Of a stretch of DNA of 64,000 nucleotides, positions 1-64,000 are shown in pieces. The notes under the pieces are model-generated. The model did not search any database, was not told the origin of the DNA, and saw only the letters and a program-made list of their open reading frames with translations. The position numbers and the translations under genes are program-made. The stretch is from NCBI RefSeq assembly GCF_003945345.1, contig NZ_AP019308.1, positions 2,914,001 through 2,978,000 of the forward strand, written 5' to 3'. How positions within the stretch are numbered: position 1 is the first letter of the stretch; every line of letters begins with the position of its first letter. The stretch is from Paenibacillus baekrokdamisoli (GTDB lineage: Bacteria > Bacillota > Bacilli > Paenibacillales > Paenibacillaceae).

Positions 1-1217
1 GGAAGCTCTTGTAGCGTGGAAATAGGATGAACGATAAACCCGCCGCGCTGCAGCAGCCGCAGCCACTGTTGGTCGCCGTTATCTTTAATAGAGTCGCCTT
101 TTCCTTTCAAATGAACGAGTACAGGCATGACCCCCCTCTTGCTTAACCACTCCATTGATCGTACGGTTTCCTCTCCTGCTTGCGGACTTATAATGACAGC
201 TAGCGAACCCGTAGGTACTAGCGATGTGGATTCCCGGAGCGCACGATAAAGAGGCGTGTCTCCATCTGCTTGAATGCGGACCAAGTGATTGAGTATAATT
301 GCCCGTTGATCTGATTTCGAATGCGGAGCAAAGCCCTCTTGCTTCTTACCCGTTGAGACAAGTCCCATAGCGCTCGATCTACGAAATCCGAATTCTAGCA
401 TAGAAGCCGTAACGGAAACAGCCAGTTCAAATTGATCCTGCCGTTCATAAGTACCAGCATAACGATCCAGTACGAATACGGTACGCGGAAGTGATTCCCT
501 CTCGAATTCTTTCGATTTCCATTGTCCAGTCCTTGCTGTCGCATTCCAATGAATACGTGAGAGCCTGTCTCCATAAATATATTCCCGAACGCCATTAATT
601 TGTGTCGTTTCCTTGGAAGACAATCTTGAAGCTGATGTGGAGTAAGGGCCCTTCGATCCGCGTTTGAATAGCTGCCATTGACGAATCGGTACTATTCTCG
701 GATAAACACTAAACGACGCTGAAGATTCAAAGTTTCCCGTGTGCTCGAATAAACCAAAAATGTCACGCGTTGAACATTCTGTTGGTGCGAAGCGATAAAT
801 GCCCCGCTCCAGTGGAGGTGTCATAAAGGAGACAACCCCCAGCCTGCGGTAGCTCGGCACAAATGAAGTCTCGAACGGAATTGCGCTGCCATTTTGATCT
901 AATAATCGATCGCGAACCAATACATAGGGAATAGGCCAAACACCTGGGATTTGGATATGAAGGTTTACTTCGAGCCTTGTTCCTGCAAGAAGTGTTTGCT
1001 CCCCCGTCTGGGCTGTACCGTTAACTAAATGACGAACACCAGTCACACTGCCGATCCCGCTCCACCGACCAAATACTAGATAGATCGCCAGCACATTAAA
1101 AATACAAAAGAGCATGAATGACGTCTTCCCGCCCTGAAACAGCAAAAACAACAGGGAAATTGCATACAGGATACCAATAATCCGCCATCTCATCGTTGTC
1201 GCTCTTGCAGTAAGCAT
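1..1217 (-). CDS. DUF58-domain protein, 3' end outside window
   Basis: The reading frame opens at an ATG 5 bases after the MoxR stop codon and runs off the left edge of the window, so the C-terminus is missing. The N-terminus has two hydrophobic segments (about residues 8-25 and 28-45). Near residue 220 is the signature VREYIYGDRLSRIHWNATAR of the DUF58 family, which precedes a VWA-like fold. DUF58 proteins are almost always encoded next to MoxR ATPases, as here. The exact role is unknown; assembly or activation of membrane or envelope proteins is proposed for the pair. GGAG inside the end of the MoxR gene is the likely ribosome site, which implies translational coupling. Confidence 0.9.
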   Translation of the reverse strand, partial: MLTARATTMRWRIIGILYAISLLFLLFQGGKTSFMLFCIFNVLAIYLVFGRWSGIGSVTGVRHLVNGTAQTGEQTLLAGTRLEVNLHIQIPGVWPIPYVLVRDRLLDQNGSAIPFETSFVPSYRRLGVVSFMTPPLERGIYRFAPTECSTRDIFGLFEHTGNFESSASFSVYPRIVPIRQWQLFKRGSKGPYSTSASRLSSKETTQINGVREYIYGDRLSRIHWNATARTGQWKSKEFERESLPRTVFVLDRYAGTYERQDQFELAVSVTASMLEFGFRRSSAMGLVSTGKKQEGFAPHSKSDQRAIILNHLVRIQADGDTPLYRALRESTSLVPTGSLAVIISPQAGEETVRSMEWLSKRGVMPVLVHLKGKGDSIKDNGDQQWLRLLQRGGFIVHPISTLQEL

Positions 1218-1222
1218 AGGCG

Positions 1223-2179
1223 TTATCGCTCCATCCGTACGGGAACATTCGTCTCACGAATGACCAGCTCGATAACATCCTCTGCCGTCAAGCCATTCAA
1301 TCTCGATTCCGTATGCAGCATAATTCGATGAGCAAGCACAGGTGAAGCTAGTAACTTAATATCATCTGGGATCGTATAATCCCGCCCTTGCAGAAAGGCA
1401 TTTGCCTTGGCTGCAGCGGTCAGAGAAATGGCAGCCCGCGGACTTGCGCCAAGCTGTACGCCGCTATGCTCCCTTGTTCCCCGAACGAGGCGGATCAAAT
1501 AATCAGCAACGGCCTCATCGACATGAACCCGCCTGACGGTATCCATCATGCTGCGGATTTGATCGATATCTGCAACAGCGGTTAAGAGCTCGGCAGGTGA
1601 TGTTGAATTCGGCGAAAGGATCATTTGTCGCTCTGTTGCAGCATCCGGATATCCAAGTGATATTTTCATCATGAATCGATCCAGCTGCGCCTCAGGCAAG
1701 GTATAGGTTCCATCGAATTCGATCGGATTTTGTGTTGCGACTAATGTGAATGGCGTTGGTAGTTCATGGGAATCGCCATCGACCGTAACATGACGCTCCT
1801 CCATCGCTTCTAGAAGCGCAGATTGTGTCTTCGTCGTTGCACGGTTGATTTCGTCGACTAGCAGCAAATTGGCCATTACCGGACCTGGCCTAAAAATAAA
1901 GTTCTCCGTCTTCGGATGGTAGATCGCTACACCGGTTATATCTGTAGGCAGAAGATCCGGATTACATTGGATCCTTCGGAATTGTCCGCCGATTGTTTTT
2001 GCTAATGCCTTCACGAGCTGTGTCTTACCAGTACCCGGAACATCTTCAATTAATACATGCCCTCCAGCAAGCAAAGCCGTCAATAAACGTTCTATTTCTG
2101 TCTTTTTCCCCAGGATACAGCTCTCTAAATTACGTCGAATTACGCTGGATAATAAGTAATCTGCGTTGCGGTTGTCCAT
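1223..2179 (-). CDS. MoxR-family AAA+ ATPase
   Basis: A 318-aa cytoplasmic AAA+ ATPase. The P-loop GTGKTQ is at about residues 49-54, a Walker B motif LLLVDEINR near 105-113, and the MoxR-typical stretch ATTKTQSALLEAMEE follows. The C-terminal half carries the lid domain with ASPRA and the sensor region. A clear AGGAGG lies 5 bases before the ATG. MoxR ATPases act as chaperone-like partners of DUF58 and VWA proteins. The downstream DUF58 gene starts only 5 bases after this stop, so the two form one operon. Substrate unknown. Confidence 0.93.
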   Translation of the reverse strand: MDNRNADYLLSSVIRRNLESCILGKKTEIERLLTALLAGGHVLIEDVPGTGKTQLVKALAKTIGGQFRRIQCNPDLLPTDITGVAIYHPKTENFIFRPGPVMANLLLVDEINRATTKTQSALLEAMEERHVTVDGDSHELPTPFTLVATQNPIEFDGTYTLPEAQLDRFMMKISLGYPDAATERQMILSPNSTSPAELLTAVADIDQIRSMMDTVRRVHVDEAVADYLIRLVRGTREHSGVQLGASPRAAISLTAAAKANAFLQGRDYTIPDDIKLLASPVLAHRIMLHTESRLNGLTAEDVIELVIRETNVPVRMER

Positions 2180-2261
2180 GTCAAACCTCCTGGATGATCG
2201 AAATTGATAGTGATGTTATTATTTTACAAAAAATACAACTGACCGTATAGCGTAGATCCAA

Positions 2262-2301
2262 CAAAAAAAATTGGAGAATCCCACAGAGGGATTCTCCAAT
2301 T
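2262..2301 (-). terminator. Intrinsic terminator of the spoVA block
   Basis: A perfect 14-bp inverted repeat (2269-2282 with 2288-2301) with a 5-base loop, followed on the minus strand by eight T residues. It lies 60 bases after the spoVAE stop and before the MoxR gene. Confidence 0.92.
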
Positions 2302-2360
2302 CATTCCGGCATAGGCAAGTGATACAACGGCCTTATGCTGGCAGCTTCTATAATAATGTA

Positions 2361-2711
2361 TTAACCTTTCGGCTTCGCCACCAGCGCTGCCAAGAAAGAG
2401 AAAATAATGGCCGCCGAAATTCCGGCGCTTGTAACGTCGAAGATGCCTGTAATCACACCTATCCAGCCGTCACGGTGGAGCTCGGTTAGAGCACCATGTA
2501 CGAGTGCATTGCCGAAGCTTGTGATCGGCACCGTTGCACCCGCCCCAGCGAATTTGATCAGTGGTTCATACCAGCCTACTCCATCAATGACTGCTCCTGC
2601 AACTACAAGCGCCGACATTGTATGTGCTGGTGTTAATTTGGCTACATCGAACATGAGCTGTCCAATGACGCATATCGCTCCCCCAACAAGAAAGGCCCAT
2701 AAAAAAATCAT
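2361..2711 (-). CDS. spoVAE: Stage V sporulation protein AE (SpoVAEb type)
   Basis: A 116-aa integral membrane protein with the SpoVAC/SpoVAE family pattern FLVGGAICVIGQ at the N-terminus and GAGATVPITSFGNALVHGA in the middle; about four membrane segments. The ATG at 2711 is chosen over in-frame upstream starts because GAAAGGGG precedes it and the family begins at this point. SpoVA proteins form the inner-membrane channel that moves Ca-dipicolinate into forespores and out during germination. The gene is last in spoVAC-spoVAD-spoVAE and is followed by a strong terminator. Expression is expected in the forespore under SigG, but no convincing SigG promoter was identified. Confidence 0.93.
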   Translation of the reverse strand: MIFLWAFLVGGAICVIGQLMFDVAKLTPAHTMSALVVAGAVIDGVGWYEPLIKFAGAGATVPITSFGNALVHGALTELHRDGWIGVITGIFDVTSAGISAAIIFSFLAALVAKPKG

Positions 2712-2733
2712 TGTCGAATTACCCCTTTCACTC

Positions 2734-3744
2734 TTAGTGTTGACTTTCAATGGCAACTGCATGTGCGATACAAGGAATACTCTCGCCCTGTTGAAACGAA
2801 AGAGGCGACAATAGAGCACCTGTAGCAACGACGAGAATACGTCTTAGCTCTCCTTGCTTCAACCGTTTCAGTAAATGCCCATAAGTGACAACTGCTGAAC
2901 AGCCGCAGCCACTCCCCCCTGCCTGTACCTTTTGCTTCTGGATGTCGTAGATCATTAATCCGCAGTCACTGAATACCGTTTGATCCATCGGTACACCACC
3001 GCGAGCTAGAAGATCGGTAGCAATTGTATGACCAACCGTAGCGAGATCACCCGTTACAATCAGGTCATAGTCCTTGGGCTGGCGACCTGTATCGTTGAAA
3101 TGGGATTGGATCGTATCAACGGCTGCTGGAGCCATTGCCGCTCCCATATTAAAGGGATCTGTAATACCGAGATCTACGATTCTGCCAATCGTGGCGCACT
3201 GAACGACGGGGCCATCACCTTCGGCCGCGACGACAGCAGCCCCAGCACCTGTCACGGTATACTGCGCCGTTGGCGGCTTTTGCGAGCCATATTCTGTCGG
3301 GTAACGGAATTGCTTCTCCGCTGTACTGTTATGACTGCAGGTTCCTGCCAATACGTATTGTCCCGAGCCTGAGTTAACAATCAGCGATGCCAGCGCAAGA
3401 GATTCCATTGATGTGGAGCAAGCACCAAAAACGCCAAGATATGGGGCTCCTATTGTTCGAGCAGCAAATGTGTTGCTGATGATCTGATTCATTAAATCAC
3501 CGCCGACAAAAAACTGCAGCTCCTGTTTGTTGATATTTGCATGCTTGAGAGCGATATCCGATGCTTGTTCCAGCAGCAGTCGTTCAGCCTTTTCCCAGCT
3601 CTTCTGCTGCATATCCAGCACGGGATGAACGAGGTCAAATTGGGAAGCCAGCGGTCCTTCGCCTTCATCAGGGCCCACTACGGTGCCGGTCCCAATAATG
3701 ACCGGGCGTTTATCAAACCACCAGGTTTGTTTGCCTCGCAGCAT
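2734..3744 (-). CDS. spoVAD: Stage V sporulation protein AD
   Basis: A 336-aa protein with a thiolase-like fold and typical SpoVAD motifs: the start MLRGKQTWWFDKRP, GVFGACSTSMESLALA near residue 120, and SGCGCSAVVTYGHLL near 280. In known homologues SpoVAD binds dipicolinic acid at the forespore inner membrane. The ATG at 3744 is preferred over one 30 bases upstream because it matches the family start and follows GGGGG. It begins 2 bases after the spoVAC stop, implying coupled translation. Confidence 0.94.
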   Translation of the reverse strand: MLRGKQTWWFDKRPVIIGTGTVVGPDEGEGPLASQFDLVHPVLDMQQKSWEKAERLLLEQASDIALKHANINKQELQFFVGGDLMNQIISNTFAARTIGAPYLGVFGACSTSMESLALASLIVNSGSGQYVLAGTCSHNSTAEKQFRYPTEYGSQKPPTAQYTVTGAGAAVVAAEGDGPVVQCATIGRIVDLGITDPFNMGAAMAPAAVDTIQSHFNDTGRQPKDYDLIVTGDLATVGHTIATDLLARGGVPMDQTVFSDCGLMIYDIQKQKVQAGGSGCGCSAVVTYGHLLKRLKQGELRRILVVATGALLSPLSFQQGESIPCIAHAVAIESQH

Positions 3745-3746
3745 CT

Positions 3747-4238
3747 TTAATGACCCCCAATGCCGAATATCCAATAAATAATCCCGACAAAGAAAGCAGC
3801 TACGGTGCCGAATACGATTACTGAACCAGCGAGTTTAAACATATTACCGCCGACACCGAGCACAAGCCCCTCACTGCGGTGCTCGAGCGCTGCAGAGCAC
3901 ATGGAGTTTGCAAAGCCTGTCACGGGTACAGCTGAGCCTGCTCCTGCCCACTGAGCCAGTTTATCGTAAACCCCCAGACTCGTTAGAATAACGGAGAGTA
4001 GAATAAGCACGGCAACAGTTGGATTACTTGCATCTATCCTCGTCATCTTGAACGCTGAAATAAAAAATTCTTGAATAGCTTGTCCGATGACACAGATGGT
4101 TCCCCCTACCAAGAAAGCTCTAAAACAGTTGGGTAATATTGATCTTGACGGTTCCCGTGTTTTGGCAAAAGCCTTATATTCTTTCGGCGACATCGTCATT
4201 TTCTTATATTTGTCCTGTCCTGCGCTTTTCGTAGTCAC
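3747..4238 (-). CDS. spoVAC: Stage V sporulation protein AC
   Basis: A 163-aa membrane protein with the family core AFLVGGTICVIGQAIQEFF and GAGSAVPVTGFANSMCSAALEHRSEG. In Bacillus, SpoVAC is a mechanosensitive component of the dipicolinate channel. A TTG at 4259 would extend the frame, but the strong site AAGGAGG lies inside that extension, so the GTG at 4238 (11 bases after it) is the better start. First gene of the spoVA trio; the residues before the first membrane helix are basic and poorly conserved. Confidence 0.92.
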   Translation of the reverse strand: MTTKSAGQDKYKKMTMSPKEYKAFAKTREPSRSILPNCFRAFLVGGTICVIGQAIQEFFISAFKMTRIDASNPTVAVLILLSVILTSLGVYDKLAQWAGAGSAVPVTGFANSMCSAALEHRSEGLVLGVGGNMFKLAGSVIVFGTVAAFFVGIIYWIFGIGGH

Positions 4239-4427
4239 GTCAGACCTTACCTCCTTCAAGAAGCTGAACTATACCCTTACACAAGTATTTGTAATAAGCT
4301 TTCTTGTTATGCCAAAGATAGCCGAATGGTTTTTCTAATGAAAATAGCCCCTCGCATTAACTGCAAGAGGCACATTTGCTGGCACAAAATCCATCTTGCC
4401 TTCTAGCTTAAGGAAGGCGGCATTCTC
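4239..4427. other. Short intergenic region between spoVAC and tatA
   Basis: This gap must hold the spoVAC promoter. No clear SigA or SigG hexamers were recognised. A short stem (GCCTTC with GAAGGC, about 4400-4422) just after tatA could serve as a weak terminator for the tatA block. Confidence 0.4.
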
Positions 4428-4619
4428 TCATTTAATAGTTTCTTGTTTCGTCGTAGGCTCTGATTCTTCACTTTGCATTAAATCCTTCGTACCCGCTCTA
4501 AATTCTCGGAGCGTAGTGCCTATGGCTTTCCCAAGTTGAGGAAGTTTTGAAGGCCCAAAAAACAGTATCCCAATCACAGCAATAAATAATATTCCCGTCC
4601 AGCCGATGTTCAATGGCAT
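4428..4619 (-). CDS. tatA: Twin-arginine translocase TatA/TatE-family protein
   Basis: A 63-aa protein: one N-terminal membrane helix (residues 7-22), the conserved FGPSKLPQLGKAIG hinge and amphipathic helix, then a charged tail. TatA oligomers form the pore for folded Tat substrates. GGAGGAG precedes the ATG. The gene follows a ZIP transporter and a multicopper oxidase carrying a twin-arginine signal, so this TatA copy is probably dedicated to export of that oxidase. No tatC is nearby; it would have to be supplied from elsewhere. Confidence 0.92.
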   Translation of the reverse strand: MPLNIGWTGILFIAVIGILFFGPSKLPQLGKAIGTTLREFRAGTKDLMQSEESEPTTKQETIK

Positions 4620-4645
4620 GTAGGACTCCTCCCTTTTCTCACAAA

Positions 4646-5839
4646 TTAAATACTTACAAACAGTGCGGTAGCATACATGAGGGCAATGCCGAGAGTCAGG
4701 CTGGCAAAGTTAACCCATGATACAGCTGGTCTTCCGCTCTTTGCAGCCTCATGGAAGATCATTTTGCTAATAACGAAAATGACTTGAATAATAGCGCCCG
4801 CTCCAATACCGAAGAACAACGCTGCTAAGGTATCATTGAACACGAATCCGCCTATCCATGTTCCGATAATTGCAGGTCCACCCCCCAGAACGGCTAATCC
4901 CAGAAAGGTTCTCCAGGTTGGACGTTCCTTCAATAGCGGGGCTGCGATTCCAACACCTTCAGTGATATTATGAAGTGTAAATCCGATAATTAAGAACGTT
5001 CCGAGAGACGCTTCGCCCAAAGCGAATGCTGCGCCGATCGCCAAGCCTTCTCCCAGATTATGAAGCCCGATACCACCAGCGATTTTATAAGCGACCTGTT
5101 TACCGCTATGGTTACCTCTGCGCTCGTTTGCTTGGTCCAGAGCAAGCAAGAATAAAAAGCTTATAAGAGCACCAAACCACACAAGACCCGTACCTTGAAA
5201 AATGCCAGGAGCTTCAGCTCCAAGTTCTAAGCCTTCTTGAAAAGTATCGATAACGAGAAAGAACAATAAACCGACCGTAAGGGCAAGCACACCTTGCATG
5301 CCTCTATCTGAGAATCTGCGTAAAAACGGGAACCATAATAAACCCAGTCCGACCGGAATTACGCCGACATAAAAGCCAATCAAAGCGTATTGTGCGAACC
5401 TGTTAGCATCCGGAACTGGCGTTTTTGCAGCAGCGGCAATCTCACCCGTAAATAGGAGCCCATTTGAAGTAATCAGCTTTATTTCGTACGGATCGCCTTC
5501 GACCCAACCGTAAGGTATTGATATATTGGTCTGATTGAGTCGTTCAATAGTAGCATCAGGCTGGAAACTGGCATTCCAAAAAGCATCGTTAACCAACACT
5601 TGCGCAATTGTCACCGAATCCGGTCCTGAGTTCAATACCTTTAATGTAAATCCTTCATCCGTAAGAACGATCCTCTGTACATCCAATGCTTCAATCGGTA
5701 CTGTGGACTTATCTTTGATACCTGTTCCAAAACTTGAAACCAAATAAATGATGACGGCAAGCAATATTAGCGGGACAATACCCCAAATCCACATGATTTT
5801 AGATGGGCTGCGTTTGATAACGACGGTTTTTCCCTGCAT
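4646..5839 (-). CDS. ZIP-family metal transporter with N-terminal extracytoplasmic domain
   Basis: A 397-aa membrane protein. An N-terminal helix (about 18-37) is followed by about 120 residues of extracytoplasmic beta-rich sequence, then a ZIP core of roughly eight helices. The two metal-binding ZIP signatures are visible as HNLGEGLAIGAA and HNITEGVGIAAP. ZIP proteins import divalent metals such as Zn, Mn and Fe. The second of two nearby ATGs is chosen because AAGGGGGA lies 7 bases before it; the first would sit on top of that site. The gene lies between the Tat-exported multicopper oxidase and tatA. The metal is not decided by sequence, but MntR-like boxes upstream of the block suggest manganese. 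Confidence 0.88.
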   Translation of the reverse strand: MQGKTVVIKRSPSKIMWIWGIVPLILLAVIIYLVSSFGTGIKDKSTVPIEALDVQRIVLTDEGFTLKVLNSGPDSVTIAQVLVNDAFWNASFQPDATIERLNQTNISIPYGWVEGDPYEIKLITSNGLLFTGEIAAAAKTPVPDANRFAQYALIGFYVGVIPVGLGLLWFPFLRRFSDRGMQGVLALTVGLLFFLVIDTFQEGLELGAEAPGIFQGTGLVWFGALISFLFLLALDQANERRGNHSGKQVAYKIAGGIGLHNLGEGLAIGAAFALGEASLGTFLIIGFTLHNITEGVGIAAPLLKERPTWRTFLGLAVLGGGPAIIGTWIGGFVFNDTLAALFFGIGAGAIIQVIFVISKMIFHEAAKSGRPAVSWVNFASLTLGIALMYATALFVSI

Positions 5840-5855
5840 GACCATTCCCCCTTTC

Positions 5856-6902
5856 TTAGGCTTCTGCTTCGAAAAAACCCATCCAACCAAGCTCCGCGAA
5901 TTCACTTTGATGGGCATGAAACATGTATTTACCAGGTTCTTTGAACTCCATCTCCAATATGCCGCGCTGGCCTTGGCACTGCATGATCGTATCTGTATAA
6001 ATCGCTCTGGCTTCCGGGTCCGCTCCGACTTCGTAATATTTGAAAAAATTTGCATGAAGATGGAATGAATTGATCAGATCGAATTCCGTTAAATTGCTCA
6101 AGTAGATACGGACAAGTTCCCCAACTTTGACCTTGATCGGCCATGCCTGAAATGCGAAAGCATAACCGTTAACTGTATAAATCTCATTCTCTCCATCCAA
6201 ATCCAAATCATAGCCGTTCATGACCATATTAAGTTCTAAAGCGGGCTGTCTTGGCTTTTTGGGATCGATAATAAAATTTCCATATAGTCCTTTATGAATA
6301 TGCTTTGCAAGGGGAGGAATGTGGCAATGGTAAATGTGCATGCCTGCTGGTTTGGCTTCAAACTCATAGATAAACTCCGTTCCGGGCTGTACAGGTTCAA
6401 TACCGTCCATCTTAGTGGGGTGAATTCCATGAAAATGAATGGAGTGCGGATGCATGGAACCGTTCCAGAACTTGATTCGGACAATATCTCCCTCTGTACA
6501 TCGGATCGTCGGACCTGGTATCGTTCCGTTAAATGCCCATCCCGGAAATTTGATTCCATTAGCGATTTCAACTTCTGTATCCGTAGCCACAAGTTCATAC
6601 TCTCTTAAAATGCGTCCATCTACACGGGTACTTACTTTGCCGTAATCAAATTGGGTAAGAGCTCTGATCGCTGATTCTAATCCCTTTGTTTTTTCTGTTC
6701 CCGGATCGTATCCATGAGCCATCATTGCATGTTTTTGATGCTCTAGTGCAGAATGCAACTCGTGGTTATCCATGGCTTTGACGGTTTTCCCAAACCATGA
6801 ACTCGGGTTTAACAGACTTCCTCCTAGAACACCCATCGCACCAGCTGCTCCCCACTTCAAGACTTCACGTCTGGAAACAGACCTCTTTGAATTTAATGGC
6901 AT
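5856..6902 (-). CDS. Tat-exported two-domain multicopper oxidase
   Basis: A 348-aa protein with a twin-arginine signal (SRREVLKWGAAG, residues 10-21). Copper ligand motifs are HPHSIHFHGIH (151-161), YHCHIPPLAKHIH (191-203, with Cys193), SFHLHAN (279-285) and MFHAHQSEFAELGW (327-340). The two-cupredoxin layout resembles nitrite-reductase-like and small multicopper oxidases. It probably oxidises a metal ion or small substrate outside the membrane. The ATG at 6902 follows AGGAAGGTG; upstream in-frame sequence is promoter DNA. It heads an oxidase-ZIP-tatA operon, which suggests metal oxidation coupled to uptake. Mn or Fe oxidase, copper resistance or nitrite reduction cannot be separated from sequence alone. 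Confidence 0.88.
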   Translation of the reverse strand: MPLNSKRSVSRREVLKWGAAGAMGVLGGSLLNPSSWFGKTVKAMDNHELHSALEHQKHAMMAHGYDPGTEKTKGLESAIRALTQFDYGKVSTRVDGRILREYELVATDTEVEIANGIKFPGWAFNGTIPGPTIRCTEGDIVRIKFWNGSMHPHSIHFHGIHPTKMDGIEPVQPGTEFIYEFEAKPAGMHIYHCHIPPLAKHIHKGLYGNFIIDPKKPRQPALELNMVMNGYDLDLDGENEIYTVNGYAFAFQAWPIKVKVGELVRIYLSNLTEFDLINSFHLHANFFKYYEVGADPEARAIYTDTIMQCQGQRGILEMEFKEPGKYMFHAHQSEFAELGWMGFFEAEA

Positions 6903-6920
6903 TTCCGTCACCTTCCTTTC

Positions 6921-6956
6921 TTTACTTAGGGAAACTAAGTTTACCTTGGGAAAAAT
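6921..6956. promoter_or_regulatory. Two tandem MntR-like operator boxes
   Basis: On the plus strand TTTACTTAGGGAAACT (6921-6936) and TTTACCTTGGGAAAAAT (6940-6956) both resemble the Bacillus MntR box as I recall it (TTTGCCTTAAGGAAACT-like). They lie 19-54 bases before the oxidase ATG, where a repressor would block transcription. MntR assignment is inference from motif similarity. Confidence 0.55.
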
Positions 6957-7087
6957 AATAGACAAAAAAATATAATATGGACATGGGACAAAGTTTTGCC
7001 CCAGTGCAAAATTGATTAACCTAAATATACGCTGTTTTGGGAATTTTGTAAACAAATTAAAAAAGAGCGGTCAGCGTTACAATCCAT

Positions 7088-7144
7088 ATAAACGTAAAGA
7101 ACCCGGAGGGCAGGCACCTTTTTCAAAGTGTCCATCCTCCGGGT
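7088..7144 (-). terminator. GC-rich hairpin after the small hydrophobic gene
   Basis: ACCCGGAGG (7101-7109) pairs with CCTCCGGGT (7136-7144), followed on the minus strand by the T-rich TTCTTTACGTTTAT. It lies 36 bases after the stop of the 29-aa gene and fits an intrinsic terminator with a large loop. Confidence 0.65.
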
Positions 7145-7179
7145 CATAGCCCAGGTCAGAAGTTGATACAATATTATGT

Positions 7180-7269
7180 TTAAATTATAGCAGCAGCAAG
7201 CAGCAGAATAACAAGCAGGACGAATAGCAACAGTGCTAGCAGCATGACAGATTGGGCACGACGACGCAT
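7180..7269 (-). CDS. Tiny hydrophobic membrane protein, 29 aa
   Basis: A 29-aa frame: MRRRAQSV followed by one continuous hydrophobic helix rich in Leu, Val and Ala, ending AAAII. GAGAGGAG lies about 10 bases before the ATG and a hairpin terminator follows, so it looks like a complete single-gene unit. Three arginines followed by a helix would give an N-in single-pass topology. Such miniproteins are common in spore formers (some are coat or membrane-stress peptides), but I do not recognise the family. The codons are clean and there is no overlapping gene. Confidence 0.6.
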   Translation of the reverse strand: MRRRAQSVMLLALLLFVLLVILLLAAAII

Positions 7270-7405
7270 GATGAGCAGCTCCTCTCGATCAAAAAGCGGG
7301 CTATGCTGCATTCTATGCTGGTAAAAGTGGAAATGGAGATTGTCCCGCTGTTTTCCGCAGCCTGCGGCCTGCAGCTCGCCTATTCGATTTACGCAAATTT
7401 GTGTA

Positions 7406-8563
7406 TTATCCCGATTCCCTTATGATGAGTCGTGCTGATAACGTAATATTCTCATGCTGGGCTTCAGGGCGGAGCCTTCTACGCACGAATGACTCCACTG
7501 CGCGTATACCAAGCCATTCTTTGGCCAAATCTACCGTTGTTAATGGGACCGCTGCTTCACGGCTAGCTGCCGTATTGTCGATTCCGACGACTCGGCAGCG
7601 GGTGGGGATCTCGATGCCACGGCTCTGCAACGACTGCATAAGTGCTAGAGCAATCTCATCATTGGCGCAAACGAAGCCATCCGGAAGTCCATCGTATTCC
7701 GCCTTAAACAGTGCCGAACCCTCCTCGTTGGACTCAGTAGCAGTTGAAATCCGGCGCTCAAGCGACTGACGCCATGACCGGCTCCCATATGGAACCGTCC
7801 ATTTTTTCAAATGTACTCCTGCAAGCAGCCATGCCGCTGATTGCAATGAATTTGCTGCTAATTGTAGGGAATACATAGAGGATTTTGTCGTCTGTAATTC
7901 TTCGAGTGCGAGCCTGCAGCCCCAGAAGCGTTCGCGGAAGCTTACTGCGAAGCTGTCTCGCCCGACAAAAACAATAGATCGGCAGCCCTGAGAGAGAAGA
8001 TGATGACAGGCCATACGTCCAGCTTCAATATTAGCGTTAAGCACGGCATCTGCCTGAATGACCGATTCTTGATGGTCCACTAAGATAATCGGTAAGCCCA
8101 TACGGTTCAGCAACAATAATAGTTCTATTGGGCATCTGCCTACTATGATGAAACCAGTAACTTCTCTTAACGCTTCGCTCATCAATTGCTGCTCCAGGGC
8201 TGCAAGGGATGATTTGTCCCTCCCAAATGTAAAAAAATGCGGAGAGAGCCCATGTTCACTGCTGCCTGCTTCAATGCCTTGTCTCACTCTTTGCCAGAAA
8301 TTCGGCTCATGGCCATGTCTTTCGTCTAAGCCAACCCACACCAGAGGGCTTACGATATCGATTTTATTGCCTGCATGAGTTTGAAGAGATTCTTCTGTCT
8401 CTGCATCCTTACGGACTCGATATCCGAGTGCTCTGGCCATAGCAATTACTTCTTTACGTGTGGCTTCACTTACTCCCTCTTTACCAGATAAAGCTTGAGA
8501 AACGGTATATTTGGAAACGCCGAGGCGGTCTGCAATTTGCTGCATGGATACTTTATGCGCCAT
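7406..8563 (-). CDS. LacI-family transcriptional regulator
   Basis: A 385-aa repressor: helix-turn-helix at the N-terminus (VSMQQIADRLGVSKYTVSQALSGK), hinge near residue 50-60, then a periplasmic-binding-protein-like sensor domain ending with VVGIDNTAASREAAVPLTTVDL. It is longer than the usual 330-340 aa. Of two adjacent ATGs the second (8563) is favoured because AAAGGGAG lies 9 bases upstream. It is divergent from the glycosidase at 8719 and so probably controls it in response to a sugar released by that enzyme. Confidence 0.9.
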   Translation of the reverse strand: MAHKVSMQQIADRLGVSKYTVSQALSGKEGVSEATRKEVIAMARALGYRVRKDAETEESLQTHAGNKIDIVSPLVWVGLDERHGHEPNFWQRVRQGIEAGSSEHGLSPHFFTFGRDKSSLAALEQQLMSEALREVTGFIIVGRCPIELLLLLNRMGLPIILVDHQESVIQADAVLNANIEAGRMACHHLLSQGCRSIVFVGRDSFAVSFRERFWGCRLALEELQTTKSSMYSLQLAANSLQSAAWLLAGVHLKKWTVPYGSRSWRQSLERRISTATESNEEGSALFKAEYDGLPDGFVCANDEIALALMQSLQSRGIEIPTRCRVVGIDNTAASREAAVPLTTVDLAKEWLGIRAVESFVRRRLRPEAQHENITLSARLIIRESG

Positions 8564-8620
8564 ACTCATTTCTCCCTTTCTCCAATTCGTGATTGAAGAT
8601 TATTTCAATACCATTTTCGA

Positions 8621-8649
8621 TTGACTTTCATGCTATTAAGCTCTATTGT
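8621..8649 (+). promoter_or_regulatory. SigA-type promoter of the glycosidase gene, with overlapping half-palindrome
   Basis: TTGACT (8621-8626), 17-base spacer, TATTGT (8644-8649). Just downstream TTGTAAGCG (8646-8654) and CGATTACAA (8666-8674) form an interrupted inverted repeat overlapping the expected transcription start. TGTAAGCG is a LacI/CcpA-type half-site, so this is a candidate operator of the divergent regulator or a weak catabolite site. Confidence 0.6.
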
Positions 8650-8670
8650 AAGCGCCAAGATAAATCGATT

Positions 8671-8710
8671 ACAACCTAACAAACCTAACAAACCAAACAA
8701 ACCTAACAAA
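8671..8710 (+). repeat. Short AAACCTAAC-type tandem repeat in a G-less leader
   Basis: AACCTAAC and AACCAAAC units repeat about four times just before the glycosidase start. From 8668 to 8720 the plus strand has no G at all, so no Shine-Dalgarno sequence is possible. Confidence 0.75.
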
Positions 8711-8718
8711 TTTCAAAA

Positions 8719-11700
8719 ATGTTACTTTCACAAACAGAATACCGGAAGGTGTGGCAACCATTGCAAAAATTAGTATTGTTCTACGATAAGACTTTCCCGT
8801 TTGCGGGAGAACGTCCAACTGAGCAAGCTCTTAACTATCTTAATGAGGCTTTTAAAGTTGTTACTGCCGAGCAATTAGCTGACCAATTATCGGATGCTGA
8901 CGTATATATCCATCTTCATGGTACGTATTTCCCTAAACAAGCTTGGCAGGCGATTTTAGCTCATGTTAGCTTGGGCAAAGGCCTCGTTTTTGCCGGCGGC
9001 GCTCCTTTCAAGACACCTGTCTATCAAGAGAATGGCGAATGGATTCAAGAGCTTGAGCAGACCGCCTATCACCAGCAGCTTCATATCAATGAAGCGCTTG
9101 TTGTCTCAACAACTGGCATTAATACGTTGAAGGCGAACCACGATCTCCCTTTGTTCGCTGCCTATGAATCGCTTTTCTCGGTGGAACCAACTTACGGGCT
9201 TGTCCTTCATGTGACACATACTGATGACCGTCCAGGCGAGCTTGGCTCAGGTGGCCCTATCGATGCTCATATATATCCATTACTGAGAGGAATCAGCGGT
9301 GATGGCTTACAGCGCGAACTCTCAGCTCCTGCTATTCTGCTCGAGCATACAAAGGGGAAATTCAGCGGGGGACGTTGGCTCTTCGTCAGTCAAACCCTTT
9401 CAAGCAGCTTCTGGCAGGGCGATGGCGTGAGAGCGTTAAACGAGTGGGCAGCATTCGCGGCTCAAGGCGTAACAGAGCTTTGGCTGAAACCAAACTACGG
9501 CTCATATGAGCTCGGTGAACGTTCCGTACTGATGCTACAAGGGCAGCAGCTTCTTCCTGCTCGTCAGCAGCTAACGGCTGCACCGTCCGTAAAACGCAAT
9601 ACGCCCCTACAAGACAATAAGACAAGCTGGACCTTCAAGATTAGCGTTTATAAAGCGAAGAATAGCGAAGAAGCCAAATCGAATCCAGTCTTCATCTATG
9701 AAGAAGAACGTTTCTTGACCGCATGGCGGGGAGAATTGGAATTAAGCATTGGCCGAGAGCTTGCGATTACGCGCTTCACGCTGCCTTTTGAGATAGAAGC
9801 AGGTTACTACGCGGTGGAATGCGAAACGGTATCCAGCACTGGCGAGCGCAGAATTCTTCGACAAGGGTTCTGGGGATTCGATCAAGCGCTGCTCACCTCC
9901 GGCGAGATGATTACCTGTGACCGCGACTATTTCTGGAAGAACGGCAGCCCTCTTCCAATCGTGGGAATGACGTATATGACTAGCGATGTAGCTCGCAAAT
10001 ACTTATTCCTCCCTAACGCAGCAGTATGGGATCGTGATATGGCCCAAATGAAATGTGCCGGTATTAACGCGATTCGCACAGGTATTTGGACAGCCTGGCG
10101 CAATATTATGTTTGTAGACGGTCATCCTTACGAAGAAGTACTGCGTGCCATTGATGCCTTCTTCCTGACGGCCAAACGGCATGATCTTGAGGTAACCTTC
10201 AATTTCTTCTCGTTCACGCCTGAGTGCTGGGAAGGGGTCAATCCATTCTTGGATCCGCGCAGCGTAGAAGCGCAGAAACGTCTGATCTCGGCTGTTGTAA
10301 CACGGCATGCGAAATCCTCTCATGTACATTGGGATTTGATCAATGAGCCTTCCATGTTTGATCCCAAACGGGCTTTCAGTGCTGGACCGCGTTCGAGCCA
10401 TGACGAATTCGAGCGTGCTCATTTCCTGCAATGGCTTATTGAACGTCACGGAACAATCCGTCAGCTGCAAGAGAGCTGGAATATGACACCTGACGAGCTG
10501 CCTTCCTTTGAGGCGGCGAAGATTCCTGAACCAAGCGATATTAACTTCAACACAACCGAACAGCTCACCAAAAAAGGCGGCCCATGGCTTGATTACACGC
10601 TATTCTCCATGGATATGCACAATCGCTGGGCAGCTGATTTAATCGATACGATACGTTCGATCCAGCCTAAACAGCTGGTTACAGTCGGACAAGACGAAGG
10701 CCTTGGCGCTCAGCGTCCATCCCCTTTCTTCTATGCAGAGGCGGTTGACTATACAACCGTTCACTCCTGGTGGAAAATGGATGACCTCGTATGGGATGGC
10801 ATCTTCTCCAAAGCGATCGATAAGCCCAATGTCATTCAGGAAACGGGCATCATGTATGTCGAGACACCAGATGGCCGGGCTAAGCGGAGCGAGGAAGAGC
10901 TTCGTAATATTCTGGAGCGGAAATATGCATATGCTTTCTCTACTGGCGGAGCGGGTGCTGTTCAATGGATCTGGAATATTAACTTTTATATGAACAATGT
11001 GAATGAATCACATATCGGCGCACTGCGAGCGGATGGAACAGAGAAACCGGAAGCGTCGGTATCTTATGACTTCGGTGCCTTTATGGGCCAAATCGGACAT
11101 CTATTCGTGGGACGGGAGCTTGAAGAGGTTGCCGTGGTATTCCCGTATTCCAACGACTTCTCCAACCGTGCTCTTGCTTATGAAGCAACGAGCAGATCGA
11201 TTCGGACCTTATCCTACTCGATGAATGTTCATGCCCGCGGTCTGAGTGAGTATCATCTTGAATCGCTTGCGGCTTCGAAACCCAGGCTGATCATCGTGCC
11301 GAGTCCTCACAATTTCAGCAGTCAAGCGTTGAAACAGCTGATCCAGCACATACGTAACAATGGCGGAACCTTGCTTATTACGGGACCTATCGGGCTTGAC
11401 GAGTACTGGCGTCCAGTAAATCGACTGACTTCCGAGCTAGGGCTGGCACATTCGAGCGTTGGCAATCTGCTTCGTGAAGAGCTGCTGGAATTGAACGGTA
11501 GAATAATGCCCGTGTCATTCGGCGGCGCTCATATTGCTGACAGCAGCAAGCAGATTACCCATCCGGCTAACGGCGCTGCGCAGCTGACAGATGTTGAGCT
11601 TGGATCCGGACGCCTGCTCTGGTGCCCACTTCCGCTCGAATTAAATGAACGGCGTGAGCCGCTTGAAGCTGTCTATGCAGAAGCTCTTTCGAAGGCCGGC

Positions 11701-11964
11701 GTATCAACCGAGTTCGAATGGCTGCATGGGGGCGAGCTTCCAGGAGTCTATGGCCGCAAACTCGCTTTTGCCAAAGGTTCACTGTATATCTTCGTCTCTG
11801 AACTAGGCAGCGATGCAGCTATCTCTGTAAGAGATCGTCAATCAGGCAAAATTTATTCGTTTACACTCGGACAAGAACGCTCTGTATTATTTGCCACAGA
11901 TGCTAACGGTAAACTACTAGCTGTTTACCGTCCGAATGAGGTTCACATTGACGTTATGGAATAA
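8719..11964 (+). CDS. Clan GH-A glycoside hydrolase (GH42/GH5-like), cytoplasmic
   Basis: A 1081-aa protein without signal peptide. An N-terminal domain of about 400 residues is followed by a TIM-barrel. The acid/base motif WDLINEPS places Glu543 and the nucleophile motif VIQETGIMYVE places Glu708, the clan GH-A arrangement. After the barrel comes a Rossmann-like domain resembling the beta-galactosidase trimerisation domain (about 810-930) and a small C-terminal beta domain. It probably hydrolyses oligosaccharides inside the cell; substrate unknown. The ATG at 8719 is the only usable start (stop codon TAA at 8704) although no ribosome site precedes it. Divergent from a LacI gene. Confidence 0.85.
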   Translation: MLLSQTEYRKVWQPLQKLVLFYDKTFPFAGERPTEQALNYLNEAFKVVTAEQLADQLSDADVYIHLHGTYFPKQAWQAILAHVSLGKGLVFAGGAPFKTPVYQENGEWIQELEQTAYHQQLHINEALVVSTTGINTLKANHDLPLFAAYESLFSVEPTYGLVLHVTHTDDRPGELGSGGPIDAHIYPLLRGISGDGLQRELSAPAILLEHTKGKFSGGRWLFVSQTLSSSFWQGDGVRALNEWAAFAAQGVTELWLKPNYGSYELGERSVLMLQGQQLLPARQQLTAAPSVKRNTPLQDNKTSWTFKISVYKAKNSEEAKSNPVFIYEEERFLTAWRGELELSIGRELAITRFTLPFEIEAGYYAVECETVSSTGERRILRQGFWGFDQALLTSGEMITCDRDYFWKNGSPLPIVGMTYMTSDVARKYLFLPNAAVWDRDMAQMKCAGINAIRTGIWTAWRNIMFVDGHPYEEVLRAIDAFFLTAKRHDLEVTFNFFSFTPECWEGVNPFLDPRSVEAQKRLISAVVTRHAKSSHVHWDLINEPSMFDPKRAFSAGPRSSHDEFERAHFLQWLIERHGTIRQLQESWNMTPDELPSFEAAKIPEPSDINFNTTEQLTKKGGPWLDYTLFSMDMHNRWAADLIDTIRSIQPKQLVTVGQDEGLGAQRPSPFFYAEAVDYTTVHSWWKMDDLVWDGIFSKAIDKPNVIQETGIMYVETPDGRAKRSEEELRNILERKYAYAFSTGGAGAVQWIWNINFYMNNVNESHIGALRADGTEKPEASVSYDFGAFMGQIGHLFVGRELEEVAVVFPYSNDFSNRALAYEATSRSIRTLSYSMNVHARGLSEYHLESLAASKPRLIIVPSPHNFSSQALKQLIQHIRNNGGTLLITGPIGLDEYWRPVNRLTSELGLAHSSVGNLLREELLELNGRIMPVSFGGAHIADSSKQITHPANGAAQLTDVELGSGRLLWCPLPLELNERREPLEAVYAEALSKAGVSTEFEWLHGGELPGVYGRKLAFAKGSLYIFVSELGSDAAISVRDRQSGKIYSFTLGQERSVLFATDANGKLLAVYRPNEVHIDVME

Positions 11965-11994
11965 CGAAATTTAGAATATAGCTTTCAACTTTAA

Positions 11995-12050
11995 AAGGGG
12001 TTTGCCAATCGTAGCTTTTTGCTGCAATTGGCAGCCCCTTGCTTGTTTAA
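11995..12050 (+). terminator. Intrinsic terminator of the glycosidase gene
   Basis: AAGGGGTTTGCCAAT (11995-12009) pairs with ATTGGCAGCCCCTT (12027-12040), followed by TGCTTGTTT. It begins 31 bases after the stop codon. Confidence 0.8.
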
Positions 12051-12201
12051 AGGAAGACAACTACCGAGGTTCCAGACTTATCCCCCCTTTAATAAAATGG
12101 TAAACTTTTACACGATTGATTCGCGGTTCACCTATCCCTCTGTTATACTAAGCAGTGGACCTATTGTTTCCAAATTTTTATAGAAAAAGAGGGATTAGAG
12201 G

Positions 12202-13722
12202 ATGGAGAAATCTGCTTCAACGACGACGCCGGAACAAGCTGAATTTCGTATGACCAGTATCATGGTGCCTTTATTCGCCATTATTGCAGGCGTATTCATG
12301 GTTATACTGGATTCAACGGCAATGAATGTAGCCTTATCCAGTCTAGTTAAGGACTTCAACTCCCAGCTGCCAACGCTGCAGTGGACAGTAACAGGCTATT
12401 TGCTTGCACAAGCCGCTGTAATTCCGTTAGCTGGCTGGTTATCGGACCGTTATGGGGCAAAGAACATCTTCCTGATGTCCGTTATTCTGTTTACCATCGG
12501 TTCTGCTCTATGTGCAACACCGAATACCGCAGAATGGCTAATCGTATTCCGAGTGCTCCAAGGACTTGGCGGCGGTTTCGTACTCCCCGTTGCGATGGCG
12601 TATATATTCCGTCTTAGCCCTCCTCATAAGGTTGGAGCTATTATGGGGATGATGGGTGTACCGATTCTGTTCGCTCCTGCGATTGGTCCTTCCTTAGCAG
12701 GCTGGCTGGTAGAATATCACTCCTGGCGGTGGATTTTCCTTCTTAATGTTCCAATCGGTATCATCTGTGTCCTTGTAGGGGTCAAATATTTACCAAAAGT
12801 TGCTCGCAACGCGGTAGCCGGTATGGATTGGCTCGGCATGCTGCTTGGACCACTAGCATTCTCGGCTTTATCATACGGGGTGAGTGAAGGCGCACATAGC
12901 TGGTCTTCTGGTAAAACGATAGGCGGCCTGATCATCGGCGGTATTTCTCTGATCCTATTCGTTATTGTGGAATTACGAGTGAAAACGCCACTACTAGAGC
13001 TTCGTGTATTCAAATCTATAGACTTCTCGCTCGGGATCGTTGTGCAGTGGGTGGCGCAGTTCGCACTGTATGGGGCAATCTTTCTTATGCCGCAGTTCCT
13101 GCAGCAGGTTCGCGGGTTTGGCGCATTCGACACAGGTCTTACGCTCATACCGCAAGCAGTTGCCTCTGGTCTCATGATGCCGATTGCCGGATTGTTGTAT
13201 GACCGGATTGGGGTACGCTGGCTTGTTGTTGTTGGGCTCACTCTCGTATCGGGAGCCATCTTTCAGTACTCGCTTGTGGATGCAACAACTGTCGCAAGTG
13301 ATTTAATCCTACCTCTAATTATGGCAGGTATGGGTATGGGCCTTATGATGATGCCGCTTAATACTCACTTAATGAGCAAAGCTCCAAGGAACTTAGTTAG
13401 CCGTGTCACATCTATTACGAACGGCCTGCAAATGGTCATTAACTCACTAGCCGTTGCAAGTCTTGTAACGATTCTGACCTCAAGAGTTAAAACGCATGCC
13501 GATGAGCTTCAGAAAGCAGCAGGCTCAGGTGGAAAAGTGAGTAAGGAAGTTATGCTCACAGCAGGCGTTCAAGGCTTCGACGATACATTCCGCATAATGA
13601 TCTTTATCGCTTTATTCGGCGCCATACTTGGACTGGTGCTTCGTCGCACAAAGAAGCAGCCCCTGTCGCTAAGCGCTGAAGATGATAGTGCAAGTGCATC
13701 TGCCGGACTCATGCACGGCTAG
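12202..13722 (+). CDS. DHA2-family (EmrB/QacA) MFS drug exporter
   Basis: A 506-aa membrane protein with about 14 helices. Motifs include GWLSDRYGAKN (motif A, about residues 78-88), LDSTAMNVAL in helix 1 (motif D1 of the 14-helix class) and GPSLAGWLVEYHSWRWIFLLN (motif C region, in which the GP pair bends helix 5). Members export drugs, dyes or antibiotics by proton antiport. GAGGGATTAGAGG precedes the ATG. It stands alone with its own terminator and no adjacent TetR or MarR regulator, so the substrate is unknown. Confidence 0.9.
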   Translation: MEKSASTTTPEQAEFRMTSIMVPLFAIIAGVFMVILDSTAMNVALSSLVKDFNSQLPTLQWTVTGYLLAQAAVIPLAGWLSDRYGAKNIFLMSVILFTIGSALCATPNTAEWLIVFRVLQGLGGGFVLPVAMAYIFRLSPPHKVGAIMGMMGVPILFAPAIGPSLAGWLVEYHSWRWIFLLNVPIGIICVLVGVKYLPKVARNAVAGMDWLGMLLGPLAFSALSYGVSEGAHSWSSGKTIGGLIIGGISLILFVIVELRVKTPLLELRVFKSIDFSLGIVVQWVAQFALYGAIFLMPQFLQQVRGFGAFDTGLTLIPQAVASGLMMPIAGLLYDRIGVRWLVVVGLTLVSGAIFQYSLVDATTVASDLILPLIMAGMGMGLMMMPLNTHLMSKAPRNLVSRVTSITNGLQMVINSLAVASLVTILTSRVKTHADELQKAAGSGGKVSKEVMLTAGVQGFDDTFRIMIFIALFGAILGLVLRRTKKQPLSLSAEDDSASASAGLMHG

Positions 13723-13770
13723 GAAGCATCCTTTACTTCGAGTTCCGCAAGGTACGGTTCACTACTAATA

Positions 13771-13832
13771 AGAGGCCCTATCCCGATTATCCATTTACGG
13801 ATCATCGAGATGGGCCTCTTGTTATTTATACT
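13771..13832 (+). terminator. Long stem terminator after the MFS gene
   Basis: AGAGGCCC (13771-13778) pairs with GGGCCTCT (13812-13819), and the inner arms (TCCCGATTATCC with GGATCATCGAGA) extend the stem imperfectly. TTGTTATTTAT follows. It may also stop the convergent nitroreductase transcript. Confidence 0.82.
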
Positions 13833-13875
13833 CCATATTCTCCATGTACTGAATAGTCTTCGTCATTGACACAGA

Positions 13876-14445
13876 CTATTCAAACCAAATTGTCTTCTCC
13901 GAAGCAGGATGGCGCCGAACAACAGGTGCTGCCATATCGGGAATACCCAGATAGATAAATCCAAGCATCTTGTCCTGAGGACGAAGATCGAAGCTCTCAT
14001 TCATAAGTGGATGATAGCAAGGCTCTCCAGAACGCCATACCGCACCTAATCCAAGGGCATGAATCGCCAGCAGCATATTCTGGATAGCAGCATTAACCGC
14101 TCCATATTCCTCCAGCTCAATAATTTCTTTACGATCACTCGGTGTGACGGCTACTGCGATAATAACAGGGGCACGCAGTGCTTTTTTTCGGGCACCCTCA
14201 ACCTTCAGGAGATTCTCAGGTGAATCAGGATCCTCATGGTCCGCTAAAGCAATTCGAGCAAGCGCATGACCGAGCCGTTCTCGACCTTCCCCGCTTAATA
14301 CGAAAAACTGCCATGGCTCGGTCAGCCTATGATTCGGTGCCCATACTCCAGCTTCCAGAATCGTTTCAATCGTCTCCTTGGCAATCGGATCCGGTTTCAC
14401 TTTCCCTATACTTCTTCTTGTTCGTATAGCTTCCAAGACATCCAT
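13876..14445 (-). CDS. Nitroreductase-family FMN enzyme
   Basis: A 189-aa flavoprotein. The N-terminal FMN-phosphate motif is AIRTRRSIGKVK, followed by NHRLTEPWQFFVL and, near the C-terminus, GLGAVWRSGEP and LGFIYLGIP. The family reduces nitroaromatics, quinones or enones with NAD(P)H and works as a dimer. The ATG at 14445 follows GGGAGGT by 7 bases; an in-frame start 45 bases further up lacks a site. A single-gene unit between the MFS exporter and the 141-bp repeat. The in vivo substrate is unknown. Confidence 0.88.
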   Translation of the reverse strand: MDVLEAIRTRRSIGKVKPDPIAKETIETILEAGVWAPNHRLTEPWQFFVLSGEGRERLGHALARIALADHEDPDSPENLLKVEGARKKALRAPVIIAVAVTPSDRKEIIELEEYGAVNAAIQNMLLAIHALGLGAVWRSGEPCYHPLMNESFDLRPQDKMLGFIYLGIPDMAAPVVRRHPASEKTIWFE

Positions 14446-14538
14446 CTGCTTAACCTCCCATTCAATGTTTCTTTTCTTACATACTAGCATAAGGAAGGCT
14501 TCATTTCACGAAAGCAGTCGATTCTATCATGTGTGTCC

Positions 14539-14679
14539 GCGTAGAAGCCCGCTGCGCGGACGGATCATTCTTACGATCGCTGTTGTCTCCCTATTTCTCG
14601 ATTCTATCCCTTAGGGGTAGAAATAAGGAGACAAAGGCGAACGCTATCGCTTCTTCAGAACGATTCCGTCCGCTTCGCT
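14539..14679. repeat. 141-bp dispersed palindromic repeat, copy 1
   Basis: The same 141-base sequence occurs at 32758-32898 in the same orientation; I found one mismatch (C in CTATTTCTCG here, T in the other copy). Within the unit the two halves pair imperfectly: GCGGACGG near both ends, TTGTCTCC and TATTTCT with AGAAATA and GGAGACAA, and a central CCCTTAGGGG. It could be a non-autonomous mobile element (MITE or REP-like) or a structured transcribed repeat. There is no ORF inside. Confidence 0.9.
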
Positions 14680-14925
14680 TTTGTTTCGTGTTGGCAAGCA
14701 CTGATTTTGATGAGGTATACATTCTGACTCTGGCTCGAAAGTGCAGCACTGATTTCACAGGCAAATGTCTGCCAGCTTACCCCTCTCTTCAGGGGATGTT
14801 GGAATATGTACCTCCCTCTTGGCATTCGTCCAAGTAAACTTGCCTGATAATCATCATAATTTGCCGCACGTGTTATCTTTATTGATTAGCTGTTTTATTA
14901 AGAAATTACGATATTCCTTCAAAAG
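14680..14925. other. Region with no recognisable gene
   Basis: About 245 bases between the repeat and the CDF terminator. No ORF with a ribosome site and family resemblance was found on either strand. A weak Fur-like sequence (TGATAATCATCATAA, about 14843-14857) is present but has no adjacent gene oriented to use it. Confidence 0.5.
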
Positions 14926-14953
14926 AAAAGGAACCCCAATCATTGGGATTCCT
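14921..14953 (-). terminator. Terminator overlapping the CDF stop codon
   Basis: On the minus strand GGAATCCCAAT and ATTGGGGTTCC form an 11-bp stem with one G-T pair, followed by TTTTCTTTT. The TGA stop of the CDF gene spans the arm and loop, so the last codons are part of the terminator. Confidence 0.85.
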
Positions 14954-15839
14954 CTGGGTACCATGGATTCAAATGAATCAGCACTTCATCTACATCACTA
15001 TGCTGCTCCATGATTCCTTTTTTGATTTCACGGGAGATATCATGTCCTTGCTGTATCGTTAATTCTGCTGGAATGCTGACCCTAGCATCTATTAGTACAT
15101 AATGACCGTGTTCCCTTGCCCGTAAGCGGTCAATCCGTTTGACTTGTGGAATCGAGTTGATATGTTCGGCAAATGCGTTCAAGCGATCCAAGCTGACGGT
15201 TTTCTCCATTAGTGTATCCATCGTTTCTTGAGACATATGAATCGCTAATCTCAGGACGAGAATCGAAACCACTATTCCCGCTACAGGATCGCCATAGGCT
15301 AGAAAATGAATGTCATATTTATCTCCAAGCAATGCTAATGCGATCCCGACAACAGCTGCAATTGATGCATAGACGTCAGCAAGATGATCATAGGCAGTGG
15401 CGATTAAGCCCTTACTATTGATCCTTCTGCCGATTCGGATTGTATAAATGTACAAGATCTGTTTCCAAATAAGAGAAATGGCAGCTGCGATTAATGCAAT
15501 TACACTTGCTTTTGCAGGCTCCTCAAATAGAGAGGACACGGCATGGTAACCGATATACATAGCCGCTAATCCTAAGATTATAGCTACAATTCCGGAACTA
15601 ATCACCTCTGCTTTGCCATGACCATAAGGGTGATCCTCGTCAGCCGGCTGCTTTGATATTCGCATAGAACTTAGCGCCGCAACAGTTGCAATGACATCAC
15701 CAGCATTATGCACGCCGTCTGCAAGCAATACGGGACTATTAAATACAAATCCAACTATAATTTTCAGAGCGGTAAGAATTAAATTACTAATTAAGCTGAT
15801 CCATACGGCGATAAATGATTCATTGTTCCCCTTACTCAT
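14940..15839 (-). CDS. Cation diffusion facilitator (CDF) metal exporter
   Basis: A 299-aa membrane protein with six helices and a cytoplasmic C-terminal dimer domain. Metal-site motifs are LADGVHNAGDV in helix 2, HPYGHGKAEVI after helix 3, and YDHLADVYAS in helix 5 (a DxxxD pattern with His). CDF proteins export Zn, Mn, Fe, Co or Ni by proton antiport. The ATG at 15839 follows GGAGGG by 9 bases. This start overlaps the TGA of a 37-codon leader ORF as ATGA, so translation is probably coupled. Longest similarity from memory is to MntE/YeaB-type members; the metal is not fixed. Confidence 0.88.
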   Translation of the reverse strand: MSKGNNESFIAVWISLISNLILTALKIIVGFVFNSPVLLADGVHNAGDVIATVAALSSMRISKQPADEDHPYGHGKAEVISSGIVAIILGLAAMYIGYHAVSSLFEEPAKASVIALIAAAISLIWKQILYIYTIRIGRRINSKGLIATAYDHLADVYASIAAVVGIALALLGDKYDIHFLAYGDPVAGIVVSILVLRLAIHMSQETMDTLMEKTVSLDRLNAFAEHINSIPQVKRIDRLRAREHGHYVLIDARVSIPAELTIQQGHDISREIKKGIMEQHSDVDEVLIHLNPWYPEESQ

Positions 15840-15949
15840 CTTTGATGCCCTCCGCCGAAACTTTTTCCCCAAGGAAACAAAAACCCTTGACTAGGGTTCG
15901 TCAAGGGTTGGATATTTTTAAATGGATGGTCTAAATGAAGCTGATTCAT
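15836..15949 (-). CDS. Candidate leader peptide (37 aa) upstream of the CDF gene
   Basis: ATG at 15949 follows GTGGGG by 6 bases. The frame is open for 37 codons, starts MNQLHLDHPFKN, contains three histidines and ends GGGHQR. Its TGA overlaps the CDF ATG (ATGA). It lies wholly within the mRNA leader predicted from the promoter at 15981-16009, and the intrinsic terminator hairpin is inside its coding region. That layout fits translation-controlled attenuation. No homologue is recalled; it is inferred from signals only. Confidence 0.5.
   Translation of the reverse strand: MNQLHLDHPFKNIQPLTNPSQGFLFPWGKSFGGGHQR
15871..15909 (-). terminator. Attenuator-type terminator in the CDF leader
   Basis: On the minus strand AACCCTTGAC (15900-15909) pairs with GTCAAGGGTT (15882-15891) around an 8-base loop, then TTTTTGTTTCC. 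It lies about 60-90 bases after the predicted transcription start and 32 bases before the CDF ATG, so it should stop transcription before the gene unless prevented. Confidence 0.8.
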
Positions 15950-15980
15950 GATATTCCCCACAATATTAAGACATTCACTT

Positions 15981-16009
15981 ATTATACCATGAGCATTTTC
16001 AGATGCAAA
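15981..16009 (-). promoter_or_regulatory. Probable SigA promoter of the CDF transcript
   Basis: On the minus strand TTTGCA (16004-16009), 17-base spacer, TATAAT (15981-15986, perfect). Transcription would start near 15974, giving a leader of about 135 bases. Confidence 0.7.
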
Positions 16010-16067
16010 GTGATAAGGGACTATCCCTCAGGTCCTTATAGACCTTCAAGATAATCCCTCCTTATGC

Positions 16068-16904
16068 CTATAAACCGGCAGCTGTATATACTTTATCGAA
16101 GCCTGCTTTGGAGCGCTCGGCCAACGTCTCTGGAGAATCGGTAGGAGACTCAGCGGTAAGTATCTCTTGCGTGATTGCTCCCTTATAACCAATAGTATGC
16201 AGAGCACGAAGGAAGCCAGCCAAATCAATGACCCCTTCACCTGGATATACGCGACCATTGTCAAGTACGTCCGCAACAGGTACATCAATGGCATCATTGA
16301 TGTGTACATGTACGATTTGATCGGCGCGGAGTCTTTCAATATCAACAACCGTTAACTCGTTCGTATACCAATGATAGGCATCGAACAATAGTCCAACATT
16401 CGGCTCGCCGATCGCATCAATCCAGTCAAGCGTCTCTTCAAGTGTCCAGATGAATGGATTCTTCCATGCTGTGCGAAGATGATGCGGTCCAACGAATTCA
16501 AGCCCAAGACGGATACCATAAGCACCAAGAATTTGAGCACAAATGCGTAACCGTCTGGTAGCTAATACCGTGAAATGCGCTGCCTTCATATCCGTGGATG
16601 GCAGAATATACGTACAGCAGCTTGTACACCCAAGTGCGGCTGCAGCTGCAGCTGCTTGAGCAAGCTTTACGATTCCTTCACGGAAGACATCATCCGTTGA
16701 TCGCCATTCCACAGGAAGACCGATCGATCCAATCACGAGGTTATGGTTCTTCAGGAGCTCGCGAGCTCCTTCTACCCCATGACGTTCGATTAACCCTTGT
16801 GCATCTATATCTACGGCTTGAAAGCCGTACTTCGCAGCTAATTCGATCAAGCTTTCGTCATTTTCGATACGACCAAGCCCAGCACCTGATAATCCTCTAA
16901 GCAT
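16068..16904 (-). CDS. Sugar phosphate isomerase/epimerase-like TIM-barrel protein
   Basis: A 278-aa xylose-isomerase-like (AP endonuclease family 2) TIM barrel. Metal-site stretches include LGLEFVGPHHLR near residue 135, VGLLFDAYHWYTN near 165, and VHVHINDAID near 200, ending in GAITQEIL. Such enzymes (IolE, IolI, HyI types) isomerise or epimerise sugars or inosose. It follows the Gfo/Idh/MocA gene by 33 bases with its own GGAGGATTTT site. Together they form a two-gene operon divergent from an AraC regulator. The exact sugar is unknown. Confidence 0.85.
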   Translation of the reverse strand: MLRGLSGAGLGRIENDESLIELAAKYGFQAVDIDAQGLIERHGVEGARELLKNHNLVIGSIGLPVEWRSTDDVFREGIVKLAQAAAAAAALGCTSCCTYILPSTDMKAAHFTVLATRRLRICAQILGAYGIRLGLEFVGPHHLRTAWKNPFIWTLEETLDWIDAIGEPNVGLLFDAYHWYTNELTVVDIERLRADQIVHVHINDAIDVPVADVLDNGRVYPGEGVIDLAGFLRALHTIGYKGAITQEILTAESPTDSPETLAERSKAGFDKVYTAAGL

Positions 16905-16936
16905 TTAAAATCCTCCAAAGCGTTCATTTTGTATGA

Positions 16937-18013
16937 CTAGAAATTCCAATCGAGCTTCACTTCATTGCCTGTACGGGATGATTCGTAGATCGCATCAAGC
17001 ACAAGGTTGTTTGTGAAGCCTGTCAATGCTGAAGTGATCGGCTGTTTGCCCTCACGAATGCACTGTAGGAAATGACGGCTTAGGCGGTTACGCTCGCCTT
17101 CGTCATTCTCTGGCTTAAACAGTTCTGTCTCCGTCGCTCGATCGAACTTCTCAGTAAGCAGCTTGCCGCTGGATCCGCTATAGCTTGCGCCGCCTTCGGT
17201 TCCCATCAGATGAACGAATGGCGAGTTATCCGTATCCATATGAACCGCCCAGCTCACTTCAAGCGATAATGTACTGCCATCTTCCATCTTAATCAAAGCT
17301 GTAGCTAAATCTTCTACGTCATAGGTTCCGTTCCAATTCGGTTTCCCCCAAGTACCGATTCCAATCTTACGTGGTCCGAATTCGGAATAAGTAGCCCCAT
17401 AAACAGAAACTGGTTTCGGGTTGCCCATAAGATACAAAGCCAGATCCAGCATATGCACACCAATGTCAATCAATGGTCCGCCCCCGGATTGACCCATCTG
17501 AGTAAACCAAGTTCCCCAGCCAGGAATTCCTTTACGACGAAACCAGCCTGTTTTGGCTGTGTAAATACGTCCAAGCTCACCGCGATCGATCTGCTCCTTT
17601 ATTTGCATCGGAATCGATTCCCAGCGCATTTGGTGACCAATCATGACAACTCTGTCAGATGCTTGGCTAGCTCTCAAAATTTGTTTAGCTGTATCTGAAT
17701 TAATTCCCATCGGTTTCTCTAGCAGAACATGCTTGCCCGCTTCTAAAGCATGGATTGCAAGAGGGGCGTGGAATTGGTTCGGTACTCCAATGATAACGGC
17801 ATCTACTTCCGGACTATTGATCAGCGCCTCAGGGTTCGAAGCTATACTTGGAATACCGAATTCTTTGGCTTTAGCTTCCGCCAAGGGAAGATAGGCGTCC
17901 GTGATGGTTGTTATTTCACATTCATCAATAAGCTTGGAGAACTCTGTTGCATGAACGCTGCCAATATTACCAGCCCCTATGATACCTATTCTAATTTTAT
18001 TATTGTTTTCCAC
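16937..18013 (-). CDS. Gfo/Idh/MocA-family oxidoreductase
   Basis: A 358-aa NAD(P)-dependent dehydrogenase. The N-terminal Rossmann motif is GIIGAGNIGS, the catalytic-region motif HVLLEKPMG is near residue 92, and GGGPLIDIGVHMLDLALYL around 175 carries the conserved Asp and His. Translation starts at GTG after GGGAGGAAATAAAG. Members oxidise sugars, inositols or sugar acids. It is first in an operon with a TIM-barrel sugar isomerase, consistent with oxidation followed by isomerisation of an unidentified sugar or cyclitol. Confidence 0.9.
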   Translation of the reverse strand: MENNNKIRIGIIGAGNIGSVHATEFSKLIDECEITTITDAYLPLAEAKAKEFGIPSIASNPEALINSPEVDAVIIGVPNQFHAPLAIHALEAGKHVLLEKPMGINSDTAKQILRASQASDRVVMIGHQMRWESIPMQIKEQIDRGELGRIYTAKTGWFRRKGIPGWGTWFTQMGQSGGGPLIDIGVHMLDLALYLMGNPKPVSVYGATYSEFGPRKIGIGTWGKPNWNGTYDVEDLATALIKMEDGSTLSLEVSWAVHMDTDNSPFVHLMGTEGGASYSGSSGKLLTEKFDRATETELFKPENDEGERNRLSRHFLQCIREGKQPITSALTGFTNNLVLDAIYESSRTGNEVKLDWNF

Positions 18014-18136
18014 TTCTTTATTTCCTCCCAGAGTGCTGTCCTAACTTGCCTTTATCTATGATAAAATAAACGGGGCAAGAAAGCTTGCCCTATTTTTCGA
18101 AAAACGTCCCAATTCTTCGGAGGAGCCGAACGGATC

Positions 18137-19006
18137 ATGACCTATTTTCCTGAATACTTTAAATCCTATCCCAATATGCATACCTCTTATCCGCTTAGTC
18201 TTTCGCTTCACCGGCTCGAGCATGGCTTTCGTGCGCATCGGCATGATTTTTTGGAATTCTCCTATGTCATTAGCGGCAGCGGCTGGGAAACGATCAATGA
18301 GGTCAAACACGCGATGGTTCCTGGTACCTTCACCTTTGTACTCCCCTACCAGGTGCATGAGCTGTTTACTGATCCCGGAAGTGAGCTAGTGCTCTTTAAT
18401 TGTATGTTCAGCATGGATTTATTAATGGAATCGGGGCAAAACGACGGCTTGGCCGGACTAATCGAAATGAGTCCTTTACCTGCATTCACGCAGTTCGAGG
18501 GTAAACATAAAGATCGGATTCAATATTTATTAGAAGATATGCTGGAGGAATATAACGGTATTGACTCTTGGCGAAAAACGATTTTACAGCTTCGATTAAA
18601 AGAAATATTAATTTGCTTCGATCGATATCGACGACATGCAACTAGTAGTCCTATTCTTTCCTCTACAACCACTTCAACTAAACATGCAACCGTATGGCCA
18701 ATCATTCACCATATCCATTGCAACTATCAAGAAGACCTGACTCTATCGAAGCTTGCCAGTCAATTCGACATGAGCGTCTCGCGAATTAGTGAGGTTATCA
18801 AGCTAACCACCGGTCAAACCTATGTTCATTTTTTGCATGATTTACGCCTCCGTCACGCCTGCAGCTTGCTCGTCTCCACAGACATGAGTATGGTAGAAAT
18901 CGCCCTCGAGGTGGGCTACGGATCGTACAAGACATTCTCTCGTATCTTCCGGAAGAATAAAGGAGTTGTACCGAAGGATTATCGGAAATCAATAACGTAC
19001 AGCTAA
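18137..19006 (+). CDS. AraC-family regulator with cupin sensor
   Basis: A 289-aa regulator. The N-terminal cupin-like sensor includes the typical HRHDFLEFSYVISGSG near residue 33. The C-terminal AraC domain has two helix-turn-helix units (LTLSKLASQFDMSVSRISEVIKLTTG and MSMVEIALEVGYGSYKTFSRIFRKNKGVVPKDYRK). GGAGGAG precedes the ATG. It is divergent from the oxidoreductase/isomerase operon across 124 bases, so it very likely regulates it. Confidence 0.9.
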   Translation: MTYFPEYFKSYPNMHTSYPLSLSLHRLEHGFRAHRHDFLEFSYVISGSGWETINEVKHAMVPGTFTFVLPYQVHELFTDPGSELVLFNCMFSMDLLMESGQNDGLAGLIEMSPLPAFTQFEGKHKDRIQYLLEDMLEEYNGIDSWRKTILQLRLKEILICFDRYRRHATSSPILSSTTTSTKHATVWPIIHHIHCNYQEDLTLSKLASQFDMSVSRISEVIKLTTGQTYVHFLHDLRLRHACSLLVSTDMSMVEIALEVGYGSYKTFSRIFRKNKGVVPKDYRKSITYS

Positions 19007-19087
19007 TAAACTTTGTCGCAAAAAGCAACCTATCAAGAAGAAACGGCTTACGCCGTCCTTGGCGGCGAAGCAAGTTTCTTCCCTCTG

Positions 19088-19132
19088 AAATATAAGTAAA
19101 GTATAGAGGAAACTTATACTTTACTTATATTT
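19088..19132. repeat. 18-bp perfect AT-rich inverted repeat
   Basis: AAATATAAGTAAAGTATA (19088-19105) and its exact complement (19115-19132) flank a 9-base loop. There is no T-run on either side in terminator position. A second stem (AAGAAAC...GTTTCTT, about 19036-19080) lies just before it. Together they may end the araC transcript or form a cruciform. Confidence 0.8.
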
Positions 19133-19178
19133 AAAAAAAATCTAATCCTTCCCTCATCTTAAGAGGAGCCGGATTAGA
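19133..19178 (-). terminator. Terminator of ohr
   Basis: On the minus strand TCTAATCC (19171-19178) pairs with GGATTAGA (19141-19148), with inner pairing CTCCTCTTAAGATGAG, followed by eight T residues. It lies 85 bases after the ohr stop. Confidence 0.82.
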
Positions 19179-19262
19179 TTAGGGGCTAACTTCACTTCTA
19201 TAGGAGAGAGTCGAGCTCTCCCTTGCCGAAGTCATCTATCTGCGTCATCAGAGGCCATTTCT

Positions 19263-19679
19263 TTAGACGACTTGAAGCTCCACAACAATGTTTCCTCTTG
19301 TTGCTTTGGAGTATGGACATACGCCATGTGCCGCTTCAACCAGCTCCTCGGCCACAGCCCGTTCAACCCCTGCGATCGCCACCTCTAGCTTAACCGCAAG
19401 CCCGAACCCACCATCTGTATCTTTGCCAATGGATACATGGGCAGTTACCTCTGTTCCTTCGACTTTTATTTTCCGAGTTCTGCAGACTAAGCCCAAAGCA
19501 CTTTCGAAGCAGGCCGCATAGCCAGCTGCGAACAGCTGCTCTGGATTCGTCGCAGCACCGCCTGGACCTCCCAATTCTTTGGGTGTTCTAAGATCTAATT
19601 GCAGAACATTATCACTAGACACAAGCTTGCCGTCTCTTCCACCGGATACTTGAACTGTAGCTGTATATAATTTTTGCAT
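19263..19679 (-). CDS. ohr: Organic hydroperoxide resistance protein (Ohr/OsmC family)
   Basis: A 138-aa thiol peroxidase. The two redox cysteines are Cys57 in FAAGYAACFES and Cys121 in GVCPYSKATRGN, and TNPEQLFAAGYA is typical of Ohr. It reduces organic hydroperoxides in the cytoplasm. The ATG at 19679 follows CAGGAGGTTTTT. A perfect OhrR-type palindrome lies 34 bases upstream. No ohrR gene is in the window, so the regulator must be encoded elsewhere. Confidence 0.92.
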   Translation of the reverse strand: MQKLYTATVQVSGGRDGKLVSSDNVLQLDLRTPKELGGPGGAATNPEQLFAAGYAACFESALGLVCRTRKIKVEGTEVTAHVSIGKDTDGGFGLAVKLEVAIAGVERAVAEELVEAAHGVCPYSKATRGNIVVELQVV

Positions 19680-19712
19680 AATAAAAACCTCCTGAATGAA
19701 TTTTAATTTCAA

Positions 19713-19750
19713 CTAAATTGTATACAATTTAGTTTCATACAATTTAATAT
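19713..19750. promoter_or_regulatory. OhrR-type operator
   Basis: CTAAATTGTATACAATTTAG (19713-19732) is a perfect 20-bp palindrome that matches the core of Bacillus OhrR operators. A further half-site TACAATTTAA follows at 19738-19747. Position directly upstream of ohr supports the call. Confidence 0.8.
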
Positions 19751-19850
19751 ATAGGTAAATGATACTCCTGTCAACTGTTCGATCCCTAGGTTGGAAAATA
19801 GGGCAACATTTCTCGTCTATTAACGCTCTCTTAAGCTATTCATAATGACA

Positions 19851-19898
19851 AAGAAGCGGGGCATGCCAGCTTTCTGGCATGCCCCGCTTCTTCTTTTT
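19851..19898. terminator. GC-rich 18-bp perfect hairpin
   Basis: AAGAAGCGGGGCATGCCA (19851-19868) pairs perfectly with 19875-19892 around a 6-base loop. The T-tract is better on the plus strand (CTTTTT) than on the minus (TTTGTC), yet the nearest gene ending toward it is the DeoR gene on the minus strand. It may act in both directions. Confidence 0.7.
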
Positions 19899-20009
19899 AC
19901 AACCTATTCATTCGATTGGACAGGCACACTGCCCTCGCATTCGCATTATAAAAAGGAACGGTTGCAGCGGAGCTGATCAATGTCGGTCTTGGGCAGATAC
20001 CCTCGTTCA

Positions 20010-20771
20010 TCAGCTTAGTACGATTTCCACAGAGGCTTCCTTTAGAGTAGCCTCCAATTCCTGATCAGGGGAGCTGTTTGAAATAATTCGATCTACAGCA
20101 TTCAGAGACGCGAACGAAAACAAATCCCTCAAACCATACTTCGTATGGTCCATGACAATATTCACTTCTGAAGCCTGCTCGATGACAAGCCGTTTAATTT
20201 CTGCTTCATGCATATTAGAGTTACTAAATCCATGCTTGAATGACACTCCAGTGGCACCAATAAAGACACGGTCAAACGCCATTTTGGCAATGGAGCCTGC
20301 TGCAATAGGACCTACCAAAGTCGCCGTTTTCTCCAGAAGCATGCCTCCAACTACGATTGTAGAAATTTGCTTCCCTTGAAGCTCAGCAGCAATATTAAGG
20401 GCATTCGTAACGACGGTAATATTCAAATCTGGTTTCAAATATCTGGCTACCTGCAGTGTTGTTGAACCGCCATCCAGAAAAATCGAATCACCGGACTGAA
20501 CAAGCTGAGCGGCTTGCAATCCGATTCTCATTTTCTCATCCATCATTAAGCCCGTACGATCCTGCAGCGCAATATCCTTGCCAACGAGAATAGCGCCTCC
20601 GAATGTTCGCCTAAGCAGTCCCATGTATTCAAGCTTTTCTAGATCTCTGCGCAGGGTCATTTCGGTAACGTCAAACATATCTTTCAACTCAGCAATTTTA
20701 ACTTCGCCATCTAAAGCCATTCGATCCAAAATCTGCTGCTGACGTTGGTTGATGGTTTGGTTATGCGTCAT
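20010..20771 (-). CDS. DeoR-family transcriptional regulator
   Basis: A 253-aa repressor. The N-terminal winged helix (QQQILDRMALDGEVKIAELKDMFDVTEMTLRRDLEKL with the adjoining GLLRRTFGGA) is followed by a DeoRC sugar-phosphate sensor with DGGSTTLQVARYL and IGATGVSFKHGFSN. GGGGG lies 6 bases before the ATG. It is located 100 bases downstream of the isomerase/kinase/aldolase operon on the same strand and is likely its regulator, sensing a phosphorylated sugar. Confidence 0.9.
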   Translation of the reverse strand: MTHNQTINQRQQQILDRMALDGEVKIAELKDMFDVTEMTLRRDLEKLEYMGLLRRTFGGAILVGKDIALQDRTGLMMDEKMRIGLQAAQLVQSGDSIFLDGGSTTLQVARYLKPDLNITVVTNALNIAAELQGKQISTIVVGGMLLEKTATLVGPIAAGSIAKMAFDRVFIGATGVSFKHGFSNSNMHEAEIKRLVIEQASEVNIVMDHTKYGLRDLFSFASLNAVDRIISNSSPDQELEATLKEASVEIVLS

Positions 20772-20871
20772 GGAGAACCCCCGTTACTTTTCTTCAATGA
20801 CTCTATTATCCCTAGAACTTACTTTAGGATCAACCTTAAGTTATATTTCATCATCTCACGAGGTGATATTC

Positions 20872-21420
20872 TTATTCATCTTCCATAACGGTCGGCATCC
20901 GTTCGATTCGAGGATCTGTAAAGATATCATATTCATCACGGCTAGTGCTGGAGAATTCAGAGACAATGGCTCCTACATCACCAGCTTGAAACCAATGCTT
21001 AATTCCGGGCTCTATTGTATATTGTTCACCTGGAAGTAATTCTATCTCATGAAACACGGTGTAATAAGGCTCACTTGCTGGAGGAACAATCGCCTGGATG
21101 CTTGTCGGTGCTGCTCCCTCTACATACAAGAATACTTTTCCTGAGCGGCAGCGAAAGGTTTCCATTTTGCCGGGATCATTACCGATTGGCGGGTGTATAT
21201 GCTCTGGGCATGTTTGACGTGGGAACAATACTAATTCTTTAGCACAGTAGCGGTCTGTATTCACATAAGTAATTAATTCCAAGCCCTGAATGTCAAGCTC
21301 TCCGAGCCCAAAACCCGCCACTTCAATGTGCGCAATTTCATGCTCCGTTAATGCAATACCACTAGACCTCAACATAGCTGCTGCGCGTTCTTGCGCTTTA
21401 CCTATTTCACTTCGTTTCAT
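20872..21420 (-). CDS. D-lyxose isomerase-like cupin
   Basis: A 182-aa cupin of the D-lyxose ketol-isomerase (YdaE) type. Metal ligands are visible in CPEHIHPP (His74, His76), KMETFRC (Glu near 87) and EPGIKHWFQAG (His near 141). Known members isomerise D-lyxose to D-xylulose and D-mannose to D-fructose with Mn. Its ATG overlaps the kinase stop as ATGA. In this operon it should produce a ketose for the PfkB kinase and aldolase. Confidence 0.85.
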   Translation of the reverse strand: MKRSEIGKAQERAAAMLRSSGIALTEHEIAHIEVAGFGLGELDIQGLELITYVNTDRYCAKELVLFPRQTCPEHIHPPIGNDPGKMETFRCRSGKVFLYVEGAAPTSIQAIVPPASEPYYTVFHEIELLPGEQYTIEPGIKHWFQAGDVGAIVSEFSSTSRDEYDIFTDPRIERMPTVMEDE

Positions 21421-22646
21421 AGGCTATCCCTGCCCTTCTCCTGACCTTTGTGATGAGGCCCGAGCCATAAGCCATCCTCATTAAAGCTCCAGTTATGCAA
21501 ATCAAGCTTCATCTCACGCTTTGCCCAACCGCCGCTGATTCGACTCCACACCTCAGATCCATCCGGAATGCCGCTTGTCGCATCTGCTTGTTCTACATTA
21601 CACGCACCGGCGCCGACAGCGGTATGAAGTGAATCCTCCAAAGATAAACCCCTCATCAGGCCAAGTAAAAACCCAGCAATCGTGCAATCACCAGCGCCTG
21701 TAGTTCCCACAACATCCACCTTATAGCAAGAAGATATCAACTCACTATTCGTCCAATTTCCATGGTGTTCTTGAGCAGGTGTGCAAAGTCCCATAGCCAG
21801 AAGACGACTATTATTGGGGGTTGTTCGCACATATAAGCCATGCTCTCCAAGCTTCAGTCCAACAATTGCAGCACCCATTTCTAGCAATTCTTCCGAAATT
21901 TCAGAAAGGAGGGCTCCACTCGCAAATGGTAAGAGATCTCCAGATGGAGCCTCTTGCAGCAATTGATCGTAATGTTCACGATGCAGCATGTAGAGAATTT
22001 CCTCAAAGCTAGGCAAGAACACATCGACATGCGGGAGTACTTTTGCAAATATAGCACGCCAATTGGCCTTACCCGCGTCGGATTTAGGATCAGGTTTAGC
22101 CAAATCTAGCGATACGGTCAATCCACTGTCCTTGACCTTCTTAAGCAATTGGGCCAGTTCATCACCGTCATTCTCATACATCCTGCGCATTAAAGGAGGA
22201 TATCCAAAATGAAACAAGCGTGCACCTTTGAGCTGTTCAGGACTTAGGTCTGAAGCCGAATACGTATCGTTAGCACCAGTAAAATGAAGAAAGGTGCGGT
22301 CAATATGCGGAGGACTAATGACAATAGAATAAGAGCTGTGCTCATTAGGCGACACGATCATACCATCAACTAAGGACGAGCCATGCTGTCTTAAGACTGT
22401 AAGAATGGCTTCACCGAATTGATCATTCCCAATTTTACCCATCAAGTTTACCTTGCTGCCCAGCCGGTGAAGCGCAATTCCCGTATTGGAAACTGCACCC
22501 CCCGTTGAAATAACCGCAGGACCAATATCAACGAGCTTACCCGGAACTAGCAAAGCATCCATCCCAGATTGCTTCTCGTAGATTGTAGGTATAATATCCA
22601 AGCAGATATGCCCAGCAATGATCACTTCCGCTTCGTTCTGACTCAA
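21417..22646 (-). CDS. PfkB-family carbohydrate kinase
   Basis: A 409-aa ribokinase-type kinase. The N-terminal signature TGGAVSNTGIALHRLG lies near residue 48 and the catalytic anion-hole motif TTGAGD at about 315-320, followed by CTIAGFLLGL. It is longer than the usual 310-340 aa, with extra sequence around 200-300 and at the C-terminus. Translation starts at TTG after GGAGGGATTAGC. Position between a sugar isomerase and an aldolase suggests it phosphorylates a ketose before cleavage. Confidence 0.87.
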   Translation of the reverse strand: MSQNEAEVIIAGHICLDIIPTIYEKQSGMDALLVPGKLVDIGPAVISTGGAVSNTGIALHRLGSKVNLMGKIGNDQFGEAILTVLRQHGSSLVDGMIVSPNEHSSYSIVISPPHIDRTFLHFTGANDTYSASDLSPEQLKGARLFHFGYPPLMRRMYENDGDELAQLLKKVKDSGLTVSLDLAKPDPKSDAGKANWRAIFAKVLPHVDVFLPSFEEILYMLHREHYDQLLQEAPSGDLLPFASGALLSEISEELLEMGAAIVGLKLGEHGLYVRTTPNNSRLLAMGLCTPAQEHHGNWTNSELISSCYKVDVVGTTGAGDCTIAGFLLGLMRGLSLEDSLHTAVGAGACNVEQADATSGIPDGSEVWSRISGGWAKREMKLDLHNWSFNEDGLWLGPHHKGQEKGRDSL

Positions 22647-22648
22647 AG

Positions 22649-23806
22649 CTAATCCCTCCAGTTGATCGATATCGTTTGCCCTGTTCGATTAGACTCCAAT
22701 GCTGCTGTAAAAACCTTATGGCTGCTTGAGGCTTCTTCTGGAGTTGCACAGTAGAAAGGCTGCTGTATATCCTTGCCATTCGCCAGCTCATCACAGAAAG
22801 CTGCCCACATTTGGAGAATCGAATCCGAGAAGCCGAACTCAAAGATACCTCCAGTAATCGTGCCGTACGCCGATTTATATGGAGCATCTACGACATGCCA
22901 TGCTTGAACTCCACCCGGTGTATAAGGTAAGGAAGCTACCTGTTTGGGATTTTTCGTTGTAAATTCTGCTGAGAAGTCCGTACCTGTTATCCGAATAAAC
23001 CACGTATTCGCATTGCCCGGGGCAATACGTTTGGTTGATAGAACCATAGGAAACTGCTGGTCATCCATTTCAACATCACAGGCCAGAATGGCATTGTCCC
23101 ACGTCTCACAAGGAACCATATTTCCCTTTCCATCTGGTCTTTCGGGTACGATTTTGGATAATAAGGCTCTTACGGACTTCGGCTTCCAGCCATAACGCAT
23201 GGGTAGGTGTAGGACATGCATGCCTAAATCCCCCATACATCCGTATTCGCCATTCGTAGCGATTCGCCTTTTCCAGTTAATCACTTTTGTCGGATCGAGA
23301 TCACTGGAATGCCAGAAGCCCGCTTCGACTTCGATAATTTTACCGAATTTATTTTCTTGGACCCACTGAAAGATTTGTTGAGCTCCCGGATAAAATGGAA
23401 ATTCAGAGGAACAGCGAACGATGACGTTAGGATGCTTGTTAATAGCTTCTGAAATGAGTCGGTTTGCTTCCTGATCAATTCCAAACGGCTTTTCTCCTAG
23501 TAAATGCTTACCTGATTCAATAATATCGACATAGATTGTCGCATGAAGATTATGTGGAACAGCACAATAAATGGCATCTACATTAGGATTAGCAAGAAGC
23601 TCCTTATAGTCTGTGTAAGCTGCCTCCACGCTTGTAACGTTCTCCTGAAACCACTCCGTCGCAGCAGAATTCGCATCGCATACAGCTACTATCTTCGGTT
23701 CAAAATCAACATTTGTAAGATGACACCAACGGGCTGCCGCGCTTGCAAACTCTTTTCCCATTAAACCGCAGCCAATAACACCAAAGCGTATGATTTTTTT
23801 CGACAT
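22649..23806 (-). CDS. Gfo/Idh/MocA-family oxidoreductase
   Basis: A 385-aa NAD(P)-dependent oxidoreductase with Rossmann motif GVIGCGLMGKEFA and the GKHLLGEKPFGID motif near residue 95. The C-terminal domain is long, with GCMGDLGMHVLHLPMRYG near 190. The ATG at 23806 is chosen over a TTG two codons earlier because AAGGAG is 10 bases away. It is cotranscribed with the aldolase (upstream, 23-base gap) and the kinase (2-base gap). Probably oxidises or reduces the sugar used by this operon. Confidence 0.87.
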   Translation of the reverse strand: MSKKIIRFGVIGCGLMGKEFASAAARWCHLTNVDFEPKIVAVCDANSAATEWFQENVTSVEAAYTDYKELLANPNVDAIYCAVPHNLHATIYVDIIESGKHLLGEKPFGIDQEANRLISEAINKHPNVIVRCSSEFPFYPGAQQIFQWVQENKFGKIIEVEAGFWHSSDLDPTKVINWKRRIATNGEYGCMGDLGMHVLHLPMRYGWKPKSVRALLSKIVPERPDGKGNMVPCETWDNAILACDVEMDDQQFPMVLSTKRIAPGNANTWFIRITGTDFSAEFTTKNPKQVASLPYTPGGVQAWHVVDAPYKSAYGTITGGIFEFGFSDSILQMWAAFCDELANGKDIQQPFYCATPEEASSSHKVFTAALESNRTGQTISINWRD

Positions 23807-23829
23807 GATCAATGATCTCCTTTTAGATG

Positions 23830-24663
23830 TTATTGAGCTAATAAATCTAGTGCCTTCTCTTCGGTGGCTCCGTGGTGGACAATGGACATCAAGGCTTTCG
23901 TCATGCCAGCTGGATTCGGGTGCTGAATGACATTACGGCCATATACAATTCCAGAAGCACCTTGCTTCATCAATTCTACGGTACGGGTCACAATTTCCTC
24001 ATCACTGGCTCTTCCACCGCCACGCACAAGTACTGGTATACCGGAAGCAATTTCAATGACACGGTGATATTCTTCTACATGGTCACAAGGATCTGCTTTA
24101 ATCACATCTGCACCCAATTCAACAGCTTGACGTACAAGCGGCAAAATTTTCTGGATATCGCCATCTACCATATAACCGCCCTTTGCTTCATTTCCCAGCA
24201 TAACTAAAGGCTCTACCATAAGGGGCATGCCGTATTTTTCACATTCTGTTTTTAATAGAGAAACATTTTTAACACATTGATAGTGCAGCTCAGGCTGATT
24301 AGGCAGCAGTAAAAGATTGACACAAACCGATACAGCATCCATTCGAACGGCTTGCTCTACAGCCTTATCGATAAGCTCGCTAAACAAGAAACGTGGCAGC
24401 ACACTTCCATAAATATTAGCTGCATCTGTACGAAGTACGAGTCCAGGCTTCTGGCTGCCAGGAATCGATTGGAGATGTCTAGCCTGCCCAATACTTAGCT
24501 GAATACAATCTGGACCTGCTTCCACAATCGTCGCAATCGCTTGCTTCATATTCTCAATTCCAGCTAGAAATCCAAACTCGTTAAAAAAGCCATGATCAAC
24601 AGCCACATCAAAACATTTTCCTTGCGCACTAAACATTCGGTTTAATCTTGGTTTTAGCGACAA
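23830..24663 (-). CDS. Class I aldolase of the DhnA/LacD/DeoC superfamily
   Basis: A 277-aa TIM-barrel aldolase. The N-terminal part has FDVAVDHGFFNEF, and the probable Schiff-base lysine is in ADVIKADPCDHVEEY near residue 190, followed by IPVLVRGGGRASDEE for phosphate binding and SGIVYGRNV. It would cleave a phosphorylated ketose to dihydroxyacetone phosphate or another three-carbon unit. Translation begins at TTG after GAGGGAGTGG. First gene of the aldolase-oxidoreductase-kinase-isomerase operon. Confidence 0.85.
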   Translation of the reverse strand: MSLKPRLNRMFSAQGKCFDVAVDHGFFNEFGFLAGIENMKQAIATIVEAGPDCIQLSIGQARHLQSIPGSQKPGLVLRTDAANIYGSVLPRFLFSELIDKAVEQAVRMDAVSVCVNLLLLPNQPELHYQCVKNVSLLKTECEKYGMPLMVEPLVMLGNEAKGGYMVDGDIQKILPLVRQAVELGADVIKADPCDHVEEYHRVIEIASGIPVLVRGGGRASDEEIVTRTVELMKQGASGIVYGRNVIQHPNPAGMTKALMSIVHHGATEEKALDLLAQ

Positions 24664-24841
24664 TTAAATCCACTCCCTCAATTTTTCGTAACTCGAAAAG
24701 TTTCTTTCAAACTTAAAAAGTTACTTTATAACATTATCATACGTTAATTTGTAACATTCGTCTACAGAAAAAACCGCCAGATAGAATATAATCGGGCGAT
24801 TTTTTGAAATCTGATAGGTTCACACTGGATACCGAAACCAT
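24664..24841. promoter_or_regulatory. Promoter region of the aldolase operon
   Basis: The minus strand carries TTACAA, an 18-base spacer and TATAAA, plus two copies of AATGTTA (about 24730-24760) and repeated GTAACTTT and GTTTGAAAG-like stretches that may be DeoR sites. A short stem with GATTTTTTGAAATC lies near 24798-24812. Confidence 0.4.
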
Positions 24842-25792
24842 TTAATTACATTCAGCAACTAACGGACCAGCCAAATCCTTCATGAAAAATAATTTACCAG
24901 GCAATGTTGGCATATAGGTTGAAGGAATCCATGGATTCGGACCATGACGCAGCGTCGTCCATAACGACATACCTTGCCATTGCATTCCTCTTCCCAATGT
25001 TCCGTCACAGCCTCCAATAATTTGATCCGCCAATAGGAACAAGCCAGGACCAATCGTATTGGCATAACAAGGCACGAGTGTTGTCCTGCTCTTAAAGCTT
25101 GTAATGGCGTTCTGTTCAATGGTTAACGGATGGAGCTTAGCCCCGAGCCGATGCGCCGCCTTACTCCACTGATCCTCGGACTCATATTCTGCTGCAAAAT
25201 GCGGCTCCCAGAAGGCAATGTGACACATTCGACCAATTCCAAAAACAACAATGAGTTTCGCTCCATCGTTTTTTAACGCCGTTATTTTTTCCAGATAGGT
25301 TGGAAGGTTTTCTTTAGTAGCAAAATTACGCTGTGCCACTGGGACGGTCAATGGACCGAGCGGTCCATAAAATGCCTGCTCCATGGAATATTGAAAAGAG
25401 CTGGGATTCGTGGGCTCTAACGTATTCCCCTCACTATCGCTCCACTCGTCCATATTAAAACCAAACACATGATGAGCATCAACATTCCATTCTTTTAAGA
25501 AGTAAACCACCCATTTGTACATTCCCATCGGCCCTACTGGCAAAATCATCGCCAGCTTTTGCCCCATTTCCTTGCTTCTGCGAATTTCCATAGCAATTTC
25601 GTGACCCATCATCATATCGAATTCGGTGAAATGGTCACAAGCCACAGGCTTAAAAGATTCATGCCAGAATGATTGCCGATCTGTAATTGTCTCTGGTGCG
25701 TGATCACAGCAATCATCGATTTTACGCAAATCCCATCCCTGAGGAAAAAAACCTTCCATCAGCGAGCCTTTAACTGTTGTTAAAAAATCCAT
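24842..25792 (-). CDS. Glucosamine-6-phosphate deaminase-like sugar isomerase (NagB superfamily)
   Basis: A 316-aa NagB/RpiA-fold protein. [16 protein letters not shown] near residue 105 matches the deaminase motif with catalytic Asp, and [19 protein letters not shown] near 180 replaces the usual GIGxDGHIAFNEP loop. It is longer than classical NagB (about 240-260 aa) and this divergence suggests a related substrate. The ATG at 25792 follows GGGGAGG. It is coupled with a PIG-L deacetylase, which fits removal of acetyl and then amino groups from an amino sugar. Confidence 0.82.
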
Positions 25793-25842
25793 ATGTCTAG
25801 CCTCCCCACCAATTTTATTATCATTGTCATTTACCATTCACA

Positions 25843-26553
25843 TTAAGGTAGAAGCTGCCCCGTACGCACTTTCCCCCATACGCGACAAGGAATGAATCCT
25901 TCCGCATACTTCACTCCGCACTGCAGCCCCCGAAACCGAGATCCCGCTGTAACAAACTCACTGAGGTCAATGTTGTCGTGTTCCATCAGCCATTTCGTCT
26001 GACTTTGATGCTGATTTAACATCTCTAGCTTTTGCTCCATCGTATCAGTAATATCTACGTACTCCTCAGGGTTGAAGCGGATCCCCGCTAAAGTATCCAT
26101 GTAGTAAATAGGCACATTGAGTGCATGGGCTTCCCGACTCGTTTTGTAATAAGGGACAGTTGCCGAGAAACTTGCATCGAAGACGAGCTTACTCACAGCA
26201 ACATGGTCCGGCATGTAGTCATCCGGATAATGCGTAATGATTACATCTGGTTTGGCATAGCGAATGAGGTCCACCACAGCGTCCCTCGACTTTCTATCAT
26301 CCCCGTAAATTTCAAGATCGGGCATATCCAGACTTATTACCTCAGCACCAATAACCTCACCTGAAGAAATCGCTTCATTCTTCCTAATATCCCTTAACTC
26401 TTCGGTGGGAATGATCAAATGGCCTTTGTTACCATTAGCAACATGGCATAATATGACATCATGCCCCAGTTTTTTATATTTGGCTAACGTGCCCGCGCAG
26501 CTAATTTCAATATCATCCGGGTGGCAACCAATTGCTAACACTCTCAACGTCAT
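25843..26553 (-). CDS. PIG-L/LmbE-family deacetylase
   Basis: A 236-aa Zn-dependent N-deacetylase. The zinc motif is AIGCHPDDIEISCAGTL at residues 7-23 and the third ligand is in HYPDDYMPDHVAVSKLV near 108-124. The family includes BshB and N-acetylglucosaminyl-inositol deacetylases. It is first in a two-gene operon with a NagB-like enzyme and divergent from an AraC gene. A role in amino-sugar catabolism is more likely than bacillithiol synthesis, judging from the neighbours. Confidence 0.88.
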   Translation of the reverse strand: MTLRVLAIGCHPDDIEISCAGTLAKYKKLGHDVILCHVANGNKGHLIIPTEELRDIRKNEAISSGEVIGAEVISLDMPDLEIYGDDRKSRDAVVDLIRYAKPDVIITHYPDDYMPDHVAVSKLVFDASFSATVPYYKTSREAHALNVPIYYMDTLAGIRFNPEEYVDITDTMEQKLEMLNQHQSQTKWLMEHDNIDLSEFVTAGSRFRGLQCGVKYAEGFIPCRVWGKVRTGQLLP

Positions 26554-26705
26554 CCCTACCTTTATACAGTTTTTTATGCGTCGTTATTTTTCACTGACTC
26601 GTTGTACTTTCGTCTAGCTTTACCTATTATATAAATAGAAGAAGCTATTTTCTTTGTCAATTAAGTCAGTTTATTTGCAATTATAGTAATAGGAGTGAAA
26701 AATAA

Positions 26706-27593
26706 ATGGAAGTTGCCGATATCAGATTAGAAGAAACACTAGTCATCAAGAAACTCCAGTCATTCCATTATTTTGAGTTCGCTAAGGGCTTTCTTTTCGA
26801 AGGGGAAAGTCATGATTTCTGGGAATTTGTATACGTGGACAAAGGAGAGATTACCGTAGTTGCAGATTCGAGCATCTACCAGCTTAAACAAGGGAATATC
26901 ATTTTTCATAAGCCAAATGAATTTCATACGGTATGGGCCAATCGTGAAATTGCTCCCAATTTAATCATCATCTGCTTTGAATGTGATTCACACAGCATGA
27001 AGTTTTTTGACAATAAAGTTCTCAGCTTGAGCGATGAGGAAAGAAATCTGTTATCCAATATTATCCGTGAGGGCTTCAATGCCTTTGAACAGCCCTTCGA
27101 CCTACTCCGAGATCACCTATTGAAAAGGAAAGAGAATCAACTCATCGCCAGTGAACAAATGATCAAAATTTATTTGGAGCTATTTTTGATAAGCATCATG
27201 AGGAAAGACGCACTACTTGCGTACGACAATAAGCTCTCCTCTGCTTCAAAAGAACGTAATGATGATGAAATGATACAAACTATCATCGAATATATGAACC
27301 TTCATATTGCAAAAACACTAACCTTGGATGATTTATGCCGCAATTTTAACATTGGCAAAACCAACTTAAAAACAATGTTCAAGGAGCAAACGAACTCTAG
27401 TGTCCTCAACTATTTCAAAAAATTAAAAATCGAGCATACGAAAACAATGATACGTGATAATACATTCAATTTAACCGAGATAGCCGAGCAAAATGGTTAC
27501 TCCAGCATTCATTCTTTTTCTAAACAATTCAAAAAATCAACTGGCATGTCACCCTCCGAATACGCCAAAACAGTAAAAGCTAGAGTGCTATAA
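26706..27593 (+). CDS. AraC-family regulator
   Basis: A 295-aa regulator. The N-terminal cupin sensor contains SHDFWEFVYVDKGEI and GNIIFHKPNEFHTV. The C-terminal AraC domain has LTLDDLCRNFNIGKTNLKTMFKEQTN and FNLTEIAEQNGYSSIHSFSKQFKKSTGMSPSEYAK. AGGAG is 10 bases before the ATG. It is divergent from the PIG-L/NagB-like operon across 152 bases and probably activates it. Confidence 0.9.
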   Translation: MEVADIRLEETLVIKKLQSFHYFEFAKGFLFEGESHDFWEFVYVDKGEITVVADSSIYQLKQGNIIFHKPNEFHTVWANREIAPNLIIICFECDSHSMKFFDNKVLSLSDEERNLLSNIIREGFNAFEQPFDLLRDHLLKRKENQLIASEQMIKIYLELFLISIMRKDALLAYDNKLSSASKERNDDEMIQTIIEYMNLHIAKTLTLDDLCRNFNIGKTNLKTMFKEQTNSSVLNYFKKLKIEHTKTMIRDNTFNLTEIAEQNGYSSIHSFSKQFKKSTGMSPSEYAKTVKARVL

Positions 27594-27620
27594 AGAGTAT
27601 AGTATCCGGAGCCATGCCAT

Positions 27621-27634
27621 TGTAAGCGCTTAAT
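27621..27634. promoter_or_regulatory. Possible catabolite-responsive element
   Basis: TGTAAGCGCTTAAT matches 12 of 14 positions of the CcpA site TGWAANCGNTNWCA. It lies between the AraC stop and the stalk-domain gene, about 90 bases before the latter. Confidence 0.35.
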
Positions 27635-27724
27635 AAAAGTAGGATGACAAACAAGTGAAATAGCATGTACCAGGGCAAGAATGATAATGATGTATTATTA
27701 TATAATCACAAATGGAGGTATTTA

Positions 27725-28633
27725 ATGACTAATATCAAAGCTCTTATAACCACTAAAAAGTTCATTCTGGCTATCTCACTAATTTCAATCATTTTAATGT
27801 TTCAAGCAGGAACCACTTCCGCCGCTGCGAATTCGAAGGGTAAACCTATCACATTAATTGTAAACGGACAAATCGTTCAAGGAGATGTAAATCCTAGCTT
27901 AATAGCAAATCGAACTTTTGTACCGATTCGCACATTAGAGTCGTTAAATTTAACTTTTAAATGGGATACAAAGTCCTCGAGTGTAACAGTAAATAATTCA
28001 AATCTAGAGGTTAAATTGATTGTTAATCAAACAACAGCATATAAGAACGGGTTACCCATTAAAATGGATGCACCGACTGCCGTTATTAATGGAAGAATAC
28101 TGATTCCAATTAGGTTTATAAGCGAATTATTTAATTTCAAAGTGAATTACGAAATTGAAAGAGTGATCATTTTCATAAATAGCAATGATTATAAACCAGA
28201 TCCTACTCTACTAGAAAGTGAAAATTTAAAAGAGGCTCGACTTGCTGCGATTTCTTTGCCTTGGTATAAAGAATTTTCGACACTTGAAAATAGCAGGCGA
28301 AATGAGCTAGACAGTTACACCTATACATTCCCAAAAGGAGAATTCAATAGCTACTTTTACCACAATGGTTATGTGCAAACCTATGTAAAGATAAATAATG
28401 GAGTAGCCCAAGTAATCTGGCAAGGTGATTATCATGGAGGATACGATAATAGTAAAGAGGTTGGAACTCGTCCAAATTGGGATAAAATTTTAAAAAACTC
28501 GATTATTATTACTCACGACAAGACGAATAAAGTAGCTTATGGATTCGCTTCGGGTCCTTCAGATCAACTTAAAATGGTTCCGTTTATGTCATATAAAGAT
28601 ATGGCACAATCATTGTCAGATGAGAAAAAGTAG
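27725..28633 (+). CDS. Secreted protein with copper-amine-oxidase N-terminal-like (stalk) domain
   Basis: A 302-aa secreted protein. The signal peptide spans about residues 1-32 (basic start, hydrophobic core, cleavage after TSAAA). The stalk domain follows with ITLIVNGQIVQGDVNPSLIANRTFVPIRTLE and GRILIPIRFISELFNFKVNYE, the repeat pattern of cell-surface stalk domains common in Paenibacillus. The remaining 140 residues have no recognised domain. AATGGAGG precedes the ATG at 27725. Unrelated in function to its neighbours as far as can be seen; base composition is lower in GC than the flanking operons. Confidence 0.82.
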   Translation: MTNIKALITTKKFILAISLISIILMFQAGTTSAAANSKGKPITLIVNGQIVQGDVNPSLIANRTFVPIRTLESLNLTFKWDTKSSSVTVNNSNLEVKLIVNQTTAYKNGLPIKMDAPTAVINGRILIPIRFISELFNFKVNYEIERVIIFINSNDYKPDPTLLESENLKEARLAAISLPWYKEFSTLENSRRNELDSYTYTFPKGEFNSYFYHNGYVQTYVKINNGVAQVIWQGDYHGGYDNSKEVGTRPNWDKILKNSIIITHDKTNKVAYGFASGPSDQLKMVPFMSYKDMAQSLSDEKK

Positions 28634-28635
28634 CA

Positions 28636-28687
28636 CTAAACAGCCTTAGTTCGGTACTCCACCGGACTAAGGCTGTTTAGTTTTTTC
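28636..28687 (+). terminator. Terminator of the stalk-domain gene
   Basis: CTAAACAGCCTTAGT (28636-28650) pairs perfectly with ACTAAGGCTGTTTAG (28666-28680), followed by TTTTTTC. It starts directly after the stop codon. Confidence 0.93.
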
Positions 28688-28806
28688 TGAAATCGCAGAT
28701 AGTTGTAGAAGTGAATGTAGCACGCTCTTGTGGTTAACCCTAATCCGATCTATCCTGAGCTCCGCCTCGTTAGTATAGACGATCAGCGATACCCTATATC
28801 AAGTTT

Positions 28807-30201
28807 TCAGCCAATTCTCACTACTTTCCAACCCATCATTTCACCAAAGTTTTCCATTACCTTCATCGTATCGCCATAAACAATAACCCCATGATGAGTA
28901 CCCCCATGCTTGCTGTAGGTAGAAAGAAAATCTGAAATCGGCAAAGAGGGCTTGAACCATCCATGTATGCTGCCTTCCATCCTGTCTTCACCTTCTACTG
29001 GGAGCATTTCTATAGGTGATAGTATCAATGAATAGGTATTGTCTCTTCCTGGTGCTAAATTGACATACACCGCATTCCCACTGCAGAATCTTCCATAAGC
29101 AACGACTGGATTATCCGCATCCGTGAATGGAAAATCCATTTCCTTCAGAGTAGGCTTATTAGCTGCTAGGCCTAAATTCATCTCACCCATATGACTTAGG
29201 AAAATGCTGTTATTCTTCCAATCCGGACAAAACATCTCGGTAAATGAGGTTTCCGGATAGACTGAAAGCAGCGCCCCCACTAAAGCCGCGGTGAGCACGT
29301 CACCTTCCCCTGCATAACCGATCCCTCTTGCCATCGCTTTGCTTGCTTCTAGGAAGGGCATGGTGGGAATACCCGATTGCTTAGTTATTTCCATGAAATT
29401 TATAGTAAACGCGCTCAATTCCTTTTGTTTGATCCATTCTCTTACTGCAAGACAAGCACGCGTCGACTGTCTGTAAACGGCGACATCGAAGCTATCAGCA
29501 GCGCTAAACTTATTGCTATCCGCTTCTATTTCTTCATCTATCTGTTTATTTGTAACCTCTTCGTAAAACTTTCTTCCCTCGTCCAGGTCCATTAAAACGG
29601 TTTCAATTCCTATTGTTGAGCGCATCAGATCTAGAGGTACATCGAAATCTCCCATACCTTCAAATACTTTACCTACTCTTCCAACCCTGGCCTTCTTCAT
29701 ATTTCCAGCCATTCTTGCGGCTTTCACACAGTCTACGATCCGGACTAGTACATCCGATTCTGACCAATGTCCCGCTTCAATAGAAAAGTCCTTCCCATTT
29801 CTCAGTAACAGGTTGCACATGTCTTGTACGCCATGTATACCATGATTATAGAAGAGCTCATCAGGGTTCTGGTTAGGACTGTAATCAAATGTAGGGGTTG
29901 TATCCAGAATAACTAACGGAAGCTTCGTCTCTGCAAGGATACTAGCGGATTCAAGGGAAGGCGAGTATGCTAAATGTAAAGTTACAATAGCATCTACCTC
30001 CTGCTTCTCAAAGAAATGGATCGCTTCCTTAAACTCAGTCTTAATCCTGCATACTTCAGCAGAGAACACTTCTACATTATTCTTTTCAAGCTCACCTATA
30101 ATCGTATGTTGAAAAGAATCTATCTTTTCTCTTAAACTAGGCAAAAAATCATCATACAGTTTAATGTATAAAGGTAAGAGACCTATTTTCAGCTTCTTCA
30201 T
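28807..30201 (-). CDS. L-arabinose/L-fucose isomerase-like protein
   Basis: A 464-aa protein of the fucose/arabinose isomerase fold. The N-terminal Rossmann-like part includes VDAIVTLHLAYSPS. Metal or catalytic stretches are GEGDVLTAALVGAL near 305, LSHMGEMNLGL near 345 and HGGTHHGVIVYGD near the C-terminus. Such enzymes interconvert aldoses and ketoses with Mn. The second ATG (30201) is chosen because AGGAG is 8 bases away. It ends the aminotransferase-Ald-kinase operon. The substrate is probably unusual, since no standard arabinose or fucose genes accompany it. Confidence 0.82.
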   Translation of the reverse strand: MKKLKIGLLPLYIKLYDDFLPSLREKIDSFQHTIIGELEKNNVEVFSAEVCRIKTEFKEAIHFFEKQEVDAIVTLHLAYSPSLESASILAETKLPLVILDTTPTFDYSPNQNPDELFYNHGIHGVQDMCNLLLRNGKDFSIEAGHWSESDVLVRIVDCVKAARMAGNMKKARVGRVGKVFEGMGDFDVPLDLMRSTIGIETVLMDLDEGRKFYEEVTNKQIDEEIEADSNKFSAADSFDVAVYRQSTRACLAVREWIKQKELSAFTINFMEITKQSGIPTMPFLEASKAMARGIGYAGEGDVLTAALVGALLSVYPETSFTEMFCPDWKNNSIFLSHMGEMNLGLAANKPTLKEMDFPFTDADNPVVAYGRFCSGNAVYVNLAPGRDNTYSLILSPIEMLPVEGEDRMEGSIHGWFKPSLPISDFLSTYSKHGGTHHGVIVYGDTMKVMENFGEMMGWKVVRIG

Positions 30202-30206
30202 CCACA

Positions 30207-31259
30207 TTACTCCTTGCCTGTATTTTGAATTATTTGTTGCGCGTTATTATAAAAAACATCTTCAATGTCCAATCTCGTTAGTTCTTCAGCTTGGGCGGCA
30301 AGCCTAAAGGCATCAAGCTGCTCATACATGAAGAAGGTTAAACCTTCTGCCTCAGAGCCTTCAACCTCACTCATGTGAACATCACCTGTTACATCCCCGT
30401 AAAGACCTTTTGGCACAAGATTTACATAATTCCCATTCTCGCAAATTCGCCTTGTCCTCATTCTAAGTATAGGGAGGTCACTGCCAAAAAGTATTCTTTT
30501 TGGTCCTACGGCTTTTATCAGCTGCTGGAATACATAACTGTTCGTATTTGCACTGAAGTCGTATACCATGTTTTTTGTCTCCGCAAGAATCTCGAAAGCA
30601 TTGCCTACATCCTCAGGACAATACGCCCTTCCAACATGAGCAACAATAAGCTTTAAATCCGGATATTTCCTTTCTATTTCCAACAGCTGTGCAAGATTTA
30701 CGGAATCTTTCAGCCGGCCATCTCTAGGTATATGGAGCATCGCAACCCAGCGGCGCCTGTTCAGGACTTCTAGATGATGAGGCGGTAGAAAGTCGAAAAT
30801 ACGTATTTCCTTCTCTGGTATATAAGGCGCTGCGAAATTTAGATATACCTTACATCCTAAAAACCCGCCTTTTTCAATTTCTTCTTCAAAATAAGAGGCA
30901 CTCTGTTCGGGCTTGGTTACCATCAAGGACGGAAAATTTAATTGCTCCGCACATCTGCTTATATACTCGTTACCTGCGGTAATGTCAAAATTAAGGCTAA
31001 CTTGTGAGAACATGAGTGGAGTTACCTTCTTGCCTGGAAACATAAGCTCATACGTTTCTATAAGGTCCTCCACCGGATTCTGTTTCGCAACCAAAGATGG
31101 CCAAGTTACAGCCCTCACAGGTGCACTCGCGGATTCCAGCCTGAATTTATCTAACCAAACGTGGGTATGGATATCAATCATCTGCTCAGGCAGAAAATCT
31201 CTTAATTTCTCATTATAAAAAATCTTATCTACTTCCTTGACCTCAAATAGATTACTCAA
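30207..31259 (-). CDS. Amidohydrolase-family protein
   Basis: A 350-aa TIM-barrel metal hydrolase of the amidohydrolase-2 type. Metal-site motifs are MIDIHTHVW (27-35), VAMLHIPRDG near 192, LIVAHVGRAYCPEDV near 220 and ILFGSDLPILRMRTRR near 265. Members hydrolyse lactones or amides, decarboxylate, or isomerise uronates. Translation starts with TTG whose bases overlap the kinase TGA stop, after GGAGGTGACTCGA. In this operon it could open a sugar lactone or act on an amide-bearing sugar. Confidence 0.82.
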   Translation of the reverse strand: MSNLFEVKEVDKIFYNEKLRDFLPEQMIDIHTHVWLDKFRLESASAPVRAVTWPSLVAKQNPVEDLIETYELMFPGKKVTPLMFSQVSLNFDITAGNEYISRCAEQLNFPSLMVTKPEQSASYFEEEIEKGGFLGCKVYLNFAAPYIPEKEIRIFDFLPPHHLEVLNRRRWVAMLHIPRDGRLKDSVNLAQLLEIERKYPDLKLIVAHVGRAYCPEDVGNAFEILAETKNMVYDFSANTNSYVFQQLIKAVGPKRILFGSDLPILRMRTRRICENGNYVNLVPKGLYGDVTGDVHMSEVEGSEAEGLTFFMYEQLDAFRLAAQAEELTRLDIEDVFYNNAQQIIQNTGKE

Positions 31260-32737
31260 TTCGAGTCACCTCCAGAATGAATGTTTTTGCTACTAAATTC
31301 ACGATAACAATCCTTATAAACTTCATGAGCTGCTTTATCCGGTATCCTAGTAATCTTAATAAAGCTAGTCTGATCAAAAGCATCTCTTGCATCTGTATAA
31401 ATACCCAGCCCAATGCCTGCTAAAATAGCAGCTCCAGCAGCTCCTGCACAGGTTCCATTAATGGTGCAGAGCTCCATGCCAAGAACATCAGCTACGATTT
31501 GCGGCCAGGGATATGTCTCCGAAGGCCCGCCTACCATAGTTACGGAAGAAACATGCATACCTTCCGTCTCCAGTCGTTCCATCTGCATTTTCAAGAGATA
31601 TGCAGTGCCTTCCATTAACGCCCTTGCTATATCTGCCTTTGTGTATGCTGCCTGAACGCCTAAGACATCCTCGAGCAAAGGATTTATCATAAGTCCTCCT
31701 GCCCCAGGTTCTGCAGAAGCTGCAAGCTTGCTAAACGTCTGGTAGCGATCATGTTCATTGGAAATATAATGGCAAATGTATTTATCTATCGATGTGGCAA
31801 TTGCTGGAAGGGAAAACATCGCTCCCCAAGGGCCTTCGGGTTGGAGAAAAGGATCTACCAGCATCTTTTGCCTGATCGCTTTTTCCCGTTCCTTCACAGG
31901 ATAGAAGCCTACCCAAGAAGTTCCGCAAGAGATGAGCATCTGTCCCTCTTCCAGCACACCCGCTCCTCTTGCTGCACTCGGATGATCGAATGAACCAAGC
32001 ACCACAGGTGTTCCAGGTGAGAGCCCCGTATCTACCGCAGCATTTGGGGTAATCTGTCCTACAATAGTTCCGGGACTATGTATGGACGGGAGCTTCCACT
32101 TTGGAATACCCAACTTTTGCAGGAATGAAAGATGATAATCTGCAGACTTCTGATCCTGAAGATAAAAGGTGGTAGCCGTAGAGCTATCAATTCCCCATTC
32201 GCCAGTCAGCTTAAAGTTAATAAAGTCCGTGCTCATACAAACTCTTGCTGAATTCTCAAGCAGCTCTGGTTTATGACATTTCAGCCACGAAAGATGTGCT
32301 AAAGGAAAGGTCTTAATCAACGGCCAGCCTATCCATTCATGTACTTCGTCTTCCTCCAGCTTCCCAAACACCTTTTCTATTTCTTCATCTGTACGAGAAT
32401 CCATCCAGCTGAAGGCAGGAATTAACGGCTCACCCTTGTCATCCACCAAGAGGGTATTCCCGCTTGCTGATGATAGACTGAGCCCTGCTACTGAAGCACC
32501 TTCTGGAAGTGCAGCAGCCAATCTGCGAATTAAATCTGCAGTCAACCTATACAATTGATTAGCATCGAACTGGATACAGCCGCCTTCAAAAGTTTGATAC
32601 TGGGTTTGAGCCGTCTCCCTGGAAACAATAGTGCCTCCTGAAGACATGAGTACCCCCTTTATAGCTGATGTTCCAATGTCAATGCCTATTAAATATTCAA
32701 GCTGTTGGTTTAAATCTTGAATCTCTTTGGCTGACAT
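31256..32737 (-). CDS. FGGY-family carbohydrate kinase
   Basis: A 493-aa kinase. The N-terminal phosphate motif YLIGIDIGTSAIKGVLM, the central FSWMDSRTDEEI and PVVLGSFDHPSAARGAG, and the C-terminal VTMVGGPSETYPWPQIVADVLGMEL with GAAGAAILAGIGLGIY match the gluconokinase/xylulokinase group. It phosphorylates a sugar, ketose or sugar acid. AAAGGATGATCC precedes the ATG. The 141-bp repeat sits 20 bases upstream, separating it from ald within the operon. Confidence 0.9.
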   Translation of the reverse strand: MSAKEIQDLNQQLEYLIGIDIGTSAIKGVLMSSGGTIVSRETAQTQYQTFEGGCIQFDANQLYRLTADLIRRLAAALPEGASVAGLSLSSASGNTLLVDDKGEPLIPAFSWMDSRTDEEIEKVFGKLEEDEVHEWIGWPLIKTFPLAHLSWLKCHKPELLENSARVCMSTDFINFKLTGEWGIDSSTATTFYLQDQKSADYHLSFLQKLGIPKWKLPSIHSPGTIVGQITPNAAVDTGLSPGTPVVLGSFDHPSAARGAGVLEEGQMLISCGTSWVGFYPVKEREKAIRQKMLVDPFLQPEGPWGAMFSLPAIATSIDKYICHYISNEHDRYQTFSKLAASAEPGAGGLMINPLLEDVLGVQAAYTKADIARALMEGTAYLLKMQMERLETEGMHVSSVTMVGGPSETYPWPQIVADVLGMELCTINGTCAGAAGAAILAGIGLGIYTDARDAFDQTSFIKITRIPDKAAHEVYKDCYREFSSKNIHSGGDSN

Positions 32738-32757
32738 CCTGGATCATCCTTTCTTGT

Positions 32758-32898
32758 GCGTAGAAGCCCGCTGCGCGGACGGATCATTCTTACGATCGCT
32801 GTTGTCTCCCTATTTCTTGATTCTATCCCTTAGGGGTAGAAATAAGGAGACAAAGGCGAACGCTATCGCTTCTTCAGAACGATTCCGTCCGCTTCGCT
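32758..32898. repeat. 141-bp dispersed palindromic repeat, copy 2
   Basis: Matches 14539-14679 over 141 bases with one mismatch, in the same orientation. It lies between ald and the FGGY kinase on the same transcript, so it is probably transcribed here as a folded RNA segment. No obvious target duplication is seen at the edges. Confidence 0.9.
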
Positions 32899-32930
32899 AG
32901 GTTTGACGTGATGGCAAGATTTAGTGACTT

Positions 32931-34046
32931 TTATAAATATTGCTTTGGATCTACATAATCAAATCCAAGGTTCACTGCAACTGGCTCACAAGTGATCATG
33001 CCATTATAAGTATTCAGTCCTGCTAGAAGAGAAGGATCCTCTAATAGGGCACGATTAACACCTTTATTAGCGATTTGAACAAGGTAAGGCAGTGTAGCTG
33101 CTTCGAGGGCAAATGTGGATGTTCTCGGCACCGCACCAGGCATATTGGCAACCGAATAGTGAATGACTCCATATTTCTCGTAATAGGGTTTATCATGCGT
33201 CGTCACCCGATCGATTGTCTCTATAGATCCACCCTGGTCTATTGCTACATCTACGATTACCGCGCCTTTTTTCATTGTCTTTACCATATCTTCTTTTACT
33301 ATTTTGGGTGCTTTGGCACCTGCAACCAGAACGGCTCCAATTAGCAAATCAGCTTTTTTTACAGCCTGTGCTACGTTAGATTCGTTGCAAATCAAGGTTG
33401 AAATTCTTCCACCAAATATATCATCCAAATAAACAAGCCTATTTTTACTCACATCCAATACGGTAACCCTTGCGCCAAGCCCTATTGCCATCTTTGCAGC
33501 ATTGGTTCCTACTACTCCACCGCCTACAATAACCACTTCGGCACTACTTACTCCAGGAATCCCACCGAGTAAAATGCCCATTCCACCATTATATTTTTGA
33601 AGAAGAGTTGCTCCGATTTGAACAGACATTCTGCCGGCAACTTCACTCATTGGGGCAAGAAGAGGCAGCTGTCCATTGGCAAGCTGTACGGTTTCATAGG
33701 CAATTCCCGTAATCCTTTTTTCAATTAGCATCTCGGTTAGAGCTAAGTTTGGAGCTAAATGCAGGTAAGTGTAGAGTGTCTGCCCTGGTCTGAAAAGCTC
33801 ATACTCCGATTCTAGCGGCTCTTTAACCTTCACAATAATTTCCGCTTGGTTAAAAAGCTCTCTCTTATCATCCAATATTACGGCTCCAGCCTCCAAATAC
33901 TGCCCATCTTCAAAGCCGCTCCCAATGCCAGCATCCTTTTCTACAAGTACGTTATGCCCATTTCCTACTAGTTCGCTTACACCACCAGGTGTAAGTCCCA
34001 CCCTATTTTCATTATTTTTAATTTCCTTTACTAATCCGATTATAAT
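32931..34046 (-). CDS. ald: Alanine dehydrogenase, apparent ATT start codon
   Basis: A 371-aa NAD-dependent alanine dehydrogenase. From the ATT at 34046 the sequence reads (M)IIGLVKEIKNNENRVGLT, aligned residue for residue with known Ald, which starts MIIGVPKEIKNNENRV. GGGGG lies 8 bases before this ATT. The next usable start (GTG, 34001) would remove Arg15, a pyruvate-binding residue. Other motifs: VKVKEPL with the catalytic Lys, VIVGGGVVGTNAAKMAIGLG for NAD, and ANMPGAVPRTST. It could regenerate pyruvate from alanine made by the neighbouring aminotransferase. Confidence 0.88.
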   Translation of the reverse strand: MIIGLVKEIKNNENRVGLTPGGVSELVGNGHNVLVEKDAGIGSGFEDGQYLEAGAVILDDKRELFNQAEIIVKVKEPLESEYELFRPGQTLYTYLHLAPNLALTEMLIEKRITGIAYETVQLANGQLPLLAPMSEVAGRMSVQIGATLLQKYNGGMGILLGGIPGVSSAEVVIVGGGVVGTNAAKMAIGLGARVTVLDVSKNRLVYLDDIFGGRISTLICNESNVAQAVKKADLLIGAVLVAGAKAPKIVKEDMVKTMKKGAVIVDVAIDQGGSIETIDRVTTHDKPYYEKYGVIHYSVANMPGAVPRTSTFALEAATLPYLVQIANKGVNRALLEDPSLLAGLNTYNGMITCEPVAVNLGFDYVDPKQYL

Positions 34047-34078
34047 TTTAAAAACCCCCAGTAATATGATTTGCAGCC

Positions 34079-34867
34079 CTAAACCAAACGTACTTCAATC
34101 CCTTTTTCCTGAATAGCTTCGATATCATCCTTGTTTGCATTATGATTAGAAATTAAGCAATCAATTTTATCAATGCCTTCTATATGCGAAAAACTGGACC
34201 TGCCAATTTTCGTGTAATCAGCAACTACAATCGTCTTATTCACTCTAGCGATCATTTGTCTATTCAATTCCGCCTCAAGGTGATGATACGTTGTAACCCC
34301 AAACTCTGGGCTAACGCCATCTGATGAGAGAATGAGTTTGTCAGCCTTATACTTGTTTAATTGGCTTATTGCGTCATCTCCTGAGGTGAACTGATACTCG
34401 GCATTAATATTGCCACCTAGTAATACAACGACTTTGATATTTTTGTTGTAACCCACCTCTTGGGCAACAGATATAGAATTGGTGATAATGATCAGATTCT
34501 TTTGCTCTTTTAATTCTCTAACCACAAAAAGCGGTGTTGTGCCAGAACCAAGGATAACGGTATCGCCATCATTAATCATGGAAGCCGCCTCAATAGCAAT
34601 CTTCCGTTTTTCCTCTTGATTCGTTCCCATACGGTCATGAAAGTTCATATTGTAATAGCTTTTGTAAGTACTAACCGCACCTCCATGAATGCGTTCAAGT
34701 AAGCCATTCTGCTCCAGTCCATCCAGATCGCCTCTGATTGTGACCTCCGAAATCCCAAAGCGTTTACTTAAGTCAATTACCTTCACTTTGCCTTCTGTAT
34801 GGAGCAAGTCCAAAATCCTTTTTCTTCTCTCTTCAATATTAAGTTCTTCCATTTTCTGTTCCGACAT
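34079..34867 (-). CDS. DeoR-family transcriptional regulator
   Basis: A 262-aa repressor with the winged helix RRKRILDLLHTEGKVKVIDL and ISEVTIRGDLDGLEQNGLLE, then GGAVS, and a DeoRC sensor with ILGSGTTPLFVVREL and LSSDGVSPEFGVTTYHHLEAE. It lies inside the aminotransferase operon, so it probably controls its own operon. ATG 34867 follows AGAGGCG; a TTG directly before it is an alternative. Direct repeats upstream of the operon are candidate binding sites. Confidence 0.9.
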   Translation of the reverse strand: MSEQKMEELNIEERRKRILDLLHTEGKVKVIDLSKRFGISEVTIRGDLDGLEQNGLLERIHGGAVSTYKSYYNMNFHDRMGTNQEEKRKIAIEAASMINDGDTVILGSGTTPLFVVRELKEQKNLIIITNSISVAQEVGYNKNIKVVVLLGGNINAEYQFTSGDDAISQLNKYKADKLILSSDGVSPEFGVTTYHHLEAELNRQMIARVNKTIVVADYTKIGRSSFSHIEGIDKIDCLISNHNANKDDIEAIQEKGIEVRLV

Positions 34868-34871
34868 CAAA

Positions 34872-36431
34872 TCACGCCTCTTCTGAAATCATTTTTAGCA
34901 CTTCATCCATTTTAAGCACGAAAAAGTCTAGCATAGCTTTTGTCGCAATAATCGGCGGTTTTGTCAATGCAGCCGGCGGACACATCGCTTTATAGGTTTG
35001 AGCGCTAATATCTATACAGTTATCGTTGAGAATCTTAGTAAATGTAAGAACATTGTCTACCTCATAAAAGAAAATGCTCGCAAGATGCCCCTTTCCTTCT
35101 ATGCACTCAATTAAGGATGGATAACGCAGTGCAAGCTCTCTTAGCTTACCTTCATAATAATAACCCATCTCACGGATGTAGCTTGCGTTTTCTTCAGCAA
35201 ACTTCATCGTGATGAGATACGCTAAGGCCGCCAATTCTTCCTGTCCATTAGTAACCAATGCACCGAATTGATTAAGGCTATCCATTTCGTAAGTAGTAAT
35301 GAGACGGGAAGCTGAATACTGGCCCCCTGGGAAGCCTTTTCCAATGATTACGAAATCCGGATTTAATCCATATTCCCTGAAAAGATACATGCCTGGATAC
35401 CACATACATGACTGAATCTCATCACACATAATCGGAGTATCATTGTCGTGGCAAAGCTCATAGACTTTTTTCAAGAAATCCTCTTCAAGCTTGATTCCAC
35501 CATAATTCATCATAATAATTTCATGGATGAATCCAGCAGCCTTATAGGGCGGCTTATTATATTCATCGAATTTGGTCTTAAAATCTTCAAAGTTATTGAT
35601 GCTTACGGGACAAACCTTCATAATTCCCGCTTCACTCATCTTCTCGTACATAGCAGGCCATAAATCCCGCATAGTCTGGGCGATGATTGTTGTTCCATGA
35701 TAATTCGCTTTTCCTCCCCCTTCATTATCAGCAATAACGAAGAATACAGGTATTCGATCCCCATACTTGGGTTCGGGAAAGCTATAATCGAGTTTATAAA
35801 ACCTCGACAGCATCATTTTGATTCCCGCTTCACAAGATAAAGTTCCTGTATCAAGATTAAGTACTCGGTTTAAAACATAGGGCTCTTGAGAAACAAGTAT
35901 TTGATCTACAGCATCCGTTTCTTCTTGATCTATACCATTAACCGTTCGAACGAGTTCCCTTTCAAGCAGGCGTGTAATATATCCCCTTGTGTTATTATGT
36001 GTAGCGTTTGTAATGCCCAGAGCCTTTGCATTCTCAATCAGTTTGTAGCCTGGGAAATTATGACCAAGAGGTGTGTGATAATGCTCGCTTTTGGTCACCA
36101 AGTAAAGCCTTCCATCTTCACCCAAACGAAGGTAGCCTAAACCGCCAAGAGGACTCGCCTTCATATTAGCAGCCTTTTTGAAAGCATCTGTAGGCGCACC
36201 TGAATTGGAGATCTTAATTTCAGGAATAAGCTGAGTTCCTACTTCCGTTAATAGATGATCCACCTTTTTTATGAACGCCTCTGGCATAAATTCAACCTCA
36301 TCAGAGGCCAGTCTTACTGCTTCTTCATTATCAAGGTCATAAAGAGCAATTGTTCCAGCTATTACAGCTTCCATATATTCTTTTCCTAATAGTTGGATTA
36401 ATGATCTCTTTACTGATTCCATAGCTTTCAT
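34872..36431 (-). CDS. Class III (PLP) aminotransferase-like protein
   Basis: A 519-aa PLP enzyme. The cofactor motifs MCDEIQSCMWYPGMYLF (Asp near 337) and DFVIIGKGFPGGQYSAS (Lys near 365) follow the class III pattern D-E-x-Q and G-K-G. It is longer than the usual 430-460 aa, with about 90 extra N-terminal residues. Substrate unknown. It heads an operon with ald, an FGGY kinase, an amidohydrolase and a sugar isomerase, which suggests deamination of an amino sugar or amino polyol with pyruvate as amino acceptor. AAGGAG lies 4 bases before the ATG; a second ATG three codons later is possible. Confidence 0.8.
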   Translation of the reverse strand: MKAMESVKRSLIQLLGKEYMEAVIAGTIALYDLDNEEAVRLASDEVEFMPEAFIKKVDHLLTEVGTQLIPEIKISNSGAPTDAFKKAANMKASPLGGLGYLRLGEDGRLYLVTKSEHYHTPLGHNFPGYKLIENAKALGITNATHNNTRGYITRLLERELVRTVNGIDQEETDAVDQILVSQEPYVLNRVLNLDTGTLSCEAGIKMMLSRFYKLDYSFPEPKYGDRIPVFFVIADNEGGGKANYHGTTIIAQTMRDLWPAMYEKMSEAGIMKVCPVSINNFEDFKTKFDEYNKPPYKAAGFIHEIIMMNYGGIKLEEDFLKKVYELCHDNDTPIMCDEIQSCMWYPGMYLFREYGLNPDFVIIGKGFPGGQYSASRLITTYEMDSLNQFGALVTNGQEELAALAYLITMKFAEENASYIREMGYYYEGKLRELALRYPSLIECIEGKGHLASIFFYEVDNVLTFTKILNDNCIDISAQTYKAMCPPAALTKPPIIATKAMLDFFVLKMDEVLKMISEEA

Positions 36432-36441
36432 CTCACTCCTT

Positions 36442-36531
36442 ATTTTGATTTCGTTTAGGTTTTGATTTCATTTCGATATTCTTATGATTTTACGATATAT
36501 CAATTTTATGGAGTTGTCAATTTATTTCGAT
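36442..36531 (-). promoter_or_regulatory. Promoter and direct repeats upstream of the aminotransferase operon
   Basis: On the minus strand TTGACA (36515-36520), 17-base spacer, TATCGT (36492-36497). Copies of ATCGAAATRAAAT are at 36519-36531 and 36465-36477, with a partial copy (CGAAATCAAAAT) at 36442-36453. Their spacing around the promoter fits DeoR-type operators. Confidence 0.6.
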
Positions 36532-36607
36532 CAACTTTCGAATAACTTATTATTTTCAGTTGGAGACGAAAATTTGTTTAGTCATATCCGAATCTATAAA
36601 CAAGACA

Positions 36608-36647
36608 AAGAAGGATTGCTCTTCAACTCTGAAGAGCAATCCTTCTT
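36608..36647 (-). terminator. Strong 18-bp hairpin
   Basis: AAGAAGGATTGCTCTTCA (36608-36625) pairs perfectly with 36630-36647 around a 4-base loop. On the minus strand TTTGTCTTGTTT follows. It would stop minus-strand transcripts coming from the lipoprotein gene and the SigK-like remnant. Confidence 0.8.
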
Positions 36648-36731
36648 CAATACGACTATTTAAGCAACTTATTCCTTCTGTTGAGAAAAAGAGTATGTCT
36701 CTCTGGTTCTTATTCAACTATTACTTTTAAA

Positions 36732-36848
36732 TTACCGCTTCACCTTATAAAATTCATGCTAAAGCCTCATCAAAGCGCGCTTCTCAATCCGCGACACATT
36801 CGATCAGCTGATCCCCAGCTCCTTGGTAATCTCCCGCTGCGTTCGCTC
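36732..36848 (-). pseudogene. SigK-like sigma factor C-terminal remnant A
   Basis: The minus strand reads ERTQREITKELGIS, stop, [14 protein letters not shown], stop, HEFYKVKR, stop. This is region 4.2 of the sporulation sigma factors SigK/SigE (from memory: [29 protein letters not shown]...). It is 39 codons long, without frameshift but with two in-frame stop codons. The rest of the gene is missing. A terminator hairpin follows it at 36608-36647. Confidence 0.8.
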
Positions 36849-36912
36849 CCCCAAAAAAAAGACTCTGGCAGTCATAAACCACCAAAACCTTTGGAATAAA
36901 AATGTTATTTCC

Positions 36913-37404
36913 CTACTCTATCTTTGTATTAATCGAATAATAAGTAACACCGTCTATCTTTTCCTTTTCCCCTTGAACCACAGCATTTTTCAAAGTAAAA
37001 CTTACACAACTAGGCTCATTGGGTTTTCTTTCAATTAAAATCTGCAATTTACTAGGGTGCTCTGGATCATAGGGTATTTTTTCCTCATAGACAATCTGAT
37101 TGTTCAACACAAATATCATTCCAGTCATTAAATCCGTTGGACCTTTATATTCAACTCCTAAAGCTTTACTAATTTGCGAGTTGGAACTTCCTACTTGAAA
37201 AATAGCCATCTTATCCCATTTAAAAGTTGTGATCTCCTGAAGTGATATATTGCAATAATCATTCATCATACATTTACTATCTATTTCCTTTATTATCTGA
37301 TCGCTCAAGGTACTTTTATCCTGACACCCTACTAATAATATTAATGTGAAGAGCAATGTTATTACCTTCAGTCTAAAACCTCTCATTTTCTCTACGCTTT
37401 TCAC
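36913..37404 (-). CDS. Small lipoprotein, possible immunity protein
   Basis: A 163-aa lipoprotein: hydrophobic core LKVITLLFTLILLVGCQ with lipobox cysteine near residue 27. The rest is a small globular extracytoplasmic domain with no family I recognise. The start is taken as GTG (37404), because its GTGA overlaps the stop of an RHS-toxin-like remnant ending YNEIKAR, as in coupled toxin-immunity pairs. An ATG 18 bases later is possible. Membrane-anchored outward orientation would suit immunity against an incoming toxin; this is inference from position only. Confidence 0.6.
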   Translation of the reverse strand: MKSVEKMRGFRLKVITLLFTLILLVGCQDKSTLSDQIIKEIDSKCMMNDYCNISLQEITTFKWDKMAIFQVGSSNSQISKALGVEYKGPTDLMTGMIFVLNNQIVYEEKIPYDPEHPSKLQILIERKPNEPSCVSFTLKNAVVQGEKEKIDGVTYYSINTKIE

Positions 37405-37815
37405 CTCGCCTTAATTTCATTATAAAAACCATTGTCATCAAGCTGGTTCATCCTGTTCCTTGCTTCATTATATTGAATTCTGATAGAAATTGTAGAACAA
37501 TATAATGTCTTATCGTTGTTTCAGTGTATAGCATTTCCACAATAGAGACCCATTTCATGGAGCTATATCTTTTCTGGAAGCATCAGTACTCAAACCTGAG
37601 CCAATTTTCCTGCCCTCAATATTGTTCAATAGATCAATTGTCTGATCAGCATCTGATAAAGAATCAAAAAGCCTTATATTCAAATCCACATTCGGATTCT
37701 CTTCATGTACATTCCCTGCTTGTATTGCTATAGATACTCCCAATTCTACAGTCCTCATTGCTTGCCACAAGCAGATTATCGATCTCACCTTCATACGTAT
37801 CCTAGTTTATAAAGC
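37405..37815 (-). pseudogene. RHS core/toxin-tip remnant
   Basis: At 37770-37815 the minus strand reads RFIN, stop, DTYEGEIDN, matching the RHS core end seen at 40.9 kb (FINEDTYEGQVNDP) with Glu changed to stop. Further frames continue downstream: one of 79 codons containing NPNVDLNIRLFDSLSDADQ, and one ending YNEARNRMNQLDDNGFYNEI before the lipoprotein start. The frames do not join, so this is a frameshifted or deleted toxin module. The toxin type is not recognisable. Confidence 0.6.
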
Positions 37816-37884
37816 GTACTATGGGCGATAAAATGGGCGGCAGACTTGTTTGTGTTACAATCACCGCCCGATACTATGATTTTA

Positions 37885-38679
37885 TCATGCCGCTTCATTA
37901 CTGGATACTACTGGGATTACATATGCTGACTTGGTTTTCATCAGGTAATAGATGACGTTGGCCAGTTTTCTCATGATGCAGACAATCGCTTGTTGTTTGG
38001 TCTTTCCTGCCGCCATTCTCTGCTCATAGTAAGCATGGAAGTAAGGATTACGTGGCTCTTTCTTGGTACGGGTTACTGCAATTTGTCTGATAGCAAGGGC
38101 TTTGAAGATGTCGTGTAGTTCCCTGTTGCCCTGCTTGCTCTTATAGTACCGAACCTTATTTCCTGAACCTGCTACAATCGGAGCTATTCCGGCGAATCGT
38201 GCCAGTTTGTCAGGGCTTGCAAAGCGGTGAATATCTCCAATCTCCGCCACCAATTCAGCCGCCGTAACAAGTTCTATGCCTGTCATCGTCTCAAGTTGGA
38301 AACCTAGTTGCTTCATCAGGCTTTCGATTTCATTTTCGATTCGGGCTATTTCACGCTCGTAGAATCGGATATTACGAACAAGTCCTTGGACGATAAAGTC
38401 CCTCTTGTCTTGAAAATCGCGGCTAGTATCGCCATCCTCGGCTATTAGGGTTAGAATCTGTTCTGCCTTCTTGGTCGATAGTCCGTTATTGCTCAATTCC
38501 CGTAAGTATCCTGCCAGTTCCTCCACCCCCACGCTTGTCAGACGAGTAGGGAAAGGATACTTATGCCAAAATGCCAACGCTGTCTTTCCGTCCACTTCTG
38601 AAAAGAACTTCTTGTAGCTTGGATAATGGTAGCCCAACCACTCGCATGTGATAGAAGAAATAAGTACATATTTAATCAT
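37885..38679 (-). pseudogene. IS110-family transposase, 5'-truncated
   Basis: The frame gives 264 aa of the C-terminal two thirds of an IS110/IS1111-type transposase. It includes YPSYKKFFSEVDGKTALAFW and the transposase_20 region LETMTGIELVTAAELVAEIGDIHRFASPDKLARFAGIAP, then the catalytic-serine region GSGNKVRYYKSKQGNRELHDIF. The N-terminal DEDD domain (about 140 residues) is missing, so it should be inactive. The first 10-12 codons are not transposase-like. It separates two RHS remnants and probably inserted there. Confidence 0.85.
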
Positions 38680-38727
38680 CTGCAGTTAATTTTTGAATAT
38701 TGAAGAATATATATTAAGCTGTGAAAA

Positions 38728-39222
38728 TTACGACCACCCATGCAGATCTACGGTAATTGGTGACAATGTAATTAGTTGATTAACTAATACATCTAAATCC
38801 ACTGATTCATTACCATAGTAGTTCAAATCCATTATTTTTCCTTTGTAATAAATGGACACATCCCACCCATCCGCAATTAATTCTTTTGTGAAATTATCGC
38901 TCGTTTCTTCGATTCTATTTGCTGCATCGAGTAGAACCTTTGATTCTTCAGCAGTTAGTTTCCTTTTTTTCATATCTATTACTTTTCTTAAGAAAAAATC
39001 AGAATCAAACGTTTGATGCTTCCGAACACCTTTTGATACCTCGAGCATTTTATCTGACCTTACTACAAACAAATATGTTTCATCGAGTACTGCTGTAGGA
39101 TATATTGAAATTTTCATTATTACATCATCGTCAACATCTTTCGAAGTAATCCTTAAGATATATAATCCTATCAAAAGACATACGATAATATAAAATAACC
39201 CAAAAAACATATTCTTTATCAC
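38728..39222 (-). CDS. Membrane-anchored protein of unknown function, possible immunity protein
   Basis: A 164-aa protein with an N-terminal membrane helix (about 4-24: FFGLFYIIVCLLIGLYILRI) and an outward or inward soluble domain of 135 residues rich in Lys and Asp. No family recognised. It begins 5 bases after the stop of the HELIH metallopeptidase tip, the usual arrangement for an immunity gene. The AT-rich composition resembles the rest of the 37-42 kb island and differs from the flanking operons. Confidence 0.55.
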   Translation of the reverse strand: MIKNMFFGLFYIIVCLLIGLYILRITSKDVDDDVIMKISIYPTAVLDETYLFVVRSDKMLEVSKGVRKHQTFDSDFFLRKVIDMKKRKLTAEESKVLLDAANRIEETSDNFTKELIADGWDVSIYYKGKIMDLNYYGNESVDLDVLVNQLITLSPITVDLHGWS

Positions 39223-39226
39223 TAGA

Positions 39227-39550
39227 CTAATATGCTCCTCTCAAGGGTAACCCATGCTCGGCTCTTATAGCGTTTTCAGTTATATCACCTTTTCTTACAT
39301 AATTTAACCCGGTAGTGGCTAATTCCTCTTTCGGCATCGTCTGTCTTTTCCTCCAAATTTCCGTATAATTCATTCCCAAAAAACTACCTGTTTTTGTTTT
39401 AATCTGATAACTATAAGTTCCCATCTCTTTATATTCGTATTGCGCTCCACGCATTGCTCTATCAGCATGAATCAATTCATGAGCTAAACCAACATAAGAA
39501 GGTCGTTTTTGTCCGCTAACATTTCCAGTTTCAGGGTCTACCGTTTGCAT
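39227..39550 (-). CDS. M91-like metallopeptidase toxin tip, orphan fragment
   Basis: A 107-aa frame with YVGLAHELIHADRAMRG, the HExxH zinc motif (HELIH) in the context of the M91/NleD-like effector peptidases often found at RHS toxin C-termini. The preceding text VDPETGNVSGQKRPS is also typical of these tips. The frame is open upstream of the ATG (39550) into the previous gene, so the original long protein has been lost. It is probably a displaced toxin tip that needs recombination with an RHS gene to be delivered. Confidence 0.65.
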   Translation of the reverse strand: MQTVDPETGNVSGQKRPSYVGLAHELIHADRAMRGAQYEYKEMGTYSYQIKTKTGSFLGMNYTEIWRKRQTMPKEELATTGLNYVRKGDITENAIRAEHGLPLRGAY

Positions 39551-39563
39551 GTGGCTTATAACA

Positions 39564-40202
39564 TTATAAATACTTTTGAGCTAGATTCGCTAACTTCAAT
39601 CTGATTTTTTTATCAGCTGCTTCAAGATAAGGCATAGAGAGCAACTGAATTCCTTCCTTGGATATACAATCTTTTGAAATTGCGGATTCAAGCAATGGAT
39701 ATAACCTAAAATTCAATAGCGCATTAACCTTACTAAGGTCTAATTTGTTTCCTTTCATAATGTCAATCTGGCAAGAGTGAGCATATCGCTCTCTTTTGTA
39801 AGCCTTACTTGAAAACACACTGTCCGCATCAACAACTTGATTTACAGACAATATATTTGCTTTTAGCAATGAAATAACTATACTCTCCAAGGAAATATAC
39901 TGAGTTTCCTTGTATACCAGCAATAAATCTTGAAATTCACTGTCCAAAATAAACTCATTAAATTTGCACTTAAAATACCACCAAACTAAATGCTCTTTAA
40001 CTTCATCAGAAATTTGCAATCTAGCCCTATTTTCATAAAAAAACTTAAGCGCCTCAAGAGAAAGTAAGCTATGCATTTCCATCTGAATGTTTAATTCTAC
40101 TTTGTTAATTAATTGATTGAATTTCTCCAATAGAATGTCTGCATTATCATTGAAGACAAATAAATCATTGATTTCTTGTACGACATGTTCCAACATTATC
40201 AC
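39564..40202 (-). CDS. Unknown helical protein, putative immunity protein
   Basis: A 212-aa cytoplasmic protein predicted all-helical, starting MIMLEHVVQEINDLFVFNDN. No motif recognised. It begins 9 bases after the RHS toxin-tip stop (40212), with a GGGG-containing site in TAGGGGTGATA. That tight spacing is the main reason to propose immunity toward the tip at 40.2-40.9 kb. Low GC content like its neighbours. Confidence 0.55.
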   Translation of the reverse strand: MIMLEHVVQEINDLFVFNDNADILLEKFNQLINKVELNIQMEMHSLLSLEALKFFYENRARLQISDEVKEHLVWWYFKCKFNEFILDSEFQDLLLVYKETQYISLESIVISLLKANILSVNQVVDADSVFSSKAYKRERYAHSCQIDIMKGNKLDLSKVNALLNFRLYPLLESAISKDCISKEGIQLLSMPYLEAADKKIRLKLANLAQKYL

Positions 40203-40211
40203 CCCTAAAAA

Positions 40212-41003
40212 TTACTTTCTTTGCTCGGGATACGCTCGATAAAATCTCATTATTTGAGCAACATTATTTCGGATTACACCTCTATAGGTTGAAATTAACT
40301 GTGCGTGATATCGATTGAATTTTCCGTCATCTTCGGGAGATATCGGCTTACCATTCTGACCAACCCTAACAGACACTCCATTCTTGTCAATTACATGAAC
40401 ATGAGGAACGGCATGGTCCCCAGAACGATAATAATGCTCTATATATCCAATACTTGTTGTTGGTGTAATCTGTTTCGGAGGCAAACTTGGTGTGCTTGCA
40501 TAAGCTGTACTTCCTAAGAAAAACTCACCAAATGCACTTGCCCAACTATCACCAGAGCTTGTATCTTCCTGAATCTCAACCGCAAGTCTGACACCAATCG
40601 CTTTTTCACCGTTAAGAATAAAACTTGCAGAACCAACATCGCAACCACCAGCAAAGTAGCTGCAAGGATTATTCCTGATACCGTCATTTTCTTGCACTAG
40701 TAATTTTTGTTTAGCGTCCCACTTAGCGTTACACTTTGTTGAATCGCAATACTTTGCTTGATATCGTTCGATTTCCCACCACATACTGGAGTTTCTTGCG
40801 ACAGTACCTTGTACCAGACTATTTAATTGCCCATCAACTCCACTAAATGAATCTACATAACATCCTACATCTTTTCCAGCTACACACATCCCACTCGGGT
40901 CAGTGTAAATCAACGGATTATTCAATACATAAGTATAAAGATTCAATGTCAGTGGATCATTGACCTGTCCTTCATACGTATCCTCATTGATAAAACTTAC
41001 AAC
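40212..41003 (-). pseudogene. RHS C-terminal fragment with toxin tip
   Basis: The frame opens after a TAG at 41004 and starts in the RHS core: FINEDTYEGQVNDPLTLN and YTYVLNNPLIYTDPSG, the canonical junction to a toxin domain. About 220 residues of variable tip follow, ending with GDHAVPHVHVIDKNGVSVRV and a C-terminal basic helix. The PHVHV histidines may be catalytic. The large RHS shell and secretion parts are missing, so only a silent tip remains unless an internal start is used. A neighbouring gene downstream is the likely immunity gene. Confidence 0.7.
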
Positions 41004-41077
41004 CTATAATCTTCATATTAAAGACTACTATCATTAAATTCATGTTTATGAATGATTTCAATCTTTTTGACGAACAA

Positions 41078-41186
41078 AAACCACATGGAGTTACTTGAAG
41101 TGCGCCCCTTAGAATTAATCGGATAAACTAGGTGTTTATTCCGATGTCCATTCTAAAGGGTGCACTTCTTACTCTTGCATGTGGTT
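41078..41186. repeat. 109-bp imperfect palindrome (IS-end or MITE-like)
   Basis: The left arm AAACCACATG...GAAGTGCGCCCCTTAGAAT...TCGGATAAAC pairs with the right arm GTTTATTCCGATGTCCATTC...GGGTGCACTTC...CATGTGGTT. The arms meet with 4 bases between them. It looks like two IS termini joined without an internal transposase, next to the truncated RHS fragment. No related copy was seen in the window. Confidence 0.75.
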
Positions 41187-41332
41187 CATAGTTATAAAAC
41201 ACTTTTCACTAGCGTTGCATAAAGTTCTGAATTAGAATCAAGAAATCTCTGCTCCGATCCGAAATCCAATAGCTTAAACATCCCTTAAAGGTATGATATT
41301 CCACAACTTTCAGCGTCTCATCAATAATAAAA

Positions 41333-41719
41333 TTAATTAAAAGTCATTTTTACTCTATTAGAATTGCTGAAATAATAGATCCAAAAACAATTGACCAACG
41401 ACAAGGTGATTGTATCTATTATGGTAACTAAACTGTTTTTTAAAGTTAGAAGATCCGAACCATTTATTAACAAAACACCCATTTCAAATAAGATAACGAT
41501 TATGGGTAACAATCTATTTCTCTTGAAAAATAAATAAATTATTATTATATACACGAAAAGTGCAATGGTGAAATAAGTGAGTTCGCTCAGTGTTGATATA
41601 GAAAATTTATATTTCTTAATATTTAGTGCAATAACCTCTGATATTACGTTACTCCATACAATAAAACTAATATAAAACAAGTAAAAAATAAGCAATCCCC
41701 TAATTGGAACTTTCTTCAT
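41333..41719 (-). CDS. Four-helix membrane protein of unknown function
   Basis: A 128-aa protein with about four membrane segments (9-28, 45-63, 70-85, 100-118). ATG 41719 follows ACGGAGGTG by 7 bases, a strong site. Highly AT-rich. No family recognised. Position in the RHS island suggests immunity or cargo, but nothing in the sequence shows it. Confidence 0.6.
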   Translation of the reverse strand: MKKVPIRGLLIFYLFYISFIVWSNVISEVIALNIKKYKFSISTLSELTYFTIALFVYIIIIYLFFKRNRLLPIIVILFEMGVLLINGSDLLTLKNSLVTIIDTITLSLVNCFWIYYFSNSNRVKMTFN

Positions 41720-41798
41720 TTTATCTGCACCTCCGTACAAGTTACTCATAAATGATGGAACCACATAAGAGTTAAAACAATGTGGTTCCATTTGAAGG

Positions 41799-42029
41799 TT
41801 ATTTATTCTCCAACACGTATAACTTTTCCAATTTACCATCTTTAAAAAAATATAACCGTTCGCAGTAAGGACATCTCCATACATCATACTCTGGCAAATT
41901 TGTTAGATGGGGGAATTGTTTATCAAGGACTTTTTTTTCAAATTCTGTTTGTGTGTAAACCCTTAGTTGAATATCATTATCCGATCCATTTGATAGAACA
42001 GCTCCACAATAACATTCCATTTTAGCCAT
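41799..42029 (-). CDS. Small zinc-ribbon-like protein
   Basis: A 76-aa protein with two cysteine pairs, ECYCG at the N-terminus and WRCPYC near residue 53, that could bind one zinc. Good site GGAGGTATTTTATAA before the ATG. The family is not recognised. It lies in the AT-rich toxin island and could be an orphan immunity protein; this is speculation. Confidence 0.6.
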   Translation of the reverse strand: MAKMECYCGAVLSNGSDNDIQLRVYTQTEFEKKVLDKQFPHLTNLPEYDVWRCPYCERLYFFKDGKLEKLYVLENK

Positions 42030-42049
42030 TTATAAAATACCTCCTGTTA

Positions 42050-42246
42050 TTACATTTCAATTTCACCAATTCTCATCGATCTGACAGGGTCATATACATC
42101 AAAATCATATATACCGCCTAGTGATAATTTCCAGATCAATACCCTCACCTCTAGCTTTTATGCTCTCAAGAGATTTTTTTAAATAAATCATATATGTACT
42201 TTTAATCCCAGTATCTATTAGTAAATGTCTTGTTATTGGACTCCGT
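42050..42246 (-). pseudogene. Metallo-beta-lactamase-fold (ComEC-like) remnant
   Basis: Reads HLLIDTGIKSTYMIYLKKSL followed by ESIKARGEGIDLEIIT, then a frame change into GGIYDFDVYDP and stop. The pattern resembles the beginning of ComEC-type hydrolases (LIDTG... then IITHxDxDHIGG), with the HxDxDH segment deleted at the frameshift. No start codon remains. Confidence 0.45.
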
Positions 42247-42541
42247 CTATAAGAATATTATCTAAGTTTCATTTCGACATTAATTTGCACAAACCTCCAA
42301 TAATGTGTTACTTTATCGAGATTACACCAGTTCACCCTATACTATCTTCCTTATGCTATCAGATCATGCTGTGATACATCCTTACGGTTTTTCTTAAATG
42401 AGAGACCAAGACCCGACCGAGAAAACTACGAGGTTGCGCCTAAATCCCATTTAAAGAATTAATCTTCATCCAGTTGTTTCATATATTAAATCATTAATTC
42501 ACAAATTTGCTTGCTCATATGTTTTTATGTTCAAACACCAA
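42247..42541. other. AT-rich stretch without a recognisable gene
   Basis: Nothing supportable on either strand. Several stop codons in all frames; ends at a terminator hairpin. Confidence 0.5.
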
Positions 42542-42569
42542 AAGCCTTAGGATTTTTCTCCTAAGGCTT
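42530..42569 (-). terminator. Terminator hairpin after SigK-like remnant B
   Basis: AAGCCTTAGGA (42542-42552) pairs perfectly with TCCTAAGGCTT (42559-42569), followed on the minus strand by TTGGTGTTT. It sits 31 bases after the remnant's stop codon. Confidence 0.8.
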
Positions 42570-42599
42570 CTCATCCCATATCTTTACGTATTAGAATAC

Positions 42600-42890
42600 C
42601 TATTGCTTCGCCTTATAAAATTCTTGATACAGTTTCATCCGCAGCGGCTGAGCCCCAGCTCCTTCGCGATCTCCCGCTGCGTTCGCTCCTCGCCAGCTGC
42701 TATCAATCCAAACCAACCAACAACAACTTCCTTCTTCCGATCATCCAATCGCCAGCTTCGTGCCTTTGATCGGCTGAAAGCTCTCAATCGCTTTAATAAG
42801 TCCGATAGTACTAATGGAGATGAGATCCTCCAAGTCCTACCGGTGTGTCGAATTTCTTGACGTTATGAACACGAAACGATGTAAATCTTC
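42600..42890 (-). pseudogene. SigK-like sigma factor remnant B
   Basis: The minus strand keeps three SigK-like pieces in order. First VKKFDTP, then [18 protein letters not shown] and QPIKGTKLA (region 2), then [13 protein letters not shown] with [16 protein letters not shown] (region 4), then KLYQEFYKAKQ and stop. Between them there are an in-frame stop, an internal deletion (about 70 residues after KGTKLA) and a second small deletion in the last helix. It is a clear sigma factor of the SigK/SigE type, no longer functional. Confidence 0.85.
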
Positions 42891-43014
42891 AACCGTTAAC
42901 ACACACGAATTAAACGCGGCTGTCCTATTTTTACAGTTTGCTCCTTATCTTCAATAACATCGCCGACTTGCGTAGAGGATCCTGCTAATACGGCTGTTTA
43001 CACATAGTAATCGG
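42891..43014. other. Intergenic sequence with a short unexplained open frame
   Basis: The minus strand encodes about 32 codons (TAVLAGSSTQVGDVIEDKEQ and on to RLIRVC, stop) directly before remnant B, without a start codon or ribosome site. It may be another gene remnant; origin not recognised. Confidence 0.4.
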
Positions 43015-43053
43015 TCAAAAAAGAGAGGTTCCGCACACACACAGATCCTCTCT
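43015..43053 (-). terminator. Terminator of the phosphodiester operon
   Basis: AGAGAGG (43047-43053) pairs with CCTCTCT (43022-43028) with extra internal pairs, then TTTTTTG on the minus strand. It is about 140 bases after the GDPD stop. Confidence 0.7.
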
Positions 43054-43193
43054 CATTATTTCCAATACAATAGCTTTCTTTTTCAAACTCAGAGCATCTC
43101 GCTAAGCAACATCAACGCTAATCCAATTGGACGAGGTGGGCATAAGGGGTTCATTGATACGCTTGATATTACACATATAGGTTCCAATTATGT

Positions 43194-43952
43194 TTACTCG
43201 CCCAGCATCTTTTGATTTAATTGAACCAATGCTGAAACATTTCGTGTCGTAATGGAAGCTACGCCCAGTTCCGTGTAATGCCGCATTAACTCTTCTTCAT
43301 TTACGGTCCACACATAAACCGGCAGCCCTTGCGAAGTGGCATAATCCATAAACTCCTGCTGTACGATACTGTGATAAATGTTGATTCCAAAACAGGAAGC
43401 TGCATGTGCATCTTCACAGGTTTGAACCATAGCATCCCTGTATGACAGTGTTCTAAACAAGAGAGTATCCGTATTTAGCAGTTTGCGCATTTCCGGGTTT
43501 AATTGCTGAGCCATCATTGCTCGATCTTTTTCGCATCCAGATAGGAAGACCTGCTCCGACAACCCATAGCTCCTAACCAATGCTGCTACTGGTTCAATGC
43601 TTTCATCTACCTTCAAGTCCAGATTCACGACTTTACCCGAAGTTTGAATGATCGGCAGCATTTCTTCAAGCCTGTAAATTCGAACCGTTTCATGGTGCTC
43701 ACCATGATTGCACTCAAACTGAAGCTCTCTTAATTCTTCATAGGTCATTTGCGAGATGTACAATTTCCTGCCATCCACGGTAACCCATTCGTCATCATGA
43801 GCCAAAACTGGGATGCCGTCTTTTGTTACCCTAACGTCTTCTTCCACTATGTCAGCACCGAGCTCGAGCCCTGTTTGTACGGAATGAAGCGTATGAGCAA
43901 TTGTGTTCATGCTTCCGGAGTGGGCCGTAATGAGTGGGAATCGACGAGACAT
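43194..43952 (-). CDS. Glycerophosphodiester phosphodiesterase (GDPD)
   Basis: A 252-aa cytoplasmic GDPD-type TIM barrel. ITAHSGSMNTIAHTLHSVQ replaces the usual HRGxxxxxPENT, keeping His. VEEDVRVTKDGIPVLAHDDEW supplies the Glu-Asp metal ligands and second His. LDLKVD near residue 115 and the C-terminal VYVWTVNEEE are typical. It splits glycerophosphodiesters into glycerol-3-phosphate and alcohol. The weaker first motif (Ser for Arg, no PEN) hints at a modified substrate. Last gene of the LacI/ABC operon. Confidence 0.88.
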   Translation of the reverse strand: MSRRFPLITAHSGSMNTIAHTLHSVQTGLELGADIVEEDVRVTKDGIPVLAHDDEWVTVDGRKLYISQMTYEELRELQFECNHGEHHETVRIYRLEEMLPIIQTSGKVVNLDLKVDESIEPVAALVRSYGLSEQVFLSGCEKDRAMMAQQLNPEMRKLLNTDTLLFRTLSYRDAMVQTCEDAHAASCFGINIYHSIVQQEFMDYATSQGLPVYVWTVNEEELMRHYTELGVASITTRNVSALVQLNQKMLGE

Positions 43953-43972
43953 TCTACAATCACTTCCTTCTA

Positions 43973-44962
43973 TTAATCCACATATATAGCATTGGTAAAG
44001 GCGATCATCGCGCGAGCTCCGCGAACCGTTCCCTTGAGTTCTGCACGAACCCAGACCAGTTCATCGCCAGGAATTTCAATTACATAATTTCCTTGATCAA
44101 TACGAACGTTTTGTTCACTTATAACACCTTTATTCCCAACCAAAGAGAGCACATAATGAGGCTCTGGAAAGTCCCATTTGCCTTGCCTCGTATGAAAATC
44201 AATCTTCACATTTGCCTTATAGCTGTCGCTTCGATCCTGCTTAGGAACGCAATCTCCAATCCTATAAACCGCAGTATCTGACCGCATCTCCAGCGTGACC
44301 AATGGTCCCATAGTTACCGACGCTTTACCCGCGGCGAGTGCACGCACCACTTTGCTCGTCACATCACCCTCCGCTTCATCGATGTCCAGATAGGTGACGG
44401 ATAAAGGTTCATCCGTTTGCTCCTGAGTGTGCCAGTCGCGACCAGACGTTGCCGCAATCCGGCAGCCTTCGTTCAGCTTATCCGTCCATAAGCGGTAGGC
44501 GCGGGCATTATCCGTCTTTATCGAAGGGAATGTGCCGGACCAAACCTCGATATAATCGATATCATTCCAATCCTCAATCTTAAATTCCCAGAAACAGCCC
44601 GTACATATCGGGCTTCCAATACGAAATGGATGCGCCATACCGGCGATTCCGCCGTGGGCATGAACACCCGCAATCCCTTTATGGATATCTCCCGGTCCCG
44701 CAGGACGCCAATCAACAAATTCGGTCAGTCCGATTGTAACCATATGTCCGTAAAAGGTCGTCCATTCCATTCCCGATATAATCGAAACACCGGTTTCTTG
44801 TTCCACGTCTTCTTTATGATTCAAACCCGTCATCGTATTGTGATCGGTCAGAGCGATGCATGCGAAGCCTAGCGCCTTGGCCCCATATGCCAGCTCAAGC
44901 AAGGATTGTTGTCCATCGCTGTGAAACGTATGACTGTGTAATTCGCAAGCCATCCAGGGCAT
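43973..44962 (-). CDS. PHP-domain phosphoesterase (CehA/McbA type)
   Basis: A 329-aa protein. The PHP motifs are ELHSHTFHSDGQQS (7-20), ALTDHNTMTG (37-46), MEWTTFYGH (about 64-72), GMAHPFR near 105 and ATSGRDWHT near 170. The last 100 residues are a beta-sandwich-like domain. PHP proteins hydrolyse phosphoesters with a trinuclear metal site. The ATG at 44962 follows GAGGAGG by 9 bases. Its partner genes are an ABC importer and GDPD, so it likely processes an imported phosphodiester. Confidence 0.85.
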   Translation of the reverse strand: MPWMACELHSHTFHSDGQQSLLELAYGAKALGFACIALTDHNTMTGLNHKEDVEQETGVSIISGMEWTTFYGHMVTIGLTEFVDWRPAGPGDIHKGIAGVHAHGGIAGMAHPFRIGSPICTGCFWEFKIEDWNDIDYIEVWSGTFPSIKTDNARAYRLWTDKLNEGCRIAATSGRDWHTQEQTDEPLSVTYLDIDEAEGDVTSKVVRALAAGKASVTMGPLVTLEMRSDTAVYRIGDCVPKQDRSDSYKANVKIDFHTRQGKWDFPEPHYVLSLVGNKGVISEQNVRIDQGNYVIEIPGDELVWVRAELKGTVRGARAMIAFTNAIYVD

Positions 44963-44967
44963 GGTCC

Positions 44968-45432
44968 TTATACCTCCTCTTGTTGGACTTGCAATTTGTA
45001 ATGACAGTTGTCTGTTACAATCGCATGCAAGCTTAAAGTGACCTGCCATAGGCCTTCTATTAATCTACCGCTAACAAAGCCTGGGGAAGCTTCCTGCTCA
45101 TCAATGAATAAGAGCTGCTTGGGATCATGACGATGGCCCGCACCGCGATGTCGCTCGGGATCGTCGACAGATACGGTGATTAAATTCTTCAGCGGCAGGA
45201 ATGATTCCCATTTCGCCAGCATTCGATCACGCTGATTGGATTCTGCATAGGTGTTAATGCTCACCGTAATCATATCTCTGGCTTGTTCTCGATCTTCGAG
45301 ATTCTTAGGCCAATAAGCAAAGTCGATCCACAGTTTACCAACGGGCTGATTCAAGTGGAAGATGTATGAAATATGGGTTTTGGAGGAAAGGGGCTGTACG
45401 TTTCCCTCTACATCCAGAATCAGTCGTTTCAT
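44968..45432 (-). CDS. Unknown protein linked to the PHP phosphoesterase
   Basis: A 154-aa protein without signal peptide or membrane helix, beginning MKRLILDVEGNVQPLSS. It looks like a single beta-sandwich with charged surface. Family not recognised. Its ATG overlaps the permease stop (TAATG), and the PHP gene follows after 5 bases. It may form a complex with the PHP enzyme, whose C-terminal domain has similar predicted beta structure; this is a guess. Confidence 0.7.
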   Translation of the reverse strand: MKRLILDVEGNVQPLSSKTHISYIFHLNQPVGKLWIDFAYWPKNLEDREQARDMITVSINTYAESNQRDRMLAKWESFLPLKNLITVSVDDPERHRGAGHRHDPKQLLFIDEQEASPGFVSGRLIEGLWQVTLSLHAIVTDNCHYKLQVQQEEV

Positions 45433-46274
45433 TATGATCTCACACTCTCTTCTTTTATCATGCTTCGAATATAGAAATACCCCATCACCGAGCAAAGAAG
45501 AAACGTAAAGAATGCGACCGCTGCAGCTAACTGCTTGTCCTGGAAGACGCCGAAAATTTGCTCCATCGACACACCCAACATTTGTGGAGCGTTCGGTCCG
45601 ATCAAGAACGGAGCGGTAAACGAGCCGATAACACCCATGAATACAAAAGTCACCGCTACAAGCAAAGTCTTATAAGTCAGCGGCAAGATGAAGCGAATAA
45701 AGATGCGCAATTTCCCAGCTCCCACGTCCTTGGCGCTTTCAATAATCGAGTTAGGGACACCTGACAAGGCAGACCCAAGCAGCATGGTCGTAAACGGAAT
45801 GTTGAACCACAAATTGGCGATAATAATGCCTTTCATGTCGAAAATAATGCGCGGCATCGCCTCACCGCCCAGCAATAAAACCCACCTTGAAATCCAGCCA
45901 TGATTGCCCAGCAGTTGAATTAAGCCGTACGTAGCAATAACGGATGGAATAAAGATCGGAATCATGTACATGTTCCGAATCCATGTCACGATTTTGCCAG
46001 TATTGAATCTCATATACGCGGCAAGCGAATAGCTGATGACCAATACGATAATAACGGAAATTATCGTTACTTCAAGAGTGAATATGATATTGGAGCGCAT
46101 TAGCTTATCAGTAAACAAATACTTGTAATTCGACAGATCGTATCCGCCATCCTTGTTGGTCAAGCTTTCTTTGAAGGAAATAATAATCGGAACGACCACA
46201 GTGACAACGAGTAATAAAAAAGAGGGGATCACCAGAAGTAATCCCAGTATCCCCATTTTCACCTGCTTCTTCAT
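45432..46274 (-). CDS. ABC transporter permease
   Basis: A 280-aa membrane protein with about six helices and the binding-protein-dependent permease signature in ESAKDVGAGKLRIFIRFILPL (EAA loop, near residue 190). Its ATG overlaps the stop of the binding-protein gene as ATGA. Together with the permease at 48.5-49.4 kb it forms the heterodimeric channel. Similarity is to the polyamine/iron/phosphonate (PotB/FbpB-like) group. Confidence 0.9.
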   Translation of the reverse strand: MKKQVKMGILGLLLVIPSFLLLVVTVVVPIIISFKESLTNKDGGYDLSNYKYLFTDKLMRSNIIFTLEVTIISVIIVLVISYSLAAYMRFNTGKIVTWIRNMYMIPIFIPSVIATYGLIQLLGNHGWISRWVLLLGGEAMPRIIFDMKGIIIANLWFNIPFTTMLLGSALSGVPNSIIESAKDVGAGKLRIFIRFILPLTYKTLLVAVTFVFMGVIGSFTAPFLIGPNAPQMLGVSMEQIFGVFQDKQLAAAVAFFTFLLCSVMGYFYIRSMIKEESVRS

Positions 46275-47443
46275 TGGGCAGCGACATCACTTTGCCAGCG
46301 TTTGGCCATATCTTTGTCCAGATCGCCGATATTGAAGGTACGGAACCCTTCGGATGCACCTTTGAACGAGTCTTGAATGTCTTGCGGCATACTTGATAGA
46401 TTGATTCCTGGGAAGCCGTGCATTTTGTTTACGACTACAGCCTGTGCTTCAGGAGAAAGAACGAAGTTCAGGAATTGATAGACAGCTTCCTTCTTTTCCG
46501 ATAGCTTCGGCACCATCAAATAAGTAGGGCCGCCATTAAACCCAGGTTTGATTTGCGCGATTTTTGTTGTTTTGGGGAGTTGGCCCTTGGCGATTTGTTC
46601 AAGCGCCATATCTGACCATGCCGGTATCATGTCAACTTCACCGCTTGTCAGCAAATCTAATGTTCCTTGGTTTTTCTTTGGGTATATGCCATTTCCATAA
46701 ACGGATTTCCCTAGATCCTTAAGCAATGCAAACCCTTGATCCCAATCTTTCTCAATGCTTGGATCTGAATTATGAATGGCAGCTTCGGGTAAAAATTTAT
46801 AAAGAGTTGTCATGACGAAGGAATTCCCAGAACCGCCGGTGGATGGATCATTGTAAGCAAATTTTGTTGGATTTTTCTTGATCCAATCGTACAGCTCATC
46901 CAAAGTCGCTGGGGGCGTTTTTACTTTCTCACTATTGTAAGCTAATACTACGGCAGAAGAACGGAACGGAACAGCCAGATTGCTGATATCTTTTAACGTC
47001 GTCGCATCTACATTGGCCAGGTTTTTAATTTTGCCGCCGTCTAGCGTATCCCAGAGATCATCCTTTTGCCCTTGAGTCACAGAAGATAAACCATCCTCAT
47101 ATAAATCGATTTCGCCGGAACCTTTGTTTGCTTGTTTGGCAGCGCTAATACGATCATAGGTTGGTTGGGCGCCTGTTCCCGGCGGAACATAGACCGGGTT
47201 CACTTTAACCTCCGAATTATTCTTCTCGAACATCGGTATCAGAGTATCCCACAAATCTTTTACATTTTGCGAGCCGGTAAAATAGAAGTTGAATTCGACA
47301 GGTTTTGCTGCAGCTGTTTGAGCTGTGCTGCTGTTTGAATTCGCTGCACCATCGTTAGTTTTGGCGCTGCCGCAGCCGGATAAGAAAGCAGCAGTAACAG
47401 TCATCAGGGTCATTAACACGAGAGCGGTCTTTTTGCGAAACAT
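46271..47443 (-). CDS. ABC transporter substrate-binding lipoprotein
   Basis: A 390-aa lipoprotein with signal peptide and lipobox FLSGCGS (Cys near 24). After a Ser/Thr/Ala-rich linker comes a periplasmic-binding fold of the family-1 extracellular solute-binding type: VEFNFYFTGSQNVKDLWDTL, LYDWIKKNPTKFAYNDPSTG, and ATP-independent hinge motifs. AAGGAGG precedes the ATG. The ligand is probably a phosphodiester or other polar organophosphate, inferred from the operon. Confidence 0.9.
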   Translation of the reverse strand: MFRKKTALVLMTLMTVTAAFLSGCGSAKTNDGAANSNSSTAQTAAAKPVEFNFYFTGSQNVKDLWDTLIPMFEKNNSEVKVNPVYVPPGTGAQPTYDRISAAKQANKGSGEIDLYEDGLSSVTQGQKDDLWDTLDGGKIKNLANVDATTLKDISNLAVPFRSSAVVLAYNSEKVKTPPATLDELYDWIKKNPTKFAYNDPSTGGSGNSFVMTTLYKFLPEAAIHNSDPSIEKDWDQGFALLKDLGKSVYGNGIYPKKNQGTLDLLTSGEVDMIPAWSDMALEQIAKGQLPKTTKIAQIKPGFNGGPTYLMVPKLSEKKEAVYQFLNFVLSPEAQAVVVNKMHGFPGINLSSMPQDIQDSFKGASEGFRTFNIGDLDKDMAKRWQSDVAAQ

Positions 47444-47469
47444 GAATAATTCCTCCTTGATGTATCGGT

Positions 47470-48501
47470 TTAATTTTCCGGATATGCGAGTGCTTTTTTG
47501 AAGCTGGCTTGTATATGTTGACCCGAATACAGATCTTTGACGAAATCGCGCGGTTGAAATGCCCGAATGAAGCCGTAGCCCGGTAAATGGATGGACACTT
47601 CGGCATAATGCCCAAGTACCATTACCTGTTTGATTACGCCGGTTAGACCTTGTTCCTCTTGACCATTAATAATCACATCTTCAGGTCGAATAGCCAGGTT
47701 TACATTACCGGCCAGATTTTTTGGATTTGGAAAACTCAATTCTCCTACGGTTACCTGATTGTCCCTAATCACCCCTTTCAAAAAATTCATTTTGCCGATA
47801 AATTGTGCAACAAAAAGTGTATTCGGCTCGTCGTAAATTTCTTGCGGAGAAGCAATTTGTTCAATATTTCCTTGATTCATGACGACAATGCGATCCGAAA
47901 TCGACAGCGCTTCTTCCTGATCATGGGTGACAAACACCATCGTAAGGCCTGTTTGAGCTTGAATCTCTCTAATCTCCTCCCTCATCTCGTGCCGAAGCTT
48001 GGCATCGAGTGCAGAGAAGGGTTCGTCCAATAAAAGAACGGCAGGCTTTAGGAGCAAAGATCTTGCTACCGCTACACGCTGCTGCTGTCCACCTGAGAGC
48101 TCACTCGGATATTTGCTCTCTGCTCCAGGTAAACGAACCAGCTGCAGGACTTCTTTGATGGCCTTTTGGATTTCGTCTTTTTTCGTCTTGCGTATTTTGA
48201 GACCGAATGCCAGGTTATCAAACACCGTCATATGCGGCCATAGATTGTAGCCTTGAAACACCATGGAAGTTGGACGTTTTTCCGGAGGCGCCTTAAGCAC
48301 ACTTTTACCCTCAATAAGAATTTCACCAGAATCCGGGTCAAGAAACCCTCCGATGCTGCGAAGCACTGTTGTTTTACCGCAGCCTGATGGTCCCAGCAGC
48401 GTGATTAATTCACCTTTGCGTACATCAAGAGAGATACCGGTAACTCCTTCTCCTGTATGGTAACGTTTCGTCAACTGTTGAATGGAAAGCTGTATGTCCA
48501 T
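47470..48501 (-). CDS. ABC transporter ATP-binding protein (PotA/UgpC/FbpC type)
   Basis: A 343-aa ATPase: Walker A GPSGCGKTT (about 37-45), Q-loop MVFQGYNLWPH, signature LSGGQQQRVAVARSL (about 136-150), Walker B LLLDEPFSALD and H-loop VTHDQEEA. The C-terminal TOBE-like domain (260-343) is present. It lies between the two permease genes with the binding protein downstream, giving a complete importer. Confidence 0.93.
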   Translation of the reverse strand: MDIQLSIQQLTKRYHTGEGVTGISLDVRKGELITLLGPSGCGKTTVLRSIGGFLDPDSGEILIEGKSVLKAPPEKRPTSMVFQGYNLWPHMTVFDNLAFGLKIRKTKKDEIQKAIKEVLQLVRLPGAESKYPSELSGGQQQRVAVARSLLLKPAVLLLDEPFSALDAKLRHEMREEIREIQAQTGLTMVFVTHDQEEALSISDRIVVMNQGNIEQIASPQEIYDEPNTLFVAQFIGKMNFLKGVIRDNQVTVGELSFPNPKNLAGNVNLAIRPEDVIINGQEEQGLTGVIKQVMVLGHYAEVSIHLPGYGFIRAFQPRDFVKDLYSGQHIQASFKKALAYPEN

Positions 48502-48535
48502 ATGTGCCTCCTAATTTTGGCTAATTGATCTGTGG

Positions 48536-49360
48536 TTATTTAAGCTGGAAGCCGCTGGACATTATATCTGCGCTCACAAACCGCTGTGCAGCCAATAGCA
48601 AAATGATAGTCGGAGCTGTGAGGATAATCGAAAATACAGCACCCGCGTAAGCCGGATAATCACTAATGATCGAATACATGACGATTGGCATCGTTTTGTA
48701 ATTAGGGATTCCCACCAAAAAGGTTCCCTGCGCTTCATCGAGCGAGTTCAAGAAAGTAAAGATCGAAGCTACAATAATACCTGGCATTGCCATCGGCAGT
48801 GTAATACTGCGGAAGACTCGAAGCGGGCTCGCCCCCACATCCCTCGCTGACTCCTCCTGAGCCTTATGCACATTGCGAAATGCAGCAGTTGGAATCCAAG
48901 TCATGAACATGAGCACATTGATCATATGGATCAATACAACCCCGAGCAAAGTGTTCATTAGTCCGAGCTTGTAAAAGAGCACAGCTATCGAAACATACAG
49001 TCCCATTTTTGGGAAAGCATGTGTAAGGAGAAACGAGAACAAGAAGAACCGGCTAAGCGGAAAACGGATGCGAGCAAACGCATAAGCTGCCGGAATACAA
49101 AGAACAATGGATAGAGCTGTCACTATGGATGCAATCATAAAGGACAAGCTGATCGATTTTGCAATGTCCTCCTGCTTGAATACAAACATCCACCATTTCA
49201 GTGACCATTGATGCGGTAAAACATCCGGGTAGGTCCAATTTCCGGTAAAAGCCAGAATGGCCAAATTAAGAAGCGGACCTAAGAAAAAGATGACGAACAC
49301 AACAAGTATGATAAATTCAATGATTTTTCGTGAGCCTAGTGCATTTAAATACCAGCGCAT
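48536..49360 (-). CDS. ABC transporter permease
   Basis: A 274-aa membrane protein with six helices. The EAA-loop signature is EESARDVGASPLRVFRSITLPMAMPG near residue 180. AGGAG lies 9 bases before the ATG. First transporter gene after the LacI regulator; partner of the permease at 45.4-46.3 kb. Confidence 0.9.
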   Translation of the reverse strand: MRWYLNALGSRKIIEFIILVVFVIFFLGPLLNLAILAFTGNWTYPDVLPHQWSLKWWMFVFKQEDIAKSISLSFMIASIVTALSIVLCIPAAYAFARIRFPLSRFFLFSFLLTHAFPKMGLYVSIAVLFYKLGLMNTLLGVVLIHMINVLMFMTWIPTAAFRNVHKAQEESARDVGASPLRVFRSITLPMAMPGIIVASIFTFLNSLDEAQGTFLVGIPNYKTMPIVMYSIISDYPAYAGAVFSIILTAPTIILLLAAQRFVSADIMSSGFQLK

Positions 49361-49389
49361 ACGAACTTACCACTCCTTTTCTGAGACGT

Positions 49390-50400
49390 TTATTTAGTTG
49401 ACTGACGGAAAATCAATTTGGGCATCAGCTGCTTGGGATTCTCAATGTTCTGCTCCTGCCGGATTAGCTTGTCTAACAAGATAGTGGCCTGTGTCCCCAT
49501 TTCCTCGGTATCCACTCTGATTGTCGTTAATGAGGGTGAGAACATGGCTGCGAAATCAATATCATCAAATCCTACAACGGCTATCTGATCTGGGATACGT
49601 ATCGACTGCTCTAGTAAAAATTTCATGGCGCCAAGGGCAATCATATCGTTGGTGGCAAATATCGATGTATATCCGCCTTCGCGAAATTGCTCCCAATGGC
49701 TGCTCATTAGCTCATATCCCTCACCAAAGGTCGAAGTTGAAGCATACTTAACAGAAAATGATGGGACTGGAATTCCGATTTGTGCCATGTAATTGATAAA
49801 TCCTTTAAGCCTCAAATTGTGGCTGCGATGCGTCTGCGGTCCGGCGATTACGAATATTCGGCTATGCCTTGCATTTGTTAGATGCTCGGCGACCATCCGT
49901 CCGCCTTCTTCGTCCTGATTGACAATGTGGATGACCCCGTCAACTTCTGTAGATCCGTTAACCATCACGTAGGGGACTCTGAATTTTGTGATGTAATCAA
50001 TGACGTTCTGCTGCAAGCGGCTGATTAAAATCAGGCCATCCACCCTTTTTTCCATCATATAATCGGCGGAGCGCAGTGACATCTCATGATCAGTCGTAAC
50101 GAACACAGAATAATTCAAGCTTGCTGCTGTCATTAAAATGGCATCGAGAATTTTCCCGTAAAATGGATGTGATGCTATAGGATGATGTCGGCGGTAAATA
50201 AGTACACCAATGTTGTGTGTTCTTTGTGAAACCATCGCCCTCGCTACTGCATTAGGTTTATATTGCAATTCTTCAATTAGCTGGAGTATCTTATCACGTG
50301 CCCCCGAGCTGGAATATCCCTTTCCGGAAATCACTCGCGATACGGTTGATTTGGACACACCCGCACGCAGGGCAATTTCTTTAATTGTAAGATTATCCAC
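49390..50400 (-). CDS. LacI-family regulator of the phosphodiester operon
   Basis: A 336-aa repressor. The helix-turn-helix LTIKEIALRAGVSKSTVSRVISGKGYSS and hinge YKPNAVARAMVSQRT are followed by a sugar-binding-type sensor (GVLIYRRHHPIAS... and VVGFDDIDFAAMFSPSLTTI). The start is taken as GTG (50400) because AAAGGAAG precedes it and the family begins here; upstream in-frame sequence contains its operators. First gene of the ABC/PHP/GDPD operon, so it regulates itself and the operon. Confidence 0.88.
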   Translation of the reverse strand: MDNLTIKEIALRAGVSKSTVSRVISGKGYSSSGARDKILQLIEELQYKPNAVARAMVSQRTHNIGVLIYRRHHPIASHPFYGKILDAILMTAASLNYSVFVTTDHEMSLRSADYMMEKRVDGLILISRLQQNVIDYITKFRVPYVMVNGSTEVDGVIHIVNQDEEGGRMVAEHLTNARHSRIFVIAGPQTHRSHNLRLKGFINYMAQIGIPVPSFSVKYASTSTFGEGYELMSSHWEQFREGGYTSIFATNDMIALGAMKFLLEQSIRIPDQIAVVGFDDIDFAAMFSPSLTTIRVDTEEMGTQATILLDKLIRQEQNIENPKQLMPKLIFRQSTK

Positions 50401-50420
50401 ACTGCACTTCCTTTCTAACT

Positions 50421-50460
50421 TGTGAGATCGTTCCCACATCAATGTGAGATCGTTCCCACA
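50421..50460. promoter_or_regulatory. Tandem LacI-type operators
   Basis: TGTGAGATCGTTCCCACA occurs twice, at 50421-50438 and 50443-50460, exactly 22 bp apart (two helix turns). The sequence is a near-palindrome with a central CG, typical of LacI-family sites. It lies 20-60 bases upstream of the GTG. A -35-like TTGACG is just upstream (about 50493-50498 on the minus strand). Confidence 0.85.
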
Positions 50461-50545
50461 CACTTATATTAATCTAGTAATGTTTTTTCCACGTCAATCA
50501 CAATATAAAGAATTGTAAAGCTTAAACCGTAGAAGGCTTCATTCA

Positions 50546-50585
50546 CGCAAACAAAAACAGGCATCTGAATAATTCCAGATGCCTG
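50546..50585 (-). terminator. Terminator downstream of the 1460-aa glycosidase gene
   Basis: CAGGCATCTG (50558-50567) pairs with CAGATGCCTG (50576-50585), followed on the minus strand by TTTTTGTTT. It lies about 180 bases after the glycosidase stop, beyond the SigK-like remnant C. Confidence 0.82.
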
Positions 50586-50619
50586 CTTCAACGTTTTTAT
50601 TCCCACAATAACTTTACAA

Positions 50620-50694
50620 CTACCGCTTCGCATTAAGATTTATAAAAATCTTGATATATTAGATGATCGGGAAAAGGAAGTCGTTGTTGGTCGG
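50620..50694. pseudogene. SigK-like remnant C, composite of two strands
   Basis: The plus strand at 50635-50694 reads KIYKNLDILDDREKEVVVGR, which matches SigK before region 4. The minus strand over 50620-50656 reads YQDFYK, then after 7 extra bases AKR and stop, matching the SigK C-terminus. The two pieces overlap in the AT-rich TATAAAAATCTTGATA. It looks like an inversion joint between two parts of a sigK-like gene. Confidence 0.65.
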
Positions 50695-50764
50695 CCAAGC
50701 TATTCTACGCACTTCCATCGGTTTAGCTGCCACAACAACATCAAACCTTACAGGGCTTTTTAAG

Positions 50765-53700
50765 TTAATTCTTTAATACCGCGACAGACTTCAAAGCGCC
50801 CCATTTCCCTCGTGAATCCTTAGCGTGCACATAAACCGTATGGTAGCCATTAGACCATCCAGAGATGTTGATTTGTGCCGTAGCCTGCTCCAATTTAGCA
50901 CTAAAGGCTCCGTCATATGCGGCCATCGAAGTTCCGGTTCCTTCAAAGCCGACCGTATCTACAAAATATTCACCAGCGGCAATATTACCCCAGCCCGTTT
51001 CCGTTTCATCGGCAATCGCTCTAACCGTTACCGTTGTGCTTCCTTGCGTCGGACTTGGATTAACCCCCACATTCTGTATACGAGGTCCCTGAGCAGCTGT
51101 TTTGATAATGGTTTCAGTATAAAAAGGTCCCCAATTGCCTGCAGCATCTTTGCCGTGAATATAGAAGGTATGTTTGCTGTTCTCTGCCCATGCGGCTGCA
51201 GATACAGAAGCAATCACAGATTCACTCATCGCATCAAAGCTGCCATCTATAGCCCCCATAGCCGTTCCCGTCCCATTGACTCCCGTAGAATCTGTAAAAT
51301 ATTCGGCCGCAATAATTTGTGACCCGCCGTGGTTATCAATCCCGTCATCCACATTAGCCGTTAACAGAAACGAGGACAAGCCATCAGTTATGCCATGAGG
51401 ATTAGTTCCAGCTACGACTGTTACAGGACCCTGAGTATCGCCTGCGGAGCTTTTGGTCACATTGACTTTAATCGACTGGGTAGGTCCCCAGTTTCCTGCG
51501 TTGTTCTTCGCCCGAACATAAACGATCGGCGTAGTTTCCTCCTGCCAGCGAGTTTCAGCAGATGCGCGAATTTGGTCTATATAAATTTTTTGCAGCGCAC
51601 CGGATGCAGGAAGCATGCTGTCATCCACATCAAATTCGATCGCTTTTACATTGCTGTAATCAAAAACTCCGTTACCTCCGGAAATCGAATCGTAGTTCTC
51701 TCTGAAGCTCCAACGAATGTTCTTCCAAATGTTTGCCGGCAAACTGCTTGAGCCATAATAAGTGGGAAGTGAGGCTTGCAGTATCGTGCCGTCGCTGTCG
51801 ATCAGCTTCACCTGGAGCTGGGTAAGAGTTGAGGCATCATCTTTCAACCAGAACGTTAATGTATCGAGATTGCTCAGATTTTGTAGACTAGCGCCATAGT
51901 CTTTAATAGCGGTAAAGATATTGGAGACCCCATTGTTATTATTGCTGACATCCAGACGTAGAAGTCCAGCCTCCAAATTTCTCGTCGCGCTCCCGCTCCA
52001 ATCGGAAATATCATTCATATCATCAATCAGAATCGGCACTGTTGCGGCGAGAGCTGGAATGGTAATTGTCGCGGTTACACCCTCGCTTAAACTATTAAAT
52101 ACACCATCCGATGCTGACATCGCAGCTCCCTGACCTGGTTTTTGCACGGTATCGACATAATACTGCACTTGGGATATCGCTTGTGCGCTGTCCGCTGCCG
52201 TTGACGTAAGCACCAATGAGGTTGCCCCGTTCGTCGGATTGGAGGATAATGCTGCATTGGAAATAACCGGCCCACCCGCAGCAACCAGCGAGATAAAGGA
52301 GCTCGTATCGTAACTGGAATAGTTCGTTCCGTCAAAGGATCTTGCACGAACCGTATATTTTTTCGCCAAATCCAACCCGCTTGTATTCCAGGTTACCGTA
52401 TATGGACTAGTCGTGTTGCTCCCAATCGTAGTCCAGCTATCGTTTGTTCCGTCATTATATTCATAGGTAACTGAAGCAATCGCAGCTCCACTTGGAGCAG
52501 CCTTCGCACTTAACGAAACACTGCCTTTTTCGACAACTTCAAAGCTTCGCGGGTACGTCAGTTCCACGTAAGGCTTTCCTTCTGTTGCCCTTACTTGCTT
52601 GGACATATCAGATACGGCCGCCCATCTCCGATCATTCATCGGATTGCCGTCGTCATCAACGAAATTCCATTTATTATTATCATCCGATCCATCATAAATA
52701 TAAAAGGCAATTCCATTTATTCCTCCTTCAAAGTTCGTCCAAAGCGAATCCTTGAAGTCAGCAATTGCATCGAGATTGAGTGGTGCCAAACCTACATGCT
52801 GATAGTTCCTGTCACTCATCGCTGTCAGTAAATTGCTAGGTGACCAGGAATTCGTGTTTATTACATTTGTTTTACCCATACGCTGAGCTGTTTCCTTCAA
52901 ACGATCCGTCCATTTGAAGCCTCCATAGTTGCCAAGCGTTGACCAATCCATAAACCAGGGCAGATCTTCGCCGGTATCGTACCACAGATAATTGATATGG
53001 TGCGTATTGGTGAGCCTATTCAAGCCGATAAGGGCGTCGTTGGCTCTAGTCTTCATAGCCAAATAGGTGTAATCCGCCGCGACAGAGCTCTGCAAAGAAT
53101 TCGACCAGTAAACCTCCAGCTCATTTGAATTCAAATAGCTTAACGTATTATTATTAGGATCATACAGGCTCGTCTGAGCAGAATCGATGGAAGCCATTGC
53201 GTCTAAGCTTGAATGAATCAATGAGATATCCGGAAAGCTCGAACGAACTACTTTGAGACCAAGCTTTCGAGCCAATCCGGCATTTTTGGTACTTATATCG
53301 TTTCGTTGCCCGACATGCGTTACCAAAAAATCAACTCCGTGCTTCACTATATCTTGAAATGCTTTCTCGGGCTGCACATTGCTACCCTGATACATCCCGA
53401 TTTGAAAACGATCAGCAGCGTAATCATAAGCTGTCGGGGCCAGCATCGGAACATCCTCCTTGCTGCGAGTCCACTCTCTGGCGGTCATGGCCTCCAGATT
53501 ATCAAAGCTGAACGAGTTGCCGGAAATCCCTTTGACCATCTGATTGTCATTCACTATTACTTGGAATTTAGTAATATTAGTGTAGTTCATCACAGCATCA
53601 CTGCCGCTAATTTCATCTGTAACCGTTTTAAATGGCCATTCGATATGCACCCATTTTCCAGGTACTAACTGAGAACCCCAAAGAATCGAATCCAGACGAA

Positions 53701-55147
53701 TATAATTGCTGGTTCCATCCGCATCTACCACAGAAAATATCATTTTATCCGTTTCTTTAGAGACCAGAATCCAGAAGGAAAGCACATCATAAGACGAGAG
53801 ATTTGCAGATAAACTCTTTATAGCAAAATAGTCATTTTCTAATCCGTCATTATTATTAGGAGCGGTAAAGACCACAGCAGCTTTAGAAGCATCCCGATAA
53901 TTAAATGTATTTAATGTTATGCTTGAACCCGTTGTTGTTGTCCAACCGGTAGTACTGTCAATAGCGTCCAACATAAGGCGGTCATTATATTTGACAGCCT
54001 GTAAATCGTCGATATACATATCTGTATTACTTCCAATTGGCAGTTCAGAATCCCGTGTGACAAAGACAATCTCTTTAAGCGCATCAAAATTCATTATGCC
54101 GTTTCCACCTGTAATGGTTCCAGGATCCTCCCTAAACAAAATTCGTCCCTTGTACCATCTGTTAGCCAGCAAAGTGCCTCCTTCAGCAGGAAACATTCTG
54201 GCAAGTGTAAATTCCTCTGAAGTAGAATCGGTATCGGTTATCCGCACATTGAAAAAAGTCAGATTTTGGGTAGGTTTAATCCAATAGGTAAGCTCATAGG
54301 AGCCCGACAAATTATAATTGACATTAGTTCTATATAGTGATGGATACTCAGCACTCCCATTGTTGTTGTTCGTTGCCGTAAATTTAATGCTGGACGAGCC
54401 TTGCTTCACCTGTGCAGAAGAGGACGCTAGAGTTGCAAGGGCTGTCGTTAACCAAGCAGATGTAGTTTCCATCGCATCAATTTGTGTGCTGCTGTACAAG
54501 TCACTGTCCGCATAAAAATTCAAATCATCGATGTAAAAATTAGTTTGGGCTGTTTTCATAAAGGCTGGCCTACCATCCGTAGAGGATAGTGTTACCTTTT
54601 GGATCGCAGCGTAGTTCATGACTCCGTCTCCGCCACTAACTACACCGATATTTTCTTTGAAGTGCCAAAATACCTGATACCATTTATCCGGTTTAATTTC
54701 AGCAGGAATATTAGATCCTCGCACTACCATGGAAAGTATAATTTTACTCACTGTCCCGTCTGAATCGGTCAGCTGGACTTCCAAATACGGATTGAGTGTA
54801 TCGGTCTGAATCCATAAGGACATCACATCATGACTATTGAGATTCAAATTCGGAGAATACGCTTTATAAACCGAGACGGCATCATTCACCCCATTGTTGT
54901 TATCTGTAACCCTGAAATTCATACTGTAGGAGCCTTGAAGCACCTGTGATGCTCCAGCATAAGTTGTCATTGATCCATTAGAAGGATTCACCAGCGTCCA
55001 ATCGCTAACATCCTCCATATCGTCTCCAAGAAGTGGTGCTGCATCGGCTTGTTGATAGGAGTAATTAGTAAAAATAAGTCCAATAAACAATGATAGCAAT
55101 AGCGCCAGAAGAAGCATACGTCCATGCTTATTGCGATTATTCATCAT
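50765..55147 (-). CDS. Large secreted glycosidase-like protein with repeated binding modules
   Basis: A 1460-aa secreted protein. Signal peptide about 1-37 (cleavage near ADAA). Three related carbohydrate-binding-like modules follow (about 40-215, 220-390, 390-555; each with MDDI/MEDVSDW-like start and YIDDLNFY-like end). A TIM-barrel-like region spans about 560-870 (VDFLVTHVGQRND, YLWYDTGEDLPWF, GINGIAFYIYDGS). Then comes an Ig-like domain (about 875-970), a fourth binding module and two or three EYFVDTVGxxGTG-type repeats to the C-terminus. AGGCGG supports the ATG at 55147. Probably degrades an extracellular polysaccharide; catalytic family not identified. Confidence 0.8.
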   Translation of the reverse strand: MMNNRNKHGRMLLLALLLSLFIGLIFTNYSYQQADAAPLLGDDMEDVSDWTLVNPSNGSMTTYAGASQVLQGSYSMNFRVTDNNNGVNDAVSVYKAYSPNLNLNSHDVMSLWIQTDTLNPYLEVQLTDSDGTVSKIILSMVVRGSNIPAEIKPDKWYQVFWHFKENIGVVSGGDGVMNYAAIQKVTLSSTDGRPAFMKTAQTNFYIDDLNFYADSDLYSSTQIDAMETTSAWLTTALATLASSSAQVKQGSSSIKFTATNNNNGSAEYPSLYRTNVNYNLSGSYELTYWIKPTQNLTFFNVRITDTDSTSEEFTLARMFPAEGGTLLANRWYKGRILFREDPGTITGGNGIMNFDALKEIVFVTRDSELPIGSNTDMYIDDLQAVKYNDRLMLDAIDSTTGWTTTTGSSITLNTFNYRDASKAAVVFTAPNNNDGLENDYFAIKSLSANLSSYDVLSFWILVSKETDKMIFSVVDADGTSNYIRLDSILWGSQLVPGKWVHIEWPFKTVTDEISGSDAVMNYTNITKFQVIVNDNQMVKGISGNSFSFDNLEAMTAREWTRSKEDVPMLAPTAYDYAADRFQIGMYQGSNVQPEKAFQDIVKHGVDFLVTHVGQRNDISTKNAGLARKLGLKVVRSSFPDISLIHSSLDAMASIDSAQTSLYDPNNNTLSYLNSNELEVYWSNSLQSSVAADYTYLAMKTRANDALIGLNRLTNTHHINYLWYDTGEDLPWFMDWSTLGNYGGFKWTDRLKETAQRMGKTNVINTNSWSPSNLLTAMSDRNYQHVGLAPLNLDAIADFKDSLWTNFEGGINGIAFYIYDGSDDNNKWNFVDDDGNPMNDRRWAAVSDMSKQVRATEGKPYVELTYPRSFEVVEKGSVSLSAKAAPSGAAIASVTYEYNDGTNDSWTTIGSNTTSPYTVTWNTSGLDLAKKYTVRARSFDGTNYSSYDTSSFISLVAAGGPVISNAALSSNPTNGATSLVLTSTAADSAQAISQVQYYVDTVQKPGQGAAMSASDGVFNSLSEGVTATITIPALAATVPILIDDMNDISDWSGSATRNLEAGLLRLDVSNNNNGVSNIFTAIKDYGASLQNLSNLDTLTFWLKDDASTLTQLQVKLIDSDGTILQASLPTYYGSSSLPANIWKNIRWSFRENYDSISGGNGVFDYSNVKAIEFDVDDSMLPASGALQKIYIDQIRASAETRWQEETTPIVYVRAKNNAGNWGPTQSIKVNVTKSSAGDTQGPVTVVAGTNPHGITDGLSSFLLTANVDDGIDNHGGSQIIAAEYFTDSTGVNGTGTAMGAIDGSFDAMSESVIASVSAAAWAENSKHTFYIHGKDAAGNWGPFYTETIIKTAAQGPRIQNVGVNPSPTQGSTTVTVRAIADETETGWGNIAAGEYFVDTVGFEGTGTSMAAYDGAFSAKLEQATAQINISGWSNGYHTVYVHAKDSRGKWGALKSVAVLKN

Positions 55148-55189
55148 TATCAACCGCCTCACTTTATTTTTATTGCTGACTACGCCTGT

Positions 55190-55341
55190 TATACAATATC
55201 CACCTTCACCTTCTGTCTGAAGACTCCTGTCTTGTGTTGATCACCGCTACCGCTTATCGCAGTAGCGGTGAATTTGTTTCCTCCATCCACCCAATAGACC
55301 CATGACAATACGTCAGCTGCTGCTACCGAGCCTTCCTTGAA
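55190..55341 (-). pseudogene. Remnant of a further CBM-like repeat unit
   Basis: Just after the stop of the SLH protein the minus strand continues FKEGSVAAADVLSWVYWVDG and GNKFTATAISGSGDQHKTG in the pattern of the preceding tandem modules (FEEGSAGADDALPWTYWIDG...). It ends prematurely after KVDIV, so an extra module was cut off by the stop and then eroded. Confidence 0.8.
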
Positions 55342-58300
55342 CTATCTATGCACTTTCATCGCCACATCATCCAGATAAACGGCCTCGCCTTCCGCGAAAT
55401 TCGTAAGTAGCATATTGATTCTAACGCGAGTTACAGCTTGACCATTGATTTCCGCTGGCACCGTACCTGTCCACTCCGCTTCGATCCATTCTCCCTGCGT
55501 ATCTCCTACTTGTACAGGAGTCATTGCTGAGTCACCAATTATACTGCCGCTCTGGTTGAGAAAGTCGACATACAGCATGAGCTTGCCGTTTGTTGAGCCT
55601 CCTGTTGCTGTTTTGTACCAAGTCGACATGCGATAATCTCCAGGCTCGACGGTCACAAGCTGGCTGACTGCGCCTGTTTTCACACTATCCGCCTTCAAGC
55701 TGAAGGCTCCTGTCTTGTGCTGTTCACCGCTTCTGTTTATCGCAGTAGCAGTAAATTTGTTGCCTCCATCGATCCAATAGGTCCATGGCAAGGCATCGTC
55801 CGCTCCTGCCGATCCTTCCTCGAACGATCCATTCACGTTCAGCGCCTGATCCACAATGGGAGGCTCAACAGGAGCAGGCTGTTGCAAGGTCCATGCCATA
55901 TCATCCAAGTAAACAACTTCGCCATCCGCGAAATCCGTAAGCAGTATAGCGAGTCTAACGCGGGTTACAGCTTCACCGTTGATTTCCGCCGGTACTGTCC
56001 CCTTCCACTCCGTTTCTATCCATTCTCCCTGCGTATCACCTACCTGCACGGGATCCATTAATACCTCACCGATTATACTGCTGTTCTTGTTGAGGAAATC
56101 GACATACAGCTTAAGCTTGCCATTTGTTGAGCCTCCTGCCGCTGTTTTATACCAGGTCGACATCCGGTAATTTCCAGGATCAGCGGCTATGATTTGGCTT
56201 ACAGCACCTAATTTCACACTATTCGCCTTCAAGCTGTAGCTGCCTGTCTTGTGCTGCTCACTACTTCTGCTCATCGCAGTATCCGCAAATCTTCTGCCTT
56301 CATCGATCCAATAGGACCATGGCCGTGCGTCATCCGCTCCTGCCGAGCCTTCCTCGAACGATGCATTCCCGTTCAGAACTTTAGGAGGTGCTTGCTCATA
56401 TAATTCCATATCATCCAGATAAACAGCCTCGCCATCCGCGAAATCATAAAGCAGTATAGCGAGTCTAACTCGGGTTACAGCTTCACCGTTAATTTCTGCC
56501 GGTACTTTCCCTGTCCACTTCATATCTTTCCATTCTCCCTGCGTATTCCCTACCTGCACGGGATCCATTAATACCTCACCGATTATACTGTTGTTCTTGT
56601 TGAGGAAATCGACATACAGCCTAAGCTTGCCATTGGTTGAGCCTCCTGCCGCTGTTTTATACCAGGTTGACATTCGGTAATTTCCAGGATCAACGGCTAT
56701 GATTTGGCTTACAGCACCTGCCTTCACACTATCTGCCTTCAAGCTGTAGCTGCCTGTCTTGTGCTCCTCACTGCTTCTGCTTATCGCAGTAGCGGTAAAC
56801 CTGTTTCCATCGATCCAATAAGACCATGGCAAGGCATCATCCGCTCCTACAGAGCCATTCTCAAATGAGCTATTTTGATTTAATGGTTTTTCTCCTACTA
56901 CCGGAGGTACATAAGGATCGCTCAATCTGAAAAAATCCACATTATCCAAATAAATGATCTCATCTTCCTTTAACTTGCTCACTTTAACGCCAAATTGCAA
57001 TTTTTTAACGGGGATTCCATCGACCTTCTCCGGAATATTGCCGACCCATTCAGCCAAATTCCATCCACTAACAGCATCTTTCAACTGCTTCTCTTCATTG
57101 TAGGAAGAAGCAAGCCAATTACCATTCGCATCATTATAGTAAATGAATAATTGCAATGTCCCTTCTGTTTTCAAACCCTCAGGCACATAATAATAAGCTG
57201 ACATTCCGTGATAACCAGCATTCACTTTTCCAAGCTCATAGACGGGGGCCCCCAGCTTCAGACCATTTACCTTAATTCCATAATCACCTGTTCTCGGGTT
57301 TTCATTACTGCGATGAATATTGATTTCCGAGGTTTGACCATACTCCAGCCAATACCACCAATCATCTGCATCATTCCCAGTGCCCTTCTCAAATGAAGTA
57401 TTCGTATTCAATGTCTCCCCTTTATCTGCCATTGCCAGCATCAGCTTGACATAATGAACGGCGTAAGCAGACTCTTCCTTTTGAATGATTGTATTCATTC
57501 GGGTTCTTACCCCGCCAGTCTTCGGTTCGTTCTTGATCCATTCCACCAAAGCCTGAACGTCACTGCTTTGGATGCCCGACCACATCATGCCGTAGGCTTC
57601 CGGCGACCATTCTAGCGAAAGAATATTATCGGATTGAAATTCTTGTACGAGGTCTTTTCTTTTCTCGGATAGCGCAAGTCGACTTACGATTTCATCCAGC
57701 AGCGTAATTCCCATACTCTCACTCGTGATTGCACCTGACGCTTCCAAATTCCCTGGATAGGTCAACACGGAGGATTCGTAATATTCAAATGCCTTCAATA
57801 ACTTCTGAGCACGTACAAGCTGGGAAGCCGTACCCGTTTGCTTTGCATTTGCTACTGCCAATTCCAGCCATTGACGACTTTGGGCAATCTCTGCATCAGC
57901 TACTATCTTCAGATAGCTGGCATCCATGAAAGTCATAAAGTTGGTTCTTGGGTTCGACGTCTTCCACGCCTTATACCAGTCCGTCTGGAAAACACGATTC
58001 TGCCAAAAATCCTCCCAATGCGCGTAATACTTGGCCAAATAAGGTGCTGCATCAGCTCCGACTGCATTCACATACCAATCATGAAGCAGCACATCCACAT
58101 CGGCTGTTGCATCCCACTGCAGCTTTGCTGCGAGCCAGCTCTTCGGACCTTCACCGAAATTCGGCGCCAGCTCCGTTGTTTGTGCCTCAACTCCTGTTTC
58201 ATAAGCATATTGATAATTGTCCGCCATTTGATGGAAGTACGAGCGAGGCAGCACGTAAGGCCCCCCATACAAATATTCATAGAATGATGCCCCAGGAGCG

Positions 58301-61029
58301 GCCTGCTTCCATCGTCCTGTCAGTTCCTTACCTTTGCTGCCCATTGCCGGATCTGCCCAGCTCATCCTTTCGTCTGTAATATAGACAAGAACATTAGAAG
58401 GCAAGTGAATACCGGACGCAGCTGAAGGAGCATCATAGGTCTCATGATAAGCTATCGTGCTTAAATACTTATCCCCGTGCTGCGCATTGACTCCCTCTGC
58501 CACTGTTTGCACCCACTTAAAGTAGATGTCCGACATGTTCAACATGCCGAGAGAATTAATTGCACCGGTATAACCGGGATGTCCCGGAACTGCTTCACAA
58601 TAGCCACCGCCGTCATTAACGGCAATGGAGTAAGAAGTGGCCTTCGGATTATCCGTAAAATATTGATTAATGACCTCAATAGCCTTGGCTGCCGTCGCAG
58701 GATTACTATAGCAAGGCTGCCAGCCGCCAAGTTGGTTCGGATTAATATTTGCTGGATACCAATCGGGATGTGCTTCCAAATACTTAGAAGGAGCAAATAA
58801 GTCGAACATCGAATGGTTCAAATATATTTGTCGATAGATCCGATTGTCTTCTGCCCAAGCCTCGCGGGTACTTGAGCCAAACGTTCTAGCAAAGAACGAA
58901 GGGGATTGAACTACGTTCTTCTTAGGTATGGTTAGGCTAGAATTCTGAGGCACAAACTCGCCATCAGCTCCCGGCATAAGCCATCTAATACCAACATAAG
59001 CCTCTAGAAATTCGTCTACGCCGAATTCAGTTCCCCAATCAGTGGGTCCGATAATCGTAATGGAATCAGAACCAAAATCGATCACAAAACCGTCTGCAGT
59101 TACTCCCTGAAGCGATTCATCAATATGTTCCTTATTCTGTGGAACTGTAATTCCCACATATATGGGCAGCAAATGATCTGGAATCTCAGCTCCATAGGTC
59201 AAGACATTCAGCTCAATTCCCGTTGCCTTCTTCACATATTTGCTCAGCTTCCATGCAGCAGCTCTTGCTTTGGCATTATTATTCTGGTCAGGTGCAACGA
59301 TAACTGCTTGAGCAAGACCGCCTGAGGTAATCTCCAAGCCCGGAGCAACCGTAAACGGTTTAGACTCAAATGCATGACCGTTATTGTAGGAGACACTATA
59401 TATAAGCTGTTGTTCTAATGCATCATAAGGAAGGATAGGCACAGATATAACAACCTGCTTCGTTATAGCTGATCCCGTTATGGAACTAGGGGTAACGGCA
59501 ACCGCTGGTTGACCATTGACGATCTGCCGAATTGTAAAATCAGCAGCTACCGGATCGCTCGTCGGAAAAACAGCTAATTTGACAGTTATCGTTCCGTTGG
59601 TTGAGCTTACACCGGAAATATTATTGACAGGACCCGTTTCTCCTCCATTACCGCTATTACTGCCGCCAGCGTTCCCACCGCTCGAGCTTCGTACAATGAT
59701 TAATGGCGCTGTCTCAAACGTACTTCCTTCTGCCTTCAAGCCTAATATCACTTTTTCAATCTTGCCTTTTCCCCATGCAGCTATCATACTGTCCGCGATG
59801 AGCTGCGCAATCTTCCCTTGCTCTTCTATGGTCAGTTTTATTCCGGTTGCATCCTCAAAAATCTTTAGAGTATGGATCGTTCCTGAAACAATTACGATCT
59901 CGCTTTTCGTAGAAAGCACGTTAACAACTTTAAATTTACCGATAAACTTAACAATCGATTGTGCAGGCAACTGAGCTTCCAAAGTAATATTGCTAATTCC
60001 GGCCCCTTCTAGCTCGGTATTCTCAATAATGGCTGATGATCTTATGCTGACATCAGTTGCCGTTGTGCTGCCATTAATCACAACGCGAACTCTGCCTTGT
60101 TTTTTGTCGATGATAACCTTAATCAATACACAATCCGTAAAGTGGATGCTGTTCTCCCCGCCTCCACGAACAATTGTATTACCACGAACGGTTACATTCT
60201 CAAAGAATGCATCCCCTTCACCAATCCCCGCTTCGAGGATTAAATCGCCTTCGATCACCATATTCTTCAACTTCACACCGGAAACGCTTACAAATACATC
60301 CCCAGCAATTGTCTGACTTTTGTCCATGCTGCCATATACACCAGCTTGATCATAATGGACTCCTGGAGATTTGGCCGCTAAGGCTCGGTCCAAGATTACA
60401 ACAGTCTCAGCTCGGGTCAAAGAGGATAACGGTTTGAAGCTGCCGTCCACATAACCCGTAATGATCTTACGATGAAGCAAATCCCCAACCGCTGCCTTGC
60501 TCCATTTTGCAATAGATGCGGCATCGGTGAAGCTATCTGCTGCGCTAGCCTCATCTTTCACTTCCACTCCCAGTAAACGCGAAACGACAACAGCAGCCTC
60601 TTGCCTGCTAACCGCATTCTTTGAGCGGATCGTTCCATCCCCATACCCCTGCATATAACCTGCTTGCACCGCTTTGGACAGGTCTTCATACGCCCAATCG
60701 GTCTTCACTAAGTCTGTAAAAGCAAGGTCTTTTTTCTCCGTAAAGCCAAATGAACGATTAATGAGTGCTGCCAGCTCACCTCGGGTAATCAGTCTGTCAG
60801 GACCGAATTTTCCGTCACCATATCCCTGGATATTTCCTGCTGTAATCCAGCGATTCAGGATTTCTTCAGCCCAATTTCCAGCAATATCAGAATCCGTATT
60901 AACTGTGGCTGCTCCTATTGGAGCAGCTTGGACTGTCGGTATGTAGCTGCTTAGCATAATTACCGCAAATGATACGATGAAGAACTTCCTTATGAATGTG
61001 GTTCTTCTATTGGCCTTGTTCCGGTTCAT
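55342..61029 (-). CDS. SLH-anchored giant glycosidase (DUF4838-like) with tandem CBMs
   Basis: A 1895-aa surface protein. Signal peptide 1-36; three SLH domains at about 45-215 (WAEEILNRWITAGNIQGYGDGKFGPDRLITRGE and so on) that bind cell-wall polymers. A beta-helix-like stretch (about 230-440) and a Gly/Ser/Asn-rich linker lead to a DUF4838/alpha-glucuronidase-like catalytic region (about 570-1180: WKLSKYVKKATGIELNV, DEFLEAYVGIRWLMPGADGEFVP, YSIAVNDGGGYCE). The C-terminus holds one divergent and three near-identical binding modules. AAGGAGG precedes the ATG. Probably captures and trims uronate-containing plant or algal polysaccharide at the cell surface. Confidence 0.83.
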   Translation of the reverse strand: MNRNKANRRTTFIRKFFIVSFAVIMLSSYIPTVQAAPIGAATVNTDSDIAGNWAEEILNRWITAGNIQGYGDGKFGPDRLITRGELAALINRSFGFTEKKDLAFTDLVKTDWAYEDLSKAVQAGYMQGYGDGTIRSKNAVSRQEAAVVVSRLLGVEVKDEASAADSFTDAASIAKWSKAAVGDLLHRKIITGYVDGSFKPLSSLTRAETVVILDRALAAKSPGVHYDQAGVYGSMDKSQTIAGDVFVSVSGVKLKNMVIEGDLILEAGIGEGDAFFENVTVRGNTIVRGGGENSIHFTDCVLIKVIIDKKQGRVRVVINGSTTATDVSIRSSAIIENTELEGAGISNITLEAQLPAQSIVKFIGKFKVVNVLSTKSEIVIVSGTIHTLKIFEDATGIKLTIEEQGKIAQLIADSMIAAWGKGKIEKVILGLKAEGSTFETAPLIIVRSSSGGNAGGSNSGNGGETGPVNNISGVSSTNGTITVKLAVFPTSDPVAADFTIRQIVNGQPAVAVTPSSITGSAITKQVVISVPILPYDALEQQLIYSVSYNNGHAFESKPFTVAPGLEITSGGLAQAVIVAPDQNNNAKARAAAWKLSKYVKKATGIELNVLTYGAEIPDHLLPIYVGITVPQNKEHIDESLQGVTADGFVIDFGSDSITIIGPTDWGTEFGVDEFLEAYVGIRWLMPGADGEFVPQNSSLTIPKKNVVQSPSFFARTFGSSTREAWAEDNRIYRQIYLNHSMFDLFAPSKYLEAHPDWYPANINPNQLGGWQPCYSNPATAAKAIEVINQYFTDNPKATSYSIAVNDGGGYCEAVPGHPGYTGAINSLGMLNMSDIYFKWVQTVAEGVNAQHGDKYLSTIAYHETYDAPSAASGIHLPSNVLVYITDERMSWADPAMGSKGKELTGRWKQAAPGASFYEYLYGGPYVLPRSYFHQMADNYQYAYETGVEAQTTELAPNFGEGPKSWLAAKLQWDATADVDVLLHDWYVNAVGADAAPYLAKYYAHWEDFWQNRVFQTDWYKAWKTSNPRTNFMTFMDASYLKIVADAEIAQSRQWLELAVANAKQTGTASQLVRAQKLLKAFEYYESSVLTYPGNLEASGAITSESMGITLLDEIVSRLALSEKRKDLVQEFQSDNILSLEWSPEAYGMMWSGIQSSDVQALVEWIKNEPKTGGVRTRMNTIIQKEESAYAVHYVKLMLAMADKGETLNTNTSFEKGTGNDADDWWYWLEYGQTSEINIHRSNENPRTGDYGIKVNGLKLGAPVYELGKVNAGYHGMSAYYYVPEGLKTEGTLQLFIYYNDANGNWLASSYNEEKQLKDAVSGWNLAEWVGNIPEKVDGIPVKKLQFGVKVSKLKEDEIIYLDNVDFFRLSDPYVPPVVGEKPLNQNSSFENGSVGADDALPWSYWIDGNRFTATAISRSSEEHKTGSYSLKADSVKAGAVSQIIAVDPGNYRMSTWYKTAAGGSTNGKLRLYVDFLNKNNSIIGEVLMDPVQVGNTQGEWKDMKWTGKVPAEINGEAVTRVRLAILLYDFADGEAVYLDDMELYEQAPPKVLNGNASFEEGSAGADDARPWSYWIDEGRRFADTAMSRSSEQHKTGSYSLKANSVKLGAVSQIIAADPGNYRMSTWYKTAAGGSTNGKLKLYVDFLNKNSSIIGEVLMDPVQVGDTQGEWIETEWKGTVPAEINGEAVTRVRLAILLTDFADGEVVYLDDMAWTLQQPAPVEPPIVDQALNVNGSFEEGSAGADDALPWTYWIDGGNKFTATAINRSGEQHKTGAFSLKADSVKTGAVSQLVTVEPGDYRMSTWYKTATGGSTNGKLMLYVDFLNQSGSIIGDSAMTPVQVGDTQGEWIEAEWTGTVPAEINGQAVTRVRINMLLTNFAEGEAVYLDDVAMKVHR
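55345..56883 (-). repeat. Three tandem CBM-coding repeats
   Basis: Units at 56377-56883, 55843-56376 and 55345-55842 code for 169, 178 and 166 aa with shared blocks such as YRMSTWYKTAAGGSTNGKL and LYVDFLN. Protein identity between units appears high by eye, and DNA similarity is obvious, so the array is recent. Confidence 0.88.
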
Positions 61030-61150
61030 CTGACTTCCTCCTTATACAATTACAATTTGATTCAGGTAAACTTATTCGCACTCGTGGTAAGATGACAACC
61101 GGTTGATTTCCGTTTATCCCGGCATTCAAAGCGTCTCCCCCTTACGCGAA

Positions 61151-61183
61151 TAAATATTCGGGAGGAATACCCTTCCTCCCGAA
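61151..61183 (-). terminator. Terminator of the sugar-binding lipoprotein gene
   Basis: TTCGGGAGGAA (61157-61167) pairs perfectly with TTCCTCCCGAA (61173-61183), followed on the minus strand by TATTTATTCG. It begins 11 bases after the stop. Confidence 0.8.
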
Positions 61184-61193
61184 CCTAAACTGT

Positions 61194-62681
61194 TTACTTT
61201 TTTGGACGGTCTTTCTCGATTGCGATTTGCTTAAGCTTCTCCGCTTCTTCCAATACCGACGAAGGATCTTTCTTCCCTGTTGCCGCTGCTGTTATTAGCT
61301 CGCTCAGCAGCTTGTCGGCCTGCCCATGTTCAGGACTTGTAAGTCCGAATTCGCGACGATAGGAAATATACTGAACATTATGTTTTGTTGCATATGCCAT
61401 TACGGCTGCCTGAGTAGGCTGAAGTTTCGCGATATGGGCAGGATCGTCGCCAAAGTCAAGTCTTGCTGGAAAGGCTCCAGCATCTGCAGCAATCGACTCC
61501 TGAATTTCAAAATCGTACAAGCTCAGGATGAATTCCTTCGCCCACTTTTTGTTTTGATCAGGCTTGTTTTTCCAGATTACAAATGCTGTATCGCCCACCC
61601 CGGAATTAACGAATATGGTTTGGTTAGCATCATTGGAAGCCGGTACGGCCATGAATCCCCAAGTGAAGCCTTCCGGCGTACTTTCTTTCATCTCATTGCC
61701 AACCCAATCTCCAGTTGAAACAAGAGCTGCCTTATGCTGAAGCACCTGCATTTGCGATTGCGTATGATTCAAAGCTGCTACTCCCGCAGGGAAATAGCCC
61801 TTCTTTCCAAATTCGTACAACCGCTTCCATGCTTCTTTGTTTTCTGCTGTTGTAAGCTGCGGCCCTGTAAAGCTACGGAAATTTTTGATGTAAGTATCAA
61901 AGGTTCCATTGGCTTTGGCCAGATCGAACTGAATCGTATTGAAGACATAATCGGTAAGGTACCCGGCATATACGCCTGGGAATGTAATCGGGATGACACC
62001 ATCTGCTTTAATTTGATCCAGAAGCGCTACAAACTCGTCCCATGTAGCCGGATTTTTATTCCAGCCCTTCTCATCAAACAGCTTCTGATCATAGAATAGG
62101 CCTGCCGTATATCCGGCAATCGGTACCCTGGCCGTAAAACCCATACTAAGAGATGTATCGTATGCATCATCGGAAATAACCGATCTCAGTTTTTTGCCCG
62201 TCTCTCCCGGTAAGTCGCGATCCCACAAATCGTCTTGCGGCTCCAGCTTGCCGGCTTTAGCCAAACGTTCCAGTTGGCCTGCCGCCGAGAAGTTCGGAAT
62301 AAACAAATCGAACATGTCATTGTCGTCGCCAGCTGCGATCTTTGGTTCGAGTATTGTCGACAGCGTTGGAGTTGAGGTAATGTCGAACGTGACATTCGGA
62401 TATTTCTCGGTAAACTTCTTAACCGCCAGATCCATCCAGGCACGACCCGAACCCGCCTCCCAGAATCCCATCTTCAGCGTTACTTTCTCATCCTTGGACA
62501 ATCCATTCTCCGGGTAAACATTGGCATTGCTCTCGGAAGTCGGAGCGTTTTCACTCGGACTTACGTTTGATTCCGTACTTGCCTGAGAACTCGCCGGCTC
62601 GTTGTTTTTATTCCCTCCACATCCCGCTAACAGAACAACTACCATAACAAGAGATAATAATAATGCGTTTACATTCCTCAA
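61194..62681 (-). CDS. ABC transporter sugar-binding lipoprotein
   Basis: A 495-aa family-1 extracellular solute-binding lipoprotein. Signal peptide with lipobox VVLLAGCGG (Cys near 21), a Ser/Asn/Glu linker, then the binding fold (VTLKMGFWEAGSGRAWMDLA, PNFSAAGQLERLAKAGKLEP, NPATWDEFVALLDQIKADG). Translation starts at TTG after GGGGGG. It lies between the giant SLH glycosidase and an oxidoreductase, suggesting import of the released oligosaccharide. The permeases are not in the window. Confidence 0.88.
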   Translation of the reverse strand: MRNVNALLLSLVMVVVLLAGCGGNKNNEPASSQASTESNVSPSENAPTSESNANVYPENGLSKDEKVTLKMGFWEAGSGRAWMDLAVKKFTEKYPNVTFDITSTPTLSTILEPKIAAGDDNDMFDLFIPNFSAAGQLERLAKAGKLEPQDDLWDRDLPGETGKKLRSVISDDAYDTSLSMGFTARVPIAGYTAGLFYDQKLFDEKGWNKNPATWDEFVALLDQIKADGVIPITFPGVYAGYLTDYVFNTIQFDLAKANGTFDTYIKNFRSFTGPQLTTAENKEAWKRLYEFGKKGYFPAGVAALNHTQSQMQVLQHKAALVSTGDWVGNEMKESTPEGFTWGFMAVPASNDANQTIFVNSGVGDTAFVIWKNKPDQNKKWAKEFILSLYDFEIQESIAADAGAFPARLDFGDDPAHIAKLQPTQAAVMAYATKHNVQYISYRREFGLTSPEHGQADKLLSELITAAATGKKDPSSVLEEAEKLKQIAIEKDRPKK

Positions 62682-62694
62682 GGATATGACCCCC

Positions 62695-64000
62695 CTAAAT
62701 AATTATTTCAGTTGATGCAATATGAAGCTGCAGAAAACTCAGCTCATCCGCAGAAGAACAGGTATAACGCGCGTTCAATTCCTCTACAACGACAGAATTT
62801 CCGCCCTCCAGCCTAGATTGTTCCGCTGCAAAGGCCATCAAATGGCTTTGCAAGGAAGCTTCCGCCGATGTCAGCCCTTGTCCGCCGATGTTGTTCCCCT
62901 TCCGAACTTGCTTCAGGAATTCACGCATCAAACCTTCATCTCCGCCTCCGTGGCCACCTTCTTCAACGGTCAGGGGAATTTCAATTGCTTTCTTTCCAAA
63001 AGGGTATAGAACAATTTCATTCTTCTCCATATAACCTCTGATTTCACCAAGCGTTCCCATAATCTGAACGGTTCTGGAGATATCGTGAGAGAAACCAGAC
63101 ATCGTAAATGAAGCGGTTGACCCACTTTCGAATTCCATATTAACCACCTGATGATCGACGACGTTATTATCGCAATGATAAACGCAGCGTCCGAAGGGAC
63201 CACTTCGAAGTGCTTCCTTAATGCCTTCAGGTGTTATATCGTTCGTAATAAAACGAGACCACTCGTGCGTTTCCGCCTCTTCATAGATTCGGATTGCTGA
63301 ATAAGGACATTCCCTCTCAACCGCGCACCCCTCTGTGCAACGAAGCGTTGTACCATCTGGAGCATTCTCCGAACGGAAATGCAGAAGCGAACCATATGAA
63401 CTGACTCTCGTACACTTCTCGTCGATCAACCAGGATAGGATGTCCATATCATGGCAAGACTTCTGTAAAATCATCGGACTCGTTTCTTCGGACTTGTTCC
63501 AATTCCCTCGAACAAAACTATGTGCCATATGGAAATAACCCACATTTTCGCTTGACTGTATGGATACGATCGAACCAATGGCACCGCTTTCAATTACTTC
63601 CTTGATCTTCGACCAAAAAGGGGTATATCGTAGCACGTGACTGACCGTTAACAACCGATTATGCTTGCGGGATGCGTTCGCCATGTCAATAACTTCAATT
63701 GGCGATGGAGACATTGGTTTCTCAAGCAGAACATCATATCCCAGCTCCAAAGCCTTCATCGTAGGCGCATAATGCATTCTATCCTGCGTAGATATCACTG
63801 CGACATCAGCTATTTTTGTTTTCGTTAAAATTTGTTCCCAGCTTTCATATAACTGATCGGATGAGAGTCCATAATCCTTAGCAGCAAGCTGTCTTCTTTC
63901 TTTATTCGGTTCGGCAACTGCGACGATTTTTAGCTCCTCCGGATATTTCTTCGCATATGCTCCATATACGAATCTTCCTCTCGCGCCGGCTCCTACGAGC
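62695..64000 (-). CDS. Gfo/Idh/MocA-family oxidoreductase, 5' end outside window
   Basis: About 435 codons are visible; the frame runs off the right edge in the NAD-binding region (VGAGARGRFVYGAYAKK). The motif YDVLLEKPMSPSP marks the catalytic Lys-Pro, followed by KSCHDMDILSWL. A cysteine group CTEGCAVERECPYS near the middle is typical of a subset that carries a Zn or structural Cys site. Probably oxidises a sugar from the adjacent polysaccharide system. An internal ATG at 63798 is not the true start. Confidence 0.88.
   Translation of the reverse strand, partial: LVGAGARGRFVYGAYAKKYPEELKIVAVAEPNKERRQLAAKDYGLSSDQLYESWEQILTKTKIADVAVISTQDRMHYAPTMKALELGYDVLLEKPMSPSPIEVIDMANASRKHNRLLTVSHVLRYTPFWSKIKEVIESGAIGSIVSIQSSENVGYFHMAHSFVRGNWNKSEETSPMILQKSCHDMDILSWLIDEKCTRVSSYGSLLHFRSENAPDGTTLRCTEGCAVERECPYSAIRIYEEAETHEWSRFITNDITPEGIKEALRSGPFGRCVYHCDNNVVDHQVVNMEFESGSTASFTMSGFSHDISRTVQIMGTLGEIRGYMEKNEIVLYPFGKKAIEIPLTVEEGGHGGGDEGLMREFLKQVRKGNNIGGQGLTSAEASLQSHLMAFAAEQSRLEGGNSVVVEELNARYTCSSADELSFLQLHIASTEIII

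Follow-up and report, generated by a model that had tools for sequence, protein, structure and literature searches.

The window, a 64,000-nucleotide stretch of the genome of Paenibacillus baekrokdamisoli (contig NZ_AP019308.1, positions 2,914,001 to 2,978,000), encodes on its minus strand a CDF-family divalent cation exporter of 299 amino acids (14940..15839). The protein is full-length and matched PF01545 (cation efflux, E = 9.6e-47), PF16916 (dimerisation, E = 2e-17) and TIGR01297; against the MntE model NF052621 it scored 108.9 bits, under the model cut-off of 500. The gene is preceded by a ribosome-binding site, recognizable as GGAGGG (15848..15853), and a terminator-like hairpin (14927..14955) lies at its end. 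Directly upstream on the same strand (16009-15836) is a leader made up of a promoter, a ribosome-binding site, a short open reading frame (ORF) and a terminator, which ends in an overlap with the exporter gene.

The original prediction of a SigA promoter at this position was borne out: TTTGCA (16009-16004) and TATAAT (15986-15981) are spaced by 17 bp, with TG before the -10 element (15981..16009, minus strand), giving 10 of 12 matches and an expected transcription start near 15974. This was the best of seven candidates between 14000 and 17500, a region in which promoter-like sites showed no excess (7 versus 6.3 in shuffled sequences). A -10 candidate was present in 32 of 33 representative leaders and was preceded by TG in 27, in a scan that favors TG and carries no shuffle control. 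Judged by eye from the layout of the window and the stems of the different clades, no shared promoter fits between the terminator and the gene, because 22 bp separate the end of the operator described below from the CDF start and the stem of the terminator is not the same in every clade.

The leader ORF (15836..15949, minus strand) runs for 37 codons from an ATG at 15949 to a TGA at 15836 and follows a ribosome-binding site with the sequence GGGGA (15955..15959); relatives often have GGTGAT, GAGTGAT or GGAG at this place. The coordinates and the histidines at positions 5, 8 and 35 agree with the original description, as does the ATGA (15839-15836) in which the stop codon of the ORF overlaps the CDF start codon at 15839. 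The frame passes through an intrinsic terminator hairpin, AACCCTTGAC/GTCAAGGGTT (15882..15909, minus strand), with 10 pairs and an 8-nt loop (-15.7 kcal/mol), followed by TTTGTTT as its T-rich tail (15881-15875). Overlapping this tail is a predicted MntR-type operator of 18 bp (15862..15879, minus strand; 14-mer core 15877-15864). MntR itself is encoded in the genome (NF003025, E = 3.5e-72, above the cut-off), and the MntR chains in the PDB match it (best E = 1.6e-63).

Distribution of the leader

A CDF protein scan of the genome collection returned twelve loci, seven of which were Paenibacillus CDFs at 67-76% identity, and four of these seven had the same leader DNA (Paenibacillus sp. 1_12, P. 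periandrae, P. xylaniclasticus and P. filicis). A covariance model built from six leaders (R1) was run over 394 genomes of the family and gave many weak matches; the top eight, the window included, directly precede CDF genes. Thirty R1 loci were fetched: 15 lay before a CDF gene, and 15, with weaker scores, did not. At one of the latter 15 (L083, 43 bits) the match was a plain terminator before a response-regulator gene, with the operator box absent. Another of them, in the window's genus, is a decayed copy of the leader beside a CDF gene fragment (locus L082 of genome G020, 1501-1582). A second model match in the window (49610-49667) lacks the hairpin and was taken as chance.

The matches listed from an order-level protein search, which were fewer than all its matches, and the fetched upstreams together provided 192 upstream regions, 182 of them distinct, which are not an even sample; CDF paralogues that matched more weakly (L020-L033) or were distant (L040-L042, L044 and L045) were omitted, and L112 and L117, which the script could not place, are outside the 192. 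The script called 84 leaders, of which L007 and L246 were dropped as false by eye, leaving 82 in the 182 distinct upstreams. Another promoter motif was present in 29 and neither feature in 71, and three of these 71 (L085, L087 and L088) escaped the script although model R1 identifies them as leaders. Within the window's own genus, the 15 CDF orthologues (L005-L019) were counted as leaderless, L007 having been dropped by eye. Subsets of these sequences were used for the antiterminator, tree and matrix analyses (33, 85 and 33, respectively).

The other promoter motif, TGTTTCTCTAGACCCACA, is conserved, forms a near palindrome (TGTnnnTCTAGAnnnACA) and was located by script before a -10 element (for example at L005, L019, L049, L053-L056, L066, L070, L228, L251, L263, L264 and L266; also at L112 and L117). 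It occurred together with the attenuator in none of the 182 upstreams.

A tree of 85 CDF proteins placed the window's gene with leader-bearing genes, mostly those of another family. The leader label changes five times in this tree, and at least four of the changes are forced by well-supported branches. The window's gene and its leader were probably acquired together. Two CDF copies were common in the genomes of another family of the order, and in the cases read often one copy had the leader and the other did not; among such pairs are L178/L210 (genome G447), L189/L236 (G476) and L161/L177 (G513), with leaders on both copies in G513. Two close kin of leader-bearing strains, L119 (G382) and L109 (G375), lack the attenuator; read by eye, L119 has the ribosome-binding site and start of the leader ORF in frame with the CDF gene.

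For a search beyond the order, 79 leaders were used to build a second model. Of 398 genomes taken from the class, 80 had a match to it at 1e-4, and the 20 best places (19 new loci and the window) were fetched. All 19 new loci precede a CDF gene (52-72% identity), one of them (L274) in the same order as the window. Hairpin and box were called by script in 17 of the 19; the remaining two, L284 and L283, the latter with a degenerate box, were assessed by eye alone, and in both the ORF likewise enters the hairpin. No relative was found in viral contigs, and plasmids contained one, L286 of Paenibacillus cellulosilyticus, from which the leader is absent.

Terminator hairpin

The fold of the whole 142-nt leader of the window was no better than that of shuffled sequences (z = -0.03), and the case for the terminator therefore rests on comparison. 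In 79 aligned leaders (76 distinct), 97.8% of the stem cells were paired and 10 of the 11 stem pairs changed on both sides. Cells changed on both sides numbered 99 versus 22.4 in shuffles, a value reached in none of 500 shuffles, in an alignment that was fitted to the model and hence leans towards the structure; the differences between stems can nevertheless be seen in the raw sequences themselves. Sliding the pairing partner strongly weakened this signal. Stem sequences differ by clade (for example AAACCTTGACC, AAAGTCCTAAACC, AAAAGTTCGA and ACAAGCCTTTGACC), and each is followed by a T-rich tail. The predicted terminator within the leader ORF was thus confirmed in that its stem covaries among relatives.

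Pairing of the 5' leader with an arm of the hairpin, as in an antiterminator, had a mean z of 0.17 and reached p ≤ 0.05 in 1 of 33 representative leaders. Rfam gave no match on the window's leader at E values up to 5 and, at gathering scores, none on any leader in 20 loci. Cobalamin and purine riboswitches from Rfam were found near loci L151 (561-762) and L115 (163-262), respectively, in both cases away from the leader.

Leader open reading frame

The leader ORF starts 40 nt before the terminator in the window and 33-61 nt before it in representative relatives. Starts were picked 30-62 nt before the hairpin by the best ribosome-binding site, with stop codons ignored, and a frame was considered open if no stop codon began more than 2 nt before the hairpin. 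By this rule, 75 of the 82 leaders in which a start was scored had an ORF frame open as far as the hairpin, compared to 32.1 expected from dinucleotide shuffles, and the remaining two frames were open in 9 and 33 of the 82. An earlier and cruder start rule, replaced after the initial run, gave 41 of 52 open, with 10 and 23 for the other frames. Among non-redundant leaders, 32 of 33 were open (14.3 expected, P = 2.6e-12), and so were all 17 of the class-wide leaders that were scored (6.8 expected; 2 of 19 unscored), under slightly loosened limits for the start range, hairpin score and box pattern.

The seven that were not open under the final rule were L043, L165, L171, L172, L185, L196 and L246. 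The ATG at -40 seen in L043 under the cruder rule is open to the hairpin; L165, L171, L172, L185 and L196 keep the hairpin and box with no scored ORF open to the hairpin.

The place at which the frame ends varied. In 18 of 33 leaders the stop codon fell within the hairpin or on its first base (the first base in L034 and L265), and in 14 it lay beyond the hairpin; L034, L035, L067, L084, L091 and L114-L116 are among those in which it lies at or in the hairpin. No stalling peptide or regulatory codons were shared, as judged by eye, and the peptides differ between clades. Because the reach of the ORF is kept while stop positions and peptides vary, it seems to be the presence of a ribosome at the 5' arm that is maintained, rather than a peptide. 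The proposal of an attenuator with a leader ORF gained support in this way, since comparison across genera and families indicates a frame selected to reach the terminator. Ribosome progress may decide whether the exporter is expressed.

The other half of that proposal, a metal-sensing leader peptide, did not survive the comparison. Aligning the leaders, a check that had been suggested with it, revealed compensatory changes in the stem and no conserved peptide residues. The histidines of the window's peptide and the metal exporter gene downstream are what would be expected if the leader RNA or the nascent peptide sensed metal itself, as a riboswitch or a metal-binding peptide. However, the peptides, their histidines and the ATGA overlap all vary across relatives, which removes the metal-binding peptide from consideration, and the Rfam results and the antiterminator pairing, no better than in shuffles, likewise speak against direct sensing, making this explanation extremely improbable.

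MntR-type operator

An 18-bp palindrome comes immediately after the covarying terminator in 82 of the 182 distinct upstreams of CDF orthologues. T-7 T-6 and A6 A7 were present in 81 of these 82 leaders; position -5 was T in 80, G in one and C in one, and position +5 was A or C in 81. The MntR site is described as an inverted repeat 18 bp long, made up of 9-bp halves that carry T at -7 and either G or T at -5, and in the same MntR-DNA structure paper T-7 is present in 19 of 20 half-sites (PMC11275975). Among the leaders the half-sites take TTTCC and TTGC(C) forms, and these differences often do not preserve RNA pairing, in keeping with a DNA half-site that has either G or T at -5. In L086 and L091, the core GTTTCCTTAAGGCAA was identical at 15 of 15 positions to the reverse complement of the B. 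subtilis mntH site as given in two publications (PMC9861239, PMC11416365). The palindrome fits the operator of the manganese sensor MntR, a prediction drawn from these sequence comparisons.

This prediction was extended to mntH genes using a matrix made from 33 leader boxes. A site was found at p ≤ 0.05 in 18 of 23 Nramp (mntH) upstreams, where about one was expected; the 23 are what remained of 28 Nramp places in 25 of 26 genomes once five cut, weak or second places had been set aside, and the regions include the gene start. The mntH site of the window's own genome (L104) was a weak match (p = 0.04).

An RNA hairpin formed by the palindrome was also considered and ruled out. The letters at -5 and +5 are unpaired in 24 of 82 leaders and in 7 of the 14 class-wide boxes counted, from 19 class-wide loci; this favors a DNA site over an RNA stem, and both halves fit MntR half-sites. 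The original remark that no known metal riboswitch motif is visible thus held for RNA and overlooked the MntR-type operator in the DNA directly after the hairpin.

In 73 of 82 leaders the start of the 14-mer lies at -38 relative to the CDF start, and the gap between hairpin and operator is -2 to +8 nt in all 82. In L078-L080 the CDF start is 60-80 nt further off and the spacing between hairpin and box is unchanged, so the operator appears to track the hairpin and not the gene start. There was no array of MntR sites; in 33 leaders a single site stands out from 60 bp before to 30 bp after. Because of the overlap between operator and T-rich tail, a polymerase in the act of terminating would have to compete with bound MntR for one stretch of DNA. 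This overlap would suit antitermination by MntR without any ribosome, in which the polymerase is touched or blocked so that release at the T-rich tail fails and the ORF serves another function such as protection of the RNA. Selection for an ORF that reaches the hairpin is left unexplained by such a mechanism, and it is considered quite unlikely.

The adjoining operator also bears on the substrate of the exporter, which is predicted to be manganese because an MntR-type operator lies next to the leader hairpin. The best reading of the locus is that of a conserved regulatory leader of an MneP-like CDF, a predicted manganese exporter.

The T-rich tail includes TTGTTT (15880-15875), which fits the NusG pause motif TTNTTT reported in a study of vmlR (PMC9226507). 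A possible reading of the attenuator is that it reports translation or growth state, through ribosome coupling and NusG pausing, with MntR merely fine-tuning the outcome; vmlR of B. subtilis, as described there, combines a leader ORF, NusG-dependent pausing at this motif and attenuation (PMC9226507). Against this stand the near invariance of the operator box at its key positions and the association of the leader with exporters: the leaders with hairpin and box that were fetched after searching the family and the class all precede CDF genes save for the remnant L082, and L083 has no box. A general sensor of translation is accordingly very improbable.

Proposed mechanism

The mechanism preferred here depends on timing, with MntR as a roadblock. 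RNA polymerase would initiate near 15974, and a ribosome would load at the start of the leader ORF, 40 nt upstream of the terminator. With MntR unbound, the polymerase would outrun the ribosome, the hairpin would form and transcription would stop. When manganese is high, Mn-MntR would sit on the operator that begins within the T-rich tail, and a polymerase arriving there would stall with the 3' arm of the hairpin unfinished, given the general size of the polymerase; a stall is expected because bound MntR would occupy DNA that the polymerase must enter to reach the release point. The ribosome could then catch up, cover the 5' arm of the hairpin and help push the polymerase beyond MntR, so that no terminator forms and the exporter is expressed. 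NusG pausing may contribute to this timing.

The separate steps have precedents. According to a review, ribosomes coupled to the polymerase cause antitermination at intrinsic terminators and drive a stalled polymerase past roadblocks, and the polymerase of B. subtilis outpaces ribosomes (PMC7858274). The timing model would explain the joint retention of the four parts of the leader and gives the right sign for an exporter. Its parts (the promoter, the open ORF, the covarying terminator, the palindrome at a near-fixed distance, the MntR gene, the mntH box and the CDF gene) are supported by the sequence comparisons; the binding of MntR at this site, the direction of control, stalling at the roadblock, ribosome-assisted antitermination and manganese as the exported metal are inferred. 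That Mn-MntR beyond the terminator holds the polymerase while a ribosome covers the 5' arm, turning the exporter on by readthrough, is tentatively favored, at a probability just short of even.

The main rival is that MntR acts as a plain repressing roadblock, so that high manganese lowers CDF expression and the terminator and ORF set a low basal level. One strong site in a transcribed region resembles the sites of a repressor, and mntH and mntA of B. subtilis are each described as repressed through one strong MntR site that binds a single dimer (PMC11275975). Protein roadblocks in E. coli were reported to lower readthrough in vivo, with Mfd removing the stalled polymerase (PMC4132739). These reports also count against the timing model, as do the use of four cooperative sites for mneP activation in B. 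subtilis (PMC11275975), an arrangement absent here, the five leaders that keep hairpin and box with no scored open ORF, the two whose ORF stops at the first base of the hairpin, and the weak mntH site of the window's own genome. However, repression has the wrong sign for a manganese exporter, and it leaves unexplained both the near-constant distance between operator and hairpin in the 82 leaders and the openness of the ORF up to the hairpin. A repressing roadblock is unlikely on these grounds, and activation through timing remains the preferred reading.

The leader would offer a compact, one-site case of MntR control, present in several families, whose promoter, ORF, terminator and operator are each open to mutation. 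If the timing model is correct, annotation would miss control of this kind, because neither RNA families nor promoter-operator models cover it. No title or abstract describing this leader was found in a search of the open-access literature, with subscription papers largely outside it.

Comparison with known systems

The mneP/mneS family consists of CDF-type manganese exporters, like the exporter predicted here. The B. subtilis genes have 18-bp MntR sites of the type predicted for the leader, but there four cooperative sites are situated upstream of and over the -35 element, one of them over the polymerase site and the rest upstream, whereas the leader has one site past a terminator in the transcribed region (PMC11275975). 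The molecular basis of MntR activation is called "not well understood" in that paper (PMC11275975). In another report, a B. subtilis mneP probe (-386/+118) shortened by 41 bases retained scarce MntR binding, and the passage does not state which end was removed (PMC10448178). An array of the mneP/mneS type, with sites 19 bp apart over and upstream of the -35 element, was absent from the 33 leaders examined.

Ribosome-mediated attenuators of the trp/his type likewise have a short leader ORF before a terminator. Unlike these, the leader described here has no shared regulatory codons and no antiterminator that could be found, and its ORF enters the terminator itself. The yybP-ykoY manganese riboswitch also places metal exporters under metal control through a 5' leader. 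The present leader had no Rfam match, and the proposed sensor is a protein on DNA. The vmlR attenuator shares with it a leader ORF, an intrinsic terminator and a dependence on the timing of polymerase and ribosome, but as described vmlR relies on an antibiotic-stalled ribosome and alternative RNA helices, with no DNA-bound metal sensor (PMC9226507).

DNA roadblocks of the LacI type are similar in that a DNA-bound protein obstructs the elongating polymerase; the reported result is reduced readthrough, whereas antitermination is the outcome proposed here (PMC4132739). If the timing model is true, a plain DNA roadblock can antiterminate where polymerase outruns the ribosome. It is somewhat less likely than not that a DNA-bound metalloregulator activates in this way, by roadblocking at an attenuator until the lagging ribosome catches up, so that timing alone would convert a repressor into an activator of manganese export in several families of one class, presumably the Bacilli. 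The recurrence of this layout in related bacteria points to a novel means by which an exporter could be turned on by a DNA-binding metal sensor.
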